64,000 bases of DNA, taken from Ferrithrix thermotolerans DSM 19514 (lineage in GTDB: Bacteria; Actinomycetota; Acidimicrobiia; Acidimicrobiales; Ilumatobacteraceae). The DNA is taken from the NCBI GenBank assembly GCA_945861025.1, contig CAMASN010000004.1, forward strand, positions 1-64,000, read 5' to 3'. The notes under the pieces were generated by a model that was not told the origin of the DNA, made no database searches, and was given only the letters and a program-made list of their open reading frames with translations. Positions 1 to 64,000 of this stretch are shown piece after piece. Made by a program: the position numbers and the translations under genes. How positions within the stretch are numbered: the stretch's first letter is position 1; every line of letters begins with the position of its first letter.

Positions 1-368
1 ACCAATGTCTTCATGTCGACGGTGAACGTGGCCGCAGAAACCGTGGTGCCATCCAAAGTGAGCGAACCGGTGACGGCCTCGGTGCGACCCACGCCTTCGG
101 TGTCTTGGCCGAAGAGCACTTCGACCACGCGATAGCCCACCTGCGAACCCGTAGCGATCGACCATGTGTTGCCCGCGGTAGAGGTCGGTGTCACCGAATT
201 GTCGGTAGTGGCCGATTGATCGACCGTGCCGACAGGGATGTCATCTACCGAGAGTGCCTTGGGCGCATCGTCTTTGAAGACGTTGATATACAGCCAGATG
301 CCGGCCGTTGGCACGAGCACGGCCAACAGGGCGACGATGAGCGCAATCTTCTTCCATTGCTTTTTCAC
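1..368 (-). CDS. YceI-like secreted/membrane-anchored protein, C-terminus cut off by window edge
   Basis: The reverse strand reads from a GTG at 368-366, preceded by GGAG about 6 bases upstream, and stays open to the window edge (about 122 codons seen). The N-terminus is two or three lysines, then one hydrophobic segment (about residues 8-28), then a Ser/Thr-rich linker, then the start of a domain with a 'Gly-Ser-Gln-Val-Gly-Tyr-Arg' stretch and 'Thr-Val-Asp-Met-Lys' typical of the YceI lipocalin-like fold, which binds isoprenoid-type lipids in known members. The family call rests on this partial domain only. It lies divergent to pepA. Confidence 0.7.
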   Translation of the reverse strand, partial: MKKQWKKIALIVALLAVLVPTAGIWLYINVFKDDAPKALSVDDIPVGTVDQSATTDNSVTPTSTAGNTWSIATGSQVGYRVVEVLFGQDTEGVGRTEAVTGSLTLDGTTVSAATFTVDMKTL

Positions 369-571
369 AAGTACTCCTACGGCAGCGCAAGTTTGCTGAG
401 GGTTCATCATGGGGCACCGATCGGATTCTGTCTACCTCGTACGGTAAGAGCGCAGTATGAATCCTGTAACCGCCTATCATTTGCCGAATTGGTAGCGCCC
501 CTGAGGCAACGTGTTCACTACGTAACGCAGCCCCAGCCATCTCCGCCACCCAACTACCCCTGGGAGTCAAC

Positions 572-2023
572 GTGAGTCTCGAACTCGAAATTGTCCGTTC
601 CGTGCCGCGCAATGCCGATGCCATTGGTGTGCCCGTCGCTACCGAGGGTGCGGTGCCGCGCTCGTTAGGTATGAGCCGGGCGGCCCTTGCTGCAAACGGG
701 TTCGAGGGCAAGGCTGGCCAAACGCTGGTGCTGCCATCGGCCGCCGGCCCGGCGCACATTGCGCTTGGCATCGGTAAGGCTGGCGAATTGTCGGTCAACG
801 TATTGCGTAACGCAGCGGCTGCGTTCGTTCGTGCTGCTGGCGCCCGCGCCAATCTCGCCACGTCGCTGGCCGACCTCGAAGGTGTCGAGGCTCGTGCCGC
901 AGCGCAGGCTGTAACCGAAGGCGTGATCTTGGCGAACTATCGCTACGTGGGCCTCAAGAACGACAAGACCGGATCATCAGTGAAGTCGCTGGCCCTCCTC
1001 GTGGGCGCCCCTCGCGCCGCAGCGGCTCGCACGGGCGCCGATCGTGGTGTTGTCATCGCCGATGCTGTGTGCGTGGCACGCGAGCTCATCAACACGCCAC
1101 CGGCGTATCTCACTGCTCGCAAGCTTGCGGACGCGGCCGTTGCTATGGCCGCCACTGTTGGCCTCGGCGTCGAGGTCTTTAACCGCGACCAGCTCGCAGC
1201 GATGGGCTGCGGCGGCATCGTAGGGGTCAACGCTGGCAGCACCGAGCCGCCACGCATGGTGCGCCTCACGTATACCCCCAAGAACCCCACAGGTCATGTG
1301 GTGCTTGTTGGCAAGGGCGTTACCTACGACTCGGGCGGCATCAGCCTCAAGCCCAACGATGCATCGCATGCGTTGATGAAGATGGACATGAGTGGCGCCG
1401 CTGCGGTGTTGGCCACGATGAGCACGCTCAAGGCGCTCAAGTGCAAGGCCGCCGTTACTGGTTACTTGATGTGCACCGACAATATGCCCAGCGGTAGCGC
1501 ACTCAAGCTTGGCGATGTGCTTACCATGCGCAATGGTAAGACCGTTGAGATTCATAACACCGACGCCGAGGGCCGCCTCATTTTGGCCGATGGCCTCTCG
1601 CTTGCTGCCGAGTCGAAGCCCGACGCAATTGTCGATATCGCCACGCTCACCGGTGCCGTCATTGCAGCGCTGGGCGAGAAGATGGCCGGCGTGGTCGGCA
1701 ACAACCAAGCATGGGTCGATCAGGTTCGTGCCGCTGGCGCCCGTGCCGATGAGCCCACATGGCAGTTGCCGCTCGCTCGCGAATACCGCAAGTTGCTCGA
1801 CAGCAATGTTGCCGACATGCGCAACATCGGCGGCCCATACGCCGGCACCATCACGTCGTCGCTGTTCCTCGACGAGTTCACCGCCGCCGTGCCGTGGGCG
1901 CATATCGACATGTCGGGCACGATGAAGGTCGACGGCAACGACGGTTGGTTGGCCAAGGGCGCCACGGCTTACGGCACACGGTTACTCATCGACCTCGTCA
2001 CCAACTTTTCGCCGCTCAAATAG
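572..2023 (+). CDS. pepA: Cytosolic leucyl aminopeptidase (M17 family)
   Basis: This 483-residue protein has the length and motifs of M17 di-zinc aminopeptidases, which remove N-terminal residues from peptides. The metal/catalytic segment GKGVTYDSGG starts at residue 247 (catalytic Lys 248, metal ligand Asp 253), and the family signature NTDAEGRL is at residues 329-336, supplying the acidic ligands and the second catalytic Arg. The N-terminal third is the less conserved hexamer-assembly domain. The GTG start at 572 has GGGAG about 5 bases upstream. No signal peptide is seen. It is followed within 10 bases by the acyltransferase gene, so the two may be cotranscribed although no functional link is evident. 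Confidence 0.95.
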   Translation: MSLELEIVRSVPRNADAIGVPVATEGAVPRSLGMSRAALAANGFEGKAGQTLVLPSAAGPAHIALGIGKAGELSVNVLRNAAAAFVRAAGARANLATSLADLEGVEARAAAQAVTEGVILANYRYVGLKNDKTGSSVKSLALLVGAPRAAAARTGADRGVVIADAVCVARELINTPPAYLTARKLADAAVAMAATVGLGVEVFNRDQLAAMGCGGIVGVNAGSTEPPRMVRLTYTPKNPTGHVVLVGKGVTYDSGGISLKPNDASHALMKMDMSGAAAVLATMSTLKALKCKAAVTGYLMCTDNMPSGSALKLGDVLTMRNGKTVEIHNTDAEGRLILADGLSLAAESKPDAIVDIATLTGAVIAALGEKMAGVVGNNQAWVDQVRAAGARADEPTWQLPLAREYRKLLDSNVADMRNIGGPYAGTITSSLFLDEFTAAVPWAHIDMSGTMKVDGNDGWLAKGATAYGTRLLIDLVTNFSPLK

Positions 2024-2029
2024 CTCACC

Positions 2030-4210
2030 TTGGTGTTCCGGTCGCGCTTGGCGTCTCAAGGTAGCGTCGTGCCCGTGGGTCATCGTCGCGACATCGAAGG
2101 GTTGCGCGCAGTTGCCGTTATCGCGGTACTGCTCTTCCATTTTGGGGTTCCCGGATTCGATGGTGGTTATGTAGGCGTCGATGTCTTCTTCGTCATCTCG
2201 GGTTTCCTCATTACGTCTCTGCTGATTCGGGAGCGATCAACCACCGGCGGCATCTCGCTGAGCGCGTTTTATGCGCGACGTATTCGACGATTGCTACCGA
2301 TCTCGGCGGTGGTGTTGGTGGTCACGGCGGTGGCCGCTGCGTTGTGGCTCGAACCCACTCGTTTGTCCGACTTGGCGCGCGACATCATGGCCGCCTCGTT
2401 GTTCTCGGTGAATTTTGTGCTGGCCAATCGTGGCACCGATTACCTTGGCGCAGCGGCGCAACCCTCGGCGGTGCAGCACTATTGGTCGCTGGCTATCGAA
2501 GAGCAGTTCTATTTGGTATGGCCCGGCCTCATTGCGCTAGTCACCATTGGTGCGCGCAACGTGCGTCGCCGTGTGGCCGCAACGATGGTGGTGCTGATTG
2601 CACTGTCGTTCACCGCCAGCATTGCGCTCACGTCGGGGCACCCATCGTGGTCATACTTCGGCCTGCACACCCGCGCATGGGAGCTTGGTCTTGGTGCACT
2701 GGTAGCGGCCGTGGTGCGTTCGGCGCACAACACCAGCCAACGCGTCCGCTCAGTCATTGGCTGGGCCGGCCTCGCCGGTGTTGGCCTCTCGGTTGTCACG
2801 TTCGGTTCGGTTGTTGCCTTCCCCGGATGGGCTGCGTTGCTGCCGGTGGTTGCTGCCGCTTGCGTGCTGTTCGCTGGTGACGATGTACTTGATGGTCCAA
2901 CCCGCGTGCTCGGCGCGCGGCCACTGCAATGGGTGGGTCAACGTTCGTATTCGCTGTACCTGTGGCATTGGCCAGCGCTCATCATCGCTCAGGCGGCGGT
3001 GGGCAACGACTTTCACCTGCAGGCCAAGATCGGTGTGCTGCTCATCGTTGTCGGTGTGGCCGACCTCGGCTATCGGTTCATTGAGAACCCGGTTCGTCGA
3101 TCGCCGCGCTTGCTCACCAATTCGGTGCTCACCTTGCGCCTTGGCGCAGCGCTGATTGTGGTTGGCGCACTCGTTGGCCTTGCGCTCACGAGTTACCAAC
3201 CCGACATCACCACCGGTGTGTTGGCCGTGTCACCAACGCTGATTGATTCGACCTCTACCACTGGGGTGACTGTCGCCACTACAGCCACCAGTACGGCGGC
3301 TACGACCACGATCGCCCAGGCGCCAGCGGGCCCATCGGCACCGTTCTCGATGGCCGCGGCCGCTCCGCTGCAGCCCATTGTCGATGCTGTGTCGGTCAAC
3401 GTGGCCCCCGACAACCTCAAGCCGCCGTTGCTCAACGCCAAGCAAGACACGAGCGTTATCTACACCAATGACTGCCATCAGTACTACAAGAGCAGTGTCA
3501 AGAAAGACTGCGTGTTTGGCGATCCCAACGGCTCGGTCACCGTTGCGCTGTGGGGCGATTCGCATGCTGCTCAGTGGTTCGTGGCGCTCGATGCAATCGG
3601 CAAGCAGCGTGGGTGGAAGGTGCTGTCGCTTACCCAAGGTGGGTGTCCGTTTCTTGATGTACTCACGTATAACCGCGACGCCAATGCCACCTTCAACCAT
3701 TGCGTTCCGTGGCGGCAGAGCGCCCGCGATTTCATGAAGCAAAGCGGCGCCAACGTGGTGTTCTTGGCGCAGTACTACGGCTTGCTGAAATCGACCGATC
3801 GTCAGCCCATCACCGTCGCTTCATGGCAGCAGCAGTTGGGGCCGCTCATCGACAGTCTGCGTGCCGATGGCATCGAGCCGATCATGCTCGGCGACACGCC
3901 TGACCCGCCGTCGGCTGTGCCGGCCTGCGTGTCGTCGCATCGGCGCGCTGTGAACGATTGCGCGCCCAAGGCTGCCAGCGATCGGGTGGTGGGTATCGAT
4001 GATGCCGTTCGCTCGATCACGTTGGCAAGCGGAACTGGTTTTGTTGAGCCTCGGCGCTGGCTCTGCGCAAACGACGTGTGTCCGGTGATCGTCGGCGACC
4101 TGCTGGTCTACCGCGACGAAAGCCATGTCTCGAACACGTTTATGCGCTCGCTCACGCCCGTGATTGATCAGGTCGTTGGTGCCGCCGTCGACACGATCGA
4201 CTCGCGCTGA
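2030..4210 (+). CDS. Membrane acyltransferase (OafA/YrhL type) with C-terminal SGNH domain
   Basis: The 726-residue protein begins with the acyltransferase-3 signature (Arg-Asp-Ile-Glu-Gly-Leu-Arg-Ala around residues 20-27, then a GxxGVDVFFVISGFLIT stretch), has about ten hydrophobic segments to residue 390, a Thr/Ala-rich extracytoplasmic linker (about 395-440), and a C-terminal SGNH domain with a GDSH block near residue 510 and a late DESH block near 690. Such two-domain proteins move acetyl groups across the membrane onto surface polysaccharide or peptidoglycan; the acceptor is unknown here. The start is uncertain: TTG 2030, GTG 2033, or GTG 2069, which alone has an AAGG about 7 bases upstream. 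Confidence 0.9.
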   Translation: MVFRSRLASQGSVVPVGHRRDIEGLRAVAVIAVLLFHFGVPGFDGGYVGVDVFFVISGFLITSLLIRERSTTGGISLSAFYARRIRRLLPISAVVLVVTAVAAALWLEPTRLSDLARDIMAASLFSVNFVLANRGTDYLGAAAQPSAVQHYWSLAIEEQFYLVWPGLIALVTIGARNVRRRVAATMVVLIALSFTASIALTSGHPSWSYFGLHTRAWELGLGALVAAVVRSAHNTSQRVRSVIGWAGLAGVGLSVVTFGSVVAFPGWAALLPVVAAACVLFAGDDVLDGPTRVLGARPLQWVGQRSYSLYLWHWPALIIAQAAVGNDFHLQAKIGVLLIVVGVADLGYRFIENPVRRSPRLLTNSVLTLRLGAALIVVGALVGLALTSYQPDITTGVLAVSPTLIDSTSTTGVTVATTATSTAATTTIAQAPAGPSAPFSMAAAAPLQPIVDAVSVNVAPDNLKPPLLNAKQDTSVIYTNDCHQYYKSSVKKDCVFGDPNGSVTVALWGDSHAAQWFVALDAIGKQRGWKVLSLTQGGCPFLDVLTYNRDANATFNHCVPWRQSARDFMKQSGANVVFLAQYYGLLKSTDRQPITVASWQQQLGPLIDSLRADGIEPIMLGDTPDPPSAVPACVSSHRRAVNDCAPKAASDRVVGIDDAVRSITLASGTGFVEPRRWLCANDVCPVIVGDLLVYRDESHVSNTFMRSLTPVIDQVVGAAVDTIDSR

Positions 4211-4228
4211 TCGCACGTTCATTGTGCG

Positions 4229-4385
4229 TTGAAAAACTTTACGAAACCCATACTTGCATTTGTTGGCAGGGAGGCGCACCATGAAGTTACAAGCAGCCAC
4301 ACCCCTTGTAAGGGGCTCGCAGACTCGATCTGCAATAACGGGCTTGCTGACTGAGGGGCACCTCCCAGAGGCGCCCCCTCGGTCG
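4229..4385 (+). other. Candidate short transcription unit (promoter, strong RBS, hairpins)
   Basis: Between two convergent genes lie a promoter-like pair (TTGAAA 4229-4234, TACTTG 4251-4256, 16-base spacing), GGAGG at 4270-4274 followed 6 bases later by ATG at 4281, a compact CCCCTT/AAGGGG hairpin at 4302-4315, and a strong hairpin at 4350-4383. The ATG opens a 96-codon frame to 4571, but that frame crosses the hairpin and then lies antisense to the CapA gene, with no recognisable protein features. It could be a small RNA, a short peptide gene, or chance signals next to a terminator. Confidence 0.3.
4350..4383. terminator. GC-rich hairpin between convergent genes
   Basis: The arm ACTGAGGGGC (4350-4359) pairs, with one wobble and one bulge, with the C-run and CTCGGT ending at 4383. 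It sits between the acyltransferase stop (4210, + strand) and the CapA stop (4406, - strand), so it could end transcription from either side. No T-run follows on either strand, as is common in high-GC actinobacteria. Confidence 0.5.
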
Positions 4386-4405
4386 CGTTCGGGGCTTGGT
4401 TCAGC

Positions 4406-5665
4406 TCACTTGGCGATGAAGTCGCCCAACACCGATGCTGTGCGGTCGAGCGATACCTGTAGCTGGGCCTTCTTGGCTGCTGACACGTTGGGGTCGGCCA
4501 AGTCTGCGAGCACGGGCCGGATCACAATGCCGTTGCTCTTATCGACCCATGTTGGGTACACCACTGGCTGATCGACAACGGCCTTGCCCGATGCGTCGAG
4601 TGCCAGCTTGACCGTCACGATCATGCCGTCTTGAGAACTTGGCGGGAAGGCCGCTCGCGTTGGGTGGTAGCTCAGCAAGTTGCCCAGACCGAATACGGTC
4701 CAAACGCCGTTGACCTTCTCGATTTTTTGCAGCACGTGAGCATGATGCCCGACGATGAGATCTACAAGGCCCGATGCAGTGATTGTGTCGGCCGCCTTGC
4801 TCTGCTGGCTGTTAACGGCCGCCACCGTTTCGGTGCCCCAATGCATGCTCACGATCACGAGCTGGGCGCCCAAGGCCCGGGCCTTTTTTGCGTCGGCGAT
4901 GATTCGCGTCGGGTTGATCTCAGCCGACCGCCATGGTTGGCCCGCCGGCAGGCTCAAGCCGTTGAATCCGAATGTGTACGACAGGTGGGTGAACTTGATG
5001 CCGTTGGCCTTGAGTACCTGGGGCTCGATTTCTTCGGGTGTGCGCGCCATGCCTGACTCGGTGATGCCGTTGGCGTCGAACGCATTCACCGTGGCGTCAA
5101 TGCCAGCCGTGCCTTGATCAAGCGTGTGGTTACTTGCGGTAGAGCAGTGGTCGTATCCGGCCTTGGCGACCGAGGCAACGATCTCTACCGGAGCACCATA
5201 GAGCGGAAATGTCGATGGCTGTTTGCCTGGGGGAGCGACGGGCACCTCAAGGTGACAGATCGCAAAGTCAACGCTGTTGAGGATGGGCTTCACAGCGGCG
5301 AACATCGGGTCGAAGTCGTATCCGTTGCCACCGTTGTTCACGGTGGCGCGTTGCCAGAGTTGGCTATGGATGAGGATGTCGCCCGAGAACGCCATGGTCA
5401 CGCCAGAGTGCGCCGGAATCGCGGTGATCGTCGGTGCGGTTGCTGGTGTTGCGGGCACCGTGGTGGCTGGGTCAGTAACGGCGCCGGGGGTTGACTGTGC
5501 AGGTGCGAGCGCAAGCGTGGTTTGTGTTGGCTCTGCATCACTGATGGTTTCGGCTACACCGGTTACATCGGCTCCGGCGCCGATCTTGTTCGAATTCGTC
5601 TTGACGGCTGCTCCACCAACGGTGGCGATGGCTATGCCAAGTGCGACAATGAGAATTCTTTTCAC
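4406..5665 (-). CDS. CapA-like metallophosphatase-fold protein, secreted
   Basis: This 419-residue protein has an N-terminal signal-like segment (residues 1-20), a Thr/Pro/Ala-rich linker to about residue 85, then the PGA_cap/CapA fold. Metallophosphoesterase-like motifs are visible: FSGDILIH, SNHTLDQG, VSMHWGTE and GHHAHVLQ, in the expected order. In Bacillus, CapA acts in poly-gamma-glutamate capsule export; most actinobacterial homologues have no proven substrate, so capsule or surface-polymer handling is an inference. GTG at 5665 overlaps the upstream gene's stop by 4 bases (GTGA), so the pair is translationally coupled. Confidence 0.85.
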   Translation of the reverse strand: MKRILIVALGIAIATVGGAAVKTNSNKIGAGADVTGVAETISDAEPTQTTLALAPAQSTPGAVTDPATTVPATPATAPTITAIPAHSGVTMAFSGDILIHSQLWQRATVNNGGNGYDFDPMFAAVKPILNSVDFAICHLEVPVAPPGKQPSTFPLYGAPVEIVASVAKAGYDHCSTASNHTLDQGTAGIDATVNAFDANGITESGMARTPEEIEPQVLKANGIKFTHLSYTFGFNGLSLPAGQPWRSAEINPTRIIADAKKARALGAQLVIVSMHWGTETVAAVNSQQSKAADTITASGLVDLIVGHHAHVLQKIEKVNGVWTVFGLGNLLSYHPTRAAFPPSSQDGMIVTVKLALDASGKAVVDQPVVYPTWVDKSNGIVIRPVLADLADPNVSAAKKAQLQVSLDRTASVLGDFIAK

Positions 5666-6291
5666 GGCCGAACAGTACCAGCGCAGTCCTGCGTGGTCAT
5701 GGGCCCTGCGGTTGGCTCACCGCCTTGCTGCCACCAGCGCTGGGCTGCGTCGTGAGCCATTCGAGGCGTGATCCCAATCGACAACAACTGCCGCTCAATC
5801 TGATGTGTTTCATCGCCAGTGCGTGCCATTGTTTCGGCCAATGCGAGGGCGCGCTCCCAACTGTCATCGAGTTGGTAGGGCATGCGGCTCACCCACTCGA
5901 CATGTGCTGCTTGGAGATGCGTTGGCAACTTGCGGAGATGGCGCATCGACAGCGGTGGTAGCTGACGTCGCACGGCAACACCATCGGGCACCTGATGCAT
6001 CATCCCGAACATCACGCAGCGATTCATGGCCTTACCGAACGGACTGTGCGCGCCTGCGGTGAGCGACAGGCCGAGCGCGTTTGCCGTTTCGCCGAGATCG
6101 AGTTCGTATCCGTCGGGGTATGCGTCGAGGCCCATCACGAGTCGCCGCAATACCCATGTCGCAGTGGGTCCGAGAATACCCAGCCAGAAAAGTTCGACGT
6201 ATGGGCCCCTCGCGTCATATCCGACTGCTTCGACCACCGGGTCGTGCCACGGCATCACAATGAGCGTTTGAGCAAGTGAGTTGTCCGACAT
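5662..6291 (-). CDS. Conserved actinobacterial protein of unknown function
   Basis: The 209-residue soluble protein has no signal peptide or membrane segment. It opens with a 'PWHDPVVEAVGYDARGPYVE' block and a GPTATWVLRRL helix, and its middle (about residues 65-110) has an alternation of helices and basic strand (FGKAMNRCVMFG, VAVRRQLPPL) that could be winged-helix-like, but this is only an impression. I recall similar proteins in other actinobacteria but no assigned function. It is the first gene of a two-gene unit with the CapA-like protein, sharing a 4-base overlap. ATG 6291 follows a GGGGGT about 5 bases upstream. Confidence 0.7.
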   Translation of the reverse strand: MSDNSLAQTLIVMPWHDPVVEAVGYDARGPYVELFWLGILGPTATWVLRRLVMGLDAYPDGYELDLGETANALGLSLTAGAHSPFGKAMNRCVMFGMMHQVPDGVAVRRQLPPLSMRHLRKLPTHLQAAHVEWVSRMPYQLDDSWERALALAETMARTGDETHQIERQLLSIGITPRMAHDAAQRWWQQGGEPTAGPMTTQDCAGTVRP

Positions 6292-6371
6292 GGTGACCCC
6301 CGAGAAGTCGTTGGAGACGTGGGGGAAGGTGTCGCAGTGTGTGCCGGAATGGCCTCAGCGTGGAAAAATCA

Positions 6372-8489
6372 TCACGGCGTTGGCGTGACGTTCTTGCCCA
6401 TGCTGTTGCGGCTGCTCCCTACAGCGTTGGTGGCCTGCACTTTGCAGGTGTACCGCTTAGCGGGTGTGAGTCCGGGCACCAACATCGGCGACGACGCGCC
6501 GCTCGCAACAACGGGTGTAGCGGCTCCTGCGGCCGTGGACACGCACGTCGTGGTGTAGACGGTCACTGCCGATCCGCCGTCCGAGGCTGCAGCGGTGAAG
6601 GTGACGGTGGCGCTCGACGGTGCGGCTGAAGCGCCGAGGCTGATGGGCGCGCTGGGCACGGTGCGTGGTGTCGCCAGTGTGGCGCTTGACTCGGTGCCGG
6701 GTCCGGCGGCGTTCTTGGCGGCCACGGTACATGAGTACTGCGTGCCGTTGGTGAGACCCATCAGTCCGGCCGTCGTGGTAGACGGCGATGTCTTCTTGAT
6801 CTTTACCGTCGTGCCGTCGGTGCACGAAACCACATAGCCCTTGATCGGTGCGCCGCCGTTATTCGAAGGTGCTGACCAGGTGAGGTTCAGCCGTCGGTTT
6901 GTGGTCACGATCAGCGGCGCATCGGGCGCCGATGGCGTGGTGCGTGGGGTCGCGGTCTTGGCCGAGGAAGCGGGCCCAACACCCAACGCGTTCTCGGCCA
7001 ACACGATGCACGAATACTCGACGCCGTTGGTGAGGCCGATCACGATCCATGGACTGCTGGTCAACGTGTTGACCACGGTGGATTGTCCAGGCGCGGCGCA
7101 TGAGGTTGTGTAACCAAGAATGGCTGAGCCGCCGTCACGCGCTGGCATGTTCCACGTGAGTGTGGCGGATTCGTTCAGTGGGCGTACCACGAGGGCGCGA
7201 GGAGCACTTGGAATGGTCACAAAGAACGACGGCGACGGCACGATCGGTGGCAGGCGATAGAGCAACTTGTTCGGGTCGCCCGCACCCACCGATAGCACAC
7301 CAACAGTTGCGGTGGTGTCGAGTGCAGTCCAGACCTCAGCGGGTGTTGCCGTAGGCGTGAGTTCAAGGAGTCGGGCCACGACACCGGCAACGTGCGGGGC
7401 GGCCATTGATGTTCCGCTGATCACATTGCTCGCGGTAGACGAACCGATCCACGCCGACAAGATGCTGACACCCGGGGCAAAGATGTCGACGCATGAACCG
7501 CGGTTGGTGAAGGCGGCTGCGTGGTCGATGATATTTGACGCAGCCACGGTGATGGCAGCGGTGACATTGGCGGGGCTCTGAGTACATGCATCGACGTTGT
7601 CGTTGCCGGCAGCCACCACCACGGTGATGCCTGCTGCGATCACGTTGGCCACCGCCGTGTCGAGCGAGGGCGAGAGCGAACCGCCGAGGCTGAGGTTTGC
7701 CACCGCTGGACCGGGATGGGCCGCGTGATCGCTGAGCACGAAATCAAGTCCGTTAATGATGTCGCTATCGTTCGAAGTGCCATCGCACTGAAACACCTTC
7801 ACGGGAACCAGCGACACATCCTTGGCGACGCCGTACACGGTGCCGCCGAGAGTGCCGGCAACGTGGGTGCCGTGTCCGTTGCAGTCTTCGATGTCGGCCG
7901 TCTCCGACGCCGACGCGCCGGGCACGCCAGTGAAGTCGACGAATGCGCTGCGCACGATGCGGGCAGCGAAGTCGGTGTGCGCCGTGTTGATGCCGGAGTC
8001 AACCACATACGCGGTGACACCGGATCCGACGGTGGTGTATGAATAGCCGCCGTTGAAGGGCAGGTTGCGCTGATCGATGCGGTCGAGGCCCCACGGCGGA
8101 CCGATCTGATCGACTGCGGCCCTCACCACGTTGTCGGGCTGAATGCTGGCGACATCGGGATCGTTGCGGAGGCGAGCGAGGTCGGCTGTCGAAAGCGTGG
8201 CGGCAAAGCCGTCGATGGCCTGGCTCCACACATCGGTGACGTCGGTGCCACTGCGCAACTCATCTGCCACTGTTTGAAAGAGGCCCCGTTCGGTCTTGAA
8301 CCGCACGATGTATTGAGCGGTGAGCGCGGTGAACGCCGAGTTCGAGGTGCCTAACGACGTGGACGGCCCTGGCGGGGGAACGGCCACTGCAGGAACGCTC
8401 GCTGCCTTGCTGATGGGCCCAACGGCCACGACGAGCAGTGCGGCCAGACCGAGAACACCTGCTGCGATTCGAACGTTTTTACTGTGCAT
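6372..8489 (-). CDS. Secreted subtilisin-like serine protease (S8) with fibronectin III repeats
   Basis: The 705-residue protein has a signal peptide (Lys-rich start, hydrophobic stretch about 8-28), an I9-like propeptide (about 55-120) and an S8 catalytic domain of proteinase K type. The catalytic triad is visible: Asp in VVDSG (about residue 163), His in GHGTHVAG (about 207) and Ser in SGTSMAAPH (about 359). After residue 415 come three fibronectin-III-like repeats, each with an aromatic or Thr core pattern and a DGGSAI/NGGAPI/DGGSAV turn, separated by short TPRT(T/V)PSAP linkers. It probably degrades extracellular protein. The ATG at 8489 follows GGGGG about 8 bases upstream. Confidence 0.93.
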   Translation of the reverse strand: MHSKNVRIAAGVLGLAALLVVAVGPISKAASVPAVAVPPPGPSTSLGTSNSAFTALTAQYIVRFKTERGLFQTVADELRSGTDVTDVWSQAIDGFAATLSTADLARLRNDPDVASIQPDNVVRAAVDQIGPPWGLDRIDQRNLPFNGGYSYTTVGSGVTAYVVDSGINTAHTDFAARIVRSAFVDFTGVPGASASETADIEDCNGHGTHVAGTLGGTVYGVAKDVSLVPVKVFQCDGTSNDSDIINGLDFVLSDHAAHPGPAVANLSLGGSLSPSLDTAVANVIAAGITVVVAAGNDNVDACTQSPANVTAAITVAASNIIDHAAAFTNRGSCVDIFAPGVSILSAWIGSSTASNVISGTSMAAPHVAGVVARLLELTPTATPAEVWTALDTTATVGVLSVGAGDPNKLLYRLPPIVPSPSFFVTIPSAPRALVVRPLNESATLTWNMPARDGGSAILGYTTSCAAPGQSTVVNTLTSSPWIVIGLTNGVEYSCIVLAENALGVGPASSAKTATPRTTPSAPDAPLIVTTNRRLNLTWSAPSNNGGAPIKGYVVSCTDGTTVKIKKTSPSTTTAGLMGLTNGTQYSCTVAAKNAAGPGTESSATLATPRTVPSAPISLGASAAPSSATVTFTAAASDGGSAVTVYTTTCVSTAAGAATPVVASGASSPMLVPGLTPAKRYTCKVQATNAVGSSRNSMGKNVTPTP

Positions 8490-8650
8490 CTCATAACCCC
8501 CGAGGTGTGCGGCTGCAGAGCCGGTTTAGCGAACAATCAATTTGTCTTGGGGGGACAACAGCGACCCTAGTTCCTCATCATTGACTTTGGCTAGCACTAA
8601 ATCGCGTTCTGACATGGCGTCGCCTGAGGCCGGGCCGCCACACTGTGTTC

Positions 8651-9454
8651 ATGAATACTCCGGACGCATCGCCAGACGATTCGCCCGCGTCCACCCTTGC
8701 TCGCGCCACTGCTTGGCTCACCTTGGCGCGACGCGTGGTGGTGCTCACCGGTGCAGGCATCTCAACGGACTCAGGCATCCCTGACTTTCGAGGTCCCAAC
8801 GGCGTGTGGACCAAGAACCCGCAGGCCGAAAAGGCGGCCACGCTGCAGCATTATCTTGGCGATCCCGAAGTGCGCCGCGGGGCGTGGCAGAGCCGTCTGA
8901 ACAGTGCTGCATGGAGCGCCGAACCGAACGGCGGGCATCGCCAATTGGTCAACCTCGAGCGGCGCGGACAATTGCTTCGGCTTGTCACCCAAAACGTCGA
9001 TGAGCTGCATCAGCGGGCCGGCCACGCGCCGCGCATGGTGCTCGAGGTCCACGGCACGATGCGGGCAAGCATCTGTTGGACGTGTGGCGATCGCCGACCG
9101 ATGCTCGAAACGCTCGAGCGTGTGCGTGCCGGTGATGACGATCCTCATTGCTTGTTGTGTACCGAGCTCGGCGTATTAGGCGTGCTCAAGAGCGACACGA
9201 TCAGTTTTGGCCAAGCGCTGGTGCCCGAGGTCATCGACGCAGCGTTACAAGCAGCCCAAGACTGCGATGTCTTGCTGGCCATCGGTACATCACTCCAAGT
9301 GTTCCCTGCGGCCAACATGGTGCCGCGTGCTCGCGCCGCTGGCTCGAAGATCATCATCGTGAACGGCGAGCCCACCAAGATGGATCACTACGCCGACGCG
9401 GTCTTGCTCGGATCGATCGCTGAGCTGCTCGGTTCGCTGATCGGCCCGGGTTGA
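8651..9454 (+). CDS. NAD-dependent protein deacylase, Sir2 family
   Basis: About 267 residues form a compact sirtuin. Seen in order: GAGISTDSGIPDFRG for NAD binding, TQNVDELHQRAG, EVHGT with the catalytic His, two Cys pairs (CWTC and CLLC) forming the structural zinc site, GTSLQVFPA and the terminal NGEPT segment. Sirtuins remove acyl groups from lysines using NAD, often on acyl-CoA synthetases and metabolic enzymes. ATG 8651 was chosen over a GTG two codons earlier (8645); neither has a clear ribosome site. It is divergent from the protease gene across about 160 bases. Confidence 0.93.
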   Translation: MNTPDASPDDSPASTLARATAWLTLARRVVVLTGAGISTDSGIPDFRGPNGVWTKNPQAEKAATLQHYLGDPEVRRGAWQSRLNSAAWSAEPNGGHRQLVNLERRGQLLRLVTQNVDELHQRAGHAPRMVLEVHGTMRASICWTCGDRRPMLETLERVRAGDDDPHCLLCTELGVLGVLKSDTISFGQALVPEVIDAALQAAQDCDVLLAIGTSLQVFPAANMVPRARAAGSKIIIVNGEPTKMDHYADAVLLGSIAELLGSLIGPG

Positions 9455-9519
9455 GCCGCTGTTGATCCTCTGGGCGATAAGCGACGCTTTCGCCCGGTAG
9501 CAAATCCCGACCATTTTGG

Positions 9520-9525
9520 TAGGCT
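9520..9525 (+). promoter_or_regulatory. -10 box TAGGCT for leaderless start
   Basis: TAGGCT lies 7 bases before ATG 9533 and no Shine-Dalgarno sequence is present, so transcription probably starts at or next to the start codon. Confidence 0.55.
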
Positions 9526-9532
9526 TTCGCCC

Positions 9533-10696
9533 ATGCCTACGTTCCGTGACTTGCTTGCCAAGGCCAAAGCCGAGATCAACGAAATCGATACGGCCGCCGC
9601 CGAGGCGCGTATTGCTGCCGGTGGGGTCACCGTGCTCGATGTGCGTGAACCCGATGAGTTCGATCAGGGCGCGCTTGCTGGCGTCATCCATATTCCTCGT
9701 GGTCACCTCGAGGCGCAGATCGAAAACCGCATCGTCGACAAGACGGCGCCAGTGATTGCGTATTGCGCCGGTGGTGTGCGTTCAGCGTTTGCTACCAGCA
9801 CCTTGCAGCAGCTCGGCTACACCGACGTCGTGTCGATGGCTGGCGGCTTTGGCAAGTGGAAAGACGAAGGCCGTGCGTGGTCGAAGCCGGTTGTGCTCAC
9901 CCCTGAGCAGCGCGACCGGTATCAGCGCCATCTGTTGCTGCCCGAAGTCGGCACCGAAGGTCAGGCCAAGCTGCTCAGCTCGCGGGTGCTCATGTTGGGC
10001 GCTGGCGGCCTTGGTTCGCCAGCCGCGTTGTACCTCGCTGCTGCCGGCGTTGGCACGTTGGGCATTGTCGACATGGACGAAGTCGACGCCTCGAACTTGC
10101 AGCGCCAGATTCTGCATAACCTCGACCGCATCGGCGATCGCAAGGTTGACAGCGCGAAGAAGACCCTTACCTTGCTCAACCCCGACGTGAACGTCGTTAC
10201 CTACGACACCCGACTCGAAGCCAGCAACATCATCGACATCATCAGCGGGTACGACGTCATTGTCGATGGCGCCGACAACTTCCCCAGCCGCTACCTGCTC
10301 AACGACGCATCGGTGAAGCTTGGTATCCCCGTGGTGCACGGCAGCATCTTCCGGTTCGAGGGTATGGTCAGCGTGTTCGATCCAAAAAACGGCCCCACGT
10401 ATCGCGACATGGTGCCCGAGGCGCCGCCCGCCGAATTGGCACCAAGTTGTGCCGAAGCTGGCGTGCTCGGCGTGTTGCCCGGCATCGTTGGCTCAATCCA
10501 GGCGCTCGAGGTCATCAAGTTGTTGCTCAAGTTGGGCGAAGGCCTTTCGGGGCGCATCTTGGCCATCGACACCACCGACATGAGCTTCCGCACGTTCAAG
10601 CTCAAGGCCGACCCCAACAACTGGGTCACTTGGGCTAACCGTGATCAGATCGAGGTACGTGACCTCGACGGTCTGTGCGCCCCGTGGACGCACTGA
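9533..10696 (+). CDS. Rhodanese-ThiF/MoeB-type adenylyltransferase/sulfurtransferase
   Basis: The 387-residue fusion starts with a rhodanese domain (about residues 15-120, active Cys in YCAGGVRS) followed by an E1-like ThiF/MoeB domain (about 125-385) with GAGGLGSPAALYL for ATP binding, an RQ pair in NLQRQILH, and the Cys of PSCAEAGVLG. Such proteins adenylate and thiolate small sulfur carriers for molybdopterin, thiamin or cysteine synthesis. MoeZ/MOCS3 enzymes carry the rhodanese at the C-terminus; here it is N-terminal. The two CxxC zinc pairs of classical MoeB are absent: YRDM and NNWV occupy those places. No carrier protein gene is adjacent. Confidence 0.9.
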   Translation: MPTFRDLLAKAKAEINEIDTAAAEARIAAGGVTVLDVREPDEFDQGALAGVIHIPRGHLEAQIENRIVDKTAPVIAYCAGGVRSAFATSTLQQLGYTDVVSMAGGFGKWKDEGRAWSKPVVLTPEQRDRYQRHLLLPEVGTEGQAKLLSSRVLMLGAGGLGSPAALYLAAAGVGTLGIVDMDEVDASNLQRQILHNLDRIGDRKVDSAKKTLTLLNPDVNVVTYDTRLEASNIIDIISGYDVIVDGADNFPSRYLLNDASVKLGIPVVHGSIFRFEGMVSVFDPKNGPTYRDMVPEAPPAELAPSCAEAGVLGVLPGIVGSIQALEVIKLLLKLGEGLSGRILAIDTTDMSFRTFKLKADPNNWVTWANRDQIEVRDLDGLCAPWTH

Positions 10697-10721
10697 GCCA
10701 CTTCGCTTGCTGAGCTGTTGC

Positions 10722-11540
10722 TCAGTCGAACAGGTCGGGGTCGGTGCGACAGATTTCTTGCCACAGTGGTGAGAAGCTGAACCATCCGGCTAAGGGATAC
10801 CCGGTCTGCTTCTGCGTGTATTCGGCGTACTCGGGCTTGATCAGGTGCGGAGTGCCAGCGGCCATGGCGAGCAACTGTGCTTGGCAGCTGCGCTCCATGC
10901 TGATGAACCAGAACGCTGCTTCGTCGACGCTTTGGCCCACGGTGAACAGACCGTGATTTTGGTGGATGGCTGCTTTGCCTGTGGGGAACTTTGTGGCCAA
11001 CTCGCGACCGGCTTCAACTTCGAACACCACGGCACCGCCCTGCTCGGAGATCACGGTGTGGTCGTCGTAGAAAATGCACGAGTCCTGGGTGATCGGGTCG
11101 AGCTTGATGCCCAAGCTGCTGAAGGCCTTGCCGTGCACTGAGTGACTATGTGCCGCAGCGATGACATCGGGACGGGCCTCATGGATTGCCGCGTGGATCA
11201 CGAACGCGGCGCGGTTCACGGGGGAGTCGCCGTACACGACATCGCCGGAATGATTGACCAAGATGAGGTCGCTTACGGTCATGTGGCGGAAGCTCTTGCC
11301 GAACGGGTTTACCCAAAAACAATCGGGAAACTCGGGGTCTCGCACAGTGATGTGTCCGGCGACGCCTTCGCCAAATCCGAGCCGACCGAAGATGCGTAAC
11401 GCGCCAGCGAGCTTCTGCTTGCGCTCGGCACGCTCTTCTTCAACCGTTGCGAAGGTGGGCGGCAACAAGTTGAGTCCAACCTGTCGAGGGGTGAGCTCTA
11501 CGCCGTCGATTGAACGGCTTCCATTTTCGGTGATGGCCAT
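10722..11540 (-). CDS. Class II aldolase/adducin family protein
   Basis: About 272 residues carry the class II aldolase/adducin fold: GEGVAGHITVRDP for substrate phosphate or carboxylate, the metal-binding pair HSHSVHG and, later, NHGLFTVG. Members are metal-dependent aldolases, epimerases or decarboxylases; the substrate cannot be told from sequence. A longer frame opens at 11645 but would overlap the divergent ridA-like gene; ATG 11540 is preferred because a TATGCT -10 box lies 6 bases upstream on the same strand, giving a leaderless start. It converges with the ThiF gene. Confidence 0.88.
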   Translation of the reverse strand: MAITENGSRSIDGVELTPRQVGLNLLPPTFATVEEERAERKQKLAGALRIFGRLGFGEGVAGHITVRDPEFPDCFWVNPFGKSFRHMTVSDLILVNHSGDVVYGDSPVNRAAFVIHAAIHEARPDVIAAAHSHSVHGKAFSSLGIKLDPITQDSCIFYDDHTVISEQGGAVVFEVEAGRELATKFPTGKAAIHQNHGLFTVGQSVDEAAFWFISMERSCQAQLLAMAAGTPHLIKPEYAEYTQKQTGYPLAGWFSFSPLWQEICRTDPDLFD

Positions 11541-11546
11541 GCCGCG

Positions 11547-11552
11547 AGCATA
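11547..11552 (-). promoter_or_regulatory. -10 box TATGCT for leaderless class II aldolase gene
   Basis: On the reverse strand TATGCT ends 6 bases before ATG 11540, which supports that start over the longer upstream frame. Confidence 0.5.
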
Positions 11553-11637
11553 CGCATGTTGGCCGAGGCGCTGCGGCTCGAACCCCAACTCGCGCTGATC
11601 GCGTTGTCCGAGGGCATTCGTACGCGAGGATCGCACC

Positions 11638-12021
11638 ATGAACACAGAGATTTCGCCGTCGACGATCGCCCCGCCTGCCGCGAACTACGCGCACGCGGTG
11701 TTGGTCGATAGCCCGACGCGCACCTTGCACACATCGGGCGTGGTGCCGGTGTCTCCCGATGGCTCGGTGCCCCAGGGCATTCATGATCAGACCGAAGTGG
11801 TGTGGGCGAACATCGTGGCCATTTTGACGGAAGCCTCGATGACCGTGAACGACATTGTGTCGATCACTACATACGTGGTGAACAGCGAGCCCTTGGCCGA
11901 CATCATGGCCGTGCGTGACCGCGTACTCGACGGGCGCCGAGTGGCCAGCACCTTGGTGACGGTGCCTGCATTGGCTCGTCCGGCGTGGCGGCTTGAAATC
12001 GCAGTGATCGCCGCGGTTTAG
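11638..12021 (+). CDS. RidA/YjgF family protein (enamine/imine deaminase-like)
   Basis: The 127-residue protein has the RidA fold pattern: [13 protein letters not shown] near the N-terminus, a middle [10 protein letters not shown] strand-helix, and the C-terminal signature [12 protein letters not shown]. RidA proteins hydrolyse reactive enamine/imine intermediates of PLP enzymes; the usual active-site Arg in the 'RxxxxxxxxPxxxxRP' region seems present but the deaminase role is not proven for all branches. ATG 11638 has GAGGA 7 bases upstream, a normal leadered start unlike several neighbours. Confidence 0.85.
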
Positions 12022-12041
12022 CGGCGACGCCTATTGCGCCG

Positions 12042-12047
12042 TACGCT
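12042..12047 (+). promoter_or_regulatory. -10 box TACGCT for leaderless mutase gene
   Basis: TACGCT is followed by 8 bases and GTG 12056, with no ribosome-binding sequence between. Confidence 0.5.
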
Positions 12048-12055
12048 CATGGTTC

Positions 12056-13636
12056 GTGAGTGACAACAAGACGACGGACTCGGGTATCGAGATCAAGGCC
12101 CTCTACAGCGCGAATGATCTCGCCGACTGGGACCCAGCGACCCAACTTGGAGCGCCCGGTGAGGCGCCGTACACCCGTGGTGTGTACCCCACGATGTACC
12201 GAGGCAAGTTGTGGACCATGCGCCAGTACGCCGGCTTCGGCACGGCCTCGTCGACGAACGAGCGGTTCAAGTTCTTGCTGCAGGCCGGTCAGACCGGTCT
12301 GAGTTGTGCGTTCGACCTGCCAACGCAAATGGGTTACGACAGCGACCATCCCCGCGCCGAAGGTGAAGTGGGCAAGGTGGGCGTGGCGATTGACTCGATG
12401 GCCGACATGCGCATGTTGCTTGCCGATCTGCCGCTCGACAAGGTCACCACAAGCATGACCATCAACTCGACCGGCGCGATCTTGTTGTTGATGTACGAGT
12501 TGGTGGCCGAAGAACAAGGCGTGCCCGCCACCGCCATTAGCGGCACGATCCAAAATGACCTGCTCAAGGAGTACATCGCCCGCGGCACCTACATCTATCC
12601 GCCCAAGCCGAGCATGCGCATCATTACCGACATCTTCGGTTACTGCAGCCAGCACGTGCCACGGTGGAACACGATCTCGATCAGCGGATATCACATCCGT
12701 GAGGCCGGGTCTACTGCAGTGCAAGAGATCGCCTTCACGATTGCAAACGGCATCGCCTATGTGGAAGCCGCTCTCGCTGCCGGCCTCGACATCGACGACT
12801 TCGCGCCTCGCCTCAGCTTCTTCTGGAATGCCCACAACAACTTCTTCGAAGAAGTGGCTAAGTTCAGGGCGTCACGGCGCATTTGGTTCACGTTGATGAC
12901 GGAGCGTTTTGGCGCCAAGAAAGAAGCCTCGAAGCTGCTGCGGTTCCACACCCAAACTGGCGGTTCGACCCTCACCGCGCAGCAGCCCGAAGCCAACATT
13001 GCCCGCGTTGCGGTGCAGTCGATGGCGGCAGTAATGGGCGGCACGCAGAGCCTCCACACCAACGGCTACGACGAAGCCTTGAGCTTGCCCACCGAGCAGG
13101 CTGCGCGCATCGCGTTGCGCACGCAGCAGATCATCGGTTACGAGAGCGGCATCGCCGACACCCCCGACCCGTTGGCGGGCAGCTATTTCGTCGAGACGCT
13201 TACCGACGAGGTGGAGCGCCTTGCCTGGGAATACATCGCCCGCATCGATGAGATGGGCGGCGCTGTTGAGGCCATTGAGATTGGGTTCCAGATGGACGAG
13301 ATTGAGCAAGCTGCATACGAGTACTCGAAGTCGATTGACGACGACGAGCGCATCATTGTTGGCGTGAACAAGTTCACGCTCGACAACGAACCCGAGCCAA
13401 GCCTGTTTCCTGTGGACCCACTGCTCGAGGGTGGCCAGAAAGAGCGCCTCGCGGCGTACAAAGCCAATCGTGACCACGCCTTGGTGGCCGCCCGTCTCGA
13501 TGCGTTGCGCGTTGCGGCCCGCGGAAGCGACAACGTGCTGTACCCGATGAAGGAAGCGCTGCGCGCTGACGCCACCCTTGGCGAAATCAGTGACGCCCTG
13601 CGCGAAGTGTTTGGCGTGTATCAGCCAGGTCGCTGA
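12056..13636 (+). CDS. B12-dependent acyl-CoA mutase, catalytic subunit (methylmalonyl-CoA mutase type)
   Basis: The 526-residue protein matches the catalytic (alpha) chain of methylmalonyl-CoA mutase: [10 protein letters not shown] then [12 protein letters not shown] at the active site, [31 protein letters not shown] and [14 protein letters not shown] are present. It ends at VYQPGR and lacks the C-terminal cobalamin-binding domain, so it needs a separate small subunit, which is not adjacent. The Tyr at VYPTMY favours methylmalonyl-CoA over isobutyryl-CoA, where Phe is usual, but related mutases cannot be excluded. The likely role is succinyl-/methylmalonyl-CoA interconversion, consistent with the biotin carboxylase gene at 20.9 kb. 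Confidence 0.9.
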
Positions 13637-13649
13637 CGCACGACTGCGT
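13636..13649. terminator. Short hairpin between convergent mutase and HNH genes
   Basis: ACGCA (13636-13640) and TGCGT (13645-13649) form a 5-bp stem with a 4-base loop directly after the mutase stop codon. It is weak, so only a tentative shared terminator. Confidence 0.3.
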
Positions 13650-13656
13650 AGCGGGC

Positions 13657-14907
13657 TCATCGCTCTCGCCTCAGAGAGGGTGGCCCAGTAATTCGCTGCT
13701 CGCCATTGGGGTAGGTAATAGTGAGCGAACGGTCGGGCATCATTGCGAGCTGCCAGCCGCCTTCGTGCGCGCTGTGGTGATGGCGAGAGCACAGCGGTAA
13801 CAAGTTGTCGAGGTCGGTAGCGCCATTGTGCTGCCACCACACAATGTGATGTGGCTCGCAGTATTTCGACCGAACCGTGCAATCGGGGAGGGCGCACGTT
13901 GCGTACATGGCGCGCAGCGCGCGACGCTGCGCCCTGTTGGCGAGGCGAATTTCTCGGCCTTGATCGAGCACGACACCGGCGCTATTGAGCACCACTGGGA
14001 TGAGCGCCGCCGAACAGGCCATGCGGCGATACGACTCGACAGGCAGATCGGCGCCGTTGCCGTTGTCGATCAGTGAGCGTTCGTGCAGTCCATGCCGCAG
14101 CGTTTCGAGGTCGATGACGATGGACACTTCGAACCGACGATCGGGCTGATCGATGCGACGCTCGCCGAGAGCAGAGTCGGTATCGCAGTGTGGCCCATGG
14201 CCTGTGAGTTGAACCAACGCGAGCCCACGAAGATGCGCCTGTTGACCGTGACCCGACGGGCAGGTGTCGGGTATGCCGGCGCGAAACAGAGTGTCGACAG
14301 CGTTCTCGAGTCGGCCTTGCATGATCAGCCCGGTCTCGGGGTCGAGTTCGGCGCGAAGCACCCACATGCCGGTGTCGCTGTTGAGCCACCAACGCACGCC
14401 GGAGTTCTTGCGTTGTTGAGTGAGGCGGTCTTCTCCGGCTCGTTTGCTGAAGCGTTGAGCCTCGCGACGCAGGTATCGAGCAAATTGCTCGGGGGTAGAG
14501 CGTTGAGCAAGGGCTGCATACTGAGCGCCCTGAGCAGCGAACAACGTGCGCTGCTCGGGGGTTAGGTCGCGCATGGTGCGCGCGAGTGCATCGACATGGC
14601 TGGCCGAGAGCTGTCCGCTGCTGAGCGCTGACTCGATTTCGGGCAGTGCGCCCAACGCATCGGCTCGTTTCGACATGCGCTCGGCATCGCCCCTGCTGGT
14701 GCGGGTTGCGGCGGCAATGTCGGCCTCAGGAACAACGCAAGCAGAGTCTTCGGCCAGAGCCTTGAGGCGGCGAACGAGGTTTGCCTGCTTGGCCTCGACC
14801 CATGAATGGATGCGAGCCACCGAGCACAACCCAGCGTTGACGCCGTCGCGATCGAGGAGCGACGGGTCGATCGCTTCAAGCGCCAGAACCAATTCAGAAA
14901 CGCTCAT
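13657..14907 (-). CDS. DUF222 protein with C-terminal HNH nuclease motif (13E12-like)
   Basis: About 416 residues contain an N-terminal helical DUF222/13E12 region (to about residue 330) and a C-terminal HNH motif: CALPDC and CEPHHIVWW followed by NLLPLCSRHHHSAHEG, with the expected Cys pairs. These proteins are typically multicopy in actinobacterial genomes and have no settled role. ATG 14907 was chosen because GGGGGTGAG stands just upstream; an in-frame GTG at 15009 would add 34 residues without support. It converges with the mutase gene. Confidence 0.88.
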   Translation of the reverse strand: MSVSELVLALEAIDPSLLDRDGVNAGLCSVARIHSWVEAKQANLVRRLKALAEDSACVVPEADIAAATRTSRGDAERMSKRADALGALPEIESALSSGQLSASHVDALARTMRDLTPEQRTLFAAQGAQYAALAQRSTPEQFARYLRREAQRFSKRAGEDRLTQQRKNSGVRWWLNSDTGMWVLRAELDPETGLIMQGRLENAVDTLFRAGIPDTCPSGHGQQAHLRGLALVQLTGHGPHCDTDSALGERRIDQPDRRFEVSIVIDLETLRHGLHERSLIDNGNGADLPVESYRRMACSAALIPVVLNSAGVVLDQGREIRLANRAQRRALRAMYATCALPDCTVRSKYCEPHHIVWWQHNGATDLDNLLPLCSRHHHSAHEGGWQLAMMPDRSLTITYPNGEQRITGPPSLRRER

Positions 14908-15043
14908 GTTCTCACCCCCGGATTCGCGACGCTCACAGACAAACTGCTGAGGACGGCGTACACCGTCGAGTCGCTCGGGGAGACGAGCCATACGAACCAT
15001 AACGAACAAATGTTCGATTCACAACCAGAAACCAAAACTCGCT

Positions 15044-15069
15044 AGCGGAACCCAACAGCGGAACCCAAC
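15044..15069. repeat. Two perfect tandem 13-base repeats downstream of dapD
   Basis: AGCGGAACCCAAC occurs twice back to back (15044-15056, 15057-15069), and a degenerate copy follows at 15088-15099. It lies in the non-coding stretch between the dapD stop and the HNH gene; its function is unknown. Confidence 0.8.
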
Positions 15070-15109
15070 AGCCGAGCACCGAAAGCGAGCGGCCCCAACA
15101 GACGGCTAC

Positions 15110-16027
15110 TTAGTTCTTGTGCAGATCGCCGTTCAGTCCGTCCCACTTCACCGAGCGTGGAATGGCCTCGACGGCACCGGTCTGGCTGTTGCGGCGATAC
15201 AGCAAACCGCCGGCGCCATTGAGTTCGCGGGCTTTGACGACTTCGCCATCGGGTAACCGCACCAACGTGCCAGCCGTGATGTAAAGGCCAGCCTCGACCA
15301 CGCATTCGTCGCCAAGGCTGATGCCGATGCCGGCTTCTGCGCCAAGCAGACAGCGTTCGCCAACCGACACCACTTGCGTGCCTCCGCCGGACAGCGTGCC
15401 CATAATCGATGCGCCGCCGCCGATGTCGCTCCCGTCGCCAACGATGACGCCTGCGGTGATGCGGCCCTCGATCATTGAGGTGCCCAACGTGCCTGCGTTG
15501 AAGTTGCAGAAGCCTTCGTGCATCACGGTTGTGCCCGAGGCGAGGTGCGCTCCGAGACGCACGCGATCTGCGTCGGCAATGCGTACACCCGAAGGCACCA
15601 CGTAGTCGGTCATGCGTGGAAATTTGTCGACGCTATGCACGGTGAGGTTCTGGCCAGCGGCTCGGGCGCGCAGACGAACATCGTCGATTGTGGAAATTGC
15701 GCAGGGTCCGAGGTTGGTCCACGCGACGTTGGTGAGCAAGCCAAAGATGCCATCGAGGTTGATGGTGCGTGGCTTCATTAATCGATTCGAAAGGAGATGC
15801 AAACGCAAATACACATCGGACGCGCTGCTCGGTGGCGTGTCGGTGTCGATCTGCAACGAAACACCAACGGTGGTTACGTCGCGCACATCATCGGTTACGT
15901 ATGCACTCACGAGATCGTCGTGATCACTTGCGGGCGCTTCGCCGAGTGCCAGGTGTGGATACCACGTATCGAGAGTTGAGCCATCGGCGGCGATGGTCGC
16001 GATGCCGCGACCCCATGCGAGTGTCAT
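15110..16027 (-). CDS. dapD: 2,3,4,5-tetrahydropyridine-2,6-dicarboxylate N-succinyltransferase
   Basis: The 305-residue protein matches the actinobacterial form of DapD, which succinylates tetrahydrodipicolinate in diaminopimelate/lysine synthesis. An alpha/beta N-terminal domain is followed (about residues 150-265) by a left-handed beta-helix of hexapeptide repeats ([48 protein letters not shown]) and a short C-terminal tail. Its ATG at 16027 starts one base after the lysS stop, so the two are coupled: a peptidoglycan/lysine enzyme downstream of lysyl-tRNA synthetase. Confidence 0.95.
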
Positions 16028-16028
16028 G

Positions 16029-17558
16029 TCAGAAAACCTCTGGTCGAAGGGTTGGGAAGAGAATTACTTCTTTGATTGAGTGCACGCCTGAAAGCAACAT
16101 GACCACGCGGTCCATGCCGATACCAAGACCACCGGTAGGCGGCAAGCCGAACTCAAGCGCCCTCAGGTAGTCCTCGTCGACACCGTTGGCTTCGTCGTCA
16201 CCAGCGTCTTTGGCGAGCTGCTCGTCTTGGAAGCGAATGCGTTGTTCGACTGGGTCGTTGAGCTCGCTATAGCCGTTCGCGAGTTCGCGGCGGCCAACGA
16301 ACAGTTCGAAGCGTTCGGTGAGATGCGGATCGTTGCGGTCGGCGCGCGCCAATGGGCTGATCTCAACCGGGTGTCCGGTGACAAAGGTTGGCAGCACCAG
16401 CTTGTGTTCGGCGGTGGCCTCGAAGAGTTCTTCGATGATCTTGCCCGTGCCCCAACGCGGTGCGCAACTGACGCCGTGATCGCCCGCAACTGCACGCAGC
16501 TTCTCAAGTGGTTGCGATGGGTGAACGGCGACGCCGATGGCATCCTCAACAAGGTCGATCATGCGCGCCTGACGCCATGGTTGAGCGAGGTCGACCGTGT
16601 GGTCGTCGATGGTGACCACCGTGGTGCCGATGGCATCGCGTGCGGCGTTGACGATGAGTTCTTCGGTGAGCGCAATCACGTCGCTGCAGTCGGCGAACGC
16701 TTGGTACGACTCCATCATGGTGAACTCGGGGTTGTGTCGTGTGCTGATGCCTTCGTTGCGGAAAACGCGGCCAATTTCGAACACTCGCTCCATGCCGCCC
16801 ACGATGAGCCGCTTGAGGTGCAGTTCGAGCGCAATGCGCAGATACAGGGTCATGTCGAGCGTGTTGTGGTGCGTGATGAATGGGCGAGCATGCGCGCCGC
16901 CCGCTTCGAGATGCAGCATTGGCGTTTCGACTTCGATGTAGCCGTGGCCATGAAGCGTGCGTCGGAAACTGGAGATGACAGCGTGTCGCACCTGGAACGT
17001 GCGGCGCGCTTCCTCGTTCACGATGAGGTCGGTGTAGCGCTGGCGGTATCGCGTGTCGGTATCGGTGAGGCCCTTCCACTTGTCGGGCAGCGGGCGCAGC
17101 GCCTTTGACAAGAGCTGCAACGAATCGACCCGAACGCTGAGCTCGCCCTTGCGGGTGGTCATCACGATGCCCTCGACGCCTACCCAGTCGCCAAGGTCGA
17201 GGTTGCCGATGTCGGTAAAGGCCTGATCGCCCACGATTGCCTTTGACACGAACAACTGGATCTCGTCACTGCGGTCGCGAACCGTGGCGAAGATGAGCTT
17301 GCCCTGCTCGCGCTTGAGCATCATTCGGCCGGCGATTGAGACGCGGGCCGCGGTCTCTGTGCCGGGCTCAAGCTCGCCGTGTTCGGCGCGGACTTCGCTC
17401 AGCGTGTGGGTGCGATCGAAACGGTATGGGTACGGATTGTTTCCGTTGGTTCGAATGTCGTCGAGCTTGGCGAGTCGCTTGGCCTTCTCGGCCTCGAGTC
17501 CGCTACCACTGAGCAGGTCGGATTCAGCATCGGGGGAGGCATCGGGTGATTCGTTCAC
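16029..17558 (-). CDS. lysS: Lysyl-tRNA synthetase, class II
   Basis: The 509-residue enzyme attaches lysine to tRNA-Lys. It has an N-terminal OB-fold anticodon domain (about 60-165), class II motif 2 ([19 protein letters not shown], about residues 265-285) and motif 3 ([12 protein letters not shown] near the C-terminus). The GTG start at 17558 is 9 bases after TACCGT on the same strand, so the transcript probably has almost no leader. The first 20 residues are an acidic, Ser-rich extension of no known role. It is followed without a gap by dapD. Confidence 0.95.
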
Positions 17559-17567
17559 AGGGGCTGA

Positions 17568-17573
17568 ACGGTA
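17568..17573 (-). promoter_or_regulatory. -10 box TACCGT for lysS-dapD
   Basis: On the reverse strand TACCGT ends 9 bases before the lysS GTG; the same hexamer precedes the LCP gene (23511) and the CPBP gene (49917). Confidence 0.45.
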
Positions 17574-17635
17574 TCTGATCTGAGCCGGTGAACGCGAGCG
17601 AATTGCGCTGCCTTGGGTCGCCCCTTTTGTCGCCG

Positions 17636-17641
17636 TAATGT
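17636..17641 (+). promoter_or_regulatory. -10 box TAATGT for leaderless M15 peptidase gene
   Basis: TAATGT is 7 bases before ATG 17649, which opens a signal peptide; no Shine-Dalgarno sequence fits. A longer frame from TTG 17613 would run through this box. Confidence 0.5.
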
Positions 17642-17648
17642 TAGGGCG

Positions 17649-18992
17649 ATGAAACGCGCAGCCGCACTTACTCTCGTAGGGTTGGTGTTCGTCACGTCGC
17701 TGTCCTCAAGCCAGGCCGCAAGCCCCCTTGGACAGATCGTTGCACCTGTGTTCGCAACGGCCGCCGCTGAGCCCGTGCTGACGCCTACCGATGTCGTGCG
17801 CGTGCACCAAACCAGCGAACTCTCGCTCGATGTGTACTCGCGTGTCACAGGTGCAGCCAACGCGGCACGAGCAGCGTGGTCCGAATCGCGGGGCGGAAGT
17901 GTGCCAATGGCACTCGTGATGCGCGGGCCAGCCATCGTGCAACAGCCAGAGATCGCTGGCTACAACTTTTCGATGGGCGTGACCGTGTTGCCTACCGAGG
18001 CGATCGCTGCGCTGATGGGTCGCGATGTCGCCGCGGTGGTCGCTCGGGGCGACGTGGTGATGGGCTCTACCAGCGCAGGTTTACGTGATGCGCGCGTCGG
18101 CGACACCATCGATCTTGAGTCGGCGTCCGGAGCGGTGACTCGACTTACCGTGGGCATGGTTGCCAACGACTCAGTGATCGGCGGCACCGAACTGTTGATG
18201 GCGCCGGCGCAGGGCGATCGCCTTGGGGTCACCAGAGTGACCAGCATCGTCGTGTGGGGTTTCCCCTCGAGAGACAGCATCGATGCAAACCTTGCGGCGT
18301 ATGGACTCGATCAACGCGTGGGCACACGCGTGCGGCGTAGTTGGGATCCGTTCGATCCTGATGCAACGATCAGCATGTCTGAAACGAAAGCGCGCTTGGG
18401 TGAGTTTGCCTATCGAGTGCGGGCCAACGGAGTCGACGCCGACGTCACCCCAACGTGGACGAACCAGTTCATCCCACCCGTTCGCGAGTTGTATCCCACT
18501 GGCATCAGCGCGCGATGCAATTACATGATCCAAGCAGACCTGCGTGCAGCTCTGAATGACGTGGTCAACGCTGGCCTCGCTGGTCAGATCGATGTCGTCA
18601 ACGCCAATCGATACGGCGGTTGTTTTTATCCCCGCTTCAATCGACTGTCGGGCCACCTTGGGGTGTTATCACGCCATTCGTGGGGCTCCCCAGTGGACAC
18701 CAACACCACGACTAATGCTCAAGGCGCTGTGCCGCAAATGAACTGTGATGTTGTGCGCATTTTCCGAAAGCACAAGTTTGCGTGGGGCGGAAACTTCCTC
18801 ACGCCCGACGGCATGCATTTCGAATGGGTGGGCGAACCAAGAGACCAGTATCAGTACCCCTCGCGCTACTGCCCGAATCTGTCGGTGTCGCCTTCAGTCA
18901 CATCAACGCGTAGTGACTCGGGTGCACCGTTCGAGCCGCGAACCACGCGCTCCCAATTGTTTGGCGACGATGGATGGGGTCTCGGCGAGTAG
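17649..18992 (+). CDS. Secreted D-Ala-D-Ala carboxypeptidase-like protein (M15)
   Basis: About 447 residues: a clean signal peptide (MKRAAALTLVGLVFVTSL... cleaved near Ala 24-25), a long variable region with no recognised domain (about 40-290), and a C-terminal M15 metallopeptidase domain with LSRHSWGSPVDTN (zinc His and Asp) and GMHFEW (second His). M15 enzymes trim D-Ala from peptidoglycan stems or cut other wall peptides. The N-terminal region may bind wall polymers, but this is a guess. The stop TAG is also the first three bases of the next gene's -10 box. Confidence 0.85.
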   Translation: MKRAAALTLVGLVFVTSLSSSQAASPLGQIVAPVFATAAAEPVLTPTDVVRVHQTSELSLDVYSRVTGAANAARAAWSESRGGSVPMALVMRGPAIVQQPEIAGYNFSMGVTVLPTEAIAALMGRDVAAVVARGDVVMGSTSAGLRDARVGDTIDLESASGAVTRLTVGMVANDSVIGGTELLMAPAQGDRLGVTRVTSIVVWGFPSRDSIDANLAAYGLDQRVGTRVRRSWDPFDPDATISMSETKARLGEFAYRVRANGVDADVTPTWTNQFIPPVRELYPTGISARCNYMIQADLRAALNDVVNAGLAGQIDVVNANRYGGCFYPRFNRLSGHLGVLSRHSWGSPVDTNTTTNAQGAVPQMNCDVVRIFRKHKFAWGGNFLTPDGMHFEWVGEPRDQYQYPSRYCPNLSVSPSVTSTRSDSGAPFEPRTTRSQLFGDDGWGLGE

Positions 18993-18995
18993 CCT
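18990..18995 (+). promoter_or_regulatory. -10 box TAGCCT overlapping upstream stop codon
   Basis: TAGCCT begins with the stop codon of the M15 gene and ends 8 bases before GTG 19004, giving a leaderless start for the flavoprotein gene. Confidence 0.5.
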
Positions 18996-19003
18996 CTTCT
19001 GTT

Positions 19004-20362
19004 GTGTCAACTCGCTTTGTGATCATTGGTGGTGGTCCAGCAGGCAATACCGCGGCCACGTATGCCGCCCGTTTGGGCGCCCAGGTCACGCTGATCGAGC
19101 GTGATGTCATCGGAGGTGCTGCCCATCTCTGGGACTGCATTCCGTCGAAGACGATGATCGCTACCGGCGGAGCAATGAGCTTCACCCGGCGCATCCAAGG
19201 CATGGGCCTTGAGCATCAAGATGCCGAAGTCGACAACGTTGCTTTGCAAGACCGTATCGAAGACATTCAGGGCCGTTTACAAAGCAACACCATCCGGTTA
19301 CTCGAAAGTCAGGGTGTCCGGATGATCATGGGCTCGGCTCGATTCATCGGTCCGAACTTGATCGAAGTCGCAACTGCCGATGGTGCAGAGCAAATCGAAG
19401 CCGACGCCGTACTTGTTGCTTCTGGCTCGCGCCCACGTATCCCCGACTGGTGCCATCCCGACGGTGAACGCATTCTCACCACTCGCGATTGCTACCCGCC
19501 CAAGGTGTTCCCAACGAGCATGACCGTGGTGGGCTCGGGTGTAACGGGTGTTGAGTTCGTGCACATGTTCTCTTCGTTTGGCGCCAGCGTGTCGCTCGTG
19601 GTGAGTCGCCAACAGGTACTTCCCAGTAAGGACCCCGAGGTTGCTGCGGTTCTTGAAGACGACTTCTTGCGTCGCGGTGTGCGCCTGCTCAAAGGTGCGC
19701 GAGCCGTCTCGATCGAACGCAATGGCGACGAGGTCACTGTCAGTTGCGACGATGGTCGGGTCGTGCGCAGTTCACATGCAGTGCTGGCGATTGGCTCGGT
19801 TCCAAATACTGACCACCTTCGCCTCGAGCTTGCAGGCGTGCACACCGACAACGGTTACGTGAACATCAACCGACATTGCCAGAGCAACGTGGCGCACATC
19901 TACGCGGCTGGCGATGTAAGCGGCAAGCTGCCGTTGTCGTCGGTGGCCAGCATGCAGGGCCGTAAAGTGGCCGAGCATGTGATGGGTCTCCACAAAGTTG
20001 TGCACCGCCACCTCGACTACGACAAGGCTGCCTCGGCCATCTTCACCGAGCCCGAGATCGCCGATGTCGGGCTGGCCGAAGCAGATGCATTTGCTGTGGG
20101 TCGCAAGATTCGTGTCACGAAGGTGCCGTTTAGTTCGAACCCAAAGGCCTTGATCAACAACGATGCGAGCGGTTTTGTGAAGATCGTGTCTGACCCGGCC
20201 ACTGGTGTTGTGCTCGGCGGCTCTATCGTCGGTCGGCATGCCGCCGAACTCATCAGCGTTATCGCTCTGGCGGTCACTGCAAACCTCACTGTAAGCGATA
20301 TCGTCGAAAGCCTGCTGGTGCATCCGGCGCTCAGCGAGTCTCTTGCCGAGGCCGCAGAATGA
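19004..20362 (+). CDS. LpdA-like FAD-dependent pyridine nucleotide-disulfide oxidoreductase
   Basis: The 452-residue flavoprotein has the two Rossmann motifs (IIGGGPAGNTAA near the N-terminus for FAD; VVGSGVTGVEF near 175 for NAD(P)H), a third GDVSG FAD block near 305 and the dimerisation domain ending in VHPALSESLAEAAE. The usual disulfide CxxxxC is reduced to one Cys: the segment reads GGAAHLWDCIPSK. This, and the overall sequence, resembles the M. tuberculosis LpdA (Rv3303c) quinone reductase rather than dihydrolipoamide dehydrogenase, although the His before Pro near the C-terminus is kept here. An upstream in-frame ATG (18974) overlaps the previous gene and is less likely. Confidence 0.85.
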   Translation: MSTRFVIIGGGPAGNTAATYAARLGAQVTLIERDVIGGAAHLWDCIPSKTMIATGGAMSFTRRIQGMGLEHQDAEVDNVALQDRIEDIQGRLQSNTIRLLESQGVRMIMGSARFIGPNLIEVATADGAEQIEADAVLVASGSRPRIPDWCHPDGERILTTRDCYPPKVFPTSMTVVGSGVTGVEFVHMFSSFGASVSLVVSRQQVLPSKDPEVAAVLEDDFLRRGVRLLKGARAVSIERNGDEVTVSCDDGRVVRSSHAVLAIGSVPNTDHLRLELAGVHTDNGYVNINRHCQSNVAHIYAAGDVSGKLPLSSVASMQGRKVAEHVMGLHKVVHRHLDYDKAASAIFTEPEIADVGLAEADAFAVGRKIRVTKVPFSSNPKALINNDASGFVKIVSDPATGVVLGGSIVGRHAAELISVIALAVTANLTVSDIVESLLVHPALSESLAEAAE

Positions 20363-20372
20363 GTGGTTCCGA

Positions 20373-20876
20373 GTGAATTCGTTTGGACAATCCAACCTCG
20401 ATCGGGAGGCGCTGAATCGAGAACTCGGGCTGCCGCCCGGTGTTGTGCTCGCACCCATTTGGCGTCGCTTGCTGGCTCGGACAATCGACCAACTCGTGAT
20501 CCTCGTGCCCGTCTTAATCATTGCGGTCATCGCTCTGGGGATTTCTTCACTCGACGATCTGAAGACGCATGCGTTCGGGCTCAATGCTGCTGTGTTGGCC
20601 GCCGGTTTTTTCTACGAGTTTGGAATGATCGCAATGTGGGGCCGCACCGTGGGCAAGATCGCGCTCGGAACTCAGGTGGTGCGGGTCGACTCTGGCGGCG
20701 CGGTGTTGCCATCGTCAGCGGCCATCCGCACCCTCGTGCCTTTGGCCGCCGGAGTTATCCCGAGCGTCGGTTTGGCGCTGAGCATCGTTGTGTACGCGAG
20801 AACCATCTACGACAAGAAGCGCCAGGGATGGCACGACAAGGGTTCTGGCACGATTGTGGTGCTTCGCCAAGGCTAG
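20373..20876 (+). CDS. RDD family membrane protein
   Basis: About 167 residues with the RDD-domain signature: WRRLLARTIDQLVIL in the first segment (Arg and Asp), then MWGRTVGKIALGTQVVRVD after the second hydrophobic helix, and a final pair of helices (about 120-145). RDD proteins are small membrane proteins, some acting as Na+/H+ antiporters, mostly of unknown function. The frame could begin at TTG 20343, inside the previous gene; GTG 20373 is preferred because it avoids overlap. It converges with the carboxylase gene. Confidence 0.85.
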   Translation: MNSFGQSNLDREALNRELGLPPGVVLAPIWRRLLARTIDQLVILVPVLIIAVIALGISSLDDLKTHAFGLNAAVLAAGFFYEFGMIAMWGRTVGKIALGTQVVRVDSGGAVLPSSAAIRTLVPLAAGVIPSVGLALSIVVYARTIYDKKRQGWHDKGSGTIVVLRQG

Positions 20877-20888
20877 TTGACCGTTCGA

Positions 20889-22661
20889 TTAGGCGATGAT
20901 GATCAAGACATCGCCAGCGCCGACGGTGGCGCCGGTAACGATCTTGATCTCTTTCACCGTGCCGGCCTTCTCGGCGGCGATTTGGTTTTCCATCTTCATT
21001 GCCTCGAGCACAACGACGGACTGCCCGACTTCGACCACCTGATCAACTTCAACGAGGATCTTCACGATGGTGCCCTGCATCGGCGCAGTCACATTGCCGC
21101 TGCCCGCACCCGCATTGCCTGCTGATGCACTTGCCGAACGCACCGGCTTCTTGGCGGCAGCCTTCGAGCTGGATGCAACGGCTTGGCCTTCGGGAACCCA
21201 CATCTTCACGTCGAAGCGCTTGCCGTTGACTTCGATTGTGGTGTTGCGCTGCACGAGTGGTTCGGCTGCATCGTCGCTAGGAGCAACCGGTGCTCCGGGC
21301 GCCTCGATGCCGCTGAGGTCGAGTACTTCTTCGACCCACTTGGTGCTGTGCTTCATCGCCTGAAAATCGGGATGCTTGAGAATCGCGAGGTCGGCCGGAA
21401 TGGTGGTGGCCACGCCTTCGACAACCATTTCTTCGAGGGCGCGGATGGTGCGCGCAATCGCTGTTGGGCGATCCTTGCCCCACACCACAAGCTTGCCGAC
21501 AAGGTTGTCGTAGTACTGGCTGATCTCGTCGCCAGCCATGTAGCCGCCATCGAATCGAACGCCGAAACCATCGGGCGTGACCAGTTTGGTGATGAGGCCT
21601 GGGCTTGGCAGGAACTTGCCGCCAGCAGGGTTCTCGGCGTTGATGCGGATCTCGATGCTGTGGCCGCTGCGTGCTGCAGCGACTTCGGCCTGGGTCATTG
21701 GCAATGGCTCGCCGCTAGCAACGCGAATCTGCCATTCGACAAGATCGATGCCGGTGATTTCTTCGCTGACTGGATGTTCCACCTGTAAGCGGGTGTTCAT
21801 CTCAAGGAAGAAGAAGTCGCCGTCTTGGTAGATGAACTCGACGGTGCCGGCGTTGTAATAACCAACGGCCTTGGCCACCTTGATAGCTGCTTCGCCCATG
21901 GCCTCTTCGACGCCATCGGGGAGCGCGGTAGCTGGAGCCTCTTCGACAAGCTTTTGGTGACGACGCTGCGCCGAGCAGTCACGCGTGCTGATCCACACGA
22001 CGTTGCCGTCCTTGTCGCCCACGAGTTGCACTTCGATATGACGTGGCCACGTGAGGTAGCGCTCGACGTAGATTTCGTCGCGACCGAAGTAGGCCTTTGC
22101 TTCGCGCTGAGCGCTATCGACGGCGTCTTGAACAGAGGCCTCGTTATGCACGACTTTCATGCCGCGGCCGCCGCCGCCGAACGCGGCCTTGATGGCAATT
22201 GGCCAACCGTTGGTGCGGCCGAACTCGATGATCTCGTCGGCGCCCTTGGCGAACTCGGTTGTGCCCGGCACGATTGGCGCACCGCCGGCCAGTGCTGCCT
22301 TGCGGCTGCTGACCTTGTCGCCCATGACATCGACAGCCTCTGGTGGTGGCCCGATGAAAGCAACGCCCATCGCAGCGATGGCTCGGTTGAAGTCGGGGTT
22401 CTCGCTGAAGAAGCCATAGCCCGGGTGCACGCCATCGGCGCCACTGAGGCGGATTGCGTTGAGAATCGCCTCGGTGTTGAGGTAGCTCTCCGCTGCGGTC
22501 TGACCGCCGAGTGCATATGCCTCGTCGGCGAGACGCACATGCAGCGCGTTTCTATCGAGTTCGGAATAGACGGCGACGGTTGCAATGCCCAATTCTCGGG
22601 CGGCCCGAATGACTCGGACAGCAATTTCTCCACGGTTGGCGATGAGTATCTTCTTCAGCAC
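20889..22661 (-). CDS. Acetyl-/propionyl-CoA carboxylase alpha chain (biotin carboxylase + BCCP)
   Basis: The 590-residue protein has a biotin carboxylase domain (about 1-445) with the ANRGEIAVRVIRAA start, the glycine-rich ATP loop AAFGGGGRGMKVV, DCSAQRRHQKLVEEAPA and MNTRLQVEHPVSE, a linker rich in Ala, Ser and Lys (about 485-520), and a C-terminal biotinyl domain with EAMKMEN (biotinylated Lys in the AMKM motif). It carboxylates biotin for transfer by a separate beta subunit, not present here. AccA3-type chains of actinobacteria serve several acyl-CoAs. It starts at GTG 22661, divergent to birA, its modifying enzyme, across about 75 bases. Confidence 0.93.
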   Translation of the reverse strand: MLKKILIANRGEIAVRVIRAARELGIATVAVYSELDRNALHVRLADEAYALGGQTAAESYLNTEAILNAIRLSGADGVHPGYGFFSENPDFNRAIAAMGVAFIGPPPEAVDVMGDKVSSRKAALAGGAPIVPGTTEFAKGADEIIEFGRTNGWPIAIKAAFGGGGRGMKVVHNEASVQDAVDSAQREAKAYFGRDEIYVERYLTWPRHIEVQLVGDKDGNVVWISTRDCSAQRRHQKLVEEAPATALPDGVEEAMGEAAIKVAKAVGYYNAGTVEFIYQDGDFFFLEMNTRLQVEHPVSEEITGIDLVEWQIRVASGEPLPMTQAEVAAARSGHSIEIRINAENPAGGKFLPSPGLITKLVTPDGFGVRFDGGYMAGDEISQYYDNLVGKLVVWGKDRPTAIARTIRALEEMVVEGVATTIPADLAILKHPDFQAMKHSTKWVEEVLDLSGIEAPGAPVAPSDDAAEPLVQRNTTIEVNGKRFDVKMWVPEGQAVASSSKAAAKKPVRSASASAGNAGAGSGNVTAPMQGTIVKILVEVDQVVEVGQSVVVLEAMKMENQIAAEKAGTVKEIKIVTGATVGAGDVLIIIA

Positions 22662-22724
22662 GGCTCACATGATGACCGCTCGGCACCCCTGATTGCCACC
22701 TGACGGTCGATTAGTTGCTGCGTC

Positions 22725-22730
22725 TAGGCT
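22725..22730 (+). promoter_or_regulatory. -10 box TAGGCT for leaderless birA
   Basis: TAGGCT, the same hexamer as before the ThiF gene, ends 6 bases before ATG 22737. Confidence 0.55.
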
Positions 22731-22736
22731 CGCAAC

Positions 22737-23486
22737 ATGTCTGAATCGCTTCCGCAAATCGTATGGCCAGCCACGTGGCCGGCTGGTTGGCACGTCACAT
22801 TCGTCAACGAAACCGGCTCGACAAACGCCGATCTGCTGGCTGCTGGCGCTGCAGATGCGTCCGACCGAACGGTGCTGGCGGCCGCGCATCAGACTGCAGG
22901 CCGAGGCCGCCTCGACCGGCGATGGGAAGCAACGCCCGGTGCGAACCTGCTGGTGAGCCTGTTGCTGCGCAATGTTCCTCGGTTCCCTCACGAGCTCACT
23001 CAACGAGTGGCGTTGGCGGCCCTTGCTGCGTGCCGCGAGTTGGCCGGCATCGAAGCCGACTTGAAATGGCCGAACGACATCTTGCTCAAGGGTGCCAAGC
23101 TTGCCGGGGTGTTGGCGCAGGCCGGCTCGTCGCCGAGCGGACCATTTGTCGTCGTTGGCATCGGCATCAACGTGGGTTGGGCGCCCGACGATGCGGCCAA
23201 GGTGGGCGACGCTGTTGGGCCGGGCCAGTTGCTGAGCGCGATGCTCACTCACTACGACGCGCTGCCCGAAGTGATCACGCCGCTCTATCGCGCCCACCTC
23301 GCCACTATTGGCCAACGCGTGCGGGTCGAGTTGCCGGGCGACCGTACGGTTGTCGGTCGAGCCACCGATGTCGAATCCGATGGCCGACTAGTGGTGCTCG
23401 ATGACTGTGCCATCACCCATCGAATCGACACAGGCGATGTCGTGCACCTGCGCCCCGACGACTTGGGCGCTGCCGCCAGCGAGTGA
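22737..23486 (+). CDS. birA: Biotin--[acetyl-CoA-carboxylase] ligase
   Basis: The 249-residue enzyme couples biotin to the AMKM lysine of carboxylase proteins such as the divergent neighbour. Visible motifs: ETGSTNADLL, the biotinyl-AMP site QTAGRGRLDR, KWPNDILLKGAKLAGVL and GIGINVGW, with a C-terminal SH3-like cap ending near 240. There is no N-terminal helix-turn-helix, so it is a monofunctional ligase without the repressor role of E. coli BirA. Confidence 0.95.
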   Translation: MSESLPQIVWPATWPAGWHVTFVNETGSTNADLLAAGAADASDRTVLAAAHQTAGRGRLDRRWEATPGANLLVSLLLRNVPRFPHELTQRVALAALAACRELAGIEADLKWPNDILLKGAKLAGVLAQAGSSPSGPFVVVGIGINVGWAPDDAAKVGDAVGPGQLLSAMLTHYDALPEVITPLYRAHLATIGQRVRVELPGDRTVVGRATDVESDGRLVVLDDCAITHRIDTGDVVHLRPDDLGAAASE

Positions 23487-23510
23487 CCGAGCCGCGCGGC
23501 GGAACACGAC

Positions 23511-23516
23511 TACCGT
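23511..23516 (+). promoter_or_regulatory. -10 box TACCGT for leaderless LCP gene
   Basis: TACCGT is 8 bases before GTG 23525, with no ribosome site between. Confidence 0.5.
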
Positions 23517-23524
23517 AAGAACTC

Positions 23525-24592
23525 GTGCAGCCAGCGTCGCGTTCTTCTGGGTCGTCGCTCACTGGCTCGGTGCTTCGCCAGCGTTGGAATCGAGTCGGAC
23601 CTCGTCGGCGTCAGCGCCGTCGAGTCGGCACCATGTTGTTCACCATCGGATTCGTTGCCATCCTCACCACGGTTGGTGTGATCAGCGCAGCAAACCATCA
23701 AGTCGAAGGCATCGAGCGAATCCCGGCGCTGAAATCTGCGTTGAGTCCATCGAGCGCAAACGTCGAGAACTTTTTGTTAGTGGGCTCCGATAGCCGTGAG
23801 GGCGCCGACCCAACTGCCCCCGACTATGGCGGCATCGGCCCCGCTGCTGGTGTTGGTGGCCACCGCAGCGACACCATCATGGTGTTGCGACGTGACCGTA
23901 ATGGTGGTCCCGCAGCGCTGCTTTCGATCCCGCGTGACCTGTGGGTCACCAATGCAGTGAGTGGCCAACAGGGCCGCGTCAACTCGGCATATCAAGATGG
24001 TCCCGCGGCGTTGATTCAGACAGTGCAGCTGTCGTTGGGTATTCCGATTCACCACTACGTGGAGATCGACTTTCAAGGTTTCAAGACGCTCGTCGATTCG
24101 ATTGGTGGAGTGCAGGTTTGTTTCGCCATGCCGGCCCGAGACGAACACACGGGGTTGAACATCACCGCGCCTGGGTGTTACGTGCTCGACGGCATTCAGA
24201 GTCTGGCGTACGCGCGCAGTCGTTATTACGAGACCCTTGAGAACGGCCAGTGGGTTCGCGACGGCACATCCGATTTGGGTCGCATCAAGCGTCAGCAGTT
24301 GTTCGTGAACACGGCGTTGCAAGCGGCGATCGCCAGCATCAAGGGCAATCCGTTCCGCACGGGCGAGTTGCTCGCCGCTGGCTCAGGCGTCGTTCGTCTC
24401 GACGATGGCCTCGATGTGCTGGGCGCAGCAGGCGCCCTTCGTGACGTCGTGGGTGGGGGATTGCAGCCGTACTCGCTGCCCGTGGTGCCGCGCACAGTCG
24501 ATGGCAACGCGGTGTTGCTTCTCGGCGACACTGCGAACGTCGTTTTAGACTATTTCAAGGGTGTTGCTGGCTCACCACCGCCAGTTGGCTGA
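23525..24592 (+). CDS. LytR-CpsA-Psr (LCP) family protein
   Basis: The 355-residue protein has a basic cytoplasmic N-terminus rich in Arg, one membrane helix (about 38-58) and an extracytoplasmic LCP domain (about 75-285) with the conserved pyrophosphate-binding and catalytic points: LLVGSDSREG, RSDTIMVLR, SIPRDLWV and SLAYARSRY. LCP enzymes transfer lipid-linked glycans (wall teichoic acids, arabinogalactan or capsule) onto peptidoglycan. Its place just before the rhamnose operon and the later glycosyltransferases fits attachment of a rhamnose-containing wall glycan. Confidence 0.92.
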   Translation: MQPASRSSGSSLTGSVLRQRWNRVGPRRRQRRRVGTMLFTIGFVAILTTVGVISAANHQVEGIERIPALKSALSPSSANVENFLLVGSDSREGADPTAPDYGGIGPAAGVGGHRSDTIMVLRRDRNGGPAALLSIPRDLWVTNAVSGQQGRVNSAYQDGPAALIQTVQLSLGIPIHHYVEIDFQGFKTLVDSIGGVQVCFAMPARDEHTGLNITAPGCYVLDGIQSLAYARSRYYETLENGQWVRDGTSDLGRIKRQQLFVNTALQAAIASIKGNPFRTGELLAAGSGVVRLDDGLDVLGAAGALRDVVGGGLQPYSLPVVPRTVDGNAVLLLGDTANVVLDYFKGVAGSPPPVG

Positions 24593-24598
24593 GTGTCC

Positions 24599-24604
24599 TA
24601 CACT
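24599..24604 (+). promoter_or_regulatory. -10 box TACACT for the rml operon
   Basis: TACACT lies 10 bases before ATG 24615, so a transcript starting 6-7 bases after the box would have a leader of a few bases only. It overlaps the end of the LCP region, so readthrough from that gene is also possible. Confidence 0.4.
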
Positions 24605-24614
24605 TGCCACTCGT

Positions 24615-25694
24615 ATGAAAGCACTCATTCTCGCTGGCGGCGCCGGTACACGGTTACGTCCGATCACCCATACCAGCGCGAAGCAGTTGGTCCCTGTGGC
24701 CAACAAGCCGATTCTGTTCTACGGAATCGAGGCCATGGCGGCTGCGGGCATCGTCGAAATCGGCATCATCGTGGGCGACACACGTGCCGAGGTCATGTCT
24801 ACGGTGGGCGACGGCAGCCAGTTCGGTGTGCGCATTACGTACATCCCCCAGGATCAACCGCTCGGCCTGGCGCACTGTGTGCTCATCGCTCACGACTTCT
24901 TGGGTGACGACGACTTCGTCATGTACCTCGGCGACAACTTGCTCGAGCAAGACCTTGCCGCCTTCGTGCAAGCCTTCGAGCAAGCCCGTCTCAGTGAAGC
25001 TCCGCCCGCTGCACAGATCTTGCTCAAGAAGGTTCCCGATCCGCACCGCTTCGGCATCGCCACGCTCGACACCGACGGCAACGTCGTGCATCTTGTCGAG
25101 AAGCCGGCAGACCCACCAAGCGATCTTGCGCTTGTCGGCGTCTACCTGTTCGATCGAACCATTCACCTTGCCGTGTCGTCAATCGAGCCGTCGCCGCGTG
25201 GCGAACTCGAAATCACCGACGCCATTCAGTGGCTCATCGACCAGGGATACCGCGTGCGGTGCGAACTGCTCACCGGTTGGTGGATCGATACGGGCAAGCT
25301 CACGCCGCTGCTCGAGGCAAACCGGTTGTTACTCGAGAAGATTGTCACGCGTATTGATGGCACGGTCGACGACGCATCGATCATCGACGGTCGCGTCATC
25401 ATCGAAGCTGGTGCCATCGTGACCAACTCGACCATTCGTGGTCCCGTGGCTATCGGACGCGGTGCTCGCATTACCGACAGTTTCATTGGACCATTCAGCG
25501 CCATCGGCGACGATTGCGAAGTGACCAACAGCGAAGTTGAGCACTCGGTGATCATGACGCGAAGCACCATCACCGACATCCCTCGACTCGAAGACAGCCT
25601 CATCGGTAAAGAGGCCGTTGTGAACCGTACCCAACTTCGTCCCCGGGCACTGCGGCTCATGGTGGGCGACCATTGCCAGATCGACGTGGAGTGA
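24615..25694 (+). CDS. rmlA: Glucose-1-phosphate thymidylyltransferase, long (StrD/RmlA-type)
   Basis: The 359-residue protein has the nucleotidyltransferase signature GGAGTRLRPITHTSAKQLVPVANKPI at the N-terminus, a DN metal site in YLGDN near 110, EKP at about 165, and then a C-terminal left-handed beta-helix of hexapeptide repeats (about 250-350). It makes dTDP-glucose, the first step of dTDP-rhamnose. The long form with the beta-helix tail is the StrD type common in antibiotic-sugar and actinobacterial clusters. ATG 24615 was chosen over an earlier frame start that would overlap the LCP gene. Confidence 0.92.
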   Translation: MKALILAGGAGTRLRPITHTSAKQLVPVANKPILFYGIEAMAAAGIVEIGIIVGDTRAEVMSTVGDGSQFGVRITYIPQDQPLGLAHCVLIAHDFLGDDDFVMYLGDNLLEQDLAAFVQAFEQARLSEAPPAAQILLKKVPDPHRFGIATLDTDGNVVHLVEKPADPPSDLALVGVYLFDRTIHLAVSSIEPSPRGELEITDAIQWLIDQGYRVRCELLTGWWIDTGKLTPLLEANRLLLEKIVTRIDGTVDDASIIDGRVIIEAGAIVTNSTIRGPVAIGRGARITDSFIGPFSAIGDDCEVTNSEVEHSVIMTRSTITDIPRLEDSLIGKEAVVNRTQLRPRALRLMVGDHCQIDVE

Positions 25695-25701
25695 GTTACT
25701 G

Positions 25702-26253
25702 ATGCCAAATGTGTACGAAAGCGAATTGATCGCAGGAGCATGGATCGTGGAGCCCACGATTCACGGTGATCAGCGCGGTCTGTTCATCGAGACCTATCGC
25801 CGTGAATGGTTCCCCAATGGTCGCGAGATGCTGCAAGGCAATCGCGCCAACCGCCAACAGGGTGCCGTGGTCGGACTGCACTATCACCTGCATCAAGCCG
25901 ACTATTGGTATGTCCCGTTCGGTACAGCACGTGTTGTGCTGCACGACCTTCGCGAGGGTGGACCCACCGATGGCAACACGCTGTGTCTCGACCTCAGCGG
26001 CGAGAACCATGTTGGCATCTTCATTCCGCCGGGCGTCGCCCACGGTTTTGCGGCGCTCACCGACATGGTCATCACGTACCTCGTCGACGGTTACTACAAC
26101 CCGCAAGACGAGCTCGGTGTGATGTGGAACGACCCAGCAATCGCCGGCGATTGGGGCGTTACTGATCCCATTCTTTCTGCCCGCGACGAAGCGAACCCGT
26201 TGCGTGCCGACCTTCCCGTTGGCCGCCGGCCGTACTGGAAGATGCGCACGTGA
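25702..26253 (+). CDS. rmlC: dTDP-4-dehydrorhamnose 3,5-epimerase family protein (variant)
   Basis: The 183-residue cupin belongs to RmlC: HGDQRGLFIETYRREW at the start, the GLH catalytic His, the IPPGVAHGF strand, VDGYYNPQDE with the Tyr and a late LSARDEANP with the Asp partner. Two residues usual in RmlC differ: the Arg before GLH is Val, and the substrate-binding Lys after the QGK turn is replaced within ADYWYVPFG. It sits between rmlA and rmlB, so a role on dTDP-4-keto-6-deoxyglucose is expected, but a mono-epimerase or altered specificity is possible. Confidence 0.85.
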   Translation: MPNVYESELIAGAWIVEPTIHGDQRGLFIETYRREWFPNGREMLQGNRANRQQGAVVGLHYHLHQADYWYVPFGTARVVLHDLREGGPTDGNTLCLDLSGENHVGIFIPPGVAHGFAALTDMVITYLVDGYYNPQDELGVMWNDPAIAGDWGVTDPILSARDEANPLRADLPVGRRPYWKMRT

Positions 26254-27215
26254 GGCAGTTCGTTACCGGTGCCGCCGGGTTCATTGGTTCTAACTACGTC
26301 CGTCACGTGTTGGCCACCACCGACGACACGGTCACGGTGTACGACGCGCTCACCTATGCGGGCAACCTCGAGAACATCCGCGATCTCATCGACGATCGTC
26401 GGTGTCGTTTCGTCAAGGGCGACATCTGCGATCAAGACGATGTGATGGCAGCGATGACTGGTCACGACGCGGTGGTGCACTTCGCAGCCGAAACCCATGT
26501 CGACCGATCGATTCTCGACGGCTACTCGTTTGTGCGCACGAATTGTTTTGGCACCAATGTGTTGTGCGACGTCGCCCGCCAAGTTGGTGTCGATCGATTT
26601 CTGCATATCTCCACCGACGAGGTCTACGGATCTATCGAGCACGGCAGTTTTGGAGAGACCGATGCGTTGGGGCCAAGGTCGCCGTATTCAGCCGCCAAGG
26701 CTGGCAGCGACCTCATCGCGCTGAGCTACTACACCACGCATGGTCTGCCCGTTTTGGTCACGCGTTGTAGCAACAACTTCGGTCCGTATCAGTTCCCCGA
26801 GAAACTCATCCCATTGTTCACTACCAACTTGCTCGATGGTCACAACGTGCCCCTCTACGGCGACGGCGGAAACGTGCGCGACTGGATCCATGTGCACGAC
26901 CACAACACTGCAGCCGATCTGGTTCTGCGTGCGGGCAACGTCGGCGAGATCTACAACATCGGTGCCGGAAACGAAGTGACGAACAAAGAGATCACCTACC
27001 GCTTGCTCGAGCTCACCGGTCGCGATGAAAGCTTCATCACGCCCGTAGCCGATCGTTTGGGTCACGATCGTCGCTACTCGATCACGCACGACAAAGTCAC
27101 AGCCCTCGGTTGGAAGACCGAACACAACCTTGTCGACGGCCTTGCCGAAACAGTCGAGTGGTATCGCAACAACCGTGCTTGGTGGGAGCCACTCAAGGCC
27201 CGGGCAGCGTTCTAA
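26250..27215 (+). CDS. rmlB: dTDP-glucose 4,6-dehydratase
   Basis: The 321-residue extended SDR has the NAD motif TGAAGFIGSNYV, the dehydratase signature STDEVYGS (Asp-Glu pair), SPYSAAKAGSD (Tyr-Lys) and RCSNNFGPYQFPEKLIP. It converts dTDP-glucose to dTDP-4-keto-6-deoxyglucose. GTG 26250 overlaps the rmlC stop by four bases (GTGA), and its own stop overlaps rmlD by one base, so rmlC-rmlB-rmlD are tightly coupled. Confidence 0.95.
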   Translation: MRQFVTGAAGFIGSNYVRHVLATTDDTVTVYDALTYAGNLENIRDLIDDRRCRFVKGDICDQDDVMAAMTGHDAVVHFAAETHVDRSILDGYSFVRTNCFGTNVLCDVARQVGVDRFLHISTDEVYGSIEHGSFGETDALGPRSPYSAAKAGSDLIALSYYTTHGLPVLVTRCSNNFGPYQFPEKLIPLFTTNLLDGHNVPLYGDGGNVRDWIHVHDHNTAADLVLRAGNVGEIYNIGAGNEVTNKEITYRLLELTGRDESFITPVADRLGHDRRYSITHDKVTALGWKTEHNLVDGLAETVEWYRNNRAWWEPLKARAAF

Positions 27216-28063
27216 TGCGCGTGCTGGTTACGGGTGCCGGCGGGCAACTTGGCCGAGACACGGTGCTGGCGTGCGAAGCGCTCGGAGACACCGTTTTTGG
27301 TCTCGATCGCAGCGCGCTCGATGTCGTCGACCGGGATGCCGTGATGGCAGCGGTTACGTCGCTACGGCCCGATGCTGTGATCCACTGCGCCGCGTTTACC
27401 GCGGTCGACGCTTGTGAGAGCGAACCCGATCGAGCGTTCACCGCCAACAGCCTCGCCGTGCGATGGGTGGCCGAAGCGTGCGATCGCGTGGGCGCGCACC
27501 TTGTACACATCAGCACCGACTATGTGTTCGACGGCTCGAAGCCCACCCCGTATCACGAGTGGGACATCACGAACCCGCAATCTGTCTACGGCGCCTCAAA
27601 GCTGGCCGGTGAACGCGAGGCATTAGTGCTCGGCCCGTCGGCGGCCGTGGTGCGCACCAGTTGGGTGTGCGGTGAATACGGCAACAACATGGTCAAGACG
27701 ATTATTCGTTTGGCCGCCCAACACACCGAGCTGAGCTTTGTCGATGATCAGCGCGGGCACCCCACGTTCTGCGCCGATCTGGCGCCAATGTTGCGCCGTC
27801 TCGCACTCGATCGACGTGGGGGGGTGCATCACGCCACCAATCAAGGTGAGGTCAGTTGGTTCGAGTTTGCTCAAGCGGTGGTTCAAGCCGTCGGCAAGTC
27901 ACCCGACATGGTGAGCCCGATTGCCACCGCCGATCTGCTGCCGGCGCGGCCAGCGAAACGCCCTGCCAATAGTGCTCTCGACAACGCGGTGCTGCGGGCG
28001 GCCTCGCTGCCGTTGCTGCCCGATTTTCGTGAGTCGCTGGCAGCGCTGGTTTCCCGGCTCTGA
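27215..28063 (+). CDS. rmlD: dTDP-4-dehydrorhamnose reductase
   Basis: The 282-residue SDR has TGAGGQLGRD at the N-terminus, HCAAFTAVDACE, the STDYVFDG strand and VYGASKLAGE (Tyr-Lys) and the RTSWVCGEYG segment. It reduces the 4-keto group to give dTDP-L-rhamnose, the last step. ATG 27215 overlaps the rmlB stop (TAATG). It ends the rml unit; a small hairpin follows at 28088-28105. Confidence 0.95.
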   Translation: MRVLVTGAGGQLGRDTVLACEALGDTVFGLDRSALDVVDRDAVMAAVTSLRPDAVIHCAAFTAVDACESEPDRAFTANSLAVRWVAEACDRVGAHLVHISTDYVFDGSKPTPYHEWDITNPQSVYGASKLAGEREALVLGPSAAVVRTSWVCGEYGNNMVKTIIRLAAQHTELSFVDDQRGHPTFCADLAPMLRRLALDRRGGVHHATNQGEVSWFEFAQAVVQAVGKSPDMVSPIATADLLPARPAKRPANSALDNAVLRAASLPLLPDFRESLAALVSRL

Positions 28064-28087
28064 TCAACAGCCTTGTTGCCGTCAAAT

Positions 28088-28105
28088 AGTGCGATGAGTA
28101 GCACT
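28088..28105 (+). terminator. Short hairpin after the rml operon
   Basis: AGTGC (28088-28092) and GCACT (28101-28105) form a 5-bp stem with an 8-base loop, with A- and T-rich edges. It lies between rmlD and the next glycosyltransferase and might separate the two units. Confidence 0.3.
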
Positions 28106-28157
28106 GATTTCGTCTGAAGTTCGCCGGATGTCCCGCGGCGCCTCGCTCCGAACAGGC

Positions 28158-29234
28158 ATGATGGTGCCCGTGCGCGTCGCTTATACCCTCGAGCAATGTT
28201 GGCATCGGGTGCCGGGTGGCACCGGTGTCGCTGCGCTGCGCACCGCCGAGGCAATGGCTGGCATCGAGGGAATCGAATTGGTCGGCGTCGCCGGACGTCA
28301 TCGCCGTGGCCCTGAGACCGATTGGAAGCCATCTATTCCGTGGGTCGAACTCGCCATCGGTTCGCCCTGGCTGTACGAGACGTGGCTGCGGTGCAATTGG
28401 CCCAAAGCTGAGTCGGCAACCGGCCCGGTCGATGTTGTGCACGCAACAACGCTGATTCCGTGTCCCACGAACCATCCGTTGATTGTTACGTTGCACGATC
28501 TCGCTTTCTTGCATAGCCCCGATCAGTTCACGCGTCACGGCGTCCGCATTTTTAAGCGAAGCCTCGAACTCACCAAGCGCAATGCCGACCTTGTGTTGTG
28601 CTGTTCGCAGGCAACGATGGACGATTGCGTCGTCGCCGGAATTTCTGCCGATCGCTTGCGTCACGTCCCGTTGGGCGTCGACCTCGAACAAGCAACGGTG
28701 CTCGACCTCGCTCGTGTCCGATCGGTGTATCAACTTCCCGAGAAGTACCTGTTGTTCGTGGGCACAGTGGAACCGCGCAAAAACCTGCGTGGGCTTGCTC
28801 AGGCGGTCGAGATGCTCGACGACCCAATTCCGTTGGTGGTCGTTGGCGCCGAGGGCTGGGGCGATGTCGCAGTCGACATAGCTGGCGATGTCACGTTTCT
28901 CGGGTTCGTTCCGAACGAAGATCTTTGGGCGCTCTACGCAGGAGCCGAGGTGTTCTGCTATCCGAGCAGCCTCGAGGGTTACGGCCTGCCGGTGCTCGAA
29001 GCCATGGCTCAGGGCACAGCGGTGGTCACCAGCATGGATACAGCCACCGAAGAAGCCGCAGGCGGTGCAGCTGTGCTCGTGAACCCGGCCGATGTTGTCG
29101 ACATTGCGCGCGGTATCACCGAGGCTCGTGCCCGTCGTGACGAACTCGCCGTGCTTGGCCGTCAGCGCGCCGCCAAGGCAACCTGGAAGCACACTGCCGA
29201 GCTCACTGCGGCCGCGTATCGCGAGCTCAAGTAG
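28158..29234 (+). CDS. GT4-family glycosyltransferase
   Basis: About 358 residues of GT-B fold: an N-terminal acceptor domain with PGGTGVAALRTAEAM, a GTVEPRKNLRGLAQAVEML strand-helix (GT4 hallmark) near 210 and the C-terminal nucleotide-sugar site FCYPSSLEGYGLPVLEAMAQGTAVV, with the EGYG(L)PxLE motif. The sugar and acceptor are not decided; rhamnosyl or mannosyl transfer fits the neighbours. The exact start is unclear: ATG 28158, ATG 28161 and GTG 28164 lie together with a weak AGG upstream. Confidence 0.88.
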   Translation: MMVPVRVAYTLEQCWHRVPGGTGVAALRTAEAMAGIEGIELVGVAGRHRRGPETDWKPSIPWVELAIGSPWLYETWLRCNWPKAESATGPVDVVHATTLIPCPTNHPLIVTLHDLAFLHSPDQFTRHGVRIFKRSLELTKRNADLVLCCSQATMDDCVVAGISADRLRHVPLGVDLEQATVLDLARVRSVYQLPEKYLLFVGTVEPRKNLRGLAQAVEMLDDPIPLVVVGAEGWGDVAVDIAGDVTFLGFVPNEDLWALYAGAEVFCYPSSLEGYGLPVLEAMAQGTAVVTSMDTATEEAAGGAAVLVNPADVVDIARGITEARARRDELAVLGRQRAAKATWKHTAELTAAAYRELK

Positions 29235-29243
29235 TCGCCAGAC

Positions 29244-30386
29244 GTGAGGGTGTCGGTAGTAAGAACTCACCCCGCGTCACCATCGCGTGTGTCGGTGAAC
29301 CTGCTGTGGTGCGTCCCGTCGAAGGTGGGTGGCAGCGAAGAGTATTTAGTTCGTCAGTTGCTAGGCCTTGCCGAGATTGAGCCCGACAAGCCCGTCGCGT
29401 TGTACGTGCTGCCCGCGTTCGCTGAGGCTCATCCTGAACTCGGGGCAACCTTCGATGTCCACGTTGCCCCAATCGATGGCGCCAGCCGATTTCGACGTGT
29501 GATCGCCGAACATTTTTGGTTAGCGCGCCGCACCAGAGGTAGCCGCTTGGTGCATCACGGCGGTGGCACGGTGCCAGCTCGCGGTGCCGGGCCGGTGGTG
29601 CTCACGATTCACGACCTGCAGTACCTCACGTATCCGCATTATTTCGGCCGCATCAAGCGCGTGTATCTCAATTGGGCGATGCCGCGATCCGCTGCTCGCG
29701 CCGATGTCATCGCAGTGCCCACTGAGTTCGTCCGCCAGACGGTGCTCGATGCATATCGGGTTCGCGCCGATCGTGTTGTGGTTGTCCCCCACGGACTCGA
29801 GCCAACCATTGGTCTCCACGCAACCAGCGAAGCAACCCTGCGCGCTCGTTATGCCCTTGGGACGGGGCCGATCGTGGTGCTTCCCGCAATCACTCATCCA
29901 CACAAGGGCCATCAGTTCCTGTTGAACCTGATGGCCGATTACTGGACCGACCCGACCCTGCGGCTGGTGTTCATCGGAGGCAAAGGCCTCGCCGACGAAG
30001 CTGTTGCTGAATCGATCGCTCGTCTCGGTCTCGCCGATCGCGTTGTCCGCACCGGTCGAGTCTCAGCGACCGATCGTGATGGACTCATCAAGATGGCCGC
30101 AGCGATGGTTTTTCCCAGCGAGTACGAAGGTTTCGGAGCGCCGCTTATCGAGGCGATGGCTATCGGCACACCAGTGATCTGCGCCGACCGCACGTGTCTG
30201 CCCGAGGTTGCTGGCAACGCAGCGTTGGTACTGCCGCTTGAGCTTGCAGCATGGGCGCCAGCACTCGAGCGAGCGCTCGCTCAGCGCGCCGAGATGATCG
30301 AAGCCGGATTGCTTCGTGCCGCTCAGTTCACTTCTGCGATTTCGGCACAGGCACTGATCGTTGCATATGACTTGGCCGCCTCATGA
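29244..30386 (+). CDS. GT4-family glycosyltransferase
   Basis: The 380-residue protein has the GT-B pattern with SKVGGSEEYLVRQLL near the N-terminus, LTIHDLQYLTYP, a THPHKGHQFLLNLM strand near 210 and the C-terminal PSEYEGFGAPLIEAMAIGTPVI motif carrying the retaining GT4 glutamates. It follows the previous glycosyltransferase by 9 bases; its GTG start has no Shine-Dalgarno site and may be coupled. The stop overlaps the next gene by 4 bases (ATGA). Confidence 0.88.
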   Translation: MRVSVVRTHPASPSRVSVNLLWCVPSKVGGSEEYLVRQLLGLAEIEPDKPVALYVLPAFAEAHPELGATFDVHVAPIDGASRFRRVIAEHFWLARRTRGSRLVHHGGGTVPARGAGPVVLTIHDLQYLTYPHYFGRIKRVYLNWAMPRSAARADVIAVPTEFVRQTVLDAYRVRADRVVVVPHGLEPTIGLHATSEATLRARYALGTGPIVVLPAITHPHKGHQFLLNLMADYWTDPTLRLVFIGGKGLADEAVAESIARLGLADRVVRTGRVSATDRDGLIKMAAAMVFPSEYEGFGAPLIEAMAIGTPVICADRTCLPEVAGNAALVLPLELAAWAPALERALAQRAEMIEAGLLRAAQFTSAISAQALIVAYDLAAS

Positions 30387-31642
30387 GCTCTCAGCAGCCA
30401 CAGGCGCGCGCGCTGCGGCTGGCGGTCGTGTGTCCCCACTTTGAGCCCGACACGGCGCCTACGGGCGCAGTGATGACCCGCATCGTGCACGAGCTTGCTG
30501 CATTGGGTCACGAGATCCATGTGGTCACCGCGTTGCCCTGGTATCGCAACCATGCCATCGAGTCCGGCTGGACGGGTCGTCTCGTTCGTCGCGAAAAAAC
30601 TGAGTGGGGCTCCGTCACGCGGGTGCATCCGTTTCCTGGTTCCGACAAGACCAACCTGCTTCGCCGGGCGCTCGGTTTTGGCGGGTTCAGCGCGCTTGCT
30701 GCGATCTGTGGTATCCGTGGTGGTCGAGTCGATGGCGTGCTCGCGATGTCGCCGCCGCTCACCAACGGACTCATTGGGTGGTTGATGAAGCTTGTTCGGC
30801 GCGGCCCACTGGTGTTCAACATCCAAGATGTCTTTCCCGATGCCGCCATCGAAACCGGCGCCATCACCAACGCCCGCATCATCGCCGTGGCCCGCTGGCT
30901 CGAACGCATCAGCTATCAGCGTGCCGATGCGGTCACGGTGCTGAGCGACGACCTTCGCGACAACGTTGTCGCAAAGATCGCACCGTCGTTGGCCTCGCGT
31001 GTGCGAGTGATTCCAAACTTCGTGCTCACCGACGAGATCCGCCCACTCGATCGGCTCACGGCGTACCGGGCCGAACTCGGTATCGGTTCCGAACCCGTCG
31101 TGATGTACGCCGGCAACGTCGGCTTCTCGCAATCGCTCGACCTTGTGGTGCACGCAGCCCGCGAGTTTCCCGACGTCACGTTTGTCATCAACGGCGATGG
31201 GGCAGCGAAAGCCTCATTGGCCGAGCAAGTAGCGGCGCTCGACAACGTGCGCATGGGCGGTTATCAGCCGATGCACCGCCTGGCCGAGGTGCTCGCCACA
31301 GGCGATATTCATCTCGTGCCGCTTCGACGCGGCCTGGGTCGGGTCAGCGTTCCCTCGAAGACATACTCGATTCTCGCTGCGGGTCGTCCGGTGCTTGCTG
31401 CCATCGATCCGGGCACAGAGGTGCCTCGCATTTTGGCCGCATCGGGCGCTGGCGTCTGCGTTGCTCCCGACGATCTCGACTCATTTGTCGCTGCGCTGCG
31501 TGAGTTGTTGGCCGACACCGTGCGGTGCTCAGCAATGGGCGCCAAAGGCCGCGAATGGGTGCAGAGTGCAGCCTCGCCGGCAGCAGTAGCGGCGACATAC
31601 GAACAATTGTTTTGTGAACTGCAGGCTCACTCTCGTCGGTGA
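30383..31642 (+). CDS. GT4-family glycosyltransferase (WbuB-like)
   Basis: The 419-residue protein resembles WbuB-type GT4 enzymes: VVCPHFEPDTAPTGAVMTRIVHELAALGHE at the start (nucleotide-sugar processing Rossmann domain), VFNIQDVFPDAA in the middle and VMYAGNVGFSQSLDLVVHAAREF at about 235. The C-terminal half lacks the classical EGFG motif but has VPSKTYSILAAGRPVLAA, as in WbuB homologues. It is the third of three consecutive glycosyltransferases, start ATG 30383. Confidence 0.88.
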   Translation: MSSQQPQARALRLAVVCPHFEPDTAPTGAVMTRIVHELAALGHEIHVVTALPWYRNHAIESGWTGRLVRREKTEWGSVTRVHPFPGSDKTNLLRRALGFGGFSALAAICGIRGGRVDGVLAMSPPLTNGLIGWLMKLVRRGPLVFNIQDVFPDAAIETGAITNARIIAVARWLERISYQRADAVTVLSDDLRDNVVAKIAPSLASRVRVIPNFVLTDEIRPLDRLTAYRAELGIGSEPVVMYAGNVGFSQSLDLVVHAAREFPDVTFVINGDGAAKASLAEQVAALDNVRMGGYQPMHRLAEVLATGDIHLVPLRRGLGRVSVPSKTYSILAAGRPVLAAIDPGTEVPRILAASGAGVCVAPDDLDSFVAALRELLADTVRCSAMGAKGREWVQSAASPAAVAATYEQLFCELQAHSRR

Positions 31643-31667
31643 TCGCCGAATCCACGCCCAGAGGCTG

Positions 31668-31673
31668 TAACCT
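31668..31673 (+). promoter_or_regulatory. -10 box TAACCT for the His-rich protein operon
   Basis: TAACCT lies 9 bases before GTG 31683. If used, a new transcript starts at this gene and includes the ManC-like and SDR-like genes. Confidence 0.4.
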
Positions 31674-31682
31674 CGCATACTC

Positions 31683-32573
31683 GTGGCTCCTTCATCATCC
31701 GCCAAAAAAGTCGCCAAGCTCGCTCAAAAGGGCAAAGGCAAAAAGGTTCGCTTCCAAGGAGGCGCCGTTTTCCCTCTGATCGTTGCCTTGGTGACCGTCC
31801 TTGGGCTCTCGCTCATTGTCTACGCTCGTTCGTCGCGACCTGGCCCAGGCCAAGGTGCGCCCACAGCGAACGACCACTGGCATGCAGCCTTTGGCATGTA
31901 CGCATGCGACGCCACGACTGGCTTGCAGGTGCTGCCCAAGATCGTCGGCGCGCTTGAAGACAAAGATGCCACCGGCCAATTCGTGAGCGACGGATTCGTT
32001 CGCACCGGCATCCACTCGCACGGCGATGGCATCATGCACTGGCATCCATCCACCAGTGGAGCCGCCACCGGCACCAACGCCAAGCTCGGTGTGTTCCTCA
32101 AGAACTACAACATCACGCTCACGAACGACAAGCTTGTGCTCCCCGAAGAGCAGGGCGGACAGACGTTTGAAGAGGGCAAGACGAAGTGTCTCGTTGATGG
32201 CAAAGAAAAGGACGCCTCGATCAAGGTCTGGGTCTGGCCGAACTACAGCACGGTCGCTACCGATGCGCCTCAGATTTACGTCAGCAACTTGAACGAAATT
32301 CGTCTCCTCAACGACGGCATGGTCTTCATGCTGGCGTTCGTGCCCGACGATGTGAAGCCAAAGGCGCCTGACTGGGCAGCAGAGCTGCCAACTCTCGGCG
32401 CTGCCGACGGCGGCACCGTTGCCTCCACGGTCCCCGGTCAGACCACGGTTCCCGGCGCAACCACTGTTCCCGGCGCAACCACTGTTCCTGACGCTTCGTC
32501 AACAACAGTTGCTGCTGGATCGGCAGCCAGCACCACTACAGCGGCTGCCGCCACCTCAACCACCGGCGGCTGA
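31683..32573 (+). CDS. Membrane-anchored His-rich protein of unknown function
   Basis: The 296-residue protein has a Lys-rich cytoplasmic start, a single membrane helix (about 28-50), an external domain with clustered histidines (DHWHAAFG at 63-70 and IHSHGDGIMHWHP at 110-122) and a tail of repeats rich in Thr, Val, Pro and Ala (about 235-296). The spaced His pairs look like a metal-binding site (Cu, Zn or Ni possible), an inference. I cannot name a family. Its stop overlaps the ManC-like gene by one base (TGATG), so it belongs to a sugar-nucleotide operon. Confidence 0.7.
   Translation: MAPSSSAKKVAKLAQKGKGKKVRFQGGAVFPLIVALVTVLGLSLIVYARSSRPGPGQGAPTANDHWHAAFGMYACDATTGLQVLPKIVGALEDKDATGQFVSDGFVRTGIHSHGDGIMHWHPSTSGAATGTNAKLGVFLKNYNITLTNDKLVLPEEQGGQTFEEGKTKCLVDGKEKDASIKVWVWPNYSTVATDAPQIYVSNLNEIRLLNDGMVFMLAFVPDDVKPKAPDWAAELPTLGAADGGTVASTVPGQTTVPGATTVPGATTVPDASSTTVAAGSAASTTTAAAATSTTGG
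32442..32495 (+). repeat. Three tandem 18-base coding repeats in the His-rich protein tail
   Basis: The motif repeated is about 18 bases (VPGATT-coding), twice nearly identical and a third time degenerate. It gives a flexible Thr/Pro linker, common in surface proteins, and may vary in copy number between strains. Confidence 0.7.
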
Positions 32574-33577
32574 TGCGCTCGGTCGTACTCGTAGGGGGCT
32601 TTGGCACTCGGCTTCGGCCGCTGACCCTCAGCGTCCCCAAACCGATGCTGCCCGTGGGCCACATCGCGATCATCGAGCGTCTCATTGAGAACTTGGTCCG
32701 GGGTGGGGTCACCGACGTCACTCTGGCCCTTGGCTTTCGACCAGAGCCGTTCCTGCAGGCGTTTCCCGACGGCACGTGCGCCGGAGCCCAGTTGACCTAC
32801 GCCGTAGAGCCAGAGCCGCTCGACACCGGTGGAGCAATTCGTTTTGCTGCATTGTTCGCAGGTATCGACAGCACGTTCGTGGTGGCCAACGGAGATGTGC
32901 TCACCGATCTCGATGTCGGCGCGCTGGTGCAGTTTCACCGCAACTCCGGAGCCGAAGCCACCTTGCATCTCACGCCGGTCGAAGACCCCTCCGCGTTCGG
33001 TGTGGTCGACCAAGAGTCGTCGGGCATTGTGCGTCGGTTCATCGAAAAGCCGCCGCCTGGCACATCGCCGAGCAATCTCATCAACGCCGGCACGTATGTG
33101 TTCGAGTCGTCGGTGATTGCCCGCATCCCCGATGGGCGCAAAGTCTCGGTCGAACGCGAGATCTTCCCGGCGTTAGTTGCTGACCAAACACTGTGGGCGA
33201 TGGCCACCAACGATTACTGGATCGATACGGGCCAACCCGATCTCTACCTCAAGGCAAACCTCGATGTCATTACCCAACGGCGAGCCGAACACAATTGGGC
33301 GCATGGGGTTGCGGAGGGTGCGGTCATTGGCACTGGCGTAGCGCTCTCCGACACGGTGGTCGCCGATGGCGTCTCTATCGGCGATGGAGCCGATGTCAGC
33401 GATTCGGTGCTGCTCGCTGGCGCATCGGTTGGGCCCGGCGCCCACGTTCGTCATAGCGTTGTTATGGGCCACATCGGGGCCAGGGCCGTGATCTCGAATT
33501 GCGTCATTGGCGCAGGTGTCGAGATTGCCGACGGAACCCATCACGCCGACGAGCGGATTCCTGCACCTAGTGCATAG
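32573..33577 (+). CDS. Sugar-1-phosphate nucleotidyltransferase, ManC/GDP-mannose pyrophosphorylase-like
   Basis: The 334-residue enzyme has the signature GGFGTRLRPLTLSVPKPMLPVG, a metal-binding GDV (VVANGDVLTDLD), FIEKPP and NAGTYVFE, then a C-terminal hexapeptide beta-helix (about 245-325). The short LPVG and PMLPV elements, and the position next to gmd and manB in the same region, suggest mannose-1-phosphate guanylyltransferase, as for the M. tuberculosis Rv3264c gene in the same order; other substrates are possible. Confidence 0.82.
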   Translation: MRSVVLVGGFGTRLRPLTLSVPKPMLPVGHIAIIERLIENLVRGGVTDVTLALGFRPEPFLQAFPDGTCAGAQLTYAVEPEPLDTGGAIRFAALFAGIDSTFVVANGDVLTDLDVGALVQFHRNSGAEATLHLTPVEDPSAFGVVDQESSGIVRRFIEKPPPGTSPSNLINAGTYVFESSVIARIPDGRKVSVEREIFPALVADQTLWAMATNDYWIDTGQPDLYLKANLDVITQRRAEHNWAHGVAEGAVIGTGVALSDTVVADGVSIGDGADVSDSVLLAGASVGPGAHVRHSVVMGHIGARAVISNCVIGAGVEIADGTHHADERIPAPSA

Positions 33578-33601
33578 CGGCGCGCCGGCCGGCTTGGCAT
33601 C

Positions 33602-34531
33602 ATGACAACCATGAATGCAATGGTCGTTGGCGGAGCAGGATTTCTCGGGTCTCATCTCGTCGACCGTTTGCTTGCCGAGGGCATTGCCACTGATGTCACC
33701 GATGACCTCTCTACGGGTTCGTTGGGCAATCTGGCCGACGCTCGCCACGCAGGCGGTTCGCTGAAGATTCATACGCTCGATGTGCGTGCCGCAGAGTTCG
33801 CCACGTTGGTCGGTATGCGCCGACCCGAGGTCATCTATCACCTCGCAGTGCTCACCCCCGCGAACGCCCAACATGAGACCGACGGCGGCGCAGTGGCCGG
33901 TGTTCTGGCGGTGCTCGAGGCCGCTCGCCTGCATGGTGTCACCAAGGTGGTCGTCGCGTTGCCTGCTGGCGATCTCTACGGCGAGGTGCCAGCCCGCGAG
34001 TTGCCGGTGAAAGAGGGCCGAGCGTTCGAGTCGTCCAGCGTGGCTGGCGTGTTGGCCCGGGCGGTTACCGATTTGCTCTTGGTATATCGGGATCAATACG
34101 CGATTGAGTTCACCGTGCTCGCGATGACCTCGGTGTACGGGCCGCGGCAGCGTCCCAGCGATGGCGTTGTGGCGTCGTTTATTGCCGCTCATGTTGCTGG
34201 CGAGGCGTTAGTGGTTCACGGCGATGGTCGACAGACACGCGATCTCATCTATGTCGACGATGCCGTCGATGCGCTGCTTCGCGCTGGTCAGCGTGGCGGC
34301 GGCCTAGTGATCAACGTTGGCACTGGTGTGCAAACGGCGGTGCGCGATCTTGTGGGTGTTTTGCAGCTCGATCCTGCACTCGTGCATCAAGCCCGGCGCC
34401 ATGGCGACCTCACTCGGGTCTGCGTGTCGCCAACACGGGCGCGAATTCATCTGCAGTGGTCACCATGGACCCAGCTTGCCGATGGAGTGCAGGCAACTCT
34501 GGCTCACGCCATCGCTGCCGCCACCGACTAG
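33602..34531 (+). CDS. SDR-superfamily protein with degenerate active site
   Basis: The 309-residue protein has the extended-SDR fold: VGGAGFLGSHLVDRLL at residues 8-23 for NAD binding, DLS in the second strand, and the substrate-domain VYGPRQRPSDG and DDAVDALL segments of UDP-sugar epimerases. The catalytic Ser/Thr-Tyr-xxx-Lys set is missing: where epimerases have an SS before YG this has LP (VVVALPAGDLYG), and where they have SPYGxSK it reads SVAGVLARA, so both Tyr and Lys are absent. It may act as a binding or regulatory subunit, or use another chemistry. It follows the ManC-like gene by 24 bases. Confidence 0.82.
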   Translation: MTTMNAMVVGGAGFLGSHLVDRLLAEGIATDVTDDLSTGSLGNLADARHAGGSLKIHTLDVRAAEFATLVGMRRPEVIYHLAVLTPANAQHETDGGAVAGVLAVLEAARLHGVTKVVVALPAGDLYGEVPARELPVKEGRAFESSSVAGVLARAVTDLLLVYRDQYAIEFTVLAMTSVYGPRQRPSDGVVASFIAAHVAGEALVVHGDGRQTRDLIYVDDAVDALLRAGQRGGGLVINVGTGVQTAVRDLVGVLQLDPALVHQARRHGDLTRVCVSPTRARIHLQWSPWTQLADGVQATLAHAIAAATD

Positions 34532-34542
34532 GGGTACTCGGC

Positions 34543-35505
34543 CTAGAGGTGTATCCCCACCGCCGCCAACGTGGTTCGGGCCAGTGCGGCTGATATCTCG
34601 GGTGTGCTCATTACCGACGGCACCACCACGGCGCGCATGCCGGCAGCCTCCACCAGCGGAGCGAGGTGTGCATCTACCGGATCGATCACGAGCACCGATG
34701 CGATTGGTGCATAGAGCCGGGCGACCCCAACCACCGATGGCTCGTGGCCGAGTTCGAGCATCATGCGATCGGCGGGCCCCTTGAGCGCGGCGCCACCAAC
34801 GATTGGCGATATCGCAACCACCTGTTCGCGGCGAGCGGCGAGCGATGTATCCACGCCGGCAAGGGCACGCAGTGGTCCGATCGAGACGAGCGGGTTCGAC
34901 GGCGCGATCACGATGGCTTTGGCATCGTGTAGTGCTTGTGCTGCCGCAGTCGAGAGCGCAGCCTGCTGCGCACCTTCGAAACGAAGGTTGCTCACCGGTA
35001 CGCCGTGTTGGCGCTGCACGAAGTACTCCTGAAAACTGATGTCGCCTTCGTCGACAACGGTGACCACAGTAGATACGCGCTGGTCGGTCATCGGCATCAG
35101 CTTCACGTGCACACCGAACGCGCGGGCAATCTCATCGGTGACTTCGGTCAGGGTGGCGCCTTCGTCGAGACGCGCTGTTCGGTAGAAGTGGGTGGCGAGG
35201 TCTTGGTCGCCGAGATTGAACCATGTTGGGGCAGCACTTGAGCCGGTTGGACGCACGGGCACAAAACGAGCGAGCGCTTGCATTGCTCGCCATGTCTCGT
35301 TGCTGAGTCCCCAACCGCGATCGGCATCAATAGCTTCGGCAACGGTGTACGTGACCGTGTCGAGATCGGGACAGATGTAGAGGCCATGCATTACGGTGTC
35401 GTCGCCAGTGTTGACGACGGCGGAGATTTCATCGGCTGGCATCACCAGCATCAGTGCGCGTATGAACCGCGCAGCTCCAACACCGCCAGCGAGTACAGCA
35501 ATCAT
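34543..35505 (-). CDS. fbiA: 2-phospho-L-lactate transferase (CofD/FbiA), coenzyme F420 synthesis
   Basis: The 320-residue enzyme has AVLAGGVGAARFIRAL at the start, VNTGDDTVMHGLYICPDLDTVTYTVA (metal and Fo-binding region) and IAPSNPLVSIGPL. FbiA/CofD links a phospho-lactate- or phosphoenolpyruvate-type unit to Fo, making dehydro-F420-0 in bacteria. It implies that the organism makes F420. ATG 35505 overlaps the stop of the upstream glycosyltransferase (TAATG) and has an AAGGGAAC just before it; a longer frame to 35568 would overlap that gene. No fbiB is adjacent. Confidence 0.93.
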   Translation of the reverse strand: MIAVLAGGVGAARFIRALMLVMPADEISAVVNTGDDTVMHGLYICPDLDTVTYTVAEAIDADRGWGLSNETWRAMQALARFVPVRPTGSSAAPTWFNLGDQDLATHFYRTARLDEGATLTEVTDEIARAFGVHVKLMPMTDQRVSTVVTVVDEGDISFQEYFVQRQHGVPVSNLRFEGAQQAALSTAAAQALHDAKAIVIAPSNPLVSIGPLRALAGVDTSLAARREQVVAISPIVGGAALKGPADRMMLELGHEPSVVGVARLYAPIASVLVIDPVDAHLAPLVEAAGMRAVVVPSVMSTPEISAALARTTLAAVGIHL

Positions 35506-36635
35506 TAGTTCCCTTCCTGAGCAACGCGTCGGTAGACGTCGGCCAAACGAACGGCTGTGTTGTTCCACGAGAAATGATGCAAACGTTGTTTACCAAACTC
35601 GATGAGGTTTGAGCGCAGGGCCGAGTCGGTGAGCGTGCGCTGCATCGCCTCAGCCAGAGCGTTGATGTCGTGAGCGGGTACGAGCATCGCAGCGGCGCCG
35701 GCGACCTCAGGGATTGAGCCCGCAGTAGAGGCGACGATCGGAAGGTCGTGCCCCATTGCCTCAAGGAGCGGGAACCCAAAGCCTTCGTCGAGCGACGGAT
35801 ATGCGAGCAGTTGAGCGTGACGCAGTAGCCAATGCTTAGCGGCTTCGTCGATACGCCCGGTGAAGAGTACGCGTGATCGCGCTGACGCATCGAGCGCATC
35901 GATTGCCGTGTTGATCGCCCCGCGGTCGTCGCCGTCGGTGCCCGCGAGCGCTAGTCGTAGATCGGGGTGAGCGCTCGCGATCTGACCGAACGCCGCCACC
36001 AACCGAGGCAAATTCTTACGCCGCTCAAGCGTGCCGAGAGCAAGCACATAGGGCACGCCGACCAGTTCGGCGACGGGTGCATGTGGCTCGACAGCGAAGG
36101 CATCGAGCGGCAACGCCGCCAGCGGGATTGCCTCGACCCGATCGGTGTTCAGCAGATCGCGAACAGCGTTGGCCGTTGCATCAGAGCTTGCGTGCACCAT
36201 CGCTCCGTTGGCAACGGCCCGGCGCAACACCTGTCCAGCGCGAGATACGTCGGGGCTGGCATCCGAGGCGTTACGCAAGAACCAACAGTCGTACACCGTG
36301 ACCACGCGTGGAAGCCGACTCGGGGGCACCACATAGTTGGTGCCGTGCACCACCTGGGCGGGCCCTAGCCAACGATCGACGCGAGGGCCTGGCAGACGCG
36401 CCCACATCCGTTGGGCAACTGCGGCGGGCATTGGCAGTCGGGTGGTGCCCGGCTGAAGTTTGCCGCGAAAGCTGCACGCGTACGGGGTGAGCGTGACGCC
36501 GGGTTGCTCGCCTAAGGCGATCACCATTTGACGAACAGCGGCGCCGATTCCGGTGAGCGGACCAAGCAGCGGAGATACATCGAGAGCCACATTCAACGCC
36601 TCTGCGAGAGCGTTGTTTGCTTGGAGCGAAGTCAC
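35505..36635 (-). CDS. GT4-family glycosyltransferase
   Basis: About 376 residues of GT-B fold with [20 protein letters not shown] near the N-terminus, [10 protein letters not shown], the [16 protein letters not shown] strand (about 190) and the retaining-GT4 motif [23 protein letters not shown]. The arrangement resembles mannosyl- or rhamnosyltransferases for wall glycans, acceptor unknown. GTG 36635 is preferred to TTG 36638: TAAGCT at 36647-36642 lies 6 bases before it on the reverse strand, a leaderless arrangement. fbiA follows in the same unit. Confidence 0.87.
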
Positions 36636-36641
36636 CAAAAC

Positions 36642-36647
36642 AGCTTA
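36642..36647 (-). promoter_or_regulatory. -10 box TAAGCT for GT4-fbiA unit
   Basis: On the reverse strand TAAGCT ends 6 bases before GTG 36635 and no Shine-Dalgarno site is present. Confidence 0.5.
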
Positions 36648-36690
36648 GTTCTCGTGAGCGGTAATGCTGGTCGACGGCTTCTGAACGGCC

Positions 36691-36696
36691 TAGACT
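36691..36696 (+). promoter_or_regulatory. Likely -10 box TAGACT for gmd (leadered)
   Basis: TAGACT lies about 53 bases before ATG 36750. A transcript starting near 36703 would have a leader with AGGAA at 36738-36742, 7 bases before the start codon. Confidence 0.4.
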
Positions 36697-36749
36697 TGGT
36701 ACACCATCATTTAGCTGCGGGTTCCTCTTCCGCATTCAGGAATCACCAT

Positions 36750-37739
36750 ATGCCTCGCGCGTTTATCACCGGTATCACAGGCCAAGACGGCCGCCATCTT
36801 GCCGAACTTTTGCACTCCAAGGGTTACGAAGTCTTCGGCATGGTCACGGGACAAAACAATCCCAAAGCCGAATATCTTCGGGACGAACTTCCGTTCGTCG
36901 AAATTGTGCCCGGCGACCTCGCCGATCTGCCGTCCCTCGTCAAGGCAATGGCGCACGCCCAGCCCGACGAGGTCTACAACCTCGGCGCCATCTCGTTCGT
37001 CGCAATGAGCTTCAATCAGGCCGAGCTCACTGCCAACATCACCGGCTTGGGCGTGCTGCGCATGCTCGAAGCGATCCGCATGGTTGGTGGCAACGAGAAC
37101 AACCCCATTCGCTTTTATCAGGCGTCGTCGTCTGAGATGTTTGGCAAGGTTCGCGAAACGCCGCAGACCGAACGCACACCGTTTCACCCTCGCTCGCCAT
37201 ACGGTTGCGCCAAGGTGTTTGGTCACGACATCACAGTCAACTACCGCGAGAGCTACGGCATGTTTGCGTGCAGCGGCATCTTGTTCAACCACGAAGGCCC
37301 GCGCCGCGGACTCGAGTTCGTCACCCGCAAGGTGACCAACGCAGTAGCGCGCATCAAGCTCGGTTTGCAGGAAGACATTGTGCTCGGCAACCTCGACAGC
37401 CGACGCGACTGGGGTTTCGCTGGCGACTACGTGAAGGCGATGTGGCTGATGCTGCAGCAGTCTGAGCCAGACGATTTTGTGATCTCAACGGGCTCGGCGT
37501 ACAGCATCGAAGACCTCGTGCAGTTGGCCTTCGCCGAGGTTGGCATCGAAGATTGGCGTTCCTACGTGCGTCAAGATCCCAAGTTCTTCCGCCCAGCCGA
37601 AGTCGACTTGCTGATCGGCGACTCAACGAAGGCACAGACCAAGCTTGGCTGGAAGCCCGAGGTCGACTTCGCTCAACTCGTGAGCATGATGGTCGCTCAC
37701 GACTTGGCGTACGAGACCCGCAAAGCCGCAAACAGCTGA
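36750..37739 (+). CDS. gmd: GDP-mannose 4,6-dehydratase
   Basis: The 329-residue SDR matches Gmd: [19 protein letters not shown] with the GxxGxxG NADP motif, [24 protein letters not shown] (Tyr-Lys), [15 protein letters not shown] and the [11 protein letters not shown] segment specific to Gmd. It makes GDP-4-keto-6-deoxymannose from GDP-mannose, precursor of GDP-fucose, GDP-rhamnose or related sugars. No clear Fcl or Rmd reductase is nearby. ATG 36750 was chosen over a frame to 36528 because AGGAA stands 7 bases upstream; the extra part would overlap the divergent gene. Confidence 0.95.
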
Positions 37740-37773
37740 CGTAGCTTGCGCTGCCGACAGTGCCTTGGGTCGG

Positions 37774-39183
37774 TTACGACTCGAGAGGCATGTCGGTGGC
37801 GGCATCCATCAGCGAGTCTGCGGTGGGCACAATGCCGACCCGCAACCGCTCACGAAGCGCGAAGCCGAACACCACGGTTGCCGCCACCGATGAGGCCACG
37901 AGGCCCATCTCGACTCGTAGATACACGTCGTGCGAGCCGAGCCAGGTGACGAGCACAAATGCCACCATGCCGGCGCACCAGCCCAAAGCCACCAACGCGT
38001 GGCCGTGTAGGGCGATGATTGCTTGAGCGATGGTGAGCGCCACCATGTACAGGGCGGTGCCGAAGACCAGCATCGTGATAGTGCGCGTGCTGAGCTCGGC
38101 GTCGTACACCTTTTTGAGGATGAATGGTCCGAGTAGCGCTGCGCTCGCCACGCCGAGGGTTCCGACGCCCAGCACCACAAGCATGAGCTTTTTGAAGCCC
38201 TGCCTAAACTCGGCAATCTCGTTACGAACTGCGAGTCGGGCGAGGCGCGGCAACAATGCAGCTTGCACAGCTTGGAATAAGAACAGCGGCACGCGGCCGA
38301 GCAGCACGCCATAGCTGAACCGAGTCACGAAGCCGTTGTCCTGATCTTTCTTCAACAGGTCAACTGCGATGGGGCCCGCGTTGACGAGTCCGGCGGCGAA
38401 CACCGAGCCCAACAAAAGCCAGCCAAGGTTTGGTGTGACCTCGGACCACTCGGCCGGTGGGCCATCTTCGGTCTTGAGGTCGCCGCGGGCAAACACGATG
38501 GCGACGCCGACAAGCGGCGCAAGCGCAACGGTGAATGCGTACGCACCCGTGTTCGTGACGCCGCCTGCCCAAAGGGCAAGGCAGCCAATAATGCGTGCGG
38601 CGCCGTCGGCGCCCATCACGATGCCGTATGACGCGAAGCGACCGTGCCCCGAGCAGATGCCGCGAGCCAGATGCGCTGGGGCGTAGGAGATAAAGCCAAC
38701 AATGAGGGCTGCGGTGATGACCCAGTCACCCTCGAAGAAGTTTGAGGTGATTGATCCCGAAGAAATCACGATCACGCTACACACGATTGCGGTGAGCATC
38801 GCTGCAAGCGGCACCACGCGGCGCACCACGGGGCGCCCTCCTTGGTTCATGCCCCGGCGATGAGCGAGAGCACGTCCGAGTTCTTGCTCAAGCGGCAAGA
38901 AGAATCCGGGCGCTAAAAAGAATGTGGCGAACCACAGGCTGCTGATCGGCTTGAAGCCATCTTCGCCGAGGGCTATGACTCCAACCTTGAAGAAGGCGTA
39001 ACTGGCGATACCAGCGACGAGTAGACCGCCTCCGACAGGCAATGTGCCTTCGGGCAGTGGAAGGCGTTGTAACGCCGATGGTTCATTGTCGCGCTTGGCC
39101 AAGATTGGCAAGGCTAGCGTCACGGGGTGGCTGAGCGAAGCCACCACCGCACGCGTCAGGTGCGATATCGTTGGATTATTCAC
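37774..39183 (-). CDS. Polysaccharide/oligosaccharide flippase (MVF/Wzx-like)
   Basis: The 469-residue protein has about 12-14 hydrophobic segments from residue 50 on, with charged loops (EQELGRALAHRRGMNQGG, RGICSGHGRFASYG), fitting MATE/MOP-type polysaccharide flippases that move lipid-linked glycans across the membrane. The ARGICSGHGRFA loop is typical of the Wzx-type proteins of actinobacteria. It starts at GTG 39183. The position next to gmd and the glycosyltransferases supports a wall-glycan flipping role. Confidence 0.85.
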   Translation of the reverse strand: MNNPTISHLTRAVVASLSHPVTLALPILAKRDNEPSALQRLPLPEGTLPVGGGLLVAGIASYAFFKVGVIALGEDGFKPISSLWFATFFLAPGFFLPLEQELGRALAHRRGMNQGGRPVVRRVVPLAAMLTAIVCSVIVISSGSITSNFFEGDWVITAALIVGFISYAPAHLARGICSGHGRFASYGIVMGADGAARIIGCLALWAGGVTNTGAYAFTVALAPLVGVAIVFARGDLKTEDGPPAEWSEVTPNLGWLLLGSVFAAGLVNAGPIAVDLLKKDQDNGFVTRFSYGVLLGRVPLFLFQAVQAALLPRLARLAVRNEIAEFRQGFKKLMLVVLGVGTLGVASAALLGPFILKKVYDAELSTRTITMLVFGTALYMVALTIAQAIIALHGHALVALGWCAGMVAFVLVTWLGSHDVYLRVEMGLVASSVAATVVFGFALRERLRVGIVPTADSLMDAATDMPLES

Positions 39184-39280
39184 CTGTAGCGGCTAGGTTG
39201 TCACTCTAGGCGGTTGAATGGTGATCTGGTTAGTGCGCAGAGTTCGGCGCAGTGGCACGGCAAAGGACGGTGATTGATCA

Positions 39281-41746
39281 ATGCAGCGCAATCGACGATG
39301 CCTCCTTGGTCCGCTCTTCGCTGTGGTCGCAGGCGCCCTGTCGTTGCCATCTCCGGTAACGGTTCGCGCTGCGGCACTGTCACCGGCGTCGATCGCAATC
39401 GAAGGTCACGGATGGGGTCATGGCGTCGGACTGAGCCAATACGGTGCGCTCGGATACGCCGTCAACTATGGCTGGAGCGCGGCGCAGATTCTCGATCACT
39501 ACTACGGCGGCACGGTTGCGTCCACCGTGGCGTCGTCTGAGATCACTGTGCGTCTGTCTGGGCTCGACGGTTTCGCGACAGCGGTGGTTCACGACAAAGC
39601 CGCATTGATCATCGACAGTTATGTCCCCGCCCTTGGCCAACCGTCTGCATGGCGTTCGCTCGTCGCCAACGAAATCTCCGAAGGTCACTACAGGGTCTGG
39701 GGCCGATCCGACGCCAACGTGTGCCCACCGACAGGTGTCAATCTCGATGACCCCGCCAATGGGTGGACCGTGGTGATCGCCGACCAGGTCACCTCGGTCA
39801 CCATTCGGCCACAGACCGACACCAGCGCCAGCGCTGATGTAAGTGATCTCGTTGGGCTGTGCGAGCCATCATCGGGTCGGGTTCGGTATTACCGCGGAGC
39901 GATACGCGCCATCAACAACAGGGCGCTGGCCAATCGCACCGTCAGCGTGGTTCCGCTCGAGCAGTATCTGCGCTCGGTGGTTGCCGGAGAGGTCTCGGCG
40001 GGTTGGGCAGCGATGGGTCAAGGCAAGGGCGCTCAGGCATTGCAGGCCCAAGCCGTCGCCGCTCGCAGCTATGGCCTAGCTGAGAACAAAGAGGCATACG
40101 CCAAGACCTGCGACTCGGGCAGCTGCCAGATGTATCGCGGGGCGGCGTATCGCAGCGGCGTTGGCGGCTCGTTCGTCGCGCAAGAGTTCGCGGCAATTGA
40201 CGCGGCCGTGGCGGCAACCAGCGGACTCGTGCGGCGTTACGGCTCTGAAGCTGGGGCTATTGCCTACGCGATGTTCTCGTCGTCTTCTGGCGGATACACA
40301 GCGAAGACTTCGCTTGGTTTCACGCCTGTGGTCGACGACGGCGACGCCATACGTTCGAACGCGGCTCACTCGTGGTCGGTGTCCGTAGGTGTTGCCGCAA
40401 TCGAAGCGGCATGGCCTGCCATCGGTAGTTACTCGGGCATCGTGGTGAAGACGCGTGAAGGCTTTGGCGACTGGGGCGGACGTGTGCTCACGATGCGCAT
40501 CAACGGCTCGGCCGGCGCGGTGAACATCAGCGGTGACACGTTCAGGGCCACGATGGGTCTCAAGTCAAACTGGTTCCATCTCGTGGGCGATACGTCGGTG
40601 CCGGCCCCCACCGATCCGTGTGGCTCGCAAACCACCTCTACGGTGGGTGGCGTTACTGCCAATGGCGCGGCAAGTCGGTTCACGCCGCTCACGCCGACGC
40701 GACTCATCGACACCCGCTCGGGTCTGGGTGTGCCGGCCGCGCCACTCGCTGCGGGCTGCACACTTACCATCGATCCCAACGTTGGCGCCGATGCAACCGC
40801 GGTGGTTGTCAACGTCACCTCGGTGACTCCAGCGATCAACGGATTCCTTACTGCGTACCCATGCGGCGCCGAGCGGCCGTTTGTTTCGATCGTGCCGTCT
40901 GTCGCTGGCCGAATTGTTCCGGGCACAGCCATCGTGCCGCTCAATGCCGACGGCACGTTCTGCGTGTTCTCGTCGACCACGACTGATCTTGTGATCGATC
41001 TCTCTGGAGTCTACGGAACCGCAACCGGTCAGCGGTTTCAGCCCGTTGCTCCACAACGGTTCTTCGATTCGCTCGCTGCTCCGTTGGTGCGAGCCGACTC
41101 GGTGGTACGCGTGCAGATCGCAGGCGCTCGCGGCGTGCCAGCCTCGGCTACCGGAGCAGCTGTCACGGTGCATAGCTCAAGCGCTGTGGGCGCCGGATTC
41201 GTCACCATCTGGCCATGCGGCGCCGAGCGGCCAACTACGTCGGTGCTCAACGCAACCGCGGGTGCGTCCGTAACCAACCACGTGCAGCTTGGTTTCGACA
41301 GCGCCGGCGGTGTGTGCATGTACGCCGCCACAGCGATGCGGTTGATGCTCGACGTCAGCGGCTGGTTTGGTCCCACGGCCACCGCCGACTTCCACGCACT
41401 CATGCCGCGGCGCTTGCTCGATACCCGAGAAAACATAGGCCTCACCGGTCGGTTCGCTGCGGGTCAGAATCGCGCGATTGCGGTCACCGGCGTTGGGGGA
41501 GTGCCAGCGGTCGGAGTCGCGGCAATCGCAGCCGAGGTCACCTCCGTAGGAGCGCTCAAAGCCGCATACGTCACGGTGCACCCGTGCATCGCCAAAGTGC
41601 CGAGTGTGTCGATGGTGCGCAACCTCGCCAACTCGGTGGCTGCCACCACCGTTACGGGTGTGGTCGATGGTGCTGGTCGATGGTGCCTGAAGTCAAACGT
41701 GTCGATGCACGTACTCATCGACGTCAGCGGTTGGTACGGCATCTAG
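39281..41746 (+). CDS. Secreted SpoIID/LytB-domain protein with three C-terminal DTR repeats
   Basis: The 821-residue protein has a signal peptide (about 1-31), then GHGWGHGVGLSQYGALGYA and ILDHYYGGT at 42-80, a SpoIID-type domain with VVPLEQYLRSVVAGEVSAGW (catalytic Glu of lytic transglycosylases) and QAQAVAARSYGL (about 225-275), and three repeats of about 120 residues from residue 466 (see the repeat entry). SpoIID enzymes cleave peptidoglycan glycan strands. In B. subtilis SpoIID the GxGHGVGMSQYG motif is C-terminal to the domain; here it is N-terminal. The ATG at 39281 has AAAGGA 12 bases upstream. Confidence 0.88.
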   Translation: MQRNRRCLLGPLFAVVAGALSLPSPVTVRAAALSPASIAIEGHGWGHGVGLSQYGALGYAVNYGWSAAQILDHYYGGTVASTVASSEITVRLSGLDGFATAVVHDKAALIIDSYVPALGQPSAWRSLVANEISEGHYRVWGRSDANVCPPTGVNLDDPANGWTVVIADQVTSVTIRPQTDTSASADVSDLVGLCEPSSGRVRYYRGAIRAINNRALANRTVSVVPLEQYLRSVVAGEVSAGWAAMGQGKGAQALQAQAVAARSYGLAENKEAYAKTCDSGSCQMYRGAAYRSGVGGSFVAQEFAAIDAAVAATSGLVRRYGSEAGAIAYAMFSSSSGGYTAKTSLGFTPVVDDGDAIRSNAAHSWSVSVGVAAIEAAWPAIGSYSGIVVKTREGFGDWGGRVLTMRINGSAGAVNISGDTFRATMGLKSNWFHLVGDTSVPAPTDPCGSQTTSTVGGVTANGAASRFTPLTPTRLIDTRSGLGVPAAPLAAGCTLTIDPNVGADATAVVVNVTSVTPAINGFLTAYPCGAERPFVSIVPSVAGRIVPGTAIVPLNADGTFCVFSSTTTDLVIDLSGVYGTATGQRFQPVAPQRFFDSLAAPLVRADSVVRVQIAGARGVPASATGAAVTVHSSSAVGAGFVTIWPCGAERPTTSVLNATAGASVTNHVQLGFDSAGGVCMYAATAMRLMLDVSGWFGPTATADFHALMPRRLLDTRENIGLTGRFAAGQNRAIAVTGVGGVPAVGVAAIAAEVTSVGALKAAYVTVHPCIAKVPSVSMVRNLANSVAATTVTGVVDGAGRWCLKSNVSMHVLIDVSGWYGI
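40679..41743 (+). repeat. Three DTR-type protein repeats in the SpoIID protein
   Basis: Repeats start near 40679, 41037 and 41390. Each begins with a Phe-x-Pro/Ala-Leu/Val-x-Pro-x-Arg pattern and ends with Asp-Val/Leu-Ser-Gly-Trp/Val-Tyr/Phe-Gly. The middle has YPCG/WPCG and similar cysteine-containing strands. The same repeat appears in the surface protein at 55107-56501. Confidence 0.8.
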
Positions 41747-41781
41747 TAGTTCGGCGCGTGCGTTGCGCCGCGCGCCCAGTG

Positions 41782-42186
41782 TCAGGCGGCAGCGAAGATG
41801 CGGCCGCGCACTTGTTGGCGAGCAGTCTTGGCGATGTCGTGAGCCTGCACCAGCAACGACCCAGCACGCACGGGCAGACGCTTTTCGAGTTCAACCACTG
41901 CCTCGTCGATTTTGGTCTCAAACGAATCGATGCGGCTTTCGATGTCTGCCGCCTGGTCGTTGATCGACTTGGTGATTTCACGCCGACGCACTTGAGCCTT
42001 TTGGAAAGCCACGACGGCGAGGCCGATGGTGACGTAGGCAACATCTTTTGCAGTGTCGGCGACGGCCTCGGTGTCGATGTCGGAGACATTCACCTTGGGG
42101 AAATTCAACGTCGAGAGGTTCAGGCGCGAGATGTCGAGGGCGCTGAGGTCAATTGCGGGGAAGGTAGGGAATTTGATCGAAGCCAT
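41782..42186 (-). CDS. Small coiled-coil protein of unknown function
   Basis: The 134-residue protein has a short start rich in repeats of Asp-Leu-Ser and Val-Asn, a weakly hydrophobic segment (about 43-62) and a long amphipathic helical middle (about 65-115) with heptad-like spacing of Ile, Leu and Val, ending in RQQVRGRIF. It resembles heparin-binding haemagglutinin-like or phasin-like helical proteins but no family is certain. ATG 42186 has GAGGAGG 6 bases upstream, and TATTAT at 42248-42243 (reverse strand) may be its -10. Confidence 0.7.
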   Translation of the reverse strand: MASIKFPTFPAIDLSALDISRLNLSTLNFPKVNVSDIDTEAVADTAKDVAYVTIGLAVVAFQKAQVRRREITKSINDQAADIESRIDSFETKIDEAVVELEKRLPVRAGSLLVQAHDIAKTARQQVRGRIFAAA

Positions 42187-42322
42187 GATGGCCTCCTCTT
42201 GTGCGTGGCCGTGGGTGCTGGCCGTGGAGAGATAGTGAACACATAATAGGTCGGAGTGACAACTTTTGCACCCACTCGTCTGCGCTGTCTGTAGCTGCCC
42301 CCATTTTCGGGTCGATCACGAC

Positions 42323-42328
42323 TAGCCT
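42323..42328 (+). promoter_or_regulatory. -10 box TAGCCT for the GT2-membrane gene
   Basis: TAGCCT, also seen at 18990, lies 9 bases before GTG 42338; no ribosome site is visible. Confidence 0.45.
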
Positions 42329-42337
42329 CGGCTCCTC

Positions 42338-45300
42338 GTGGACGTCATCGCCGAACTCGCCCCGCCCGTTGTGGCAGTAGTGGTAGTTCACGATCCGCAG
42401 GTCGATTTCGACGAGGTGTTGAGCTCGCTCGCCGACCAGGACTATTCGAATCTGAAGACGCTGTTCTTGCTCACCGGCGCCAACGAAGAACTCACCGAGC
42501 GCATCCACAGCTACCTCCCCGATGCCTTTGTGCGCGAGGTTCCAGACAACCCGGGCTACGGCGCAGCCGCCAACGAAGTGTTGCGACTCGTCGAGGGTGA
42601 TAACGGATTGTTTCTCCTGATGCACGACGACCTCGCGCTTGACCCGAGCGCAGTTCAGTTGCTCGTCGAAGAGTTGTATCGATCAAACGCGGGCATCGTG
42701 GGACCGAAGTTGGTCGTGTGGGATCAGCCGCAGGTGCTTCAACACGTGGGCCTTGGCGTCGATCGTTTCGGAGAAATTGATCCGCTCGTTGAGCCGGGCG
42801 AAATCGATCAAGAACAGCACGATGCGGTGCGAGACGTGTTTGCGCTTCCATCAGCGTGTCTGTTGGTGCGCGCCGATTTGTTCCGGGCCATCGGCGGGTT
42901 CGACGAGTCCACCGACTTCCACGGCGAAGATCTCGACCTGTGTTGGAGGGCCAACCTGAGTGGCGCTCGAGTCGTCGTTGTGCCCGCCGCCCGGGCGCGC
43001 CATCGAGAACAACTCGTGCAACGCCGACCCGATTTGGCCCATCATCTGAACGCTGCGCATCATCGAGTGCGCACGGTTGCCACGCTCACGGGCGGCCTTC
43101 GTTTGCCGCTGGTGTTGGTGCAGACGCTGTTGCTTTCACTGCTTGAGATTGTTGTTGGCTTGTTCACTGGCCGACTCGGCGAGGCCGTGGCATCGCTGCG
43201 GGCCACGGTTGGTCTTGTGCCGCGTGTTGCCTCGATTGTGCGCCGCAGACGCGAGGTGGCGAGCTTGCGTCACGTGCCGTATCGCGAAGTTGCTGGTTTG
43301 CAGATCCGCGGCAGTGCCCGTTTGGCGTCGTACCTACGCACTCGCGAGCAACAGCACATGTCGGTCGATCACAGCGCAGTTGGGCTTGGTCGGTTTACGC
43401 GTAACACGGCCGGGCAGGTTGCTGCGTGGGTTGCAATTCTTGTGCTCGCCGCAGTAGGTAGCCGCAGCTTTGTGATGCACGGCGTCCCCGCAGTTGGCGA
43501 CTTTTTACGTTTCCCAGATCGCTCCAGCGCGCTGCTTGGCCAGTACTGGTCGGGCTGGTGGGCGCATGGCCTCGGCCAAACTACGTCGGCCCCAACTGGC
43601 ATCGCGATACTCGGCGCCATCGGTACCTTCACCTTTGGACACATGGGCTTGTTGCACACCGTTGCAGTGTTGGCGTGGTTGCCCATTGGTTACTTCGGTG
43701 CATGGCGCGTGATGTCGATCTTCCCGTCGTCACGGGCGCGCATTGCCGGTCTGGTTGTGTTTGCTGCCGTGCCTTTGCCATACAGCGCGTTGGGCGCTGG
43801 CCGCTGGGGCGTTGTGGTGGCCTATGGCGCGGCGCCATGGGTGGTGCACCTGCTGCGCAAGATCGCACTCATTGAGCCCGCGCTGTTGGCGCGATCCGAC
43901 GCCGACGTTGTCGATGCATTCGACACGTTTAATCGACGCGAAGAGCTCTACCGCGTGGCGCGGTTGGCGCTGTTGGTCGGCTTCGTCGCAGCATTCGAAC
44001 CATCGTTCTTAGTTGTTGTAGTGATCAGTGGGTTGCTACTCGCATTGGCTACGGTAGTGGCGCGTGGTTCTGCTCGGGCCGCGATCACTCTGTTCGCAGG
44101 AGCAGCGATTGCAGCCGGAGTCGCTCTGCTCATCAACCTGCCTTGGGTGAACTCGCTCATCGGTAAACACGGCTGGGATGCCTTCGTCGGCGCGCCATCA
44201 CTGCCGTCGCCCAACGATGGAGTAGCGACCGTACTCCGCTTCGGTGTTGGGCCAAGCAGCCTCGGTGTGTTGGCGACGGCGCTGTGGCTGCCGGCGTTGG
44301 CGGCGCCGTTGCTGGCTCGCGGTTGGCGCCTCACATGGGCCGCTCGCGGTGGCGTGCTGAGCGTTGGGTTCTTTGTTCTCGCCGTAGCGTCGTTACATAA
44401 CTCGTTGCCGTTCCGCCTTCCTGAAATCGGAATGCTGCTCGCGCCGGCAGCTGTGGGCCTGGCGTTGTCTGCGGCATGCGCAGTTGCAGCGTTTGAGCAA
44501 GACGTACAAGGTGCCAGTTTCGGATGGCGTCAACCGCTTGGTGTTATCACCGGCGCATCGATGCTGATTGGTCTTGTACCTGCGCTTGCTGCAACAGCCG
44601 ACGGGCATTGGTCCACGCCGTCGACAGTGCTGCTGCAGCCATCTCAGCAGTTTGCTTACGACCCGGTCGAGGGCGACTATCGCACCTTGTTCGTGGGTGA
44701 CACCCGGGTGATGCCATTGGCCGGATGGCGTCTTGGCGATTCGGGCCAAAGTGGTGTGGCGTTCACGGTTGTCGACGACGGGCCGCTGTTCATTAACGAG
44801 CGCTGGGCTGGCTTACCTACGGCAGGCGAGCGCAACATTGCATCGGTGCTGCAACTCATCGCCGACGATTCCACGGCACGAGTTGGTCGACTTCTAGCGC
44901 CGTACTCGATTCGTTACATCGTGGTGCCCGTCGTGAACGGGCTCGACTCGCCGGCCAGCAGTCCGCTGCCGTTGCCAGCGGGCCTCATCGAGAGCCTTAC
45001 GGCGCAGCTCGATCTACGCCGGATGTATACGCCGCCCAACTACATCGCCTTCGAAAACGTTGCATGGATCCCCACTCAAAGCGTGCTGAGCCCATCGGTT
45101 GCCGAGGCCAGCAAGAAAGCCGGTCCCGAGGTTCTTGCCAAGACCGACACGTCGGGTTCGCAACCGGTGTTGGTTGGCATGAGTGGCCGCGGTCCTGGAA
45201 GCGGACCCGTGACCCCAGGTGTGTTGCATGTGGCCCGACCTTTCGACGCCAACTGGCAGCTGCGGGTAGATGGCCAAGGCATCGCCGGACGCATTGCCTT

Positions 45301-45577
45301 TAGCGGCACTACAGCATTCGAAGTTGGTAACGCCGGTAACGCCACACTCACCTATTCCACCTCAACTGGGCGTCACCTTGCCGTGCTGATGCAAGCAGCA
45401 GCGTGGCTGGCGCTTGCTGTGGCTGCGAGCCGAATCCGATGGGATCTGCTTCGTCGCAAGCGACGCGTGGCGGTGGCGTCTGAGGGGCCACTGCTGAGCC
45501 TCAACGATCTTCAGCCGACAGCGCCTGCGTCCAACGCTGAGGCCCCCGAGGCGGACCCCCAGGGAGCAACACCATGA
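42338..45577 (+). CDS. GT2 glycosyltransferase fused to a large membrane domain
   Basis: The 1,079-residue protein has a GT2 domain (about 1-250) with the PDNPGYGAAANEVL segment, the DxD-type HDDLAL, and EDLDLCWR. After a hydrophobic pair (about 255-285) it has a long membrane part with ten or more helices (about 360-740), then an extracytoplasmic domain (about 750-1025) and a last helix. It may elongate a wall glycan and transport or anchor it. Such giant GT2 proteins with a DUF5719 neighbour are common in actinobacteria. It overlaps the next gene by 4 bases (ATGA). Confidence 0.85.
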   Translation: MDVIAELAPPVVAVVVVHDPQVDFDEVLSSLADQDYSNLKTLFLLTGANEELTERIHSYLPDAFVREVPDNPGYGAAANEVLRLVEGDNGLFLLMHDDLALDPSAVQLLVEELYRSNAGIVGPKLVVWDQPQVLQHVGLGVDRFGEIDPLVEPGEIDQEQHDAVRDVFALPSACLLVRADLFRAIGGFDESTDFHGEDLDLCWRANLSGARVVVVPAARARHREQLVQRRPDLAHHLNAAHHRVRTVATLTGGLRLPLVLVQTLLLSLLEIVVGLFTGRLGEAVASLRATVGLVPRVASIVRRRREVASLRHVPYREVAGLQIRGSARLASYLRTREQQHMSVDHSAVGLGRFTRNTAGQVAAWVAILVLAAVGSRSFVMHGVPAVGDFLRFPDRSSALLGQYWSGWWAHGLGQTTSAPTGIAILGAIGTFTFGHMGLLHTVAVLAWLPIGYFGAWRVMSIFPSSRARIAGLVVFAAVPLPYSALGAGRWGVVVAYGAAPWVVHLLRKIALIEPALLARSDADVVDAFDTFNRREELYRVARLALLVGFVAAFEPSFLVVVVISGLLLALATVVARGSARAAITLFAGAAIAAGVALLINLPWVNSLIGKHGWDAFVGAPSLPSPNDGVATVLRFGVGPSSLGVLATALWLPALAAPLLARGWRLTWAARGGVLSVGFFVLAVASLHNSLPFRLPEIGMLLAPAAVGLALSAACAVAAFEQDVQGASFGWRQPLGVITGASMLIGLVPALAATADGHWSTPSTVLLQPSQQFAYDPVEGDYRTLFVGDTRVMPLAGWRLGDSGQSGVAFTVVDDGPLFINERWAGLPTAGERNIASVLQLIADDSTARVGRLLAPYSIRYIVVPVVNGLDSPASSPLPLPAGLIESLTAQLDLRRMYTPPNYIAFENVAWIPTQSVLSPSVAEASKKAGPEVLAKTDTSGSQPVLVGMSGRGPGSGPVTPGVLHVARPFDANWQLRVDGQGIAGRIAFSGTTAFEVGNAGNATLTYSTSTGRHLAVLMQAAAWLALAVAASRIRWDLLRRKRRVAVASEGPLLSLNDLQPTAPASNAEAPEADPQGATP

Positions 45578-47046
45578 ACCCACGCAGGATCTTGGTCTCA
45601 TCGGTTCTCACTATTGGCGTACTGAGCACGATCATTTTTGGTCAGCTCGACGCAAGCCCGGCTCCCGCCCGATTCGGTACAGCGCCGTTCGTGAACCGAC
45701 CGTACGCATCGCACCGAACCCCCATCACCACTACGTGGTACTGCCCGGGCGTTCCTGCGGGCGACGGCACCGTCGGTGGCGAGATTGTGGTGGCGAACCC
45801 AACCTCTACGCCGAAGCAGGCGCGCGTCACATTGCTCGGCTCCGACCAGGCGGCCCCGGTCTCACAAGACATTACGGTGCCGGCCCGCGACACCTTCACG
45901 TTGTCGGTGAGCGATGCGCTCAAAGCCACATTCGTGTCGGCAATCGTCGAGCTCGACGGAGGCGATGCAATGGTTGAGCAGCGCGCCATCTACCCCGCAG
46001 GCGACGCAGTGTCTTCGTGCATCACCCAGACCTCGTCAAGCTGGTACTTCGCCGATGGTTTCACAATCGACGGAAGCACCGATCAGATCATCCTCACCAA
46101 CCCATCGGCCGATTCAGTCAGCGTCAACCTTGCGTTCTTCACCGCCGCCGGCAAGCGTGAACCGTCAGCGTTTCAGGGCGATTCAGTGCCACCGCATTCG
46201 GTGAAGGTGGTTTCGGTGGCCGACAACGGGCTCAAGGACGAACGCATTATCGGAGTCCAGGTCATCGCAAGCCGAGGCCAACTTGTGGTCGCCCGGGCGC
46301 AGCACTATTTCGGCGGAAATCGACTCGGCTACTCGCTCACCCTTGGGGCGCCAGCGCCATCCGAGCAGGTGTGGTTTGTCGACGGCGAAAAAGGCGTTGG
46401 CATCTCTGAGCAATACGTGTTGTTCAACCCCACCGATATCGACACCAGCGTTGGCCTCACCGTTCTCGGCCTTGGTGTCGCCGCCGCGATCGTCTCGCCT
46501 GACCCGATTGCTGTTGCGGCCGGCGAGGTCGTGGTGCTCGAAGCATCGGCCATCCCCGACCTTCCCGACGGACGACACAGCATGGTGTTTTCTACGGTCG
46601 ACGATTCGCGCCCGTCGGTGATCATTGAGCGGGTGATCACGCGTCCTGCGGGTACCAAGATCTCCACCACGGTCGTGATGGGAATGACCTCCGAATATGC
46701 GGTGGGTAGGTGGTACGTGCCCATAGGCGTTGGCTCAGCAGTAGATCAGGCGCTTGTTGTGTACAACGTTGATGGCGTCGACACCACGGTTACGGTGAAA
46801 GCCATCGGGCCCGGTGGCGAAGTCGCTGTTGCAAGTCTCACCGATCTCGCGCTGCCAGCCGCCGGCGTCATAACTATTGATCTCACCGACCCGAGTGTGT
46901 TCGGTCGGCTCTTGGTGGTCGAGTCCAGCCAACGTCTGCTCGTCGAGCGACTGTTGCCGCGTGGTCACGACTTCAACGGCCGCTCGGGCTCGTGGGCGCT
47001 ACCCGAATGTGGACTATGCAATTTCTCATCGCCTCCGTCCTTGTAG
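45574..47046 (+). CDS. DUF5719-type extracytoplasmic protein
   Basis: The 490-residue protein has a signal peptide-like start (about 1-25), then repeated beta-rich units with patterns such as TTWYCPGVPAGDG, EIVVANPTSTPK, SSWYFADG, QIILTNPS and EQVWFVDGEKG / ISEQYVLFNP, typical of DUF5719 proteins found beside the giant GT2 in actinobacteria. The function is unknown; a wall or periplasmic accessory of the glycosyltransferase is an inference from the gene pair. The ATG has an AGGGAG 8 bases upstream. Confidence 0.75.
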   Translation: MNPRRILVSSVLTIGVLSTIIFGQLDASPAPARFGTAPFVNRPYASHRTPITTTWYCPGVPAGDGTVGGEIVVANPTSTPKQARVTLLGSDQAAPVSQDITVPARDTFTLSVSDALKATFVSAIVELDGGDAMVEQRAIYPAGDAVSSCITQTSSSWYFADGFTIDGSTDQIILTNPSADSVSVNLAFFTAAGKREPSAFQGDSVPPHSVKVVSVADNGLKDERIIGVQVIASRGQLVVARAQHYFGGNRLGYSLTLGAPAPSEQVWFVDGEKGVGISEQYVLFNPTDIDTSVGLTVLGLGVAAAIVSPDPIAVAAGEVVVLEASAIPDLPDGRHSMVFSTVDDSRPSVIIERVITRPAGTKISTTVVMGMTSEYAVGRWYVPIGVGSAVDQALVVYNVDGVDTTVTVKAIGPGGEVAVASLTDLALPAAGVITIDLTDPSVFGRLLVVESSQRLLVERLLPRGHDFNGRSGSWALPECGLCNFSSPPSL

Positions 47047-47468
47047 CAGTCGTTGTGGTTGCGTCGCTGATTCTGCAACGCCGCCGCACTGACGACCCAC
47101 CCACCCAGAACAGGTGGCAGGCGCCGGCGCAGCTCAATCGTGCAGACTTCGCTGACGCGCCGTGCGATTGGGTCGTTGTCACGTTCACTTCAGAGTCGTG
47201 CCACACCTGCGCCGACGTGAAACGTAAAGCAGCGGTGCTCGCAAGCAAGGAAGTCAGCGTTGTCGACGTTGAGTACACGGTTCAGCGCGCATTGCACGAG
47301 CGCTACAACATTGATGCGGTTCCCACATTGGTGATTGCCGACCGTGAGGGTGTGGTGCGGGCGAGTTTCTTGGGCCCGGTGTCAGCTACAGACTTGTGGG
47401 CAGCGTGCGCCGAAGCGCGCAACCCGGGCACATCACCCGAGCCCAATCTTGGTCACGACCACGATTGA
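47007..47468 (+). CDS. Membrane-anchored thioredoxin-like protein
   Basis: About 153 residues with one N-terminal membrane helix (about 5-22) and a thioredoxin-like domain: the active CxxC (SESCHTCADVK) at about 61-64 and the cis-Pro loop VPTLVIAD near 108. It likely acts on periplasmic disulfides or reduces a partner of the preceding genes. It overlaps the end of the DUF5719 gene by about 40 bases. GTG 46992 or ATG 47016 are alternative starts. Confidence 0.8.
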   Translation: MWTMQFLIASVLVAVVVVASLILQRRRTDDPPTQNRWQAPAQLNRADFADAPCDWVVVTFTSESCHTCADVKRKAAVLASKEVSVVDVEYTVQRALHERYNIDAVPTLVIADREGVVRASFLGPVSATDLWAACAEARNPGTSPEPNLGHDHD

Positions 47469-47476
47469 TGATGCTG

Positions 47477-47495
47477 CCAAGTCCTTGCGGCTTGG
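47477..47495. terminator. Weak hairpin between thioredoxin-like and ftsH genes
   Basis: CCAAG (47477-47481) and CTTGG (47491-47495) form a 5-bp stem, next to a second small hairpin (TGATC/GATCA) that overlaps the ftsH stop. The genes are convergent, so either could be a shared terminator. Confidence 0.3.
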
Positions 47496-47509
47496 GAGTG
47501 ATCGGGTGA

Positions 47510-49486
47510 TCAGTCTTGGCTGTCGGCCTGGGCTGTGGTGGCACCTTCGAGATCGGAGTCGCGCACCATCTCGCCGAGACCTTGTTGCACCAAGCTGGCA
47601 ACCTCGGGTCCATCGATGGTCTCGCGATCGAGCAGTGCCTGCGCCACGAGGTCGAGGCCCACGCGATGCTTCATCAACAACTCTCGTGCACGCTCTTGCT
47701 GGAAGTGCAACATGGTCGAGATCTCTTCGTCGAGGATTCGAGCGGTCTGGTCGCTGTACTCGCGACCGCTGCTCATCAGGTCTTCGCCGAGGAACACGTG
47801 CTGCTGACTGCCCCACGCCATTGGGCCAATTCGATCGCTCATGCCCCACTCGCGCACCATGTGGCGCGCGATGTTGGTGGCTTGCTCAAGATCGTTGGCG
47901 GCACCGCTGTTGAGATGACCGAACACGATCATCTCGGCAACGCGGCCGCCCATGGCCTTGCAGATGGTGTCTTCGAAGTACTCGCGTGAGTAGGTGTGGC
48001 GCTCTTGCGGCAGGCTCCACGTGACACCGAGGGCCATACCTCGGGGCAAGATGGTGACCTTGTGCAGTGGGTCGCCGTGCGGCAGCACCGTGGCCAAAAT
48101 TGCGTGACCACCTTCGTGGTATGCAGTGGCCCGCTTCTCTTCGGGCGACAACACCATGCTCTCGCGCAGTGCGCCAAGCACCACGCGGTCGCGGGCGTTT
48201 TCGAAGTCGATGCGCTCGATGAGCTTTGACCCACGGCGCACGGCAACCAAGGCTGCTTCGTTGACGAGGTTGGCCAAGTCGGCACCGCTCATACCCGGAG
48301 TTGCGCGCGCCATAACGTCGAGGTCGACGTCGGTGCCCATCTGCTTATCGCGGCTGTGTACCTTCAAGATCGCCACGCGCTCTTCGGCTTCGGGTAGTGG
48401 CACCACGATCTGGCGATCGAAGCGGCCTGGGCGCAGTAAGGCGGGGTCGAGAATATCGGGGCGGTTGGTGGCCGCAAGAATGACGATGCCTTCGCTCGTC
48501 TCGAAGCCGTCCATCTCGGAGAGCATCTGGTTCAGCGTCTGCTCGCGCTCGTCGTGACCGCCGCCCAGACCTGCGCCGCGCTTGCGGCCGATCGAGTCGA
48601 GTTCGTCGATGAAGATGATTGCTCGGCCCATCTTGCGAGCCTGCTGGAACAGGTCTCGAACGCGGCTTGCGCCGACGCCCACGAACATCTCCATGAAGTC
48701 GCTGCCGGTGACCGAGAGGAATCCCACGCCAGCCTCGCCAGCAACTGCGCGGGCGAACAAGGTCTTGCCGGTGCCGGGAGGGCCAACGAGCAACATCCCC
48801 TTTGGCACGCGCGCGCCAATTTCACGGAAGCGCTCGGGCATCCGCAAGAAGTCGACGACCTCGCGGATCTCTTGCTTGACGCCTTCGTAACCAGCGATGT
48901 CAGCAAACGTGGTGGATGGCTTGTCTGCCGAATAGGTTTTGGCGCGGCTGCGGCCGACCGACATCACGTTGCCCATTTGGCCGGCAGCCCGACGCTGCAT
49001 CCAAACCAAAAAGCCGATGATCAGAGCGAACGGCAACAGCAACGTGATGAGCCCTGCCCACCAGTTGTTCGTAGGTTGCTTGTAGTCGTAGGTGATGCCG
49101 CTCTTGTCGAACCGTTCGAGGACGCCATCGGTGATCTGCGTGTCGGCTGTGGTGGTGAACTTCACGGGCACTGCGGCGCCGATGGGGTTGAACTCACCGC
49201 TGATGCCGCGACTGCCGTTGTCGATGGTGATCTGCTTCACTGTGCCGTTATCGACCTGGGTCAAGAACTCGCTCCACTTGAGCTTCTCTGACGAGGTGGT
49301 TGGGCGAACTTGGAAAAACACGAGTCCGCTCACGACCACAACAATGAGCAGAGCGATGCTCCACTTTGGGAGGCCTGGGGGTGGCGTCTTGCGGCCTTGA
49401 CCTGGCTGATTCGGGCCGTTGGACCCGCGTCCACCCGATCCGCGTCCGGATGGCGGTGGGGGTGGGGGTGGAGGCAAATTGCTCAT
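47510..49486 (-). CDS. ftsH: ATP-dependent zinc metalloprotease FtsH
   Basis: The 658-residue protein has an N-terminal proline/glycine-rich cytoplasmic tail (about 1-35), a membrane helix (about 43-60), an extracytoplasmic domain (about 65-140), a second helix, the AAA domain (Walker [15 protein letters not shown] near 233; [25 protein letters not shown]), and the M41 peptidase with the HEGGH zinc motif near 450. FtsH degrades misassembled membrane proteins. ATG 49486 is leaderless, 6 bases after TAGCAT on the reverse strand. The nearby folate genes often linked to ftsH are not here. Confidence 0.96.
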
Positions 49487-49492
49487 GGCGTC

Positions 49493-49498
49493 ATGCTA
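49493..49498 (-). promoter_or_regulatory. -10 box TAGCAT for leaderless ftsH
   Basis: On the reverse strand TAGCAT ends 6 bases before ATG 49486. No Shine-Dalgarno site is present, which makes a leaderless ftsH message likely. Confidence 0.55.
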
Positions 49499-49527
49499 GG
49501 TGCAATCGGGCGGGCTGAACCCGTCGG

Positions 49528-49573
49528 GGCATCAATCTCGCAAGCGGTGTGGCATCAATCTCACAAAGGGTGT
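49528..49573. repeat. Imperfect 2x23-base tandem repeat upstream of ftsH
   Basis: GGCATCAATCTC begins both copies (49528 and 49551); the two units match in 20 of 23 bases. They sit in the intergenic stretch between ftsH and the DUF3499 gene, about 40-90 bases upstream of the ftsH start, so an operator or regulatory duplication is possible. Confidence 0.65.
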
Positions 49574-49646
49574 GGCTGGCTTCGGTGTTGGTCTCGGGTC
49601 GGGCAGGTGAGTCGTGCAGATCCACCACTCGCGGGCGGTCATCGGA

Positions 49647-49652
49647 TATTTT
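49647..49652 (+). promoter_or_regulatory. -10 box TATTTT for leaderless DUF3499 gene
   Basis: TATTTT is 6 bases before GTG 49659 and fixes the start of a short gene that could otherwise be read from 49614. Confidence 0.5.
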
Positions 49653-49658
49653 CGAACT

Positions 49659-49883
49659 GTGCAGCGTCAGTGTTCTCGGTCAGGTTGTGCTGAATCAGCA
49701 GTTGTGACCCTCACGTACCAATATGCCCGCTCGGCCGTATGGCTCGACGACCTGTCGGCCGAACGAGATCCGCACGCCTACGACCTGTGTCAGCGTCACG
49801 GTGCTCGGTTGTCGGTTCCGCATGGTTGGCGGATGGAAGACCGCCGCTCGCGCAGCGATCTCGCCCTCGCAGCCGCGGGCTGA
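49659..49883 (+). CDS. DUF3499 family small protein
   Basis: The 74-residue protein matches DUF3499: a Cys pair near the start (RQCSRSGC), VTLTYQYARSAVWLDDL in the middle, then DPHAYDLCQRHGARLSVPHGW with another Cys and His. The four potential ligands suggest a small zinc-binding fold, but the function is unknown. In M. tuberculosis the homologue (Rv3258c) lies beside manB; here phosphomannomutase is about 3.6 kb downstream. GTG 49659 is chosen for its -10 box. Confidence 0.82.
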   Translation: MQRQCSRSGCAESAVVTLTYQYARSAVWLDDLSAERDPHAYDLCQRHGARLSVPHGWRMEDRRSRSDLALAAAG

Positions 49884-49916
49884 GCCACCCTCCTCGCGCC
49901 TCGCTGGCGTCTGATG

Positions 49917-49922
49917 TACCGT
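49917..49922 (+). promoter_or_regulatory. -10 box TACCGT for leaderless CPBP gene
   Basis: TACCGT is followed by 7 bases and GTG 49930. It overlaps an earlier in-frame GTG at 49921, which argues for the later start. Confidence 0.5.
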
Positions 49923-49929
49923 GACCCCT

Positions 49930-50685
49930 GTGTCCCAACGACGACCCACCAGCGCCTCCGGCGACCTCACCGCCGCTGAGCATTCGTCGTCGCCTGCGGG
50001 CCTCACGCTTGGCGTTGCAGTGCTCGCATGGATGGCCGGCTGGGTTGCCGGAAACCTTGTAGCGAGTGCTGTGCTCGGCATCTCCGGTCAGGCCGACATA
50101 GCTGCTGCCGATCGGCCGGTTTGGCTCAACGCCTCGATGGCGGCGGCGCTGTGGATTCCTCAGCTTGCGGTGTTGATTTTGATGAGTCGAGCCTTTGCGT
50201 CCGGACACGTTGGGCGCGACTACTCGATTCGATTCACGCGCCGCGATTTGTGGGGTGTACCGATTGGTGTGCTGAGCCAGGTGGCTCTGTTGCCGGTCAT
50301 CTATTGGCCGCTGCAAAAAGCATGGCCCGACACGTTTGCCACGAAGCAACTTGAGCAGAACGCTCGTGACCTGTACGACCGCGCTCACGGCATGTGGGTC
50401 GTCGTACTGATCCTGATGGTGGTGGTTGGCGCGCCGATTGTCGAAGAACTTGTGTACCGCGGTTTACTGCAGGGTGCCACGCGTCGGCGATTCGGTGCGT
50501 TGTGGTCGGTGCTTGTTGTCGCTGCGTTCTTCGCGCTGATCCACTTTCGGCCCGTCGAGTACCCGGGACTCTTTGCCTTCGGGCTTGTGCTCGGCTGTTG
50601 TGCTGCGTTGACCAATCGACTTGGCATGGGAATTGTTTCGCATATGGCTTTTAACGCCACCGCCCTAGTGCTCATTGCACGATGA
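49930..50685 (+). CDS. CPBP family intramembrane metalloprotease
   Basis: About 251 residues with about seven hydrophobic segments and the CPBP/Rce1 signature: EELVYRGLLQG near 180, HF in ALIHFRP, and the final helix with GIVSHMAFNATA. Known members cleave prenylated or peptide substrates, or lack proven activity. GTG 49930 starts a 7-base leaderless arrangement. No partner gene is obvious. Confidence 0.87.
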   Translation: MSQRRPTSASGDLTAAEHSSSPAGLTLGVAVLAWMAGWVAGNLVASAVLGISGQADIAAADRPVWLNASMAAALWIPQLAVLILMSRAFASGHVGRDYSIRFTRRDLWGVPIGVLSQVALLPVIYWPLQKAWPDTFATKQLEQNARDLYDRAHGMWVVVLILMVVVGAPIVEELVYRGLLQGATRRRFGALWSVLVVAAFFALIHFRPVEYPGLFAFGLVLGCCAALTNRLGMGIVSHMAFNATALVLIAR

Positions 50686-50739
50686 ATGATCGAGGTCTGA
50701 CATGAGTTCACAGTTGCGAGATGCGAGAATGCAGCCCGC

Positions 50740-53457
50740 ATGACCGAGCCAAACGATCCTGTCCTTCCCGTCGATCCCGCCGAGCCAGATCTGTCGCAGA
50801 CAGACCAGTTCGATTTTGGCGACGTCGAGGGTCAGGCAACCACGAGCGATTTCTCATTCTCGTTCGCCGATCGCGTACCTGCGTCGCCCAGCAGCGACGA
50901 CGAATTGCGTCGCTTCCTTCCGGCGCCGGTGAATCGCTTTGGTCGGGCCATCTTTGGACGCTCGATCGACTGGATCGATGCGCCGTGGACCGTCCAGCGC
51001 ATCGTGCAGGCAATCACGGCGTTTGCGATGTTGCTCGTTGCAGGCATCGTCACCCTCAACGTCGTTCACTGGGATCTCATCACCAGCAATAACACCCCAA
51101 CCGGTGGTGACATGGGCGCTCACGTGCTCGGGCCTGCCTACTTACGTGACCACCTATTGTCGAATTTCCGGCTCTCCGGATGGAACCCGTCGTGGTACAA
51201 CGGTTATCCGCTGTATCGCTTTTATATGGTGATCCCGGCACTGATGATCGTGTTGGTCAATGTGGTTCTGCCCTACGGCATTGCGTTCAAACTCATCGCC
51301 GTAATCGGTATCTTGACCCTGCCGCTGTGTTGCTGGGCCTTTGGTCGGTTGGCGCGTTTCGTGTTTCCGATACCCGAACTGTTTGCGCTGGCAGCGTTGG
51401 TCTTTTTGCTCGACGAGAGCTTCAGTATTTACGGCGGCAACGTCAAGAGCACGATGGCTGGCGAGTTCTCCTTCAGCATCGCGTTGTCGTTTGCGGTGCT
51501 TGGGCTTGGCCTCTTCGCTCGGGGCTTAGAAACGGGCAAGCTACGCGGCCGAACGGCGGTGATCCTCGCGTTGGCGGTGTTGAGTCACGGCATCGTCGCC
51601 ATCTTCGTTGTCATAGCCGTCGCTCTCATGTGGCTGATCTCTCTCGACAAGCAGCGACTGGTGTACGGCATTGCGGTGTTGGTGCCGGCGATGTTGCTTA
51701 CGTCGTTCTGGATGATTCCGTTTGTGAGCGGCACGGCGTTCATGACCGACATGAAGTACGGCAAGCGACCCGAGGGCGCCAACGACTCGTACTGGAAGAT
51801 GTTCTTTAACCTCGACGTCAACTTCGACCGCGTGATCTTCGTACTTGCGGTCATCGGGTTGGTTGGGTCGGTTGTTCGCCGCCATCGTGCGGGCACGTGG
51901 CTCGGTGTGTGTGTGCTTGCGCTCGCGGTGTTCACTCGCCTCGCCGAGAACTCGCTTCCCGTCATCGGACTGCTGTGGAACCCGCGCGTGCTGCCGTTCA
52001 TCTATTTGCTTCGCTACCTGCTGATGATGGTGGGCGTTGTCGAGCTCGCTCGCGCCGCGGTGCTGGTGTTCAACTACGGCCGCATGGGTCGTGCCCTTGC
52101 TCTCGAGCGACGCGCTGGTCATGCAGGCAGCGCTGTTCCGTTGCCAACGGGTCGCTCGCAGGCTGCGGGCGGCGCCGTTGCGGCGTTGTTGGCTTTGGTC
52201 GTGGTTGGCACGATTCTGTCAGTCGAGTTCGAGGTGGATTGGTGGGGTGCTGGCCGGAGCAACGGTCAATACGCGCTCACCATCGGGCCCGATAACGGCA
52301 GCGAGTTGGTGGTCTATCAAAAGCGCGCCACGAACGGTCGCGGGTTGTCCGACAGCTGGTCGCGATACAACTTCACTGGTTACGAAGCGAAGAGCGCCTA
52401 CGGCGAATATCGAGCACTGGTGTTGGCGATGGAAACCATCGGTAACGACTCGAAGTACGGCTGTGGTCGCGCGCTGTGGGAGAACAACGGCGAGAACGGT
52501 AAATACGGCACAACAATGGCGTTGATGCTGTTGCCGCATTGGACCGATGGTTGCATCGGTAGCAGCGAGGGGCTGTTCTTCGAGGCGTCGGGCACCACGC
52601 CGTATCACTTCCTCTCCGCGGCAGCGATGTCGGCCAATAGCTCCAACCCTGTGCGCCAACTGCGCTATGTCGACAACGACCCCAGCGTTGGAGTGCCGCA
52701 TTTACAAAAGCTCGGTATCAAGTACTACATGGCATGGACCGAGAAGGCAGTGGCCAAAGCCGAAACCGCCGAGGGCCTCACGCTGATCGTGAAGAGCGGG
52801 CCGTGGCATATCTACGAGGTGGCCGACGCCAACATCGTGGTGCCGCTCTCAGTGCAGCCAGTGGTTGTTGCAGAACGCCCAGGCGACCAGCGCGAACGAT
52901 GGCTCGAACTCGGCTCGAGTTGGTTTCAGAACGCCGCCGAGTGGGCTGCCATGCCAGCGGCTGATGGTCCGTCAAGTTGGCAGCGAATCACGGCGCAAGT
53001 CGACTCGAGTCGCGTGACCGCGAACCGTGTTGCGGTGCTCAAACCAACTGATGTGATCAAGCCGGTGAAACTCGATCCGGTGGTGGTTTCGAATGTGGTC
53101 ATGGGCAATGAGACCGTCAACTTCGATGTCGACAAGGTGGGTGTGCCTGTGTTGGTCAAGGTGAGCTACTTCCCGAACTGGGAAGTGTCAGGTGCGCAGG
53201 GGCCATATCGCATTGCTCCAAACTTGATGGTGGTGGTGCCAACCTCGAATCAAGTTCGGCTGAACTTCGCCCGTTCGTCCACTGATTATCTTGCCTACGG
53301 CCTCACGCTGCTGGGCATCGTGTTGCTGTTTGTGCTGCGCAAGTACGTACACATCAACTACCGCAGCGATGAGCTTGTGGCGGCGGTCGAGGCCGAGCAG
53401 TCAGTGCCACGCTCGGTAGACCTCGATTACGTCGACGAAGCGGTGCTGCGCCGATAG
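50740..53457 (+). CDS. Large GT-C-like membrane protein (6-PTPS-related family)
   Basis: The 905-residue protein has an acidic cytoplasmic N-terminus (about 1-85), then some ten membrane segments between about 90 and 500, and a large extracytoplasmic C-terminal part (about 505-855) before a last helix. A GGDMGAHVLGPAYLRDH loop after the first helix, and the following SGWNPSWYNGYPLYRFY, match the family of membrane proteins annotated as '6-pyruvoyl-tetrahydropterin synthase related'; the fold resembles GT-C sugar transferases with an acidic catalytic loop. The role, probably sugar transfer in wall glycan synthesis, is inferred. Confidence 0.75.
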   Translation: MTEPNDPVLPVDPAEPDLSQTDQFDFGDVEGQATTSDFSFSFADRVPASPSSDDELRRFLPAPVNRFGRAIFGRSIDWIDAPWTVQRIVQAITAFAMLLVAGIVTLNVVHWDLITSNNTPTGGDMGAHVLGPAYLRDHLLSNFRLSGWNPSWYNGYPLYRFYMVIPALMIVLVNVVLPYGIAFKLIAVIGILTLPLCCWAFGRLARFVFPIPELFALAALVFLLDESFSIYGGNVKSTMAGEFSFSIALSFAVLGLGLFARGLETGKLRGRTAVILALAVLSHGIVAIFVVIAVALMWLISLDKQRLVYGIAVLVPAMLLTSFWMIPFVSGTAFMTDMKYGKRPEGANDSYWKMFFNLDVNFDRVIFVLAVIGLVGSVVRRHRAGTWLGVCVLALAVFTRLAENSLPVIGLLWNPRVLPFIYLLRYLLMMVGVVELARAAVLVFNYGRMGRALALERRAGHAGSAVPLPTGRSQAAGGAVAALLALVVVGTILSVEFEVDWWGAGRSNGQYALTIGPDNGSELVVYQKRATNGRGLSDSWSRYNFTGYEAKSAYGEYRALVLAMETIGNDSKYGCGRALWENNGENGKYGTTMALMLLPHWTDGCIGSSEGLFFEASGTTPYHFLSAAAMSANSSNPVRQLRYVDNDPSVGVPHLQKLGIKYYMAWTEKAVAKAETAEGLTLIVKSGPWHIYEVADANIVVPLSVQPVVVAERPGDQRERWLELGSSWFQNAAEWAAMPAADGPSSWQRITAQVDSSRVTANRVAVLKPTDVIKPVKLDPVVVSNVVMGNETVNFDVDKVGVPVLVKVSYFPNWEVSGAQGPYRIAPNLMVVVPTSNQVRLNFARSSTDYLAYGLTLLGIVLLFVLRKYVHINYRSDELVAAVEAEQSVPRSVDLDYVDEAVLRR

Positions 53458-53460
53458 CGT
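53455..53460 (+). promoter_or_regulatory. -10 box TAGCGT overlapping upstream stop codon
   Basis: The TAG stop of the large membrane protein begins TAGCGT, 11 bases before ATG 53472. It is a weaker case than 18990 because the spacing is long; readthrough is equally possible. Confidence 0.3.
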
Positions 53461-53471
53461 GCGAACTTGTC

Positions 53472-54851
53472 ATGCCTAGACCAGACACACAGCCAGTTTC
53501 GAAGCTCGATGCCATCGTTAAGGCATATGACATCCGAGGCACAGTCCCCGACCAACTCGACGCCGATGTTGCTCACGCCCTTGGCGTAGCGTTCGCCTCT
53601 TTCACCAAGGCTCCGCACATAGTGGTGGCGCAAGACATGCGGCCATCGGGCCCCGAGCTGGTCGATGCGTTCGCTCGCGGCGTTATGGAGCAGGGAATCG
53701 ACGTTGTGTTGCTTGGCCTTGCATCAACCGACTTGTTGTATTTCGCGGCCGGCCGTCTCGAAGCGCCTGGCGCGATGTTCACGGCGTCGCACAATCCGGC
53801 TCAGTACAACGGCATCAAGCTGTGCTTGTCGGGTGCTCGTCCTGTGGGCGCCGATACCGGTCTCGAAGAAGTGAAAGCAATTGCTCAGGCCGTGCTCGAC
53901 GGACACGGTCCTTTGCCGGCGGCGCGTCCAGGTCGCTCGACCCAGCGCGACCTCATGTCGGCTTTCGTCGATCACGTGGTGTCGTTCATCGATCCCGCTC
54001 AGTTGCGCCCGTTGCGCGTGGTGGCCGACACGGCCAACGGTATGGGTGGCCTTGTGGTGCCCGCCGTGTTTGAGCGCCTGCCCATCATCGATCTCGAAAT
54101 CATGTACGGCGAACTAGATGGCACGTTCCCGAATCATCCGGCTGACCCATTGCAGCCAGCCAATCAGCGCGATCTGCAAGCACGCGTTGTGAGCGGTGGT
54201 TTCGATGTTGGTCTGGCCTTCGATGGCGATGCCGACCGAGTGTTCGTTGTCGACGAACAAGGCCGGGGCATCAGCGGTTCAACGACCACCGCAATCTTGG
54301 CCACCAGCGTTTTGCGCAAGCACCCCGGTGCCACGATCTTGCACAACCTGATCTGCTCGCGTGCTGTTCCCGAAGTGATTCGCGAGCATGGCGGTGTGCC
54401 GGTGCGTACCAAGGTTGGTCACTCGTTCATTAAGCAGATTATGGCCGATACCGGTGCCGTGTTTGGTGGCGAACACTCGGCGCACTACTACTTCCGCGAA
54501 AACTTTAGAGCCGATAGCGGACTCATTGCTTCGCTGCTTGTGCTCGACGAAGTTAGTCGCGTGCAGCAAGATCTGTCGGTTGTGCGTCAGCCATACGAGC
54601 GTTACTCGTCGAGCGGCGAGATCAACACTCAGGTCAACGATGCGAACACAGTGCTCAATGTTGTTGCTGCCATCTTTGCCGACGCTCAACAAGACCGACT
54701 CGATGGACTCACTGTCGATTGCGGACCATGGTGGTTCAACCTTCGCCCTTCAAATACCGAACCGCTGCTGCGACTCAACCTCGAAGCACCTACCCGTGAC
54801 GAATGTGATCAGCATGTAGCCGAGCTACTTGCGCTGATCACGAGCGCCTGA
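53472..54851 (+). CDS. manB: Phosphomannomutase/phosphoglucomutase
   Basis: The 459-residue enzyme has the active phosphoserine site TASHNPAQYNG (about 105-110), the metal loop DGDADRVF (about 253-260) and the sugar-binding GGEHSAHYYF segment. It interconverts mannose-6-phosphate and mannose-1-phosphate (or the glucose equivalents). In this cluster it would supply the ManC-like enzyme with mannose-1-phosphate, and so Gmd with GDP-mannose. Confidence 0.93.
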   Translation: MPRPDTQPVSKLDAIVKAYDIRGTVPDQLDADVAHALGVAFASFTKAPHIVVAQDMRPSGPELVDAFARGVMEQGIDVVLLGLASTDLLYFAAGRLEAPGAMFTASHNPAQYNGIKLCLSGARPVGADTGLEEVKAIAQAVLDGHGPLPAARPGRSTQRDLMSAFVDHVVSFIDPAQLRPLRVVADTANGMGGLVVPAVFERLPIIDLEIMYGELDGTFPNHPADPLQPANQRDLQARVVSGGFDVGLAFDGDADRVFVVDEQGRGISGSTTTAILATSVLRKHPGATILHNLICSRAVPEVIREHGGVPVRTKVGHSFIKQIMADTGAVFGGEHSAHYYFRENFRADSGLIASLLVLDEVSRVQQDLSVVRQPYERYSSSGEINTQVNDANTVLNVVAAIFADAQQDRLDGLTVDCGPWWFNLRPSNTEPLLRLNLEAPTRDECDQHVAELLALITSA

Positions 54852-54869
54852 CCCAAAGGACACTTACCC

Positions 54870-55106
54870 ATGGCTCTCGACCAACGCCTGCTCGAAATCC
54901 TCGCTTGCCCTCAAGACAAGGGTCCCCTGTTCTATGTGGCCGACGAGGGCGCGCTCTACAACCCTCGGTTGAAGCTGCGTTATGCAGTGCGCGACGACAT
55001 TCCGGTCATGCTTGTCGACGAAGCCGATCACGTCTCCGATGCTGAGAACGAGCGCCTCACAAAGCTCATCGAAGAACGCAATATCGCGCCAACATTTGCT
55101 GCGTAG
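54870..55106 (+). CDS. Trm112 family protein
   Basis: The 78-residue protein belongs to the Trm112/YcaR family: MALDQRLLEILACPQDKGPLFY, then the Arg-rich strand LKLRYAVRDDIPVML. Bacterial members are thought to be small zinc-ribbon-like partners of methyltransferases; here only one Cys of the usual four is obvious, so zinc binding may be lost. AAAGGA lies 9 bases before the ATG. It follows manB, as in several actinobacteria. Confidence 0.85.
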   Translation: MALDQRLLEILACPQDKGPLFYVADEGALYNPRLKLRYAVRDDIPVMLVDEADHVSDAENERLTKLIEERNIAPTFAA

Positions 55107-56501
55107 ATGTTGATCGGTCGCATGCTCAACATTCGTGTTTTCTTGAGGTTTGGTGTTGCCGCGGCCATCATCTGTGCCTCATCAATAGTTGGAGTTGCCC
55201 CGGGCGTTGGGGCCCTTGCAGGTCTCGGAGCGGGCGGCGAATTCCACCCACTCACACCTGCGCGAATTTTCGATACGCGTGATCCGCTGATTAATGCTGT
55301 TGTCGCTCCGCTGCTCACTACGCCGACCGGCAGCTCACTCGATGTGCAGATTCTCGGGAAGGGTGGCATCCCCGATACGGCGGCCGACGTCCTTGCGGTG
55401 GTTCTCAACATCACGGTCACCGTGCCGACCCAAAGCGGGTATGTGCAGGCCTATCCCGCAGGTGCGGCGGCGGGAATCTCAAGCATCGTCAACTTTGCTC
55501 CAGGCCAAACCGTGCCCAACCTCACGGTGGCCACTTTGGGTGCTGATGGCAAGCTCACGCTGCGACTAGCTACCGTTGCGCCGGGCAACGCCGACGTCCT
55601 CATCGACGTGTTCGGCTGGTTCTCCACCAGCTCGTATGCAACGAACGGGGCCCGCCTCATGCCTGTCGGCCCTGCACGCATTTGGGATACGCGTGAGGCG
55701 TCGTTCAATGGAACCGGGCTCGCCATTGGTCAGGCCCAAACAATCAGGGTGCCCATTCGCGGCGCCGACTCGCAAACTCCGGCGATCACCGACATTGTGC
55801 CCGACAGCCCCAATGTCGTCGGTGTGGTGCTCAACGTCACCGGCATCAACACCGAACCCAACAACGTGCCTACGTTCGTCAGCGTGTTGCCCGACGACCC
55901 TGTGGGCCAGGTGACCACATCGAACCTGAACCTCGCCCAGAATCAGATCAAAGCCAACTTGGTGATCGTGCCGGTGACCAACGTTGATGCAGCGATTCGC
56001 ATCTACAACAACGGCGGCAACGCTCACGTGGCCGTCGATGTGGTTGGCTACATGTTGGCGAACCAAGACGACGGCTTGCACCCGCGTCTGGGTCGGGTCA
56101 TCCCGCTGTCGTCGCCGTTTCGTGCCTTAGACACTCGCGAGACCGGGTTTGGCAACGCGCAACTCGGGCCGGGTCAGGCCGAGGCGTGGGGCTTCAATCA
56201 GTTCGTGGGTTCGGTCACCCTCGACGGTGTATCGCTCGGTAATCAGGTGGCGCTGTTGGGCAACCTCACCGGCACCGAACTCCGCCGGGTCTTTCCATCG
56301 CAACCGGTGTCCACGTTCTTTACTGTGTATCCCGCAGGAGCACAGCGTCCGTTCTCAAGCAACATCAATGTGACCGAGGGTGTCAACGTTCCGAACATGT
56401 CTGTGGTCAGCCTCGGCATCGGCAACGAGATCCGCGCGTTCAACAACGCCGGGTACATCCATTATCTCTTCGACGTATCAGCCGTCGTCCTAGGCGACTG
56501 A
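55107..56501 (+). CDS. Secreted protein made of three DTR-type repeats
   Basis: The 464-residue protein has a signal-like segment (about 10-35) and then three repeats of about 130-145 residues, each beginning FHPLTPARIFDTRD-, LMPVGPARIWDTRE- or VIPLSSPFRALDTRE-like, and ending in a DV-x-G/A-hydrophobic strand. This is the same module found at the C-terminus of the SpoIID protein, but with no enzyme attached. A role as wall-binding or adhesion protein is inferred. The ATG is directly after the Trm112 stop; ATG 55122 is an alternative start. Confidence 0.75.
   Translation: MLIGRMLNIRVFLRFGVAAAIICASSIVGVAPGVGALAGLGAGGEFHPLTPARIFDTRDPLINAVVAPLLTTPTGSSLDVQILGKGGIPDTAADVLAVVLNITVTVPTQSGYVQAYPAGAAAGISSIVNFAPGQTVPNLTVATLGADGKLTLRLATVAPGNADVLIDVFGWFSTSSYATNGARLMPVGPARIWDTREASFNGTGLAIGQAQTIRVPIRGADSQTPAITDIVPDSPNVVGVVLNVTGINTEPNNVPTFVSVLPDDPVGQVTTSNLNLAQNQIKANLVIVPVTNVDAAIRIYNNGGNAHVAVDVVGYMLANQDDGLHPRLGRVIPLSSPFRALDTRETGFGNAQLGPGQAEAWGFNQFVGSVTLDGVSLGNQVALLGNLTGTELRRVFPSQPVSTFFTVYPAGAQRPFSSNINVTEGVNVPNMSVVSLGIGNEIRAFNNAGYIHYLFDVSAVVLGD
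55241..56495 (+). repeat. Three DTR-type protein repeats
   Basis: Repeats start near 55241, 55658 and 56098. Conserved points are the Phe/Leu/Val-x-Pro-Leu/Val start, DTR, a central YPAG-like strand and a terminal DV-x-G/A. They are related to the repeats at 40679-41743. Confidence 0.75.
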
Positions 56502-56509
56502 TCGCCTAG
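56490..56509 (+). terminator. Perfect 8-bp hairpin across the stop codon of the repeat protein
   Basis: CTAGGCGA (56490-56497) pairs perfectly with TCGCCTAG (56502-56509), leaving the 4-base loop CTGA that holds the stop codon (TGA, 56499-56501). It is followed by TTTG, so it may end the upstream transcript. Its right arm overlaps the promoter below. Confidence 0.5.
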
Positions 56510-56512
56510 ACT
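56507..56512 (+). promoter_or_regulatory. Candidate -10 box TAGACT for ahcY
   Basis: TAGACT overlaps the right arm of the hairpin and gives a leader of about 80 bases to ATG 56600. GGAGGA sits 7 bases before that start codon. The same hexamer lies before gmd (36691). Confidence 0.4.
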
Positions 56513-56599
56513 TTGCTGAACGCGGGCTGACATCAATGCGGTGCCAGCAGGCCCCGGCCCGAGATCATCCACTTTTTAGTTTCCGTTGGAGGAACTGTC

Positions 56600-58066
<1,467 letters not shown>

Positions 58067-58119
58067 CAATCATCCTGCTGCTTCGGCAGCCGCAACAGCA
58101 GCGCACGCAAAGCCCCGTG

Positions 58120-58166
58120 TTTGTTGAAGACAATTGGTTGAGGGTCGACCAATTGTCTTCAACAAA
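58120..58166. terminator. Perfect 19-bp inverted repeat with 9-base loop
   Basis: The arms 58120-58138 and 58148-58166 are exact complements (the left arm begins TTTGTTGAAG), with the loop at 58139-58147. It lies between convergent ahcY (+) and the YczE-like gene (-), so a bidirectional terminator is most likely. The stem is long and AT-rich for this genome. Confidence 0.8.
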
Positions 58167-58169
58167 ACT

Positions 58170-58853
58170 TCAGGATTGAGCAAGTGCCGCGCGCGCTGCG
58201 ATTGCGCTGCGCGTTTCGCGCGGTGGCAGAGCCAACGGTGGCAAGGTCAGCTGCACGAGTGGACCAATGCCAAACATGAACATCAGCGTGCCGATGCCGG
58301 GCCGTACCCCCAGCGCGATGGCGGCGATTCCGACGGAGAGTTCGATGCCGGTGCGGGCCTTACGCACGCTGAGCCCGCGCTGTTCTAAGCCCAGCATCAA
58401 GCCGTCTCTGGGGCCAGGACCCAATCCGGCTCCGATGTAGAAGCCGGAGCCGATGGCGATGATCAAAATGCCAGCCACGAGGTAGCCGGTGCGTACGAGC
58501 AGCCGATCGCTGTCGGGTAGGAGCGGGGCAACGAGATCGACCACAAAGCCGATCTCGAACGCGTTCAAGATGGTGCCAATGCCCGGGCGCTGCTTGAGCG
58601 GTATCCAGAGCAAGAGCAGTACGAAGCCCACTGCCTCGATGATGACCCCAACACTGATTCCGGTCTTATTGCTCAGGCCTTGATGCAACATGTCCCATGG
58701 CGCTGCGCCGAGGTGGGCTTGCAGGATCAGCGCGATGCCAGCGCCGAACAACGCCAGGCCAAATGCGCACCGAGAAAGCCGGTTCGCCCAGTCGGCTGAA
58801 GCCGAGCTGGGCGTGTATTCGCGAGCAGTTGCTGCATTGCTGGAGAAGGTCAC
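58170..58853 (-). CDS. YczE/YitT-like membrane protein
   Basis: About 227 residues with five or six hydrophobic segments (about 30-48, 75-93, 105-125, 132-150, 175-200) and the YczE/YyaS pattern: LQAHLGAAPWDMLHQGLS after the first helix and GAGLGPGPRDGLMLGL later, as a repeated loop. Such proteins are thought to be membrane transporters or regulators of sugar/peptide export, not proven. GTG 58853 is preferred to GTG 58862 because the -10 TACGGT (58866-58861) is then 7 bases upstream. Confidence 0.82.
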   Translation of the reverse strand: MTFSSNAATAREYTPSSASADWANRLSRCAFGLALFGAGIALILQAHLGAAPWDMLHQGLSNKTGISVGVIIEAVGFVLLLLWIPLKQRPGIGTILNAFEIGFVVDLVAPLLPDSDRLLVRTGYLVAGILIIAIGSGFYIGAGLGPGPRDGLMLGLEQRGLSVRKARTGIELSVGIAAIALGVRPGIGTLMFMFGIGPLVQLTLPPLALPPRETRSAIAARAALAQS

Positions 58854-58860
58854 GACCTGC

Positions 58861-58866
58861 ACCGTA
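58861..58866 (-). promoter_or_regulatory. -10 box TACGGT for leaderless YczE-like gene
   Basis: On the reverse strand TACGGT ends 7 bases before GTG 58853. Confidence 0.45.
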
Positions 58867-58898
58867 GCGAAGCGTCCATCCTTGTCGCACCCTGTTGT

Positions 58899-58904
58899 TA
58901 CAAC
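58899..58904 (+). promoter_or_regulatory. -10-like TACAAC for comF-like gene
   Basis: TACAAC lies 6 bases before ATG 58911. It does not end in T, so it is a weaker version of the pattern. Confidence 0.35.
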
Positions 58905-58910
58905 TGTCGC

Positions 58911-59657
58911 ATGCTGATCAATCGTTGTGCAGGGTGCCGTGAGCCCGGGTTCGAGTTGTGTCGTCGGTGCCAGTTCGCCCTTGCGGCGTCGCCGCCGGTA
59001 GTCACCGCGTCGGGGGTCATTGCGGCCACCGAGTTCGTCGGCCTACCCAAACAGCTCATCATCGGGCTCAAGTTTCGTAACCGTCGCCGCATCGTGAGCT
59101 ACTTGGCCGACCAGCTCAACCGCCGCATCGATCCAACGCAGATCGATGTCATCACGTGGGCACCCACCAGCCGGCGTCGCGCCAACCATCGCGGTTACGA
59201 CCAAGCCGAGCTACTGGCTCGAGCGCTCGCGGCCCGTTGGCGCAAGCCCTGCCGGCGAATGCTGTTTCGTCATCACGGTCCGGCGCAAACTGGTCGTAAT
59301 CGCGCCGACCGCCTGCATGGGCCGTCGTTCGCCTCACGTCCGATTCGCAACCCGCCTCGGGTGCTGGTCATCGACGATGTGGTGACCACCGGAACCACGT
59401 TGCTCGCCGCACGCGAAGCGTTGCTTGCCGCCGGTGCGCGTTCGGTAGTGCTCGCCGCTGTGGCGGCTACCCCCGAGAGCTTGCCTCAGGCCAGACCGGC
59501 GAGAATCTCTACGGCTTCGATCGCTGGTGAACAGTCTTCGTCGACCACAACGCCAAAGATGCCCAGCAGTTCGGCGGCAGCCACGTTTGATGCAACATCG
59601 TCTAAGAAGGCACATCGGCGTGCTTCGGCATCGAGCCTGGTGAGCGCAAGCTCGTAA
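58911..59657 (+). CDS. ComF-family phosphoribosyltransferase-like protein
   Basis: The 248-residue reading frame has a zinc-like Cys cluster (CAGC and CRRC in the first 20 residues), a central LKFRNRRRIVSYLADQLNRR segment and the PRPP-binding loop VLVIDDVVTTGTTL near 160, all standard for ComF. In naturally competent bacteria ComF helps DNA uptake; elsewhere its role is unclear. The last about 57 residues are Ser/Ala-rich, unlike ComF, and are read antisense to the HAD gene: this tail may be a read-on of a lost stop codon. Confidence 0.85.
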   Translation: MLINRCAGCREPGFELCRRCQFALAASPPVVTASGVIAATEFVGLPKQLIIGLKFRNRRRIVSYLADQLNRRIDPTQIDVITWAPTSRRRANHRGYDQAELLARALAARWRKPCRRMLFRHHGPAQTGRNRADRLHGPSFASRPIRNPPRVLVIDDVVTTGTTLLAAREALLAAGARSVVLAAVAATPESLPQARPARISTASIAGEQSSSTTTPKMPSSSAAATFDATSSKKAHRRASASSLVSASS

Positions 59658-60163
59658 ATGGCGGCGTTGGGCTTACGTAGCCCTACCTCATGGCTGTCGA
59701 CAATGTCGTCGAACAAGGTGTCGTAGTCGAGCACCGATCTCCAATGCTCTCGAAACTCGCGCACGTTGTTGGTGAGAATCGACGTACGCAGCCCGGCCTC
59801 ACGCAACCGCACTACGAGATCGATCATCGGTTCGTTGGGCTGAAAGGTGATGGCCGGAGCGCCCGGCTTGGCATCGGCAGGCGGCTCAGGAAGCTCAATG
59901 CCAAGCTCGGCCAAGCCGATGCGGTTGAGGCGACGAACCTCATCGAATGCGATCTCGCCGCGCTCGAGGCGATGCCACGGGTGGTCGTTGTCGGCGCCGT
60001 AGTCGCCCATGAACACCCGCAATGCTGCTTCGGCCTTGTCTGGGGGAAAGCGTCGTACCAGATCGCTCTGGCGGCCGTTGCTCATCAACACCCCGCCGAG
60101 GTCAAAGATAACAGTGTCTATTTGGCGGGCGCGGGAGCTGGTGCTGGTCACACCAGACATCAT
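59486..60163 (-). CDS. HAD-superfamily hydrolase (YihX/epoxide-hydrolase-like branch)
   Basis: The 225-residue protein has HAD motif I FDLGGVL (nucleophile Asp followed by Gly instead of a second Asp, as in the YihX-type branch), motif II ILTNN, motif III Lys in LRKPNAAIY and motif [11 protein letters not shown]. It probably dephosphorylates a small metabolite, unknown. Its 3' part overlaps the comF reading frame tail-to-tail by 172 bases. It is divergent from secA by about 45 bases. Confidence 0.88.
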
Positions 60164-60193
60164 GTCTCACAGCACCCGTTGCCGCCGAACCGA

Positions 60194-60199
60194 TAGGAT
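60194..60199 (+). promoter_or_regulatory. -10 box TAGGAT for secA
   Basis: TAGGAT lies 10 bases before ATG 60210; a transcript starting 6-7 bases later would have a leader of a few bases. Confidence 0.4.
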
Positions 60200-60209
60200 C
60201 TCGACTCGC

Positions 60210-63002
60210 ATGGGAATTCTCGATCGCATCCTCCGCGCCGGTGAAGGTAAGAAACTGAAGGCTCTCGAAGGCCTCGTTCCTGAAATCAACGCGCTCAGCA
60301 CTTCAATGACGGCTCTTTCCGACGACGCGCTCCGTGCCAAGACCGGCGAGTTTCGACAGCGCATCGAGCGAGGCGAATCGCTCGATGACTTACTCGTCGA
60401 GGCATTCGCAGTGACCCGCGAAGCTGCTGGCCGCGTGATTGGCCAGCGCCATTACGACGTTCAGATGATGGGCGGCGCTGCGCTGCACTTTGGTTGGGTC
60501 GCCGAAATGAAGACCGGTGAAGGCAAGACCCTGGTGTCTACGTTGCCGGCCTATCTCAACGGTCTCGGCGGTCAGGGCGTTCACCTCGTCACCGTGAACG
60601 ATTACCTCGCTCGGCGTGACGCCGAATGGATGGGTCGGGTTCACAAGTGGATGGGCCTGAAAGTTGGCCTCGTTATCCCTGGCTTCAAAGAGCGCCCTAT
60701 CGAAAAGCGCGCTGCGTATGCGGCCGACATCACGTACGGCACAAACAACGAGTTCGGCTTCGATTATCTGCGCGACAACATGGCGCCGACGCTTGACGAT
60801 AAGAGCCAACGCGGCCACAACTTCGCAATCGTCGACGAAGTCGACTCGATCCTCATCGACGAAGCGCGTACGCCGCTCATCATCAGCGGTCGTCTGGCCG
60901 ATGCCGCAAAGCTGTACTACCGATTTGCCTCGGTGGTTCGTTCGCTCAAGCGTGATGTCGATTACGAAGTTGAAGAAGATAAGCGCATCGTTGTGCCGCT
61001 CGAGGCTGGCATCGACAAGGTCGAACTCGCTCTCGGTGTAGCGAACTTGTACGACGAAGTGCAGCAGAACTTGGTGCACCAGTTGCAGGTGGCGCTCAAG
61101 GCCAAAGAGTTGTATAAGCGCGATAAGGACTACATCATCCAAAATGGTGAGGTCAAAATCGTCGATGAGTTCACCGGGCGCGTGCTCGATGGGCGTCGTT
61201 GGAGCGAAGGCATCCACCAAGCGATCGAGGCCAAAGAGGGCGTGAAGATCAAAGAGGAGAACCAGACCCTCGCCACGATTACCCTGCAGAACTATTTCCG
61301 GATGTACGACAAGCTCGGCGGCATGACCGGTACGGCATCTACCGAAGCTGCGGAATTGAAGAACACCTACGGCCTCGATGTTGTGCCGATTCCCACGAAC
61401 AAGCCTGTTGGTCGCGTTGACCACGCCGACCTGATTTACAAGGGCGAGGCTGGCAAGTTCGACGCCGTTGTCGAAGACATCGCCGAGCGCTTCGAGCGCG
61501 GCCAGCCAGTACTCGTGGGCACAATCAGCGTTGAGAAGAGCGAGCATCTTTCGCGGCTGCTTACCCAGCGTGGCGTTGACCACGAAGTACTCAACGCGAA
61601 GCAGCACACTCGTGAAGCGCACATTGTCACCCAGGCTGGCCGGCTGCATTCGGTCACCGTTGCCACCAACATGGCCGGCCGCGGCGTCGACATTTTGTTG
61701 GGCGGCAACCCAGAGGGTCTGGCTCGCGCTCAGGTGCTCAAGGAGGGCCATTCGGCCGACGTGATGGTCGACGACTTTGCGTTGTCGCTGCCCATCGAAG
61801 AGATGCCCGAAGATTTCCGTGCGGCACGTACCGCAGCGTTTGCTCGCTACGACGAAGTGCTAGCCGAACTCACTAAGTCGTGCCGCGCCGAAGGCGACAA
61901 GGTGCGCGAACTCGGTGGCCTGTATGTGCTTGGCACCGAGCGGCACGAAAGCCGCCGAATCGACAACCAGTTGCGTGGTCGTGCCGGCCGCCAGGGCGAT
62001 CCTGGCGACAGCCGGTTTTACCTCAGCCTCGATGATGAGCTGATGCGCTTGTTCGCTACGGGTGCGCTCAGTTGGGTGATGGGTCGGGCGCTGCCCGACG
62101 ACGAAGCCATCGAAGCAAAGATGGTCACCAAGGCCATCGAGCGGGCGCAAAGTACGGTCGAACAGCGCAACGGCGAAGTTCGCAAGAACGTGCTCAAGTA
62201 CGACGAAGTGATGAACGAGCAGCGCAAGATCATTTACCAGCGCCGCGATCAGATCCTCGAAGGAGCCGATCTCAAAGTGGCCGCGCTCGAGTATCTCGCC
62301 GATGCAATCGACACCTTGGTCGACAGCCACTGCGTCAGCGAAGCTGACGACGAATGGGATATCGACGGCCTCGTCACCGAACTGCGTTCTTTCTGGGCCA
62401 CCGAGATCACCGAAGCTCAGCTTGCGAACTGTCGCGACACCGACGAGATGTACAAGATCGTGATGGCCGATGCCTCGGCCTACTACGAATTACGCGAAGC
62501 CGAGCTCACCCCCGAGGTCATGCGCGATGTCGAGCGTCAGGTGATGCTGCAGATCATCGACCAACGCTGGCGCGAGCACCTCGAGGAGATGGATTACCTC
62601 CAAGAGGGCATCAACTTGCGGGCGATGGGCCAAAAGGATCCGCTCACCGAATGGCAGCGCGAGGGCTTTGAGATGTTCGGCTCGCTGATGAAGGGCGTGG
62701 CCCAAGACTTCGTTCGCTATGTCATGCATGTGCAAGTGGTGCGCAACGATGAGCCAGCTCCGGTTGTTCAAAATGTTCAGCAGACTTCGGCCGACAACGT
62801 GCAGGCATCGGGTTTCCAAGTCGCAGCGCAGGTCGCTGCCGCCGACGGCGAGATATCGCCCGAGCTTGCTGCATCTGCCGCGCAGACTCAGCAGAAGTCG
62901 ATGCCAGTTGTGAACGACGAATGGTCGAAGACTCCCCGAAATGCGCCATGCCCTTGCGGTTCCGGCAAGAAGTTCAAGGTGTGCCACGGCGCCACCGCCT
63001 AG
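60210..63002 (+). CDS. secA: Preprotein translocase ATPase SecA
   Basis: About 930 residues. The N-terminal ATPase core has MKTGEGKTL (Walker A), the DEVDSIL segment (Walker B), the preprotein-binding domain, and the [17 protein letters not shown] helicase motif near 590; the helical scaffold and wing follow (to about 830). The Zn-binding SEC-C tail [14 protein letters not shown] ends the protein, as in the housekeeping SecA1. A longer frame to 60009 would cover the HAD gene; ATG 60210 starts [13 protein letters not shown], the standard N-terminus. Confidence 0.97.
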
Positions 63003-63023
63003 GCATCCCACACACCACCCCTC

Positions 63024-64000
63024 ATGCGCGATTTCTCCGACGACATCAAGGACCTGCGACGCCGCCTCGGCGAGGCAGAGGCCTACCTCAAGATCAGCGA
63101 CAAGCGTGCTCGTCTGGGCGAACTTGAGCTCGAGGTCTCGCGACCCGATCTGTGGGACGACCAAGAGTTGGCCAAGAGGGTCAACGGCGAGTATTCGAAT
63201 GTGAAGAGTGACATCGATACGTTCGATGGCCTCTCGAGCGGCATTTCTGATACCGAGTTGTTGCATGAGATGGCGCGCGAGGTCGACGATGCCAGTCAAG
63301 AGCCCGAGCTTGTCGAGGCAGTGGCCAAGACAGCATCCACGTTGCAGCAACTTGAGATGCGCAGCTTGTTCACTGGCGAACACGACGAGCTCGATTGCAT
63401 CGTGCAGATCAACGCTAAAGACGGTGGTGTCGATGCGCAAGACTGGAGCGAGATCCTGCTGCGCATGTACGGCCGTTGGGCCGAGCGGCACGGTTTTGGT
63501 TTCGAGATCGACGGCATCTCCGAAGGCACCGAGGCCGGCATTCTTTCAGCAGAGTTCACCCTTACGGGTCGCTACGCCTATGGGCTGATGACCAGCGAGC
63601 GCGGCACACATCGCTTGGTTCGTATTAGCCCGTTCGATAACCAAGGTCGCCGCCAAACCAGCTTTGCAGCGGTTCAGGTGTGGCCAGTGCTCGAAGATCC
63701 CGACGTCGAGCTCAACGAATCTGATGTGCGCATGGAGGTCTTCCGGGCCAGCGGCGCGGGCGGCCAGCACGTGAACAAGACATCATCCGCCGTACGACTC
63801 ATTCATGAGCCAACCGGTCTGGTGTCGAGTTCGCAAGAAGAGCGCAGCCAGTTGCAAAACCGCGAAAAGGCGATGAACCGGTTGCGCACCATGCTCGCTG
63901 CTCGGGTTGAAGAAGAGCGCCAAGTCGAGATGGATCGCATCGCTGGGCGCCAGGCACAAGTTGGCTGGGGAAGTCAGATTCGTAGCTATGTGCTGCAGCC
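63024..64000 (+). CDS. prfB: Peptide chain release factor 2, C-terminus cut off by window edge
   Basis: The frame is open from ATG 63024 to the window end (325 codons seen). It contains the RF2 tripeptide SPF (VRISPFDNQGRR) and the peptidyl-tRNA hydrolysis motif GAGGQHVNKTSSAVR. RF2 reads UAA and UGA stops. No in-frame TGA or slippery site lies in the first codons, so this copy does not use the programmed frameshift known in E. coli. It follows secA by 21 bases; no ribosome site is clear, so coupling or a leader-poor start is possible. Confidence 0.95.
   Translation, partial: MRDFSDDIKDLRRRLGEAEAYLKISDKRARLGELELEVSRPDLWDDQELAKRVNGEYSNVKSDIDTFDGLSSGISDTELLHEMAREVDDASQEPELVEAVAKTASTLQQLEMRSLFTGEHDELDCIVQINAKDGGVDAQDWSEILLRMYGRWAERHGFGFEIDGISEGTEAGILSAEFTLTGRYAYGLMTSERGTHRLVRISPFDNQGRRQTSFAAVQVWPVLEDPDVELNESDVRMEVFRASGAGGQHVNKTSSAVRLIHEPTGLVSSSQEERSQLQNREKAMNRLRTMLAARVEEERQVEMDRIAGRQAQVGWGSQIRSYVLQ

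Follow-up and report, generated by a model that had tools for sequence, protein, structure and literature searches.

The DNA between two convergent genes raises the question of whether it is only a spacer in which two transcripts end or holds a gene of its own. The left gene, on the + strand, encodes an acyltransferase-SGNH protein and its stop codon ends at 4210, and the right gene (complement 4406-5665) encodes a CapA/PGA_cap protein. The window, i.e. the whole 64,000-nt stretch analysed, belongs to a 2.9-Mb draft genome of 104 contigs with 95.6% completeness; several of the closest named relatives of its proteins carry the labels Ilumatobacteraceae, Ilumatobacter or Acidimicrobiia/Acidimicrobiaceae, and it is accordingly treated here as Ilumatobacteraceae. 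The initial annotation had read the gap as a promoter, a ribosome-binding site and two hairpins in close succession, and proposed a short peptide or a non-coding RNA; all the strings it named were found in place and the flanking genes are indeed convergent. Based on the comparisons described below, positions 4240-4392 are probably a free-standing small RNA (sRNA) gene of ~100 nt, most likely for a trans-acting regulatory RNA, and we put the probability of this reading at about 0.7. The features are collected in Table 1.

Table 1. Features of the intergenic region and of the predicted sRNA gene
Feature	Position	Strand	Remarks
Intergenic region, 195 nt	4211..4405	+	flanked by the convergent acyltransferase-SGNH and CapA genes; 7 relatives with this gene pair lack such a region
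Small hairpin CGCAC/GTGCG	4212..4228	+	just past the acyltransferase stop; paired in the computed fold
A-rich patch	4244..4246	+	conserved upstream of the -35 element (alignment A8); putatively UP-element-like
-35 element TTGCAT	4254..4259	+	TTGC in 6/6 copies (TTGCNN)
-10 element CACCAT	4277..4282	+	CAnnnT in 6/6 copies
Predicted small RNA, ~100 nt	4289..4388	+	5' end placed from the -10 element, 3' end from the terminator
Three-way junction	4295..4344	+	AGCC 4295-4298 paired with GGCT 4341-4344
Hairpin 2, CCCCTT/AAGGGG	4302..4315	+	arms 4302-4307 / 4310-4315
Hairpin 3, GCAGA/TCTGC	4319..4333	+	from fold and alignment
Terminator-like hairpin ACTGAGGGGCACCTCCCAGAGGCGCCCCCTCGGT	4350..4383	+	core nearly invariant; followed by CGCGT 4384-4388; no U-tract

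The intergenic region and its neighbourhood

By a rough gene call, the gap is the longest of nine convergent gaps in the window, the other eight measuring 11-103 nt, and such gaps often contain a strong hairpin. One of them, a 103-nt gap between the convergent genes 56600-58066 and 58170-58862, holds a long near-perfect hairpin (58123-58164, ~19 bp with a 3-nt loop), which is likely a bidirectional terminator. The acyltransferase-SGNH/CapA pair with abutting stops is a conserved neighbourhood (window 2030-5665, L004, L042, L047, L048, L057, L058 and L078). CapA proteins 57-62% identical to that of the window also occur in records titled 'Bifidobacterium breve' (L044, L049 and L069) and 'Acidobacteria' (L046), and these titles look wrong. 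In the seven relative loci with the pair (the duplicates L003, L022 and L023 being excluded), the stop-to-stop distance is only -14 to +10 nt and the element is absent from all of them, so the 195-nt stretch is, on this sequence comparison, an extra between two complete genes that is specific to the window's lineage among the loci compared. The small hairpin next to the acyltransferase stop falls outside the model match at 4240-4392 and hence outside the conserved unit, and could possibly be the 3' end of the acyltransferase gene.

Homologous copies and their distribution

Nucleotide BLAST with the intergenic DNA found one copy only in its own genome, where relaxed searches of the two halves gave nothing beyond matches of 14-26 nt. 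It hit one of the nine genomes of the window's genus and two of the 397 genomes of an order sample, the second by a 21-nt match in G204 that was not confirmed by the RNA model in L041. Plain BLAST was thus unable to show the family, and it was the tblastn rows of the putative peptide that led to the homologues. These rows (E <= 0.1) occurred in 28 of 200 genomes, counting the window's own, as compared to 14 of 200 for the reversed peptide; among them, G000, G479, G509 and G499 were shown to carry the element, whereas five further loci (L135-L139) proved to be chance matches when scored with the RNA model. Two loci, L133 and L134, match the window at the DNA level (74.6% over 122 nt and 90% over 40 nt) and were combined with it in model R1, which then found copies in G499, G469 and, weakly, G535. 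A second model, R2, returned the same six copies; its other rows resemble terminator hairpins, the weak ones (L148-L152 and L160, among 8 of 12 alignments) being similar to generic terminators.

All five homologues lie in one other genus of the same family (g11, 15 genomes), at other loci. The element was thus found in 6 of 221 genomes of the family, 1 of 9 in the window's genus and 5 of 15 in g11, and its distribution is patchy. The absences are soft, because the whole-genome searches with the RNA models, made within the family, used stricter filters and a ceiling of 13 scored candidates per genome, which limits their sensitivity. Rfam 15 gave no match for the window at the gathering score; at relaxed thresholds there was none on L133, L134, L143, L144 and L145, and one chance-level sR40 match in window 4150-4460.

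The patchy presence and the change of locus from genome to genome could also be expected of a mobile or decayed DNA element, such as a MITE-like unit or what is left of a plasmid control RNA, the RNA of which now plays no part in the cell, and a second copy of the terminator beside an MMPL gene in G499 (see below) would fit the same idea. We consider this unlikely, since each carrier genome has one full copy, no second copy was found in the window's genome, no flanking repeats were seen, and promoter spacing and pairing are kept. The element was also unmatched in phage and plasmid records; a promoter-plus-AGCCAC pattern matched 30 viral contigs, none of which was confirmed by R2 (best E 0.21), and the terminator pattern matched no viral contig.

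Genomic context of the copies

The neighbours of the unit change between copies. The unit lies between the acyltransferase and CapA genes in the window, between genes for a 3-hydroxyisobutyrate-type dehydrogenase and a CitE-like lyase in G479, between MMPL and CitE-like genes in G509, and between cytochrome c and DUF2231 genes upstream and a CitE-like gene downstream in G469. In G499 it follows a cytochrome c gene and precedes an MMPL gene, with a terminator copy before the CitE-like gene, and in G535 an HTH-like gene (below the Pfam cut-off) that points away lies upstream of it and a glycosyltransferase gene downstream. On the 3' side of the CitE-like gene, the full element was present in three of the 15 g11 genomes and the terminator copy in G499, two of the 15 loci (L164 and L174) offering a flank of only 168 and 201 nt. 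Such changing neighbours tie the unit to no cis target and argue for a trans-acting product. A cis-regulatory leader or riboswitch was considered and rejected: a gene in the same direction lies directly downstream in one of six copies only (the MMPL gene of G499), and the other five have a convergent gene there.

An RNA processed from the 3'UTR of the upstream gene, or simply the end of its transcript, would be in keeping with the same-direction gene that ends upstream in five of the six copies, in G499 ~22 nt before the -35 element. The upstream genes differ, however (acyltransferase, MMPL, dehydrogenase, cytochrome c, DUF2231), the distance between the -35 and -10 elements does not vary, and the closest gene candidate upstream of the G535 copy (706-about 1413) points away on the opposite strand, so that the unit there cannot be its 3'UTR. 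This origin is therefore very unlikely.

Promoter and the apparent start codon

In alignment A8 of the six copies, which is fitted to the model and leans towards its structure, the order is an A-rich patch, TTGC, a spacer, the -10 element, a discriminator, the AGCCAC block, hairpin 2, hairpin 3, GGCU, the terminator and CGCGT. The predicted promoter reads TTGCNN-N17-CAnnnT, with a spacer of exactly 17 nt in all six copies. The -10 boxes are CATCAT in three copies and CACCAT, CATAGT and CACAAT in the others; they carry CAnnnT instead of TAnnnT, i.e. lack the usual first T, and TAnnnT boxes are present in some tRNA upstream regions of the family. Conservation is 0.89 in the -35 element, 0.63 in the spacer, 0.86 in the -10 element, 0.57 in the discriminator, and 0.92 in both the AGCC block and the terminator. 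Weakly conserved spacer and discriminator segments between and behind conserved hexamers fit a promoter, not a coding start.

The initial annotation had rightly expected a promoter here and misplaced it. Its TTGAAA (4229-4234) and TACTTG (4251-4256) pair is not conserved and is at chance level: TACTTG matches TATAAT at 2 of 6 positions, equally good sites number 184 on the + strand and 187 on the - strand of the window (371 counted in all), and the pair is missing from the list of the consensus promoter scan of the window. TACTTG overlaps the conserved -35 element TTGCAT.

It had also pointed to GGAGG (4270-4274) followed after 6 nt by ATG (4281-4283). This arrangement is present and uncommon (GGAGG-N4-9-ATG occurs six times in 64 kb, both strands), and a short peptide gene starting at this ATG would have good Shine-Dalgarno (SD) spacing in the window; its frame was also what led to the first homologues. 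However, GGAGG is kept in none of the five homologues, i.e. in one of six copies, the codon at this place is ATG in three copies, ATC in two and GTG in one, and indels occur throughout the frame, so that SD, start and frame are not conserved. The frame has no Pfam match and runs antisense into capA, and the chance loci and the reversed-peptide control described above also speak against it. The first two letters of this ATG are in fact the last two bases of the -10 hexamer CACCAT. A peptide product is thus extremely improbable; of the two products first proposed, it is the RNA that is supported, as the homologues keep promoter, structure and terminator and have no conserved ORF.

Structure of the predicted RNA

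The whole 172-nt stretch folds modestly better than its shuffles (z -1.5). For the predicted RNA (4289-4386) z is -4.26 and none of 200 shuffles is as good; from the predicted +1, the other copies have z of -3.06, -2.83, -3.27, -2.96 and, in G535, -4.70, all six beating their shuffles. The bodies without the terminator are unremarkable in stability (z 0.0 to -1.8). The junction closed by AGCC/GGCU appears in the own minimum-energy fold of five copies (window, G509, G479, G499 and G469) and is not formed in that of G535. In the window it is extended by AGC 4292-4294 pairing with GCT 4346-4348. The outer stem GGCGC/GCGUC of R1 has its 5' side within the promoter and was therefore discarded.

All counts were taken from the model-fitted alignments A8 and A10; in alignments A5 and A7, MAFFT had placed the window copy wrongly around hairpin 2. 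In A10, 94.9% of the cells pair, a value that leans towards the structure because the alignment was fitted to it. Three of the five modelled pairs of hairpin 2 are changed on both sides among the copies, i.e. by compensatory changes, and the covariation score of A10 exceeds that of every one of 500 shuffles and of all slid versions. Covariation is clear in helix 2 only: helix 1 and most terminator pairs are invariant, and helix 3 has unpaired cells. The compact CCCCTT/AAGGGG hairpin and the GC-rich terminator-like hairpin, both singled out at the outset, are real and conserved among the copies; the check then proposed, on conservation of hairpins and start codon in relatives, came out positive for the hairpins and negative for the start codon.

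Terminator and relatedness without it

The predicted terminator hairpin is present in all six copies, without a U-tract. Similar GC hairpins, CGAGGG...CCCTCG with a GCGT/CGCGT-like tail and no U-tract, were seen in L150 (1578-1617), L152 (1501-1550, - strand) and L160 (1549-1593), those of L150 and L152 sitting behind tRNA genes; a GC hairpin with such a tail is perhaps a terminator style of this bacterial family. In G499 the terminator of the element occurs twice, within the element (L143 1467-1618) and downstream of the MMPL gene (L146 1501-1541), and the two copies flanking the MMPL gene suggest recombination at the hairpin. The left arm of the terminator contains CACCUCC, which we take to resemble the anti-SD of 16S rRNA; as a mechanism this was set aside, for it lies within the stem and is lost in G535. 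U-lacking (I-shaped) terminators, GC hairpins without a U-tract, are a class described for Streptomyces clavuligerus (PMC8269248). The hairpin of the window is like these terminators of GC-rich actinobacteria in this respect, whereas it differs in the recurring CGCGT tail and in its link to a conserved promoter and RNA body.

Because this type of terminator recurs in the family, after tRNA-Arg in L150 and tRNA-Pro in L152, the relatedness of the window copy was examined without it. Only the five g11 copies, truncated ahead of the terminator, went into model R3, and the window copy was left out. With filters off it found 4240-4347 of the window at 39.6 bits (E 1.9e-8), and the runner-up site in 64 kb, at 11.2 bits, lay 28 bits behind. 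Without any covariance model, the global alignment scores of window 4240-4348 against the five relatives summed to 55. The null from 25,558 window stretches had a mean of -62.5 (sd 15.9), the best unrelated stretch reached 7, and the single stretch above 55, with a score of 57, was this very site displaced by one base. Stringent pairwise local alignment with the terminator removed is weak: of 1000 shuffles, the number that score as high is 9, 34, 45, 83 and 289, the row with 83 being that of G499, whose sequence was truncated in this comparison at an inner GAGGGG. Since R3 and the global alignment are positive and the single local alignments weak, the relation of the window copy is, at the level of sequence, clear as a family and remote pair by pair.

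These results bear directly on whether the gap contains nothing but a bidirectional terminator for the two convergent genes, the likeness of promoter and hairpins being chance in an unconstrained spacer. Few parts are as well conserved as the terminator core, matches to the terminator alone exist (L146, L148, L149 and L151), similar hairpins follow tRNA genes, and a strong hairpin is common in the convergent gaps of the window. This explanation is nevertheless strongly weakened by the terminator-free model, which finds the site without having seen the window copy, and by the global-alignment null, which agrees with it; moreover, the relatives with the same gene pair do without such a gap. We regard it as quite improbable.

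Discussion

Comparison among the copies supports the homology, the constant promoter spacing, the structure, the terminator and the lack of a conserved ORF of the predicted sRNA gene. In the proposed mechanism, a promoter of the housekeeping-sigma type, TTGCAT-N17-CACCAT, would start the RNA near 4289, the RNA would fold into a three-way junction with two hairpins, and it would end at the GC-rich, U-lacking-type terminator hairpin (~4350-4388). We infer the transcription and its exact ends, and the RNA may then act in trans on other RNAs or on a protein.

The unit resembles intergenic bacterial sRNA genes in general, with its own promoter, a length of ~100 nt, hairpins, a terminator, an intergenic site and no ORF, all as predicted here; this likeness is one of kind and not of family, for no Rfam match was found. 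Ms1 RNA has been reported from most orders of Actinobacteria (PMC9130861); it is related to 6S RNA and longer (~230 nt in S. coelicolor). The RNA predicted here would be alike as a non-coding regulatory RNA, a role that is presumed, while it differs in its ~100 nt and three-way junction. An identity with Ms1/6S was rejected, as the 6S-like architecture of about 200 nt or more is lacking and Rfam gave no match. Searching the open-access literature by title or abstract, we found no paper on such an RNA in Ilumatobacter, Acidimicrobiia or Ilumatobacteraceae. More tentatively, and doubtful as yet, the unit could be the founding example of an undescribed class of structured RNAs restricted to Ilumatobacteraceae, with its own protein or RNA partner, carried between genomic sites as a self-contained cassette from promoter to terminator.

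As judged from sequence comparison, the unit probably represents a new sRNA family of a known kind. What looks like an SD-ATG may, as in this case, belong to a promoter. With its conservation and its clear predicted promoter and structure, the sRNA gene would offer a first testable regulator in this group.
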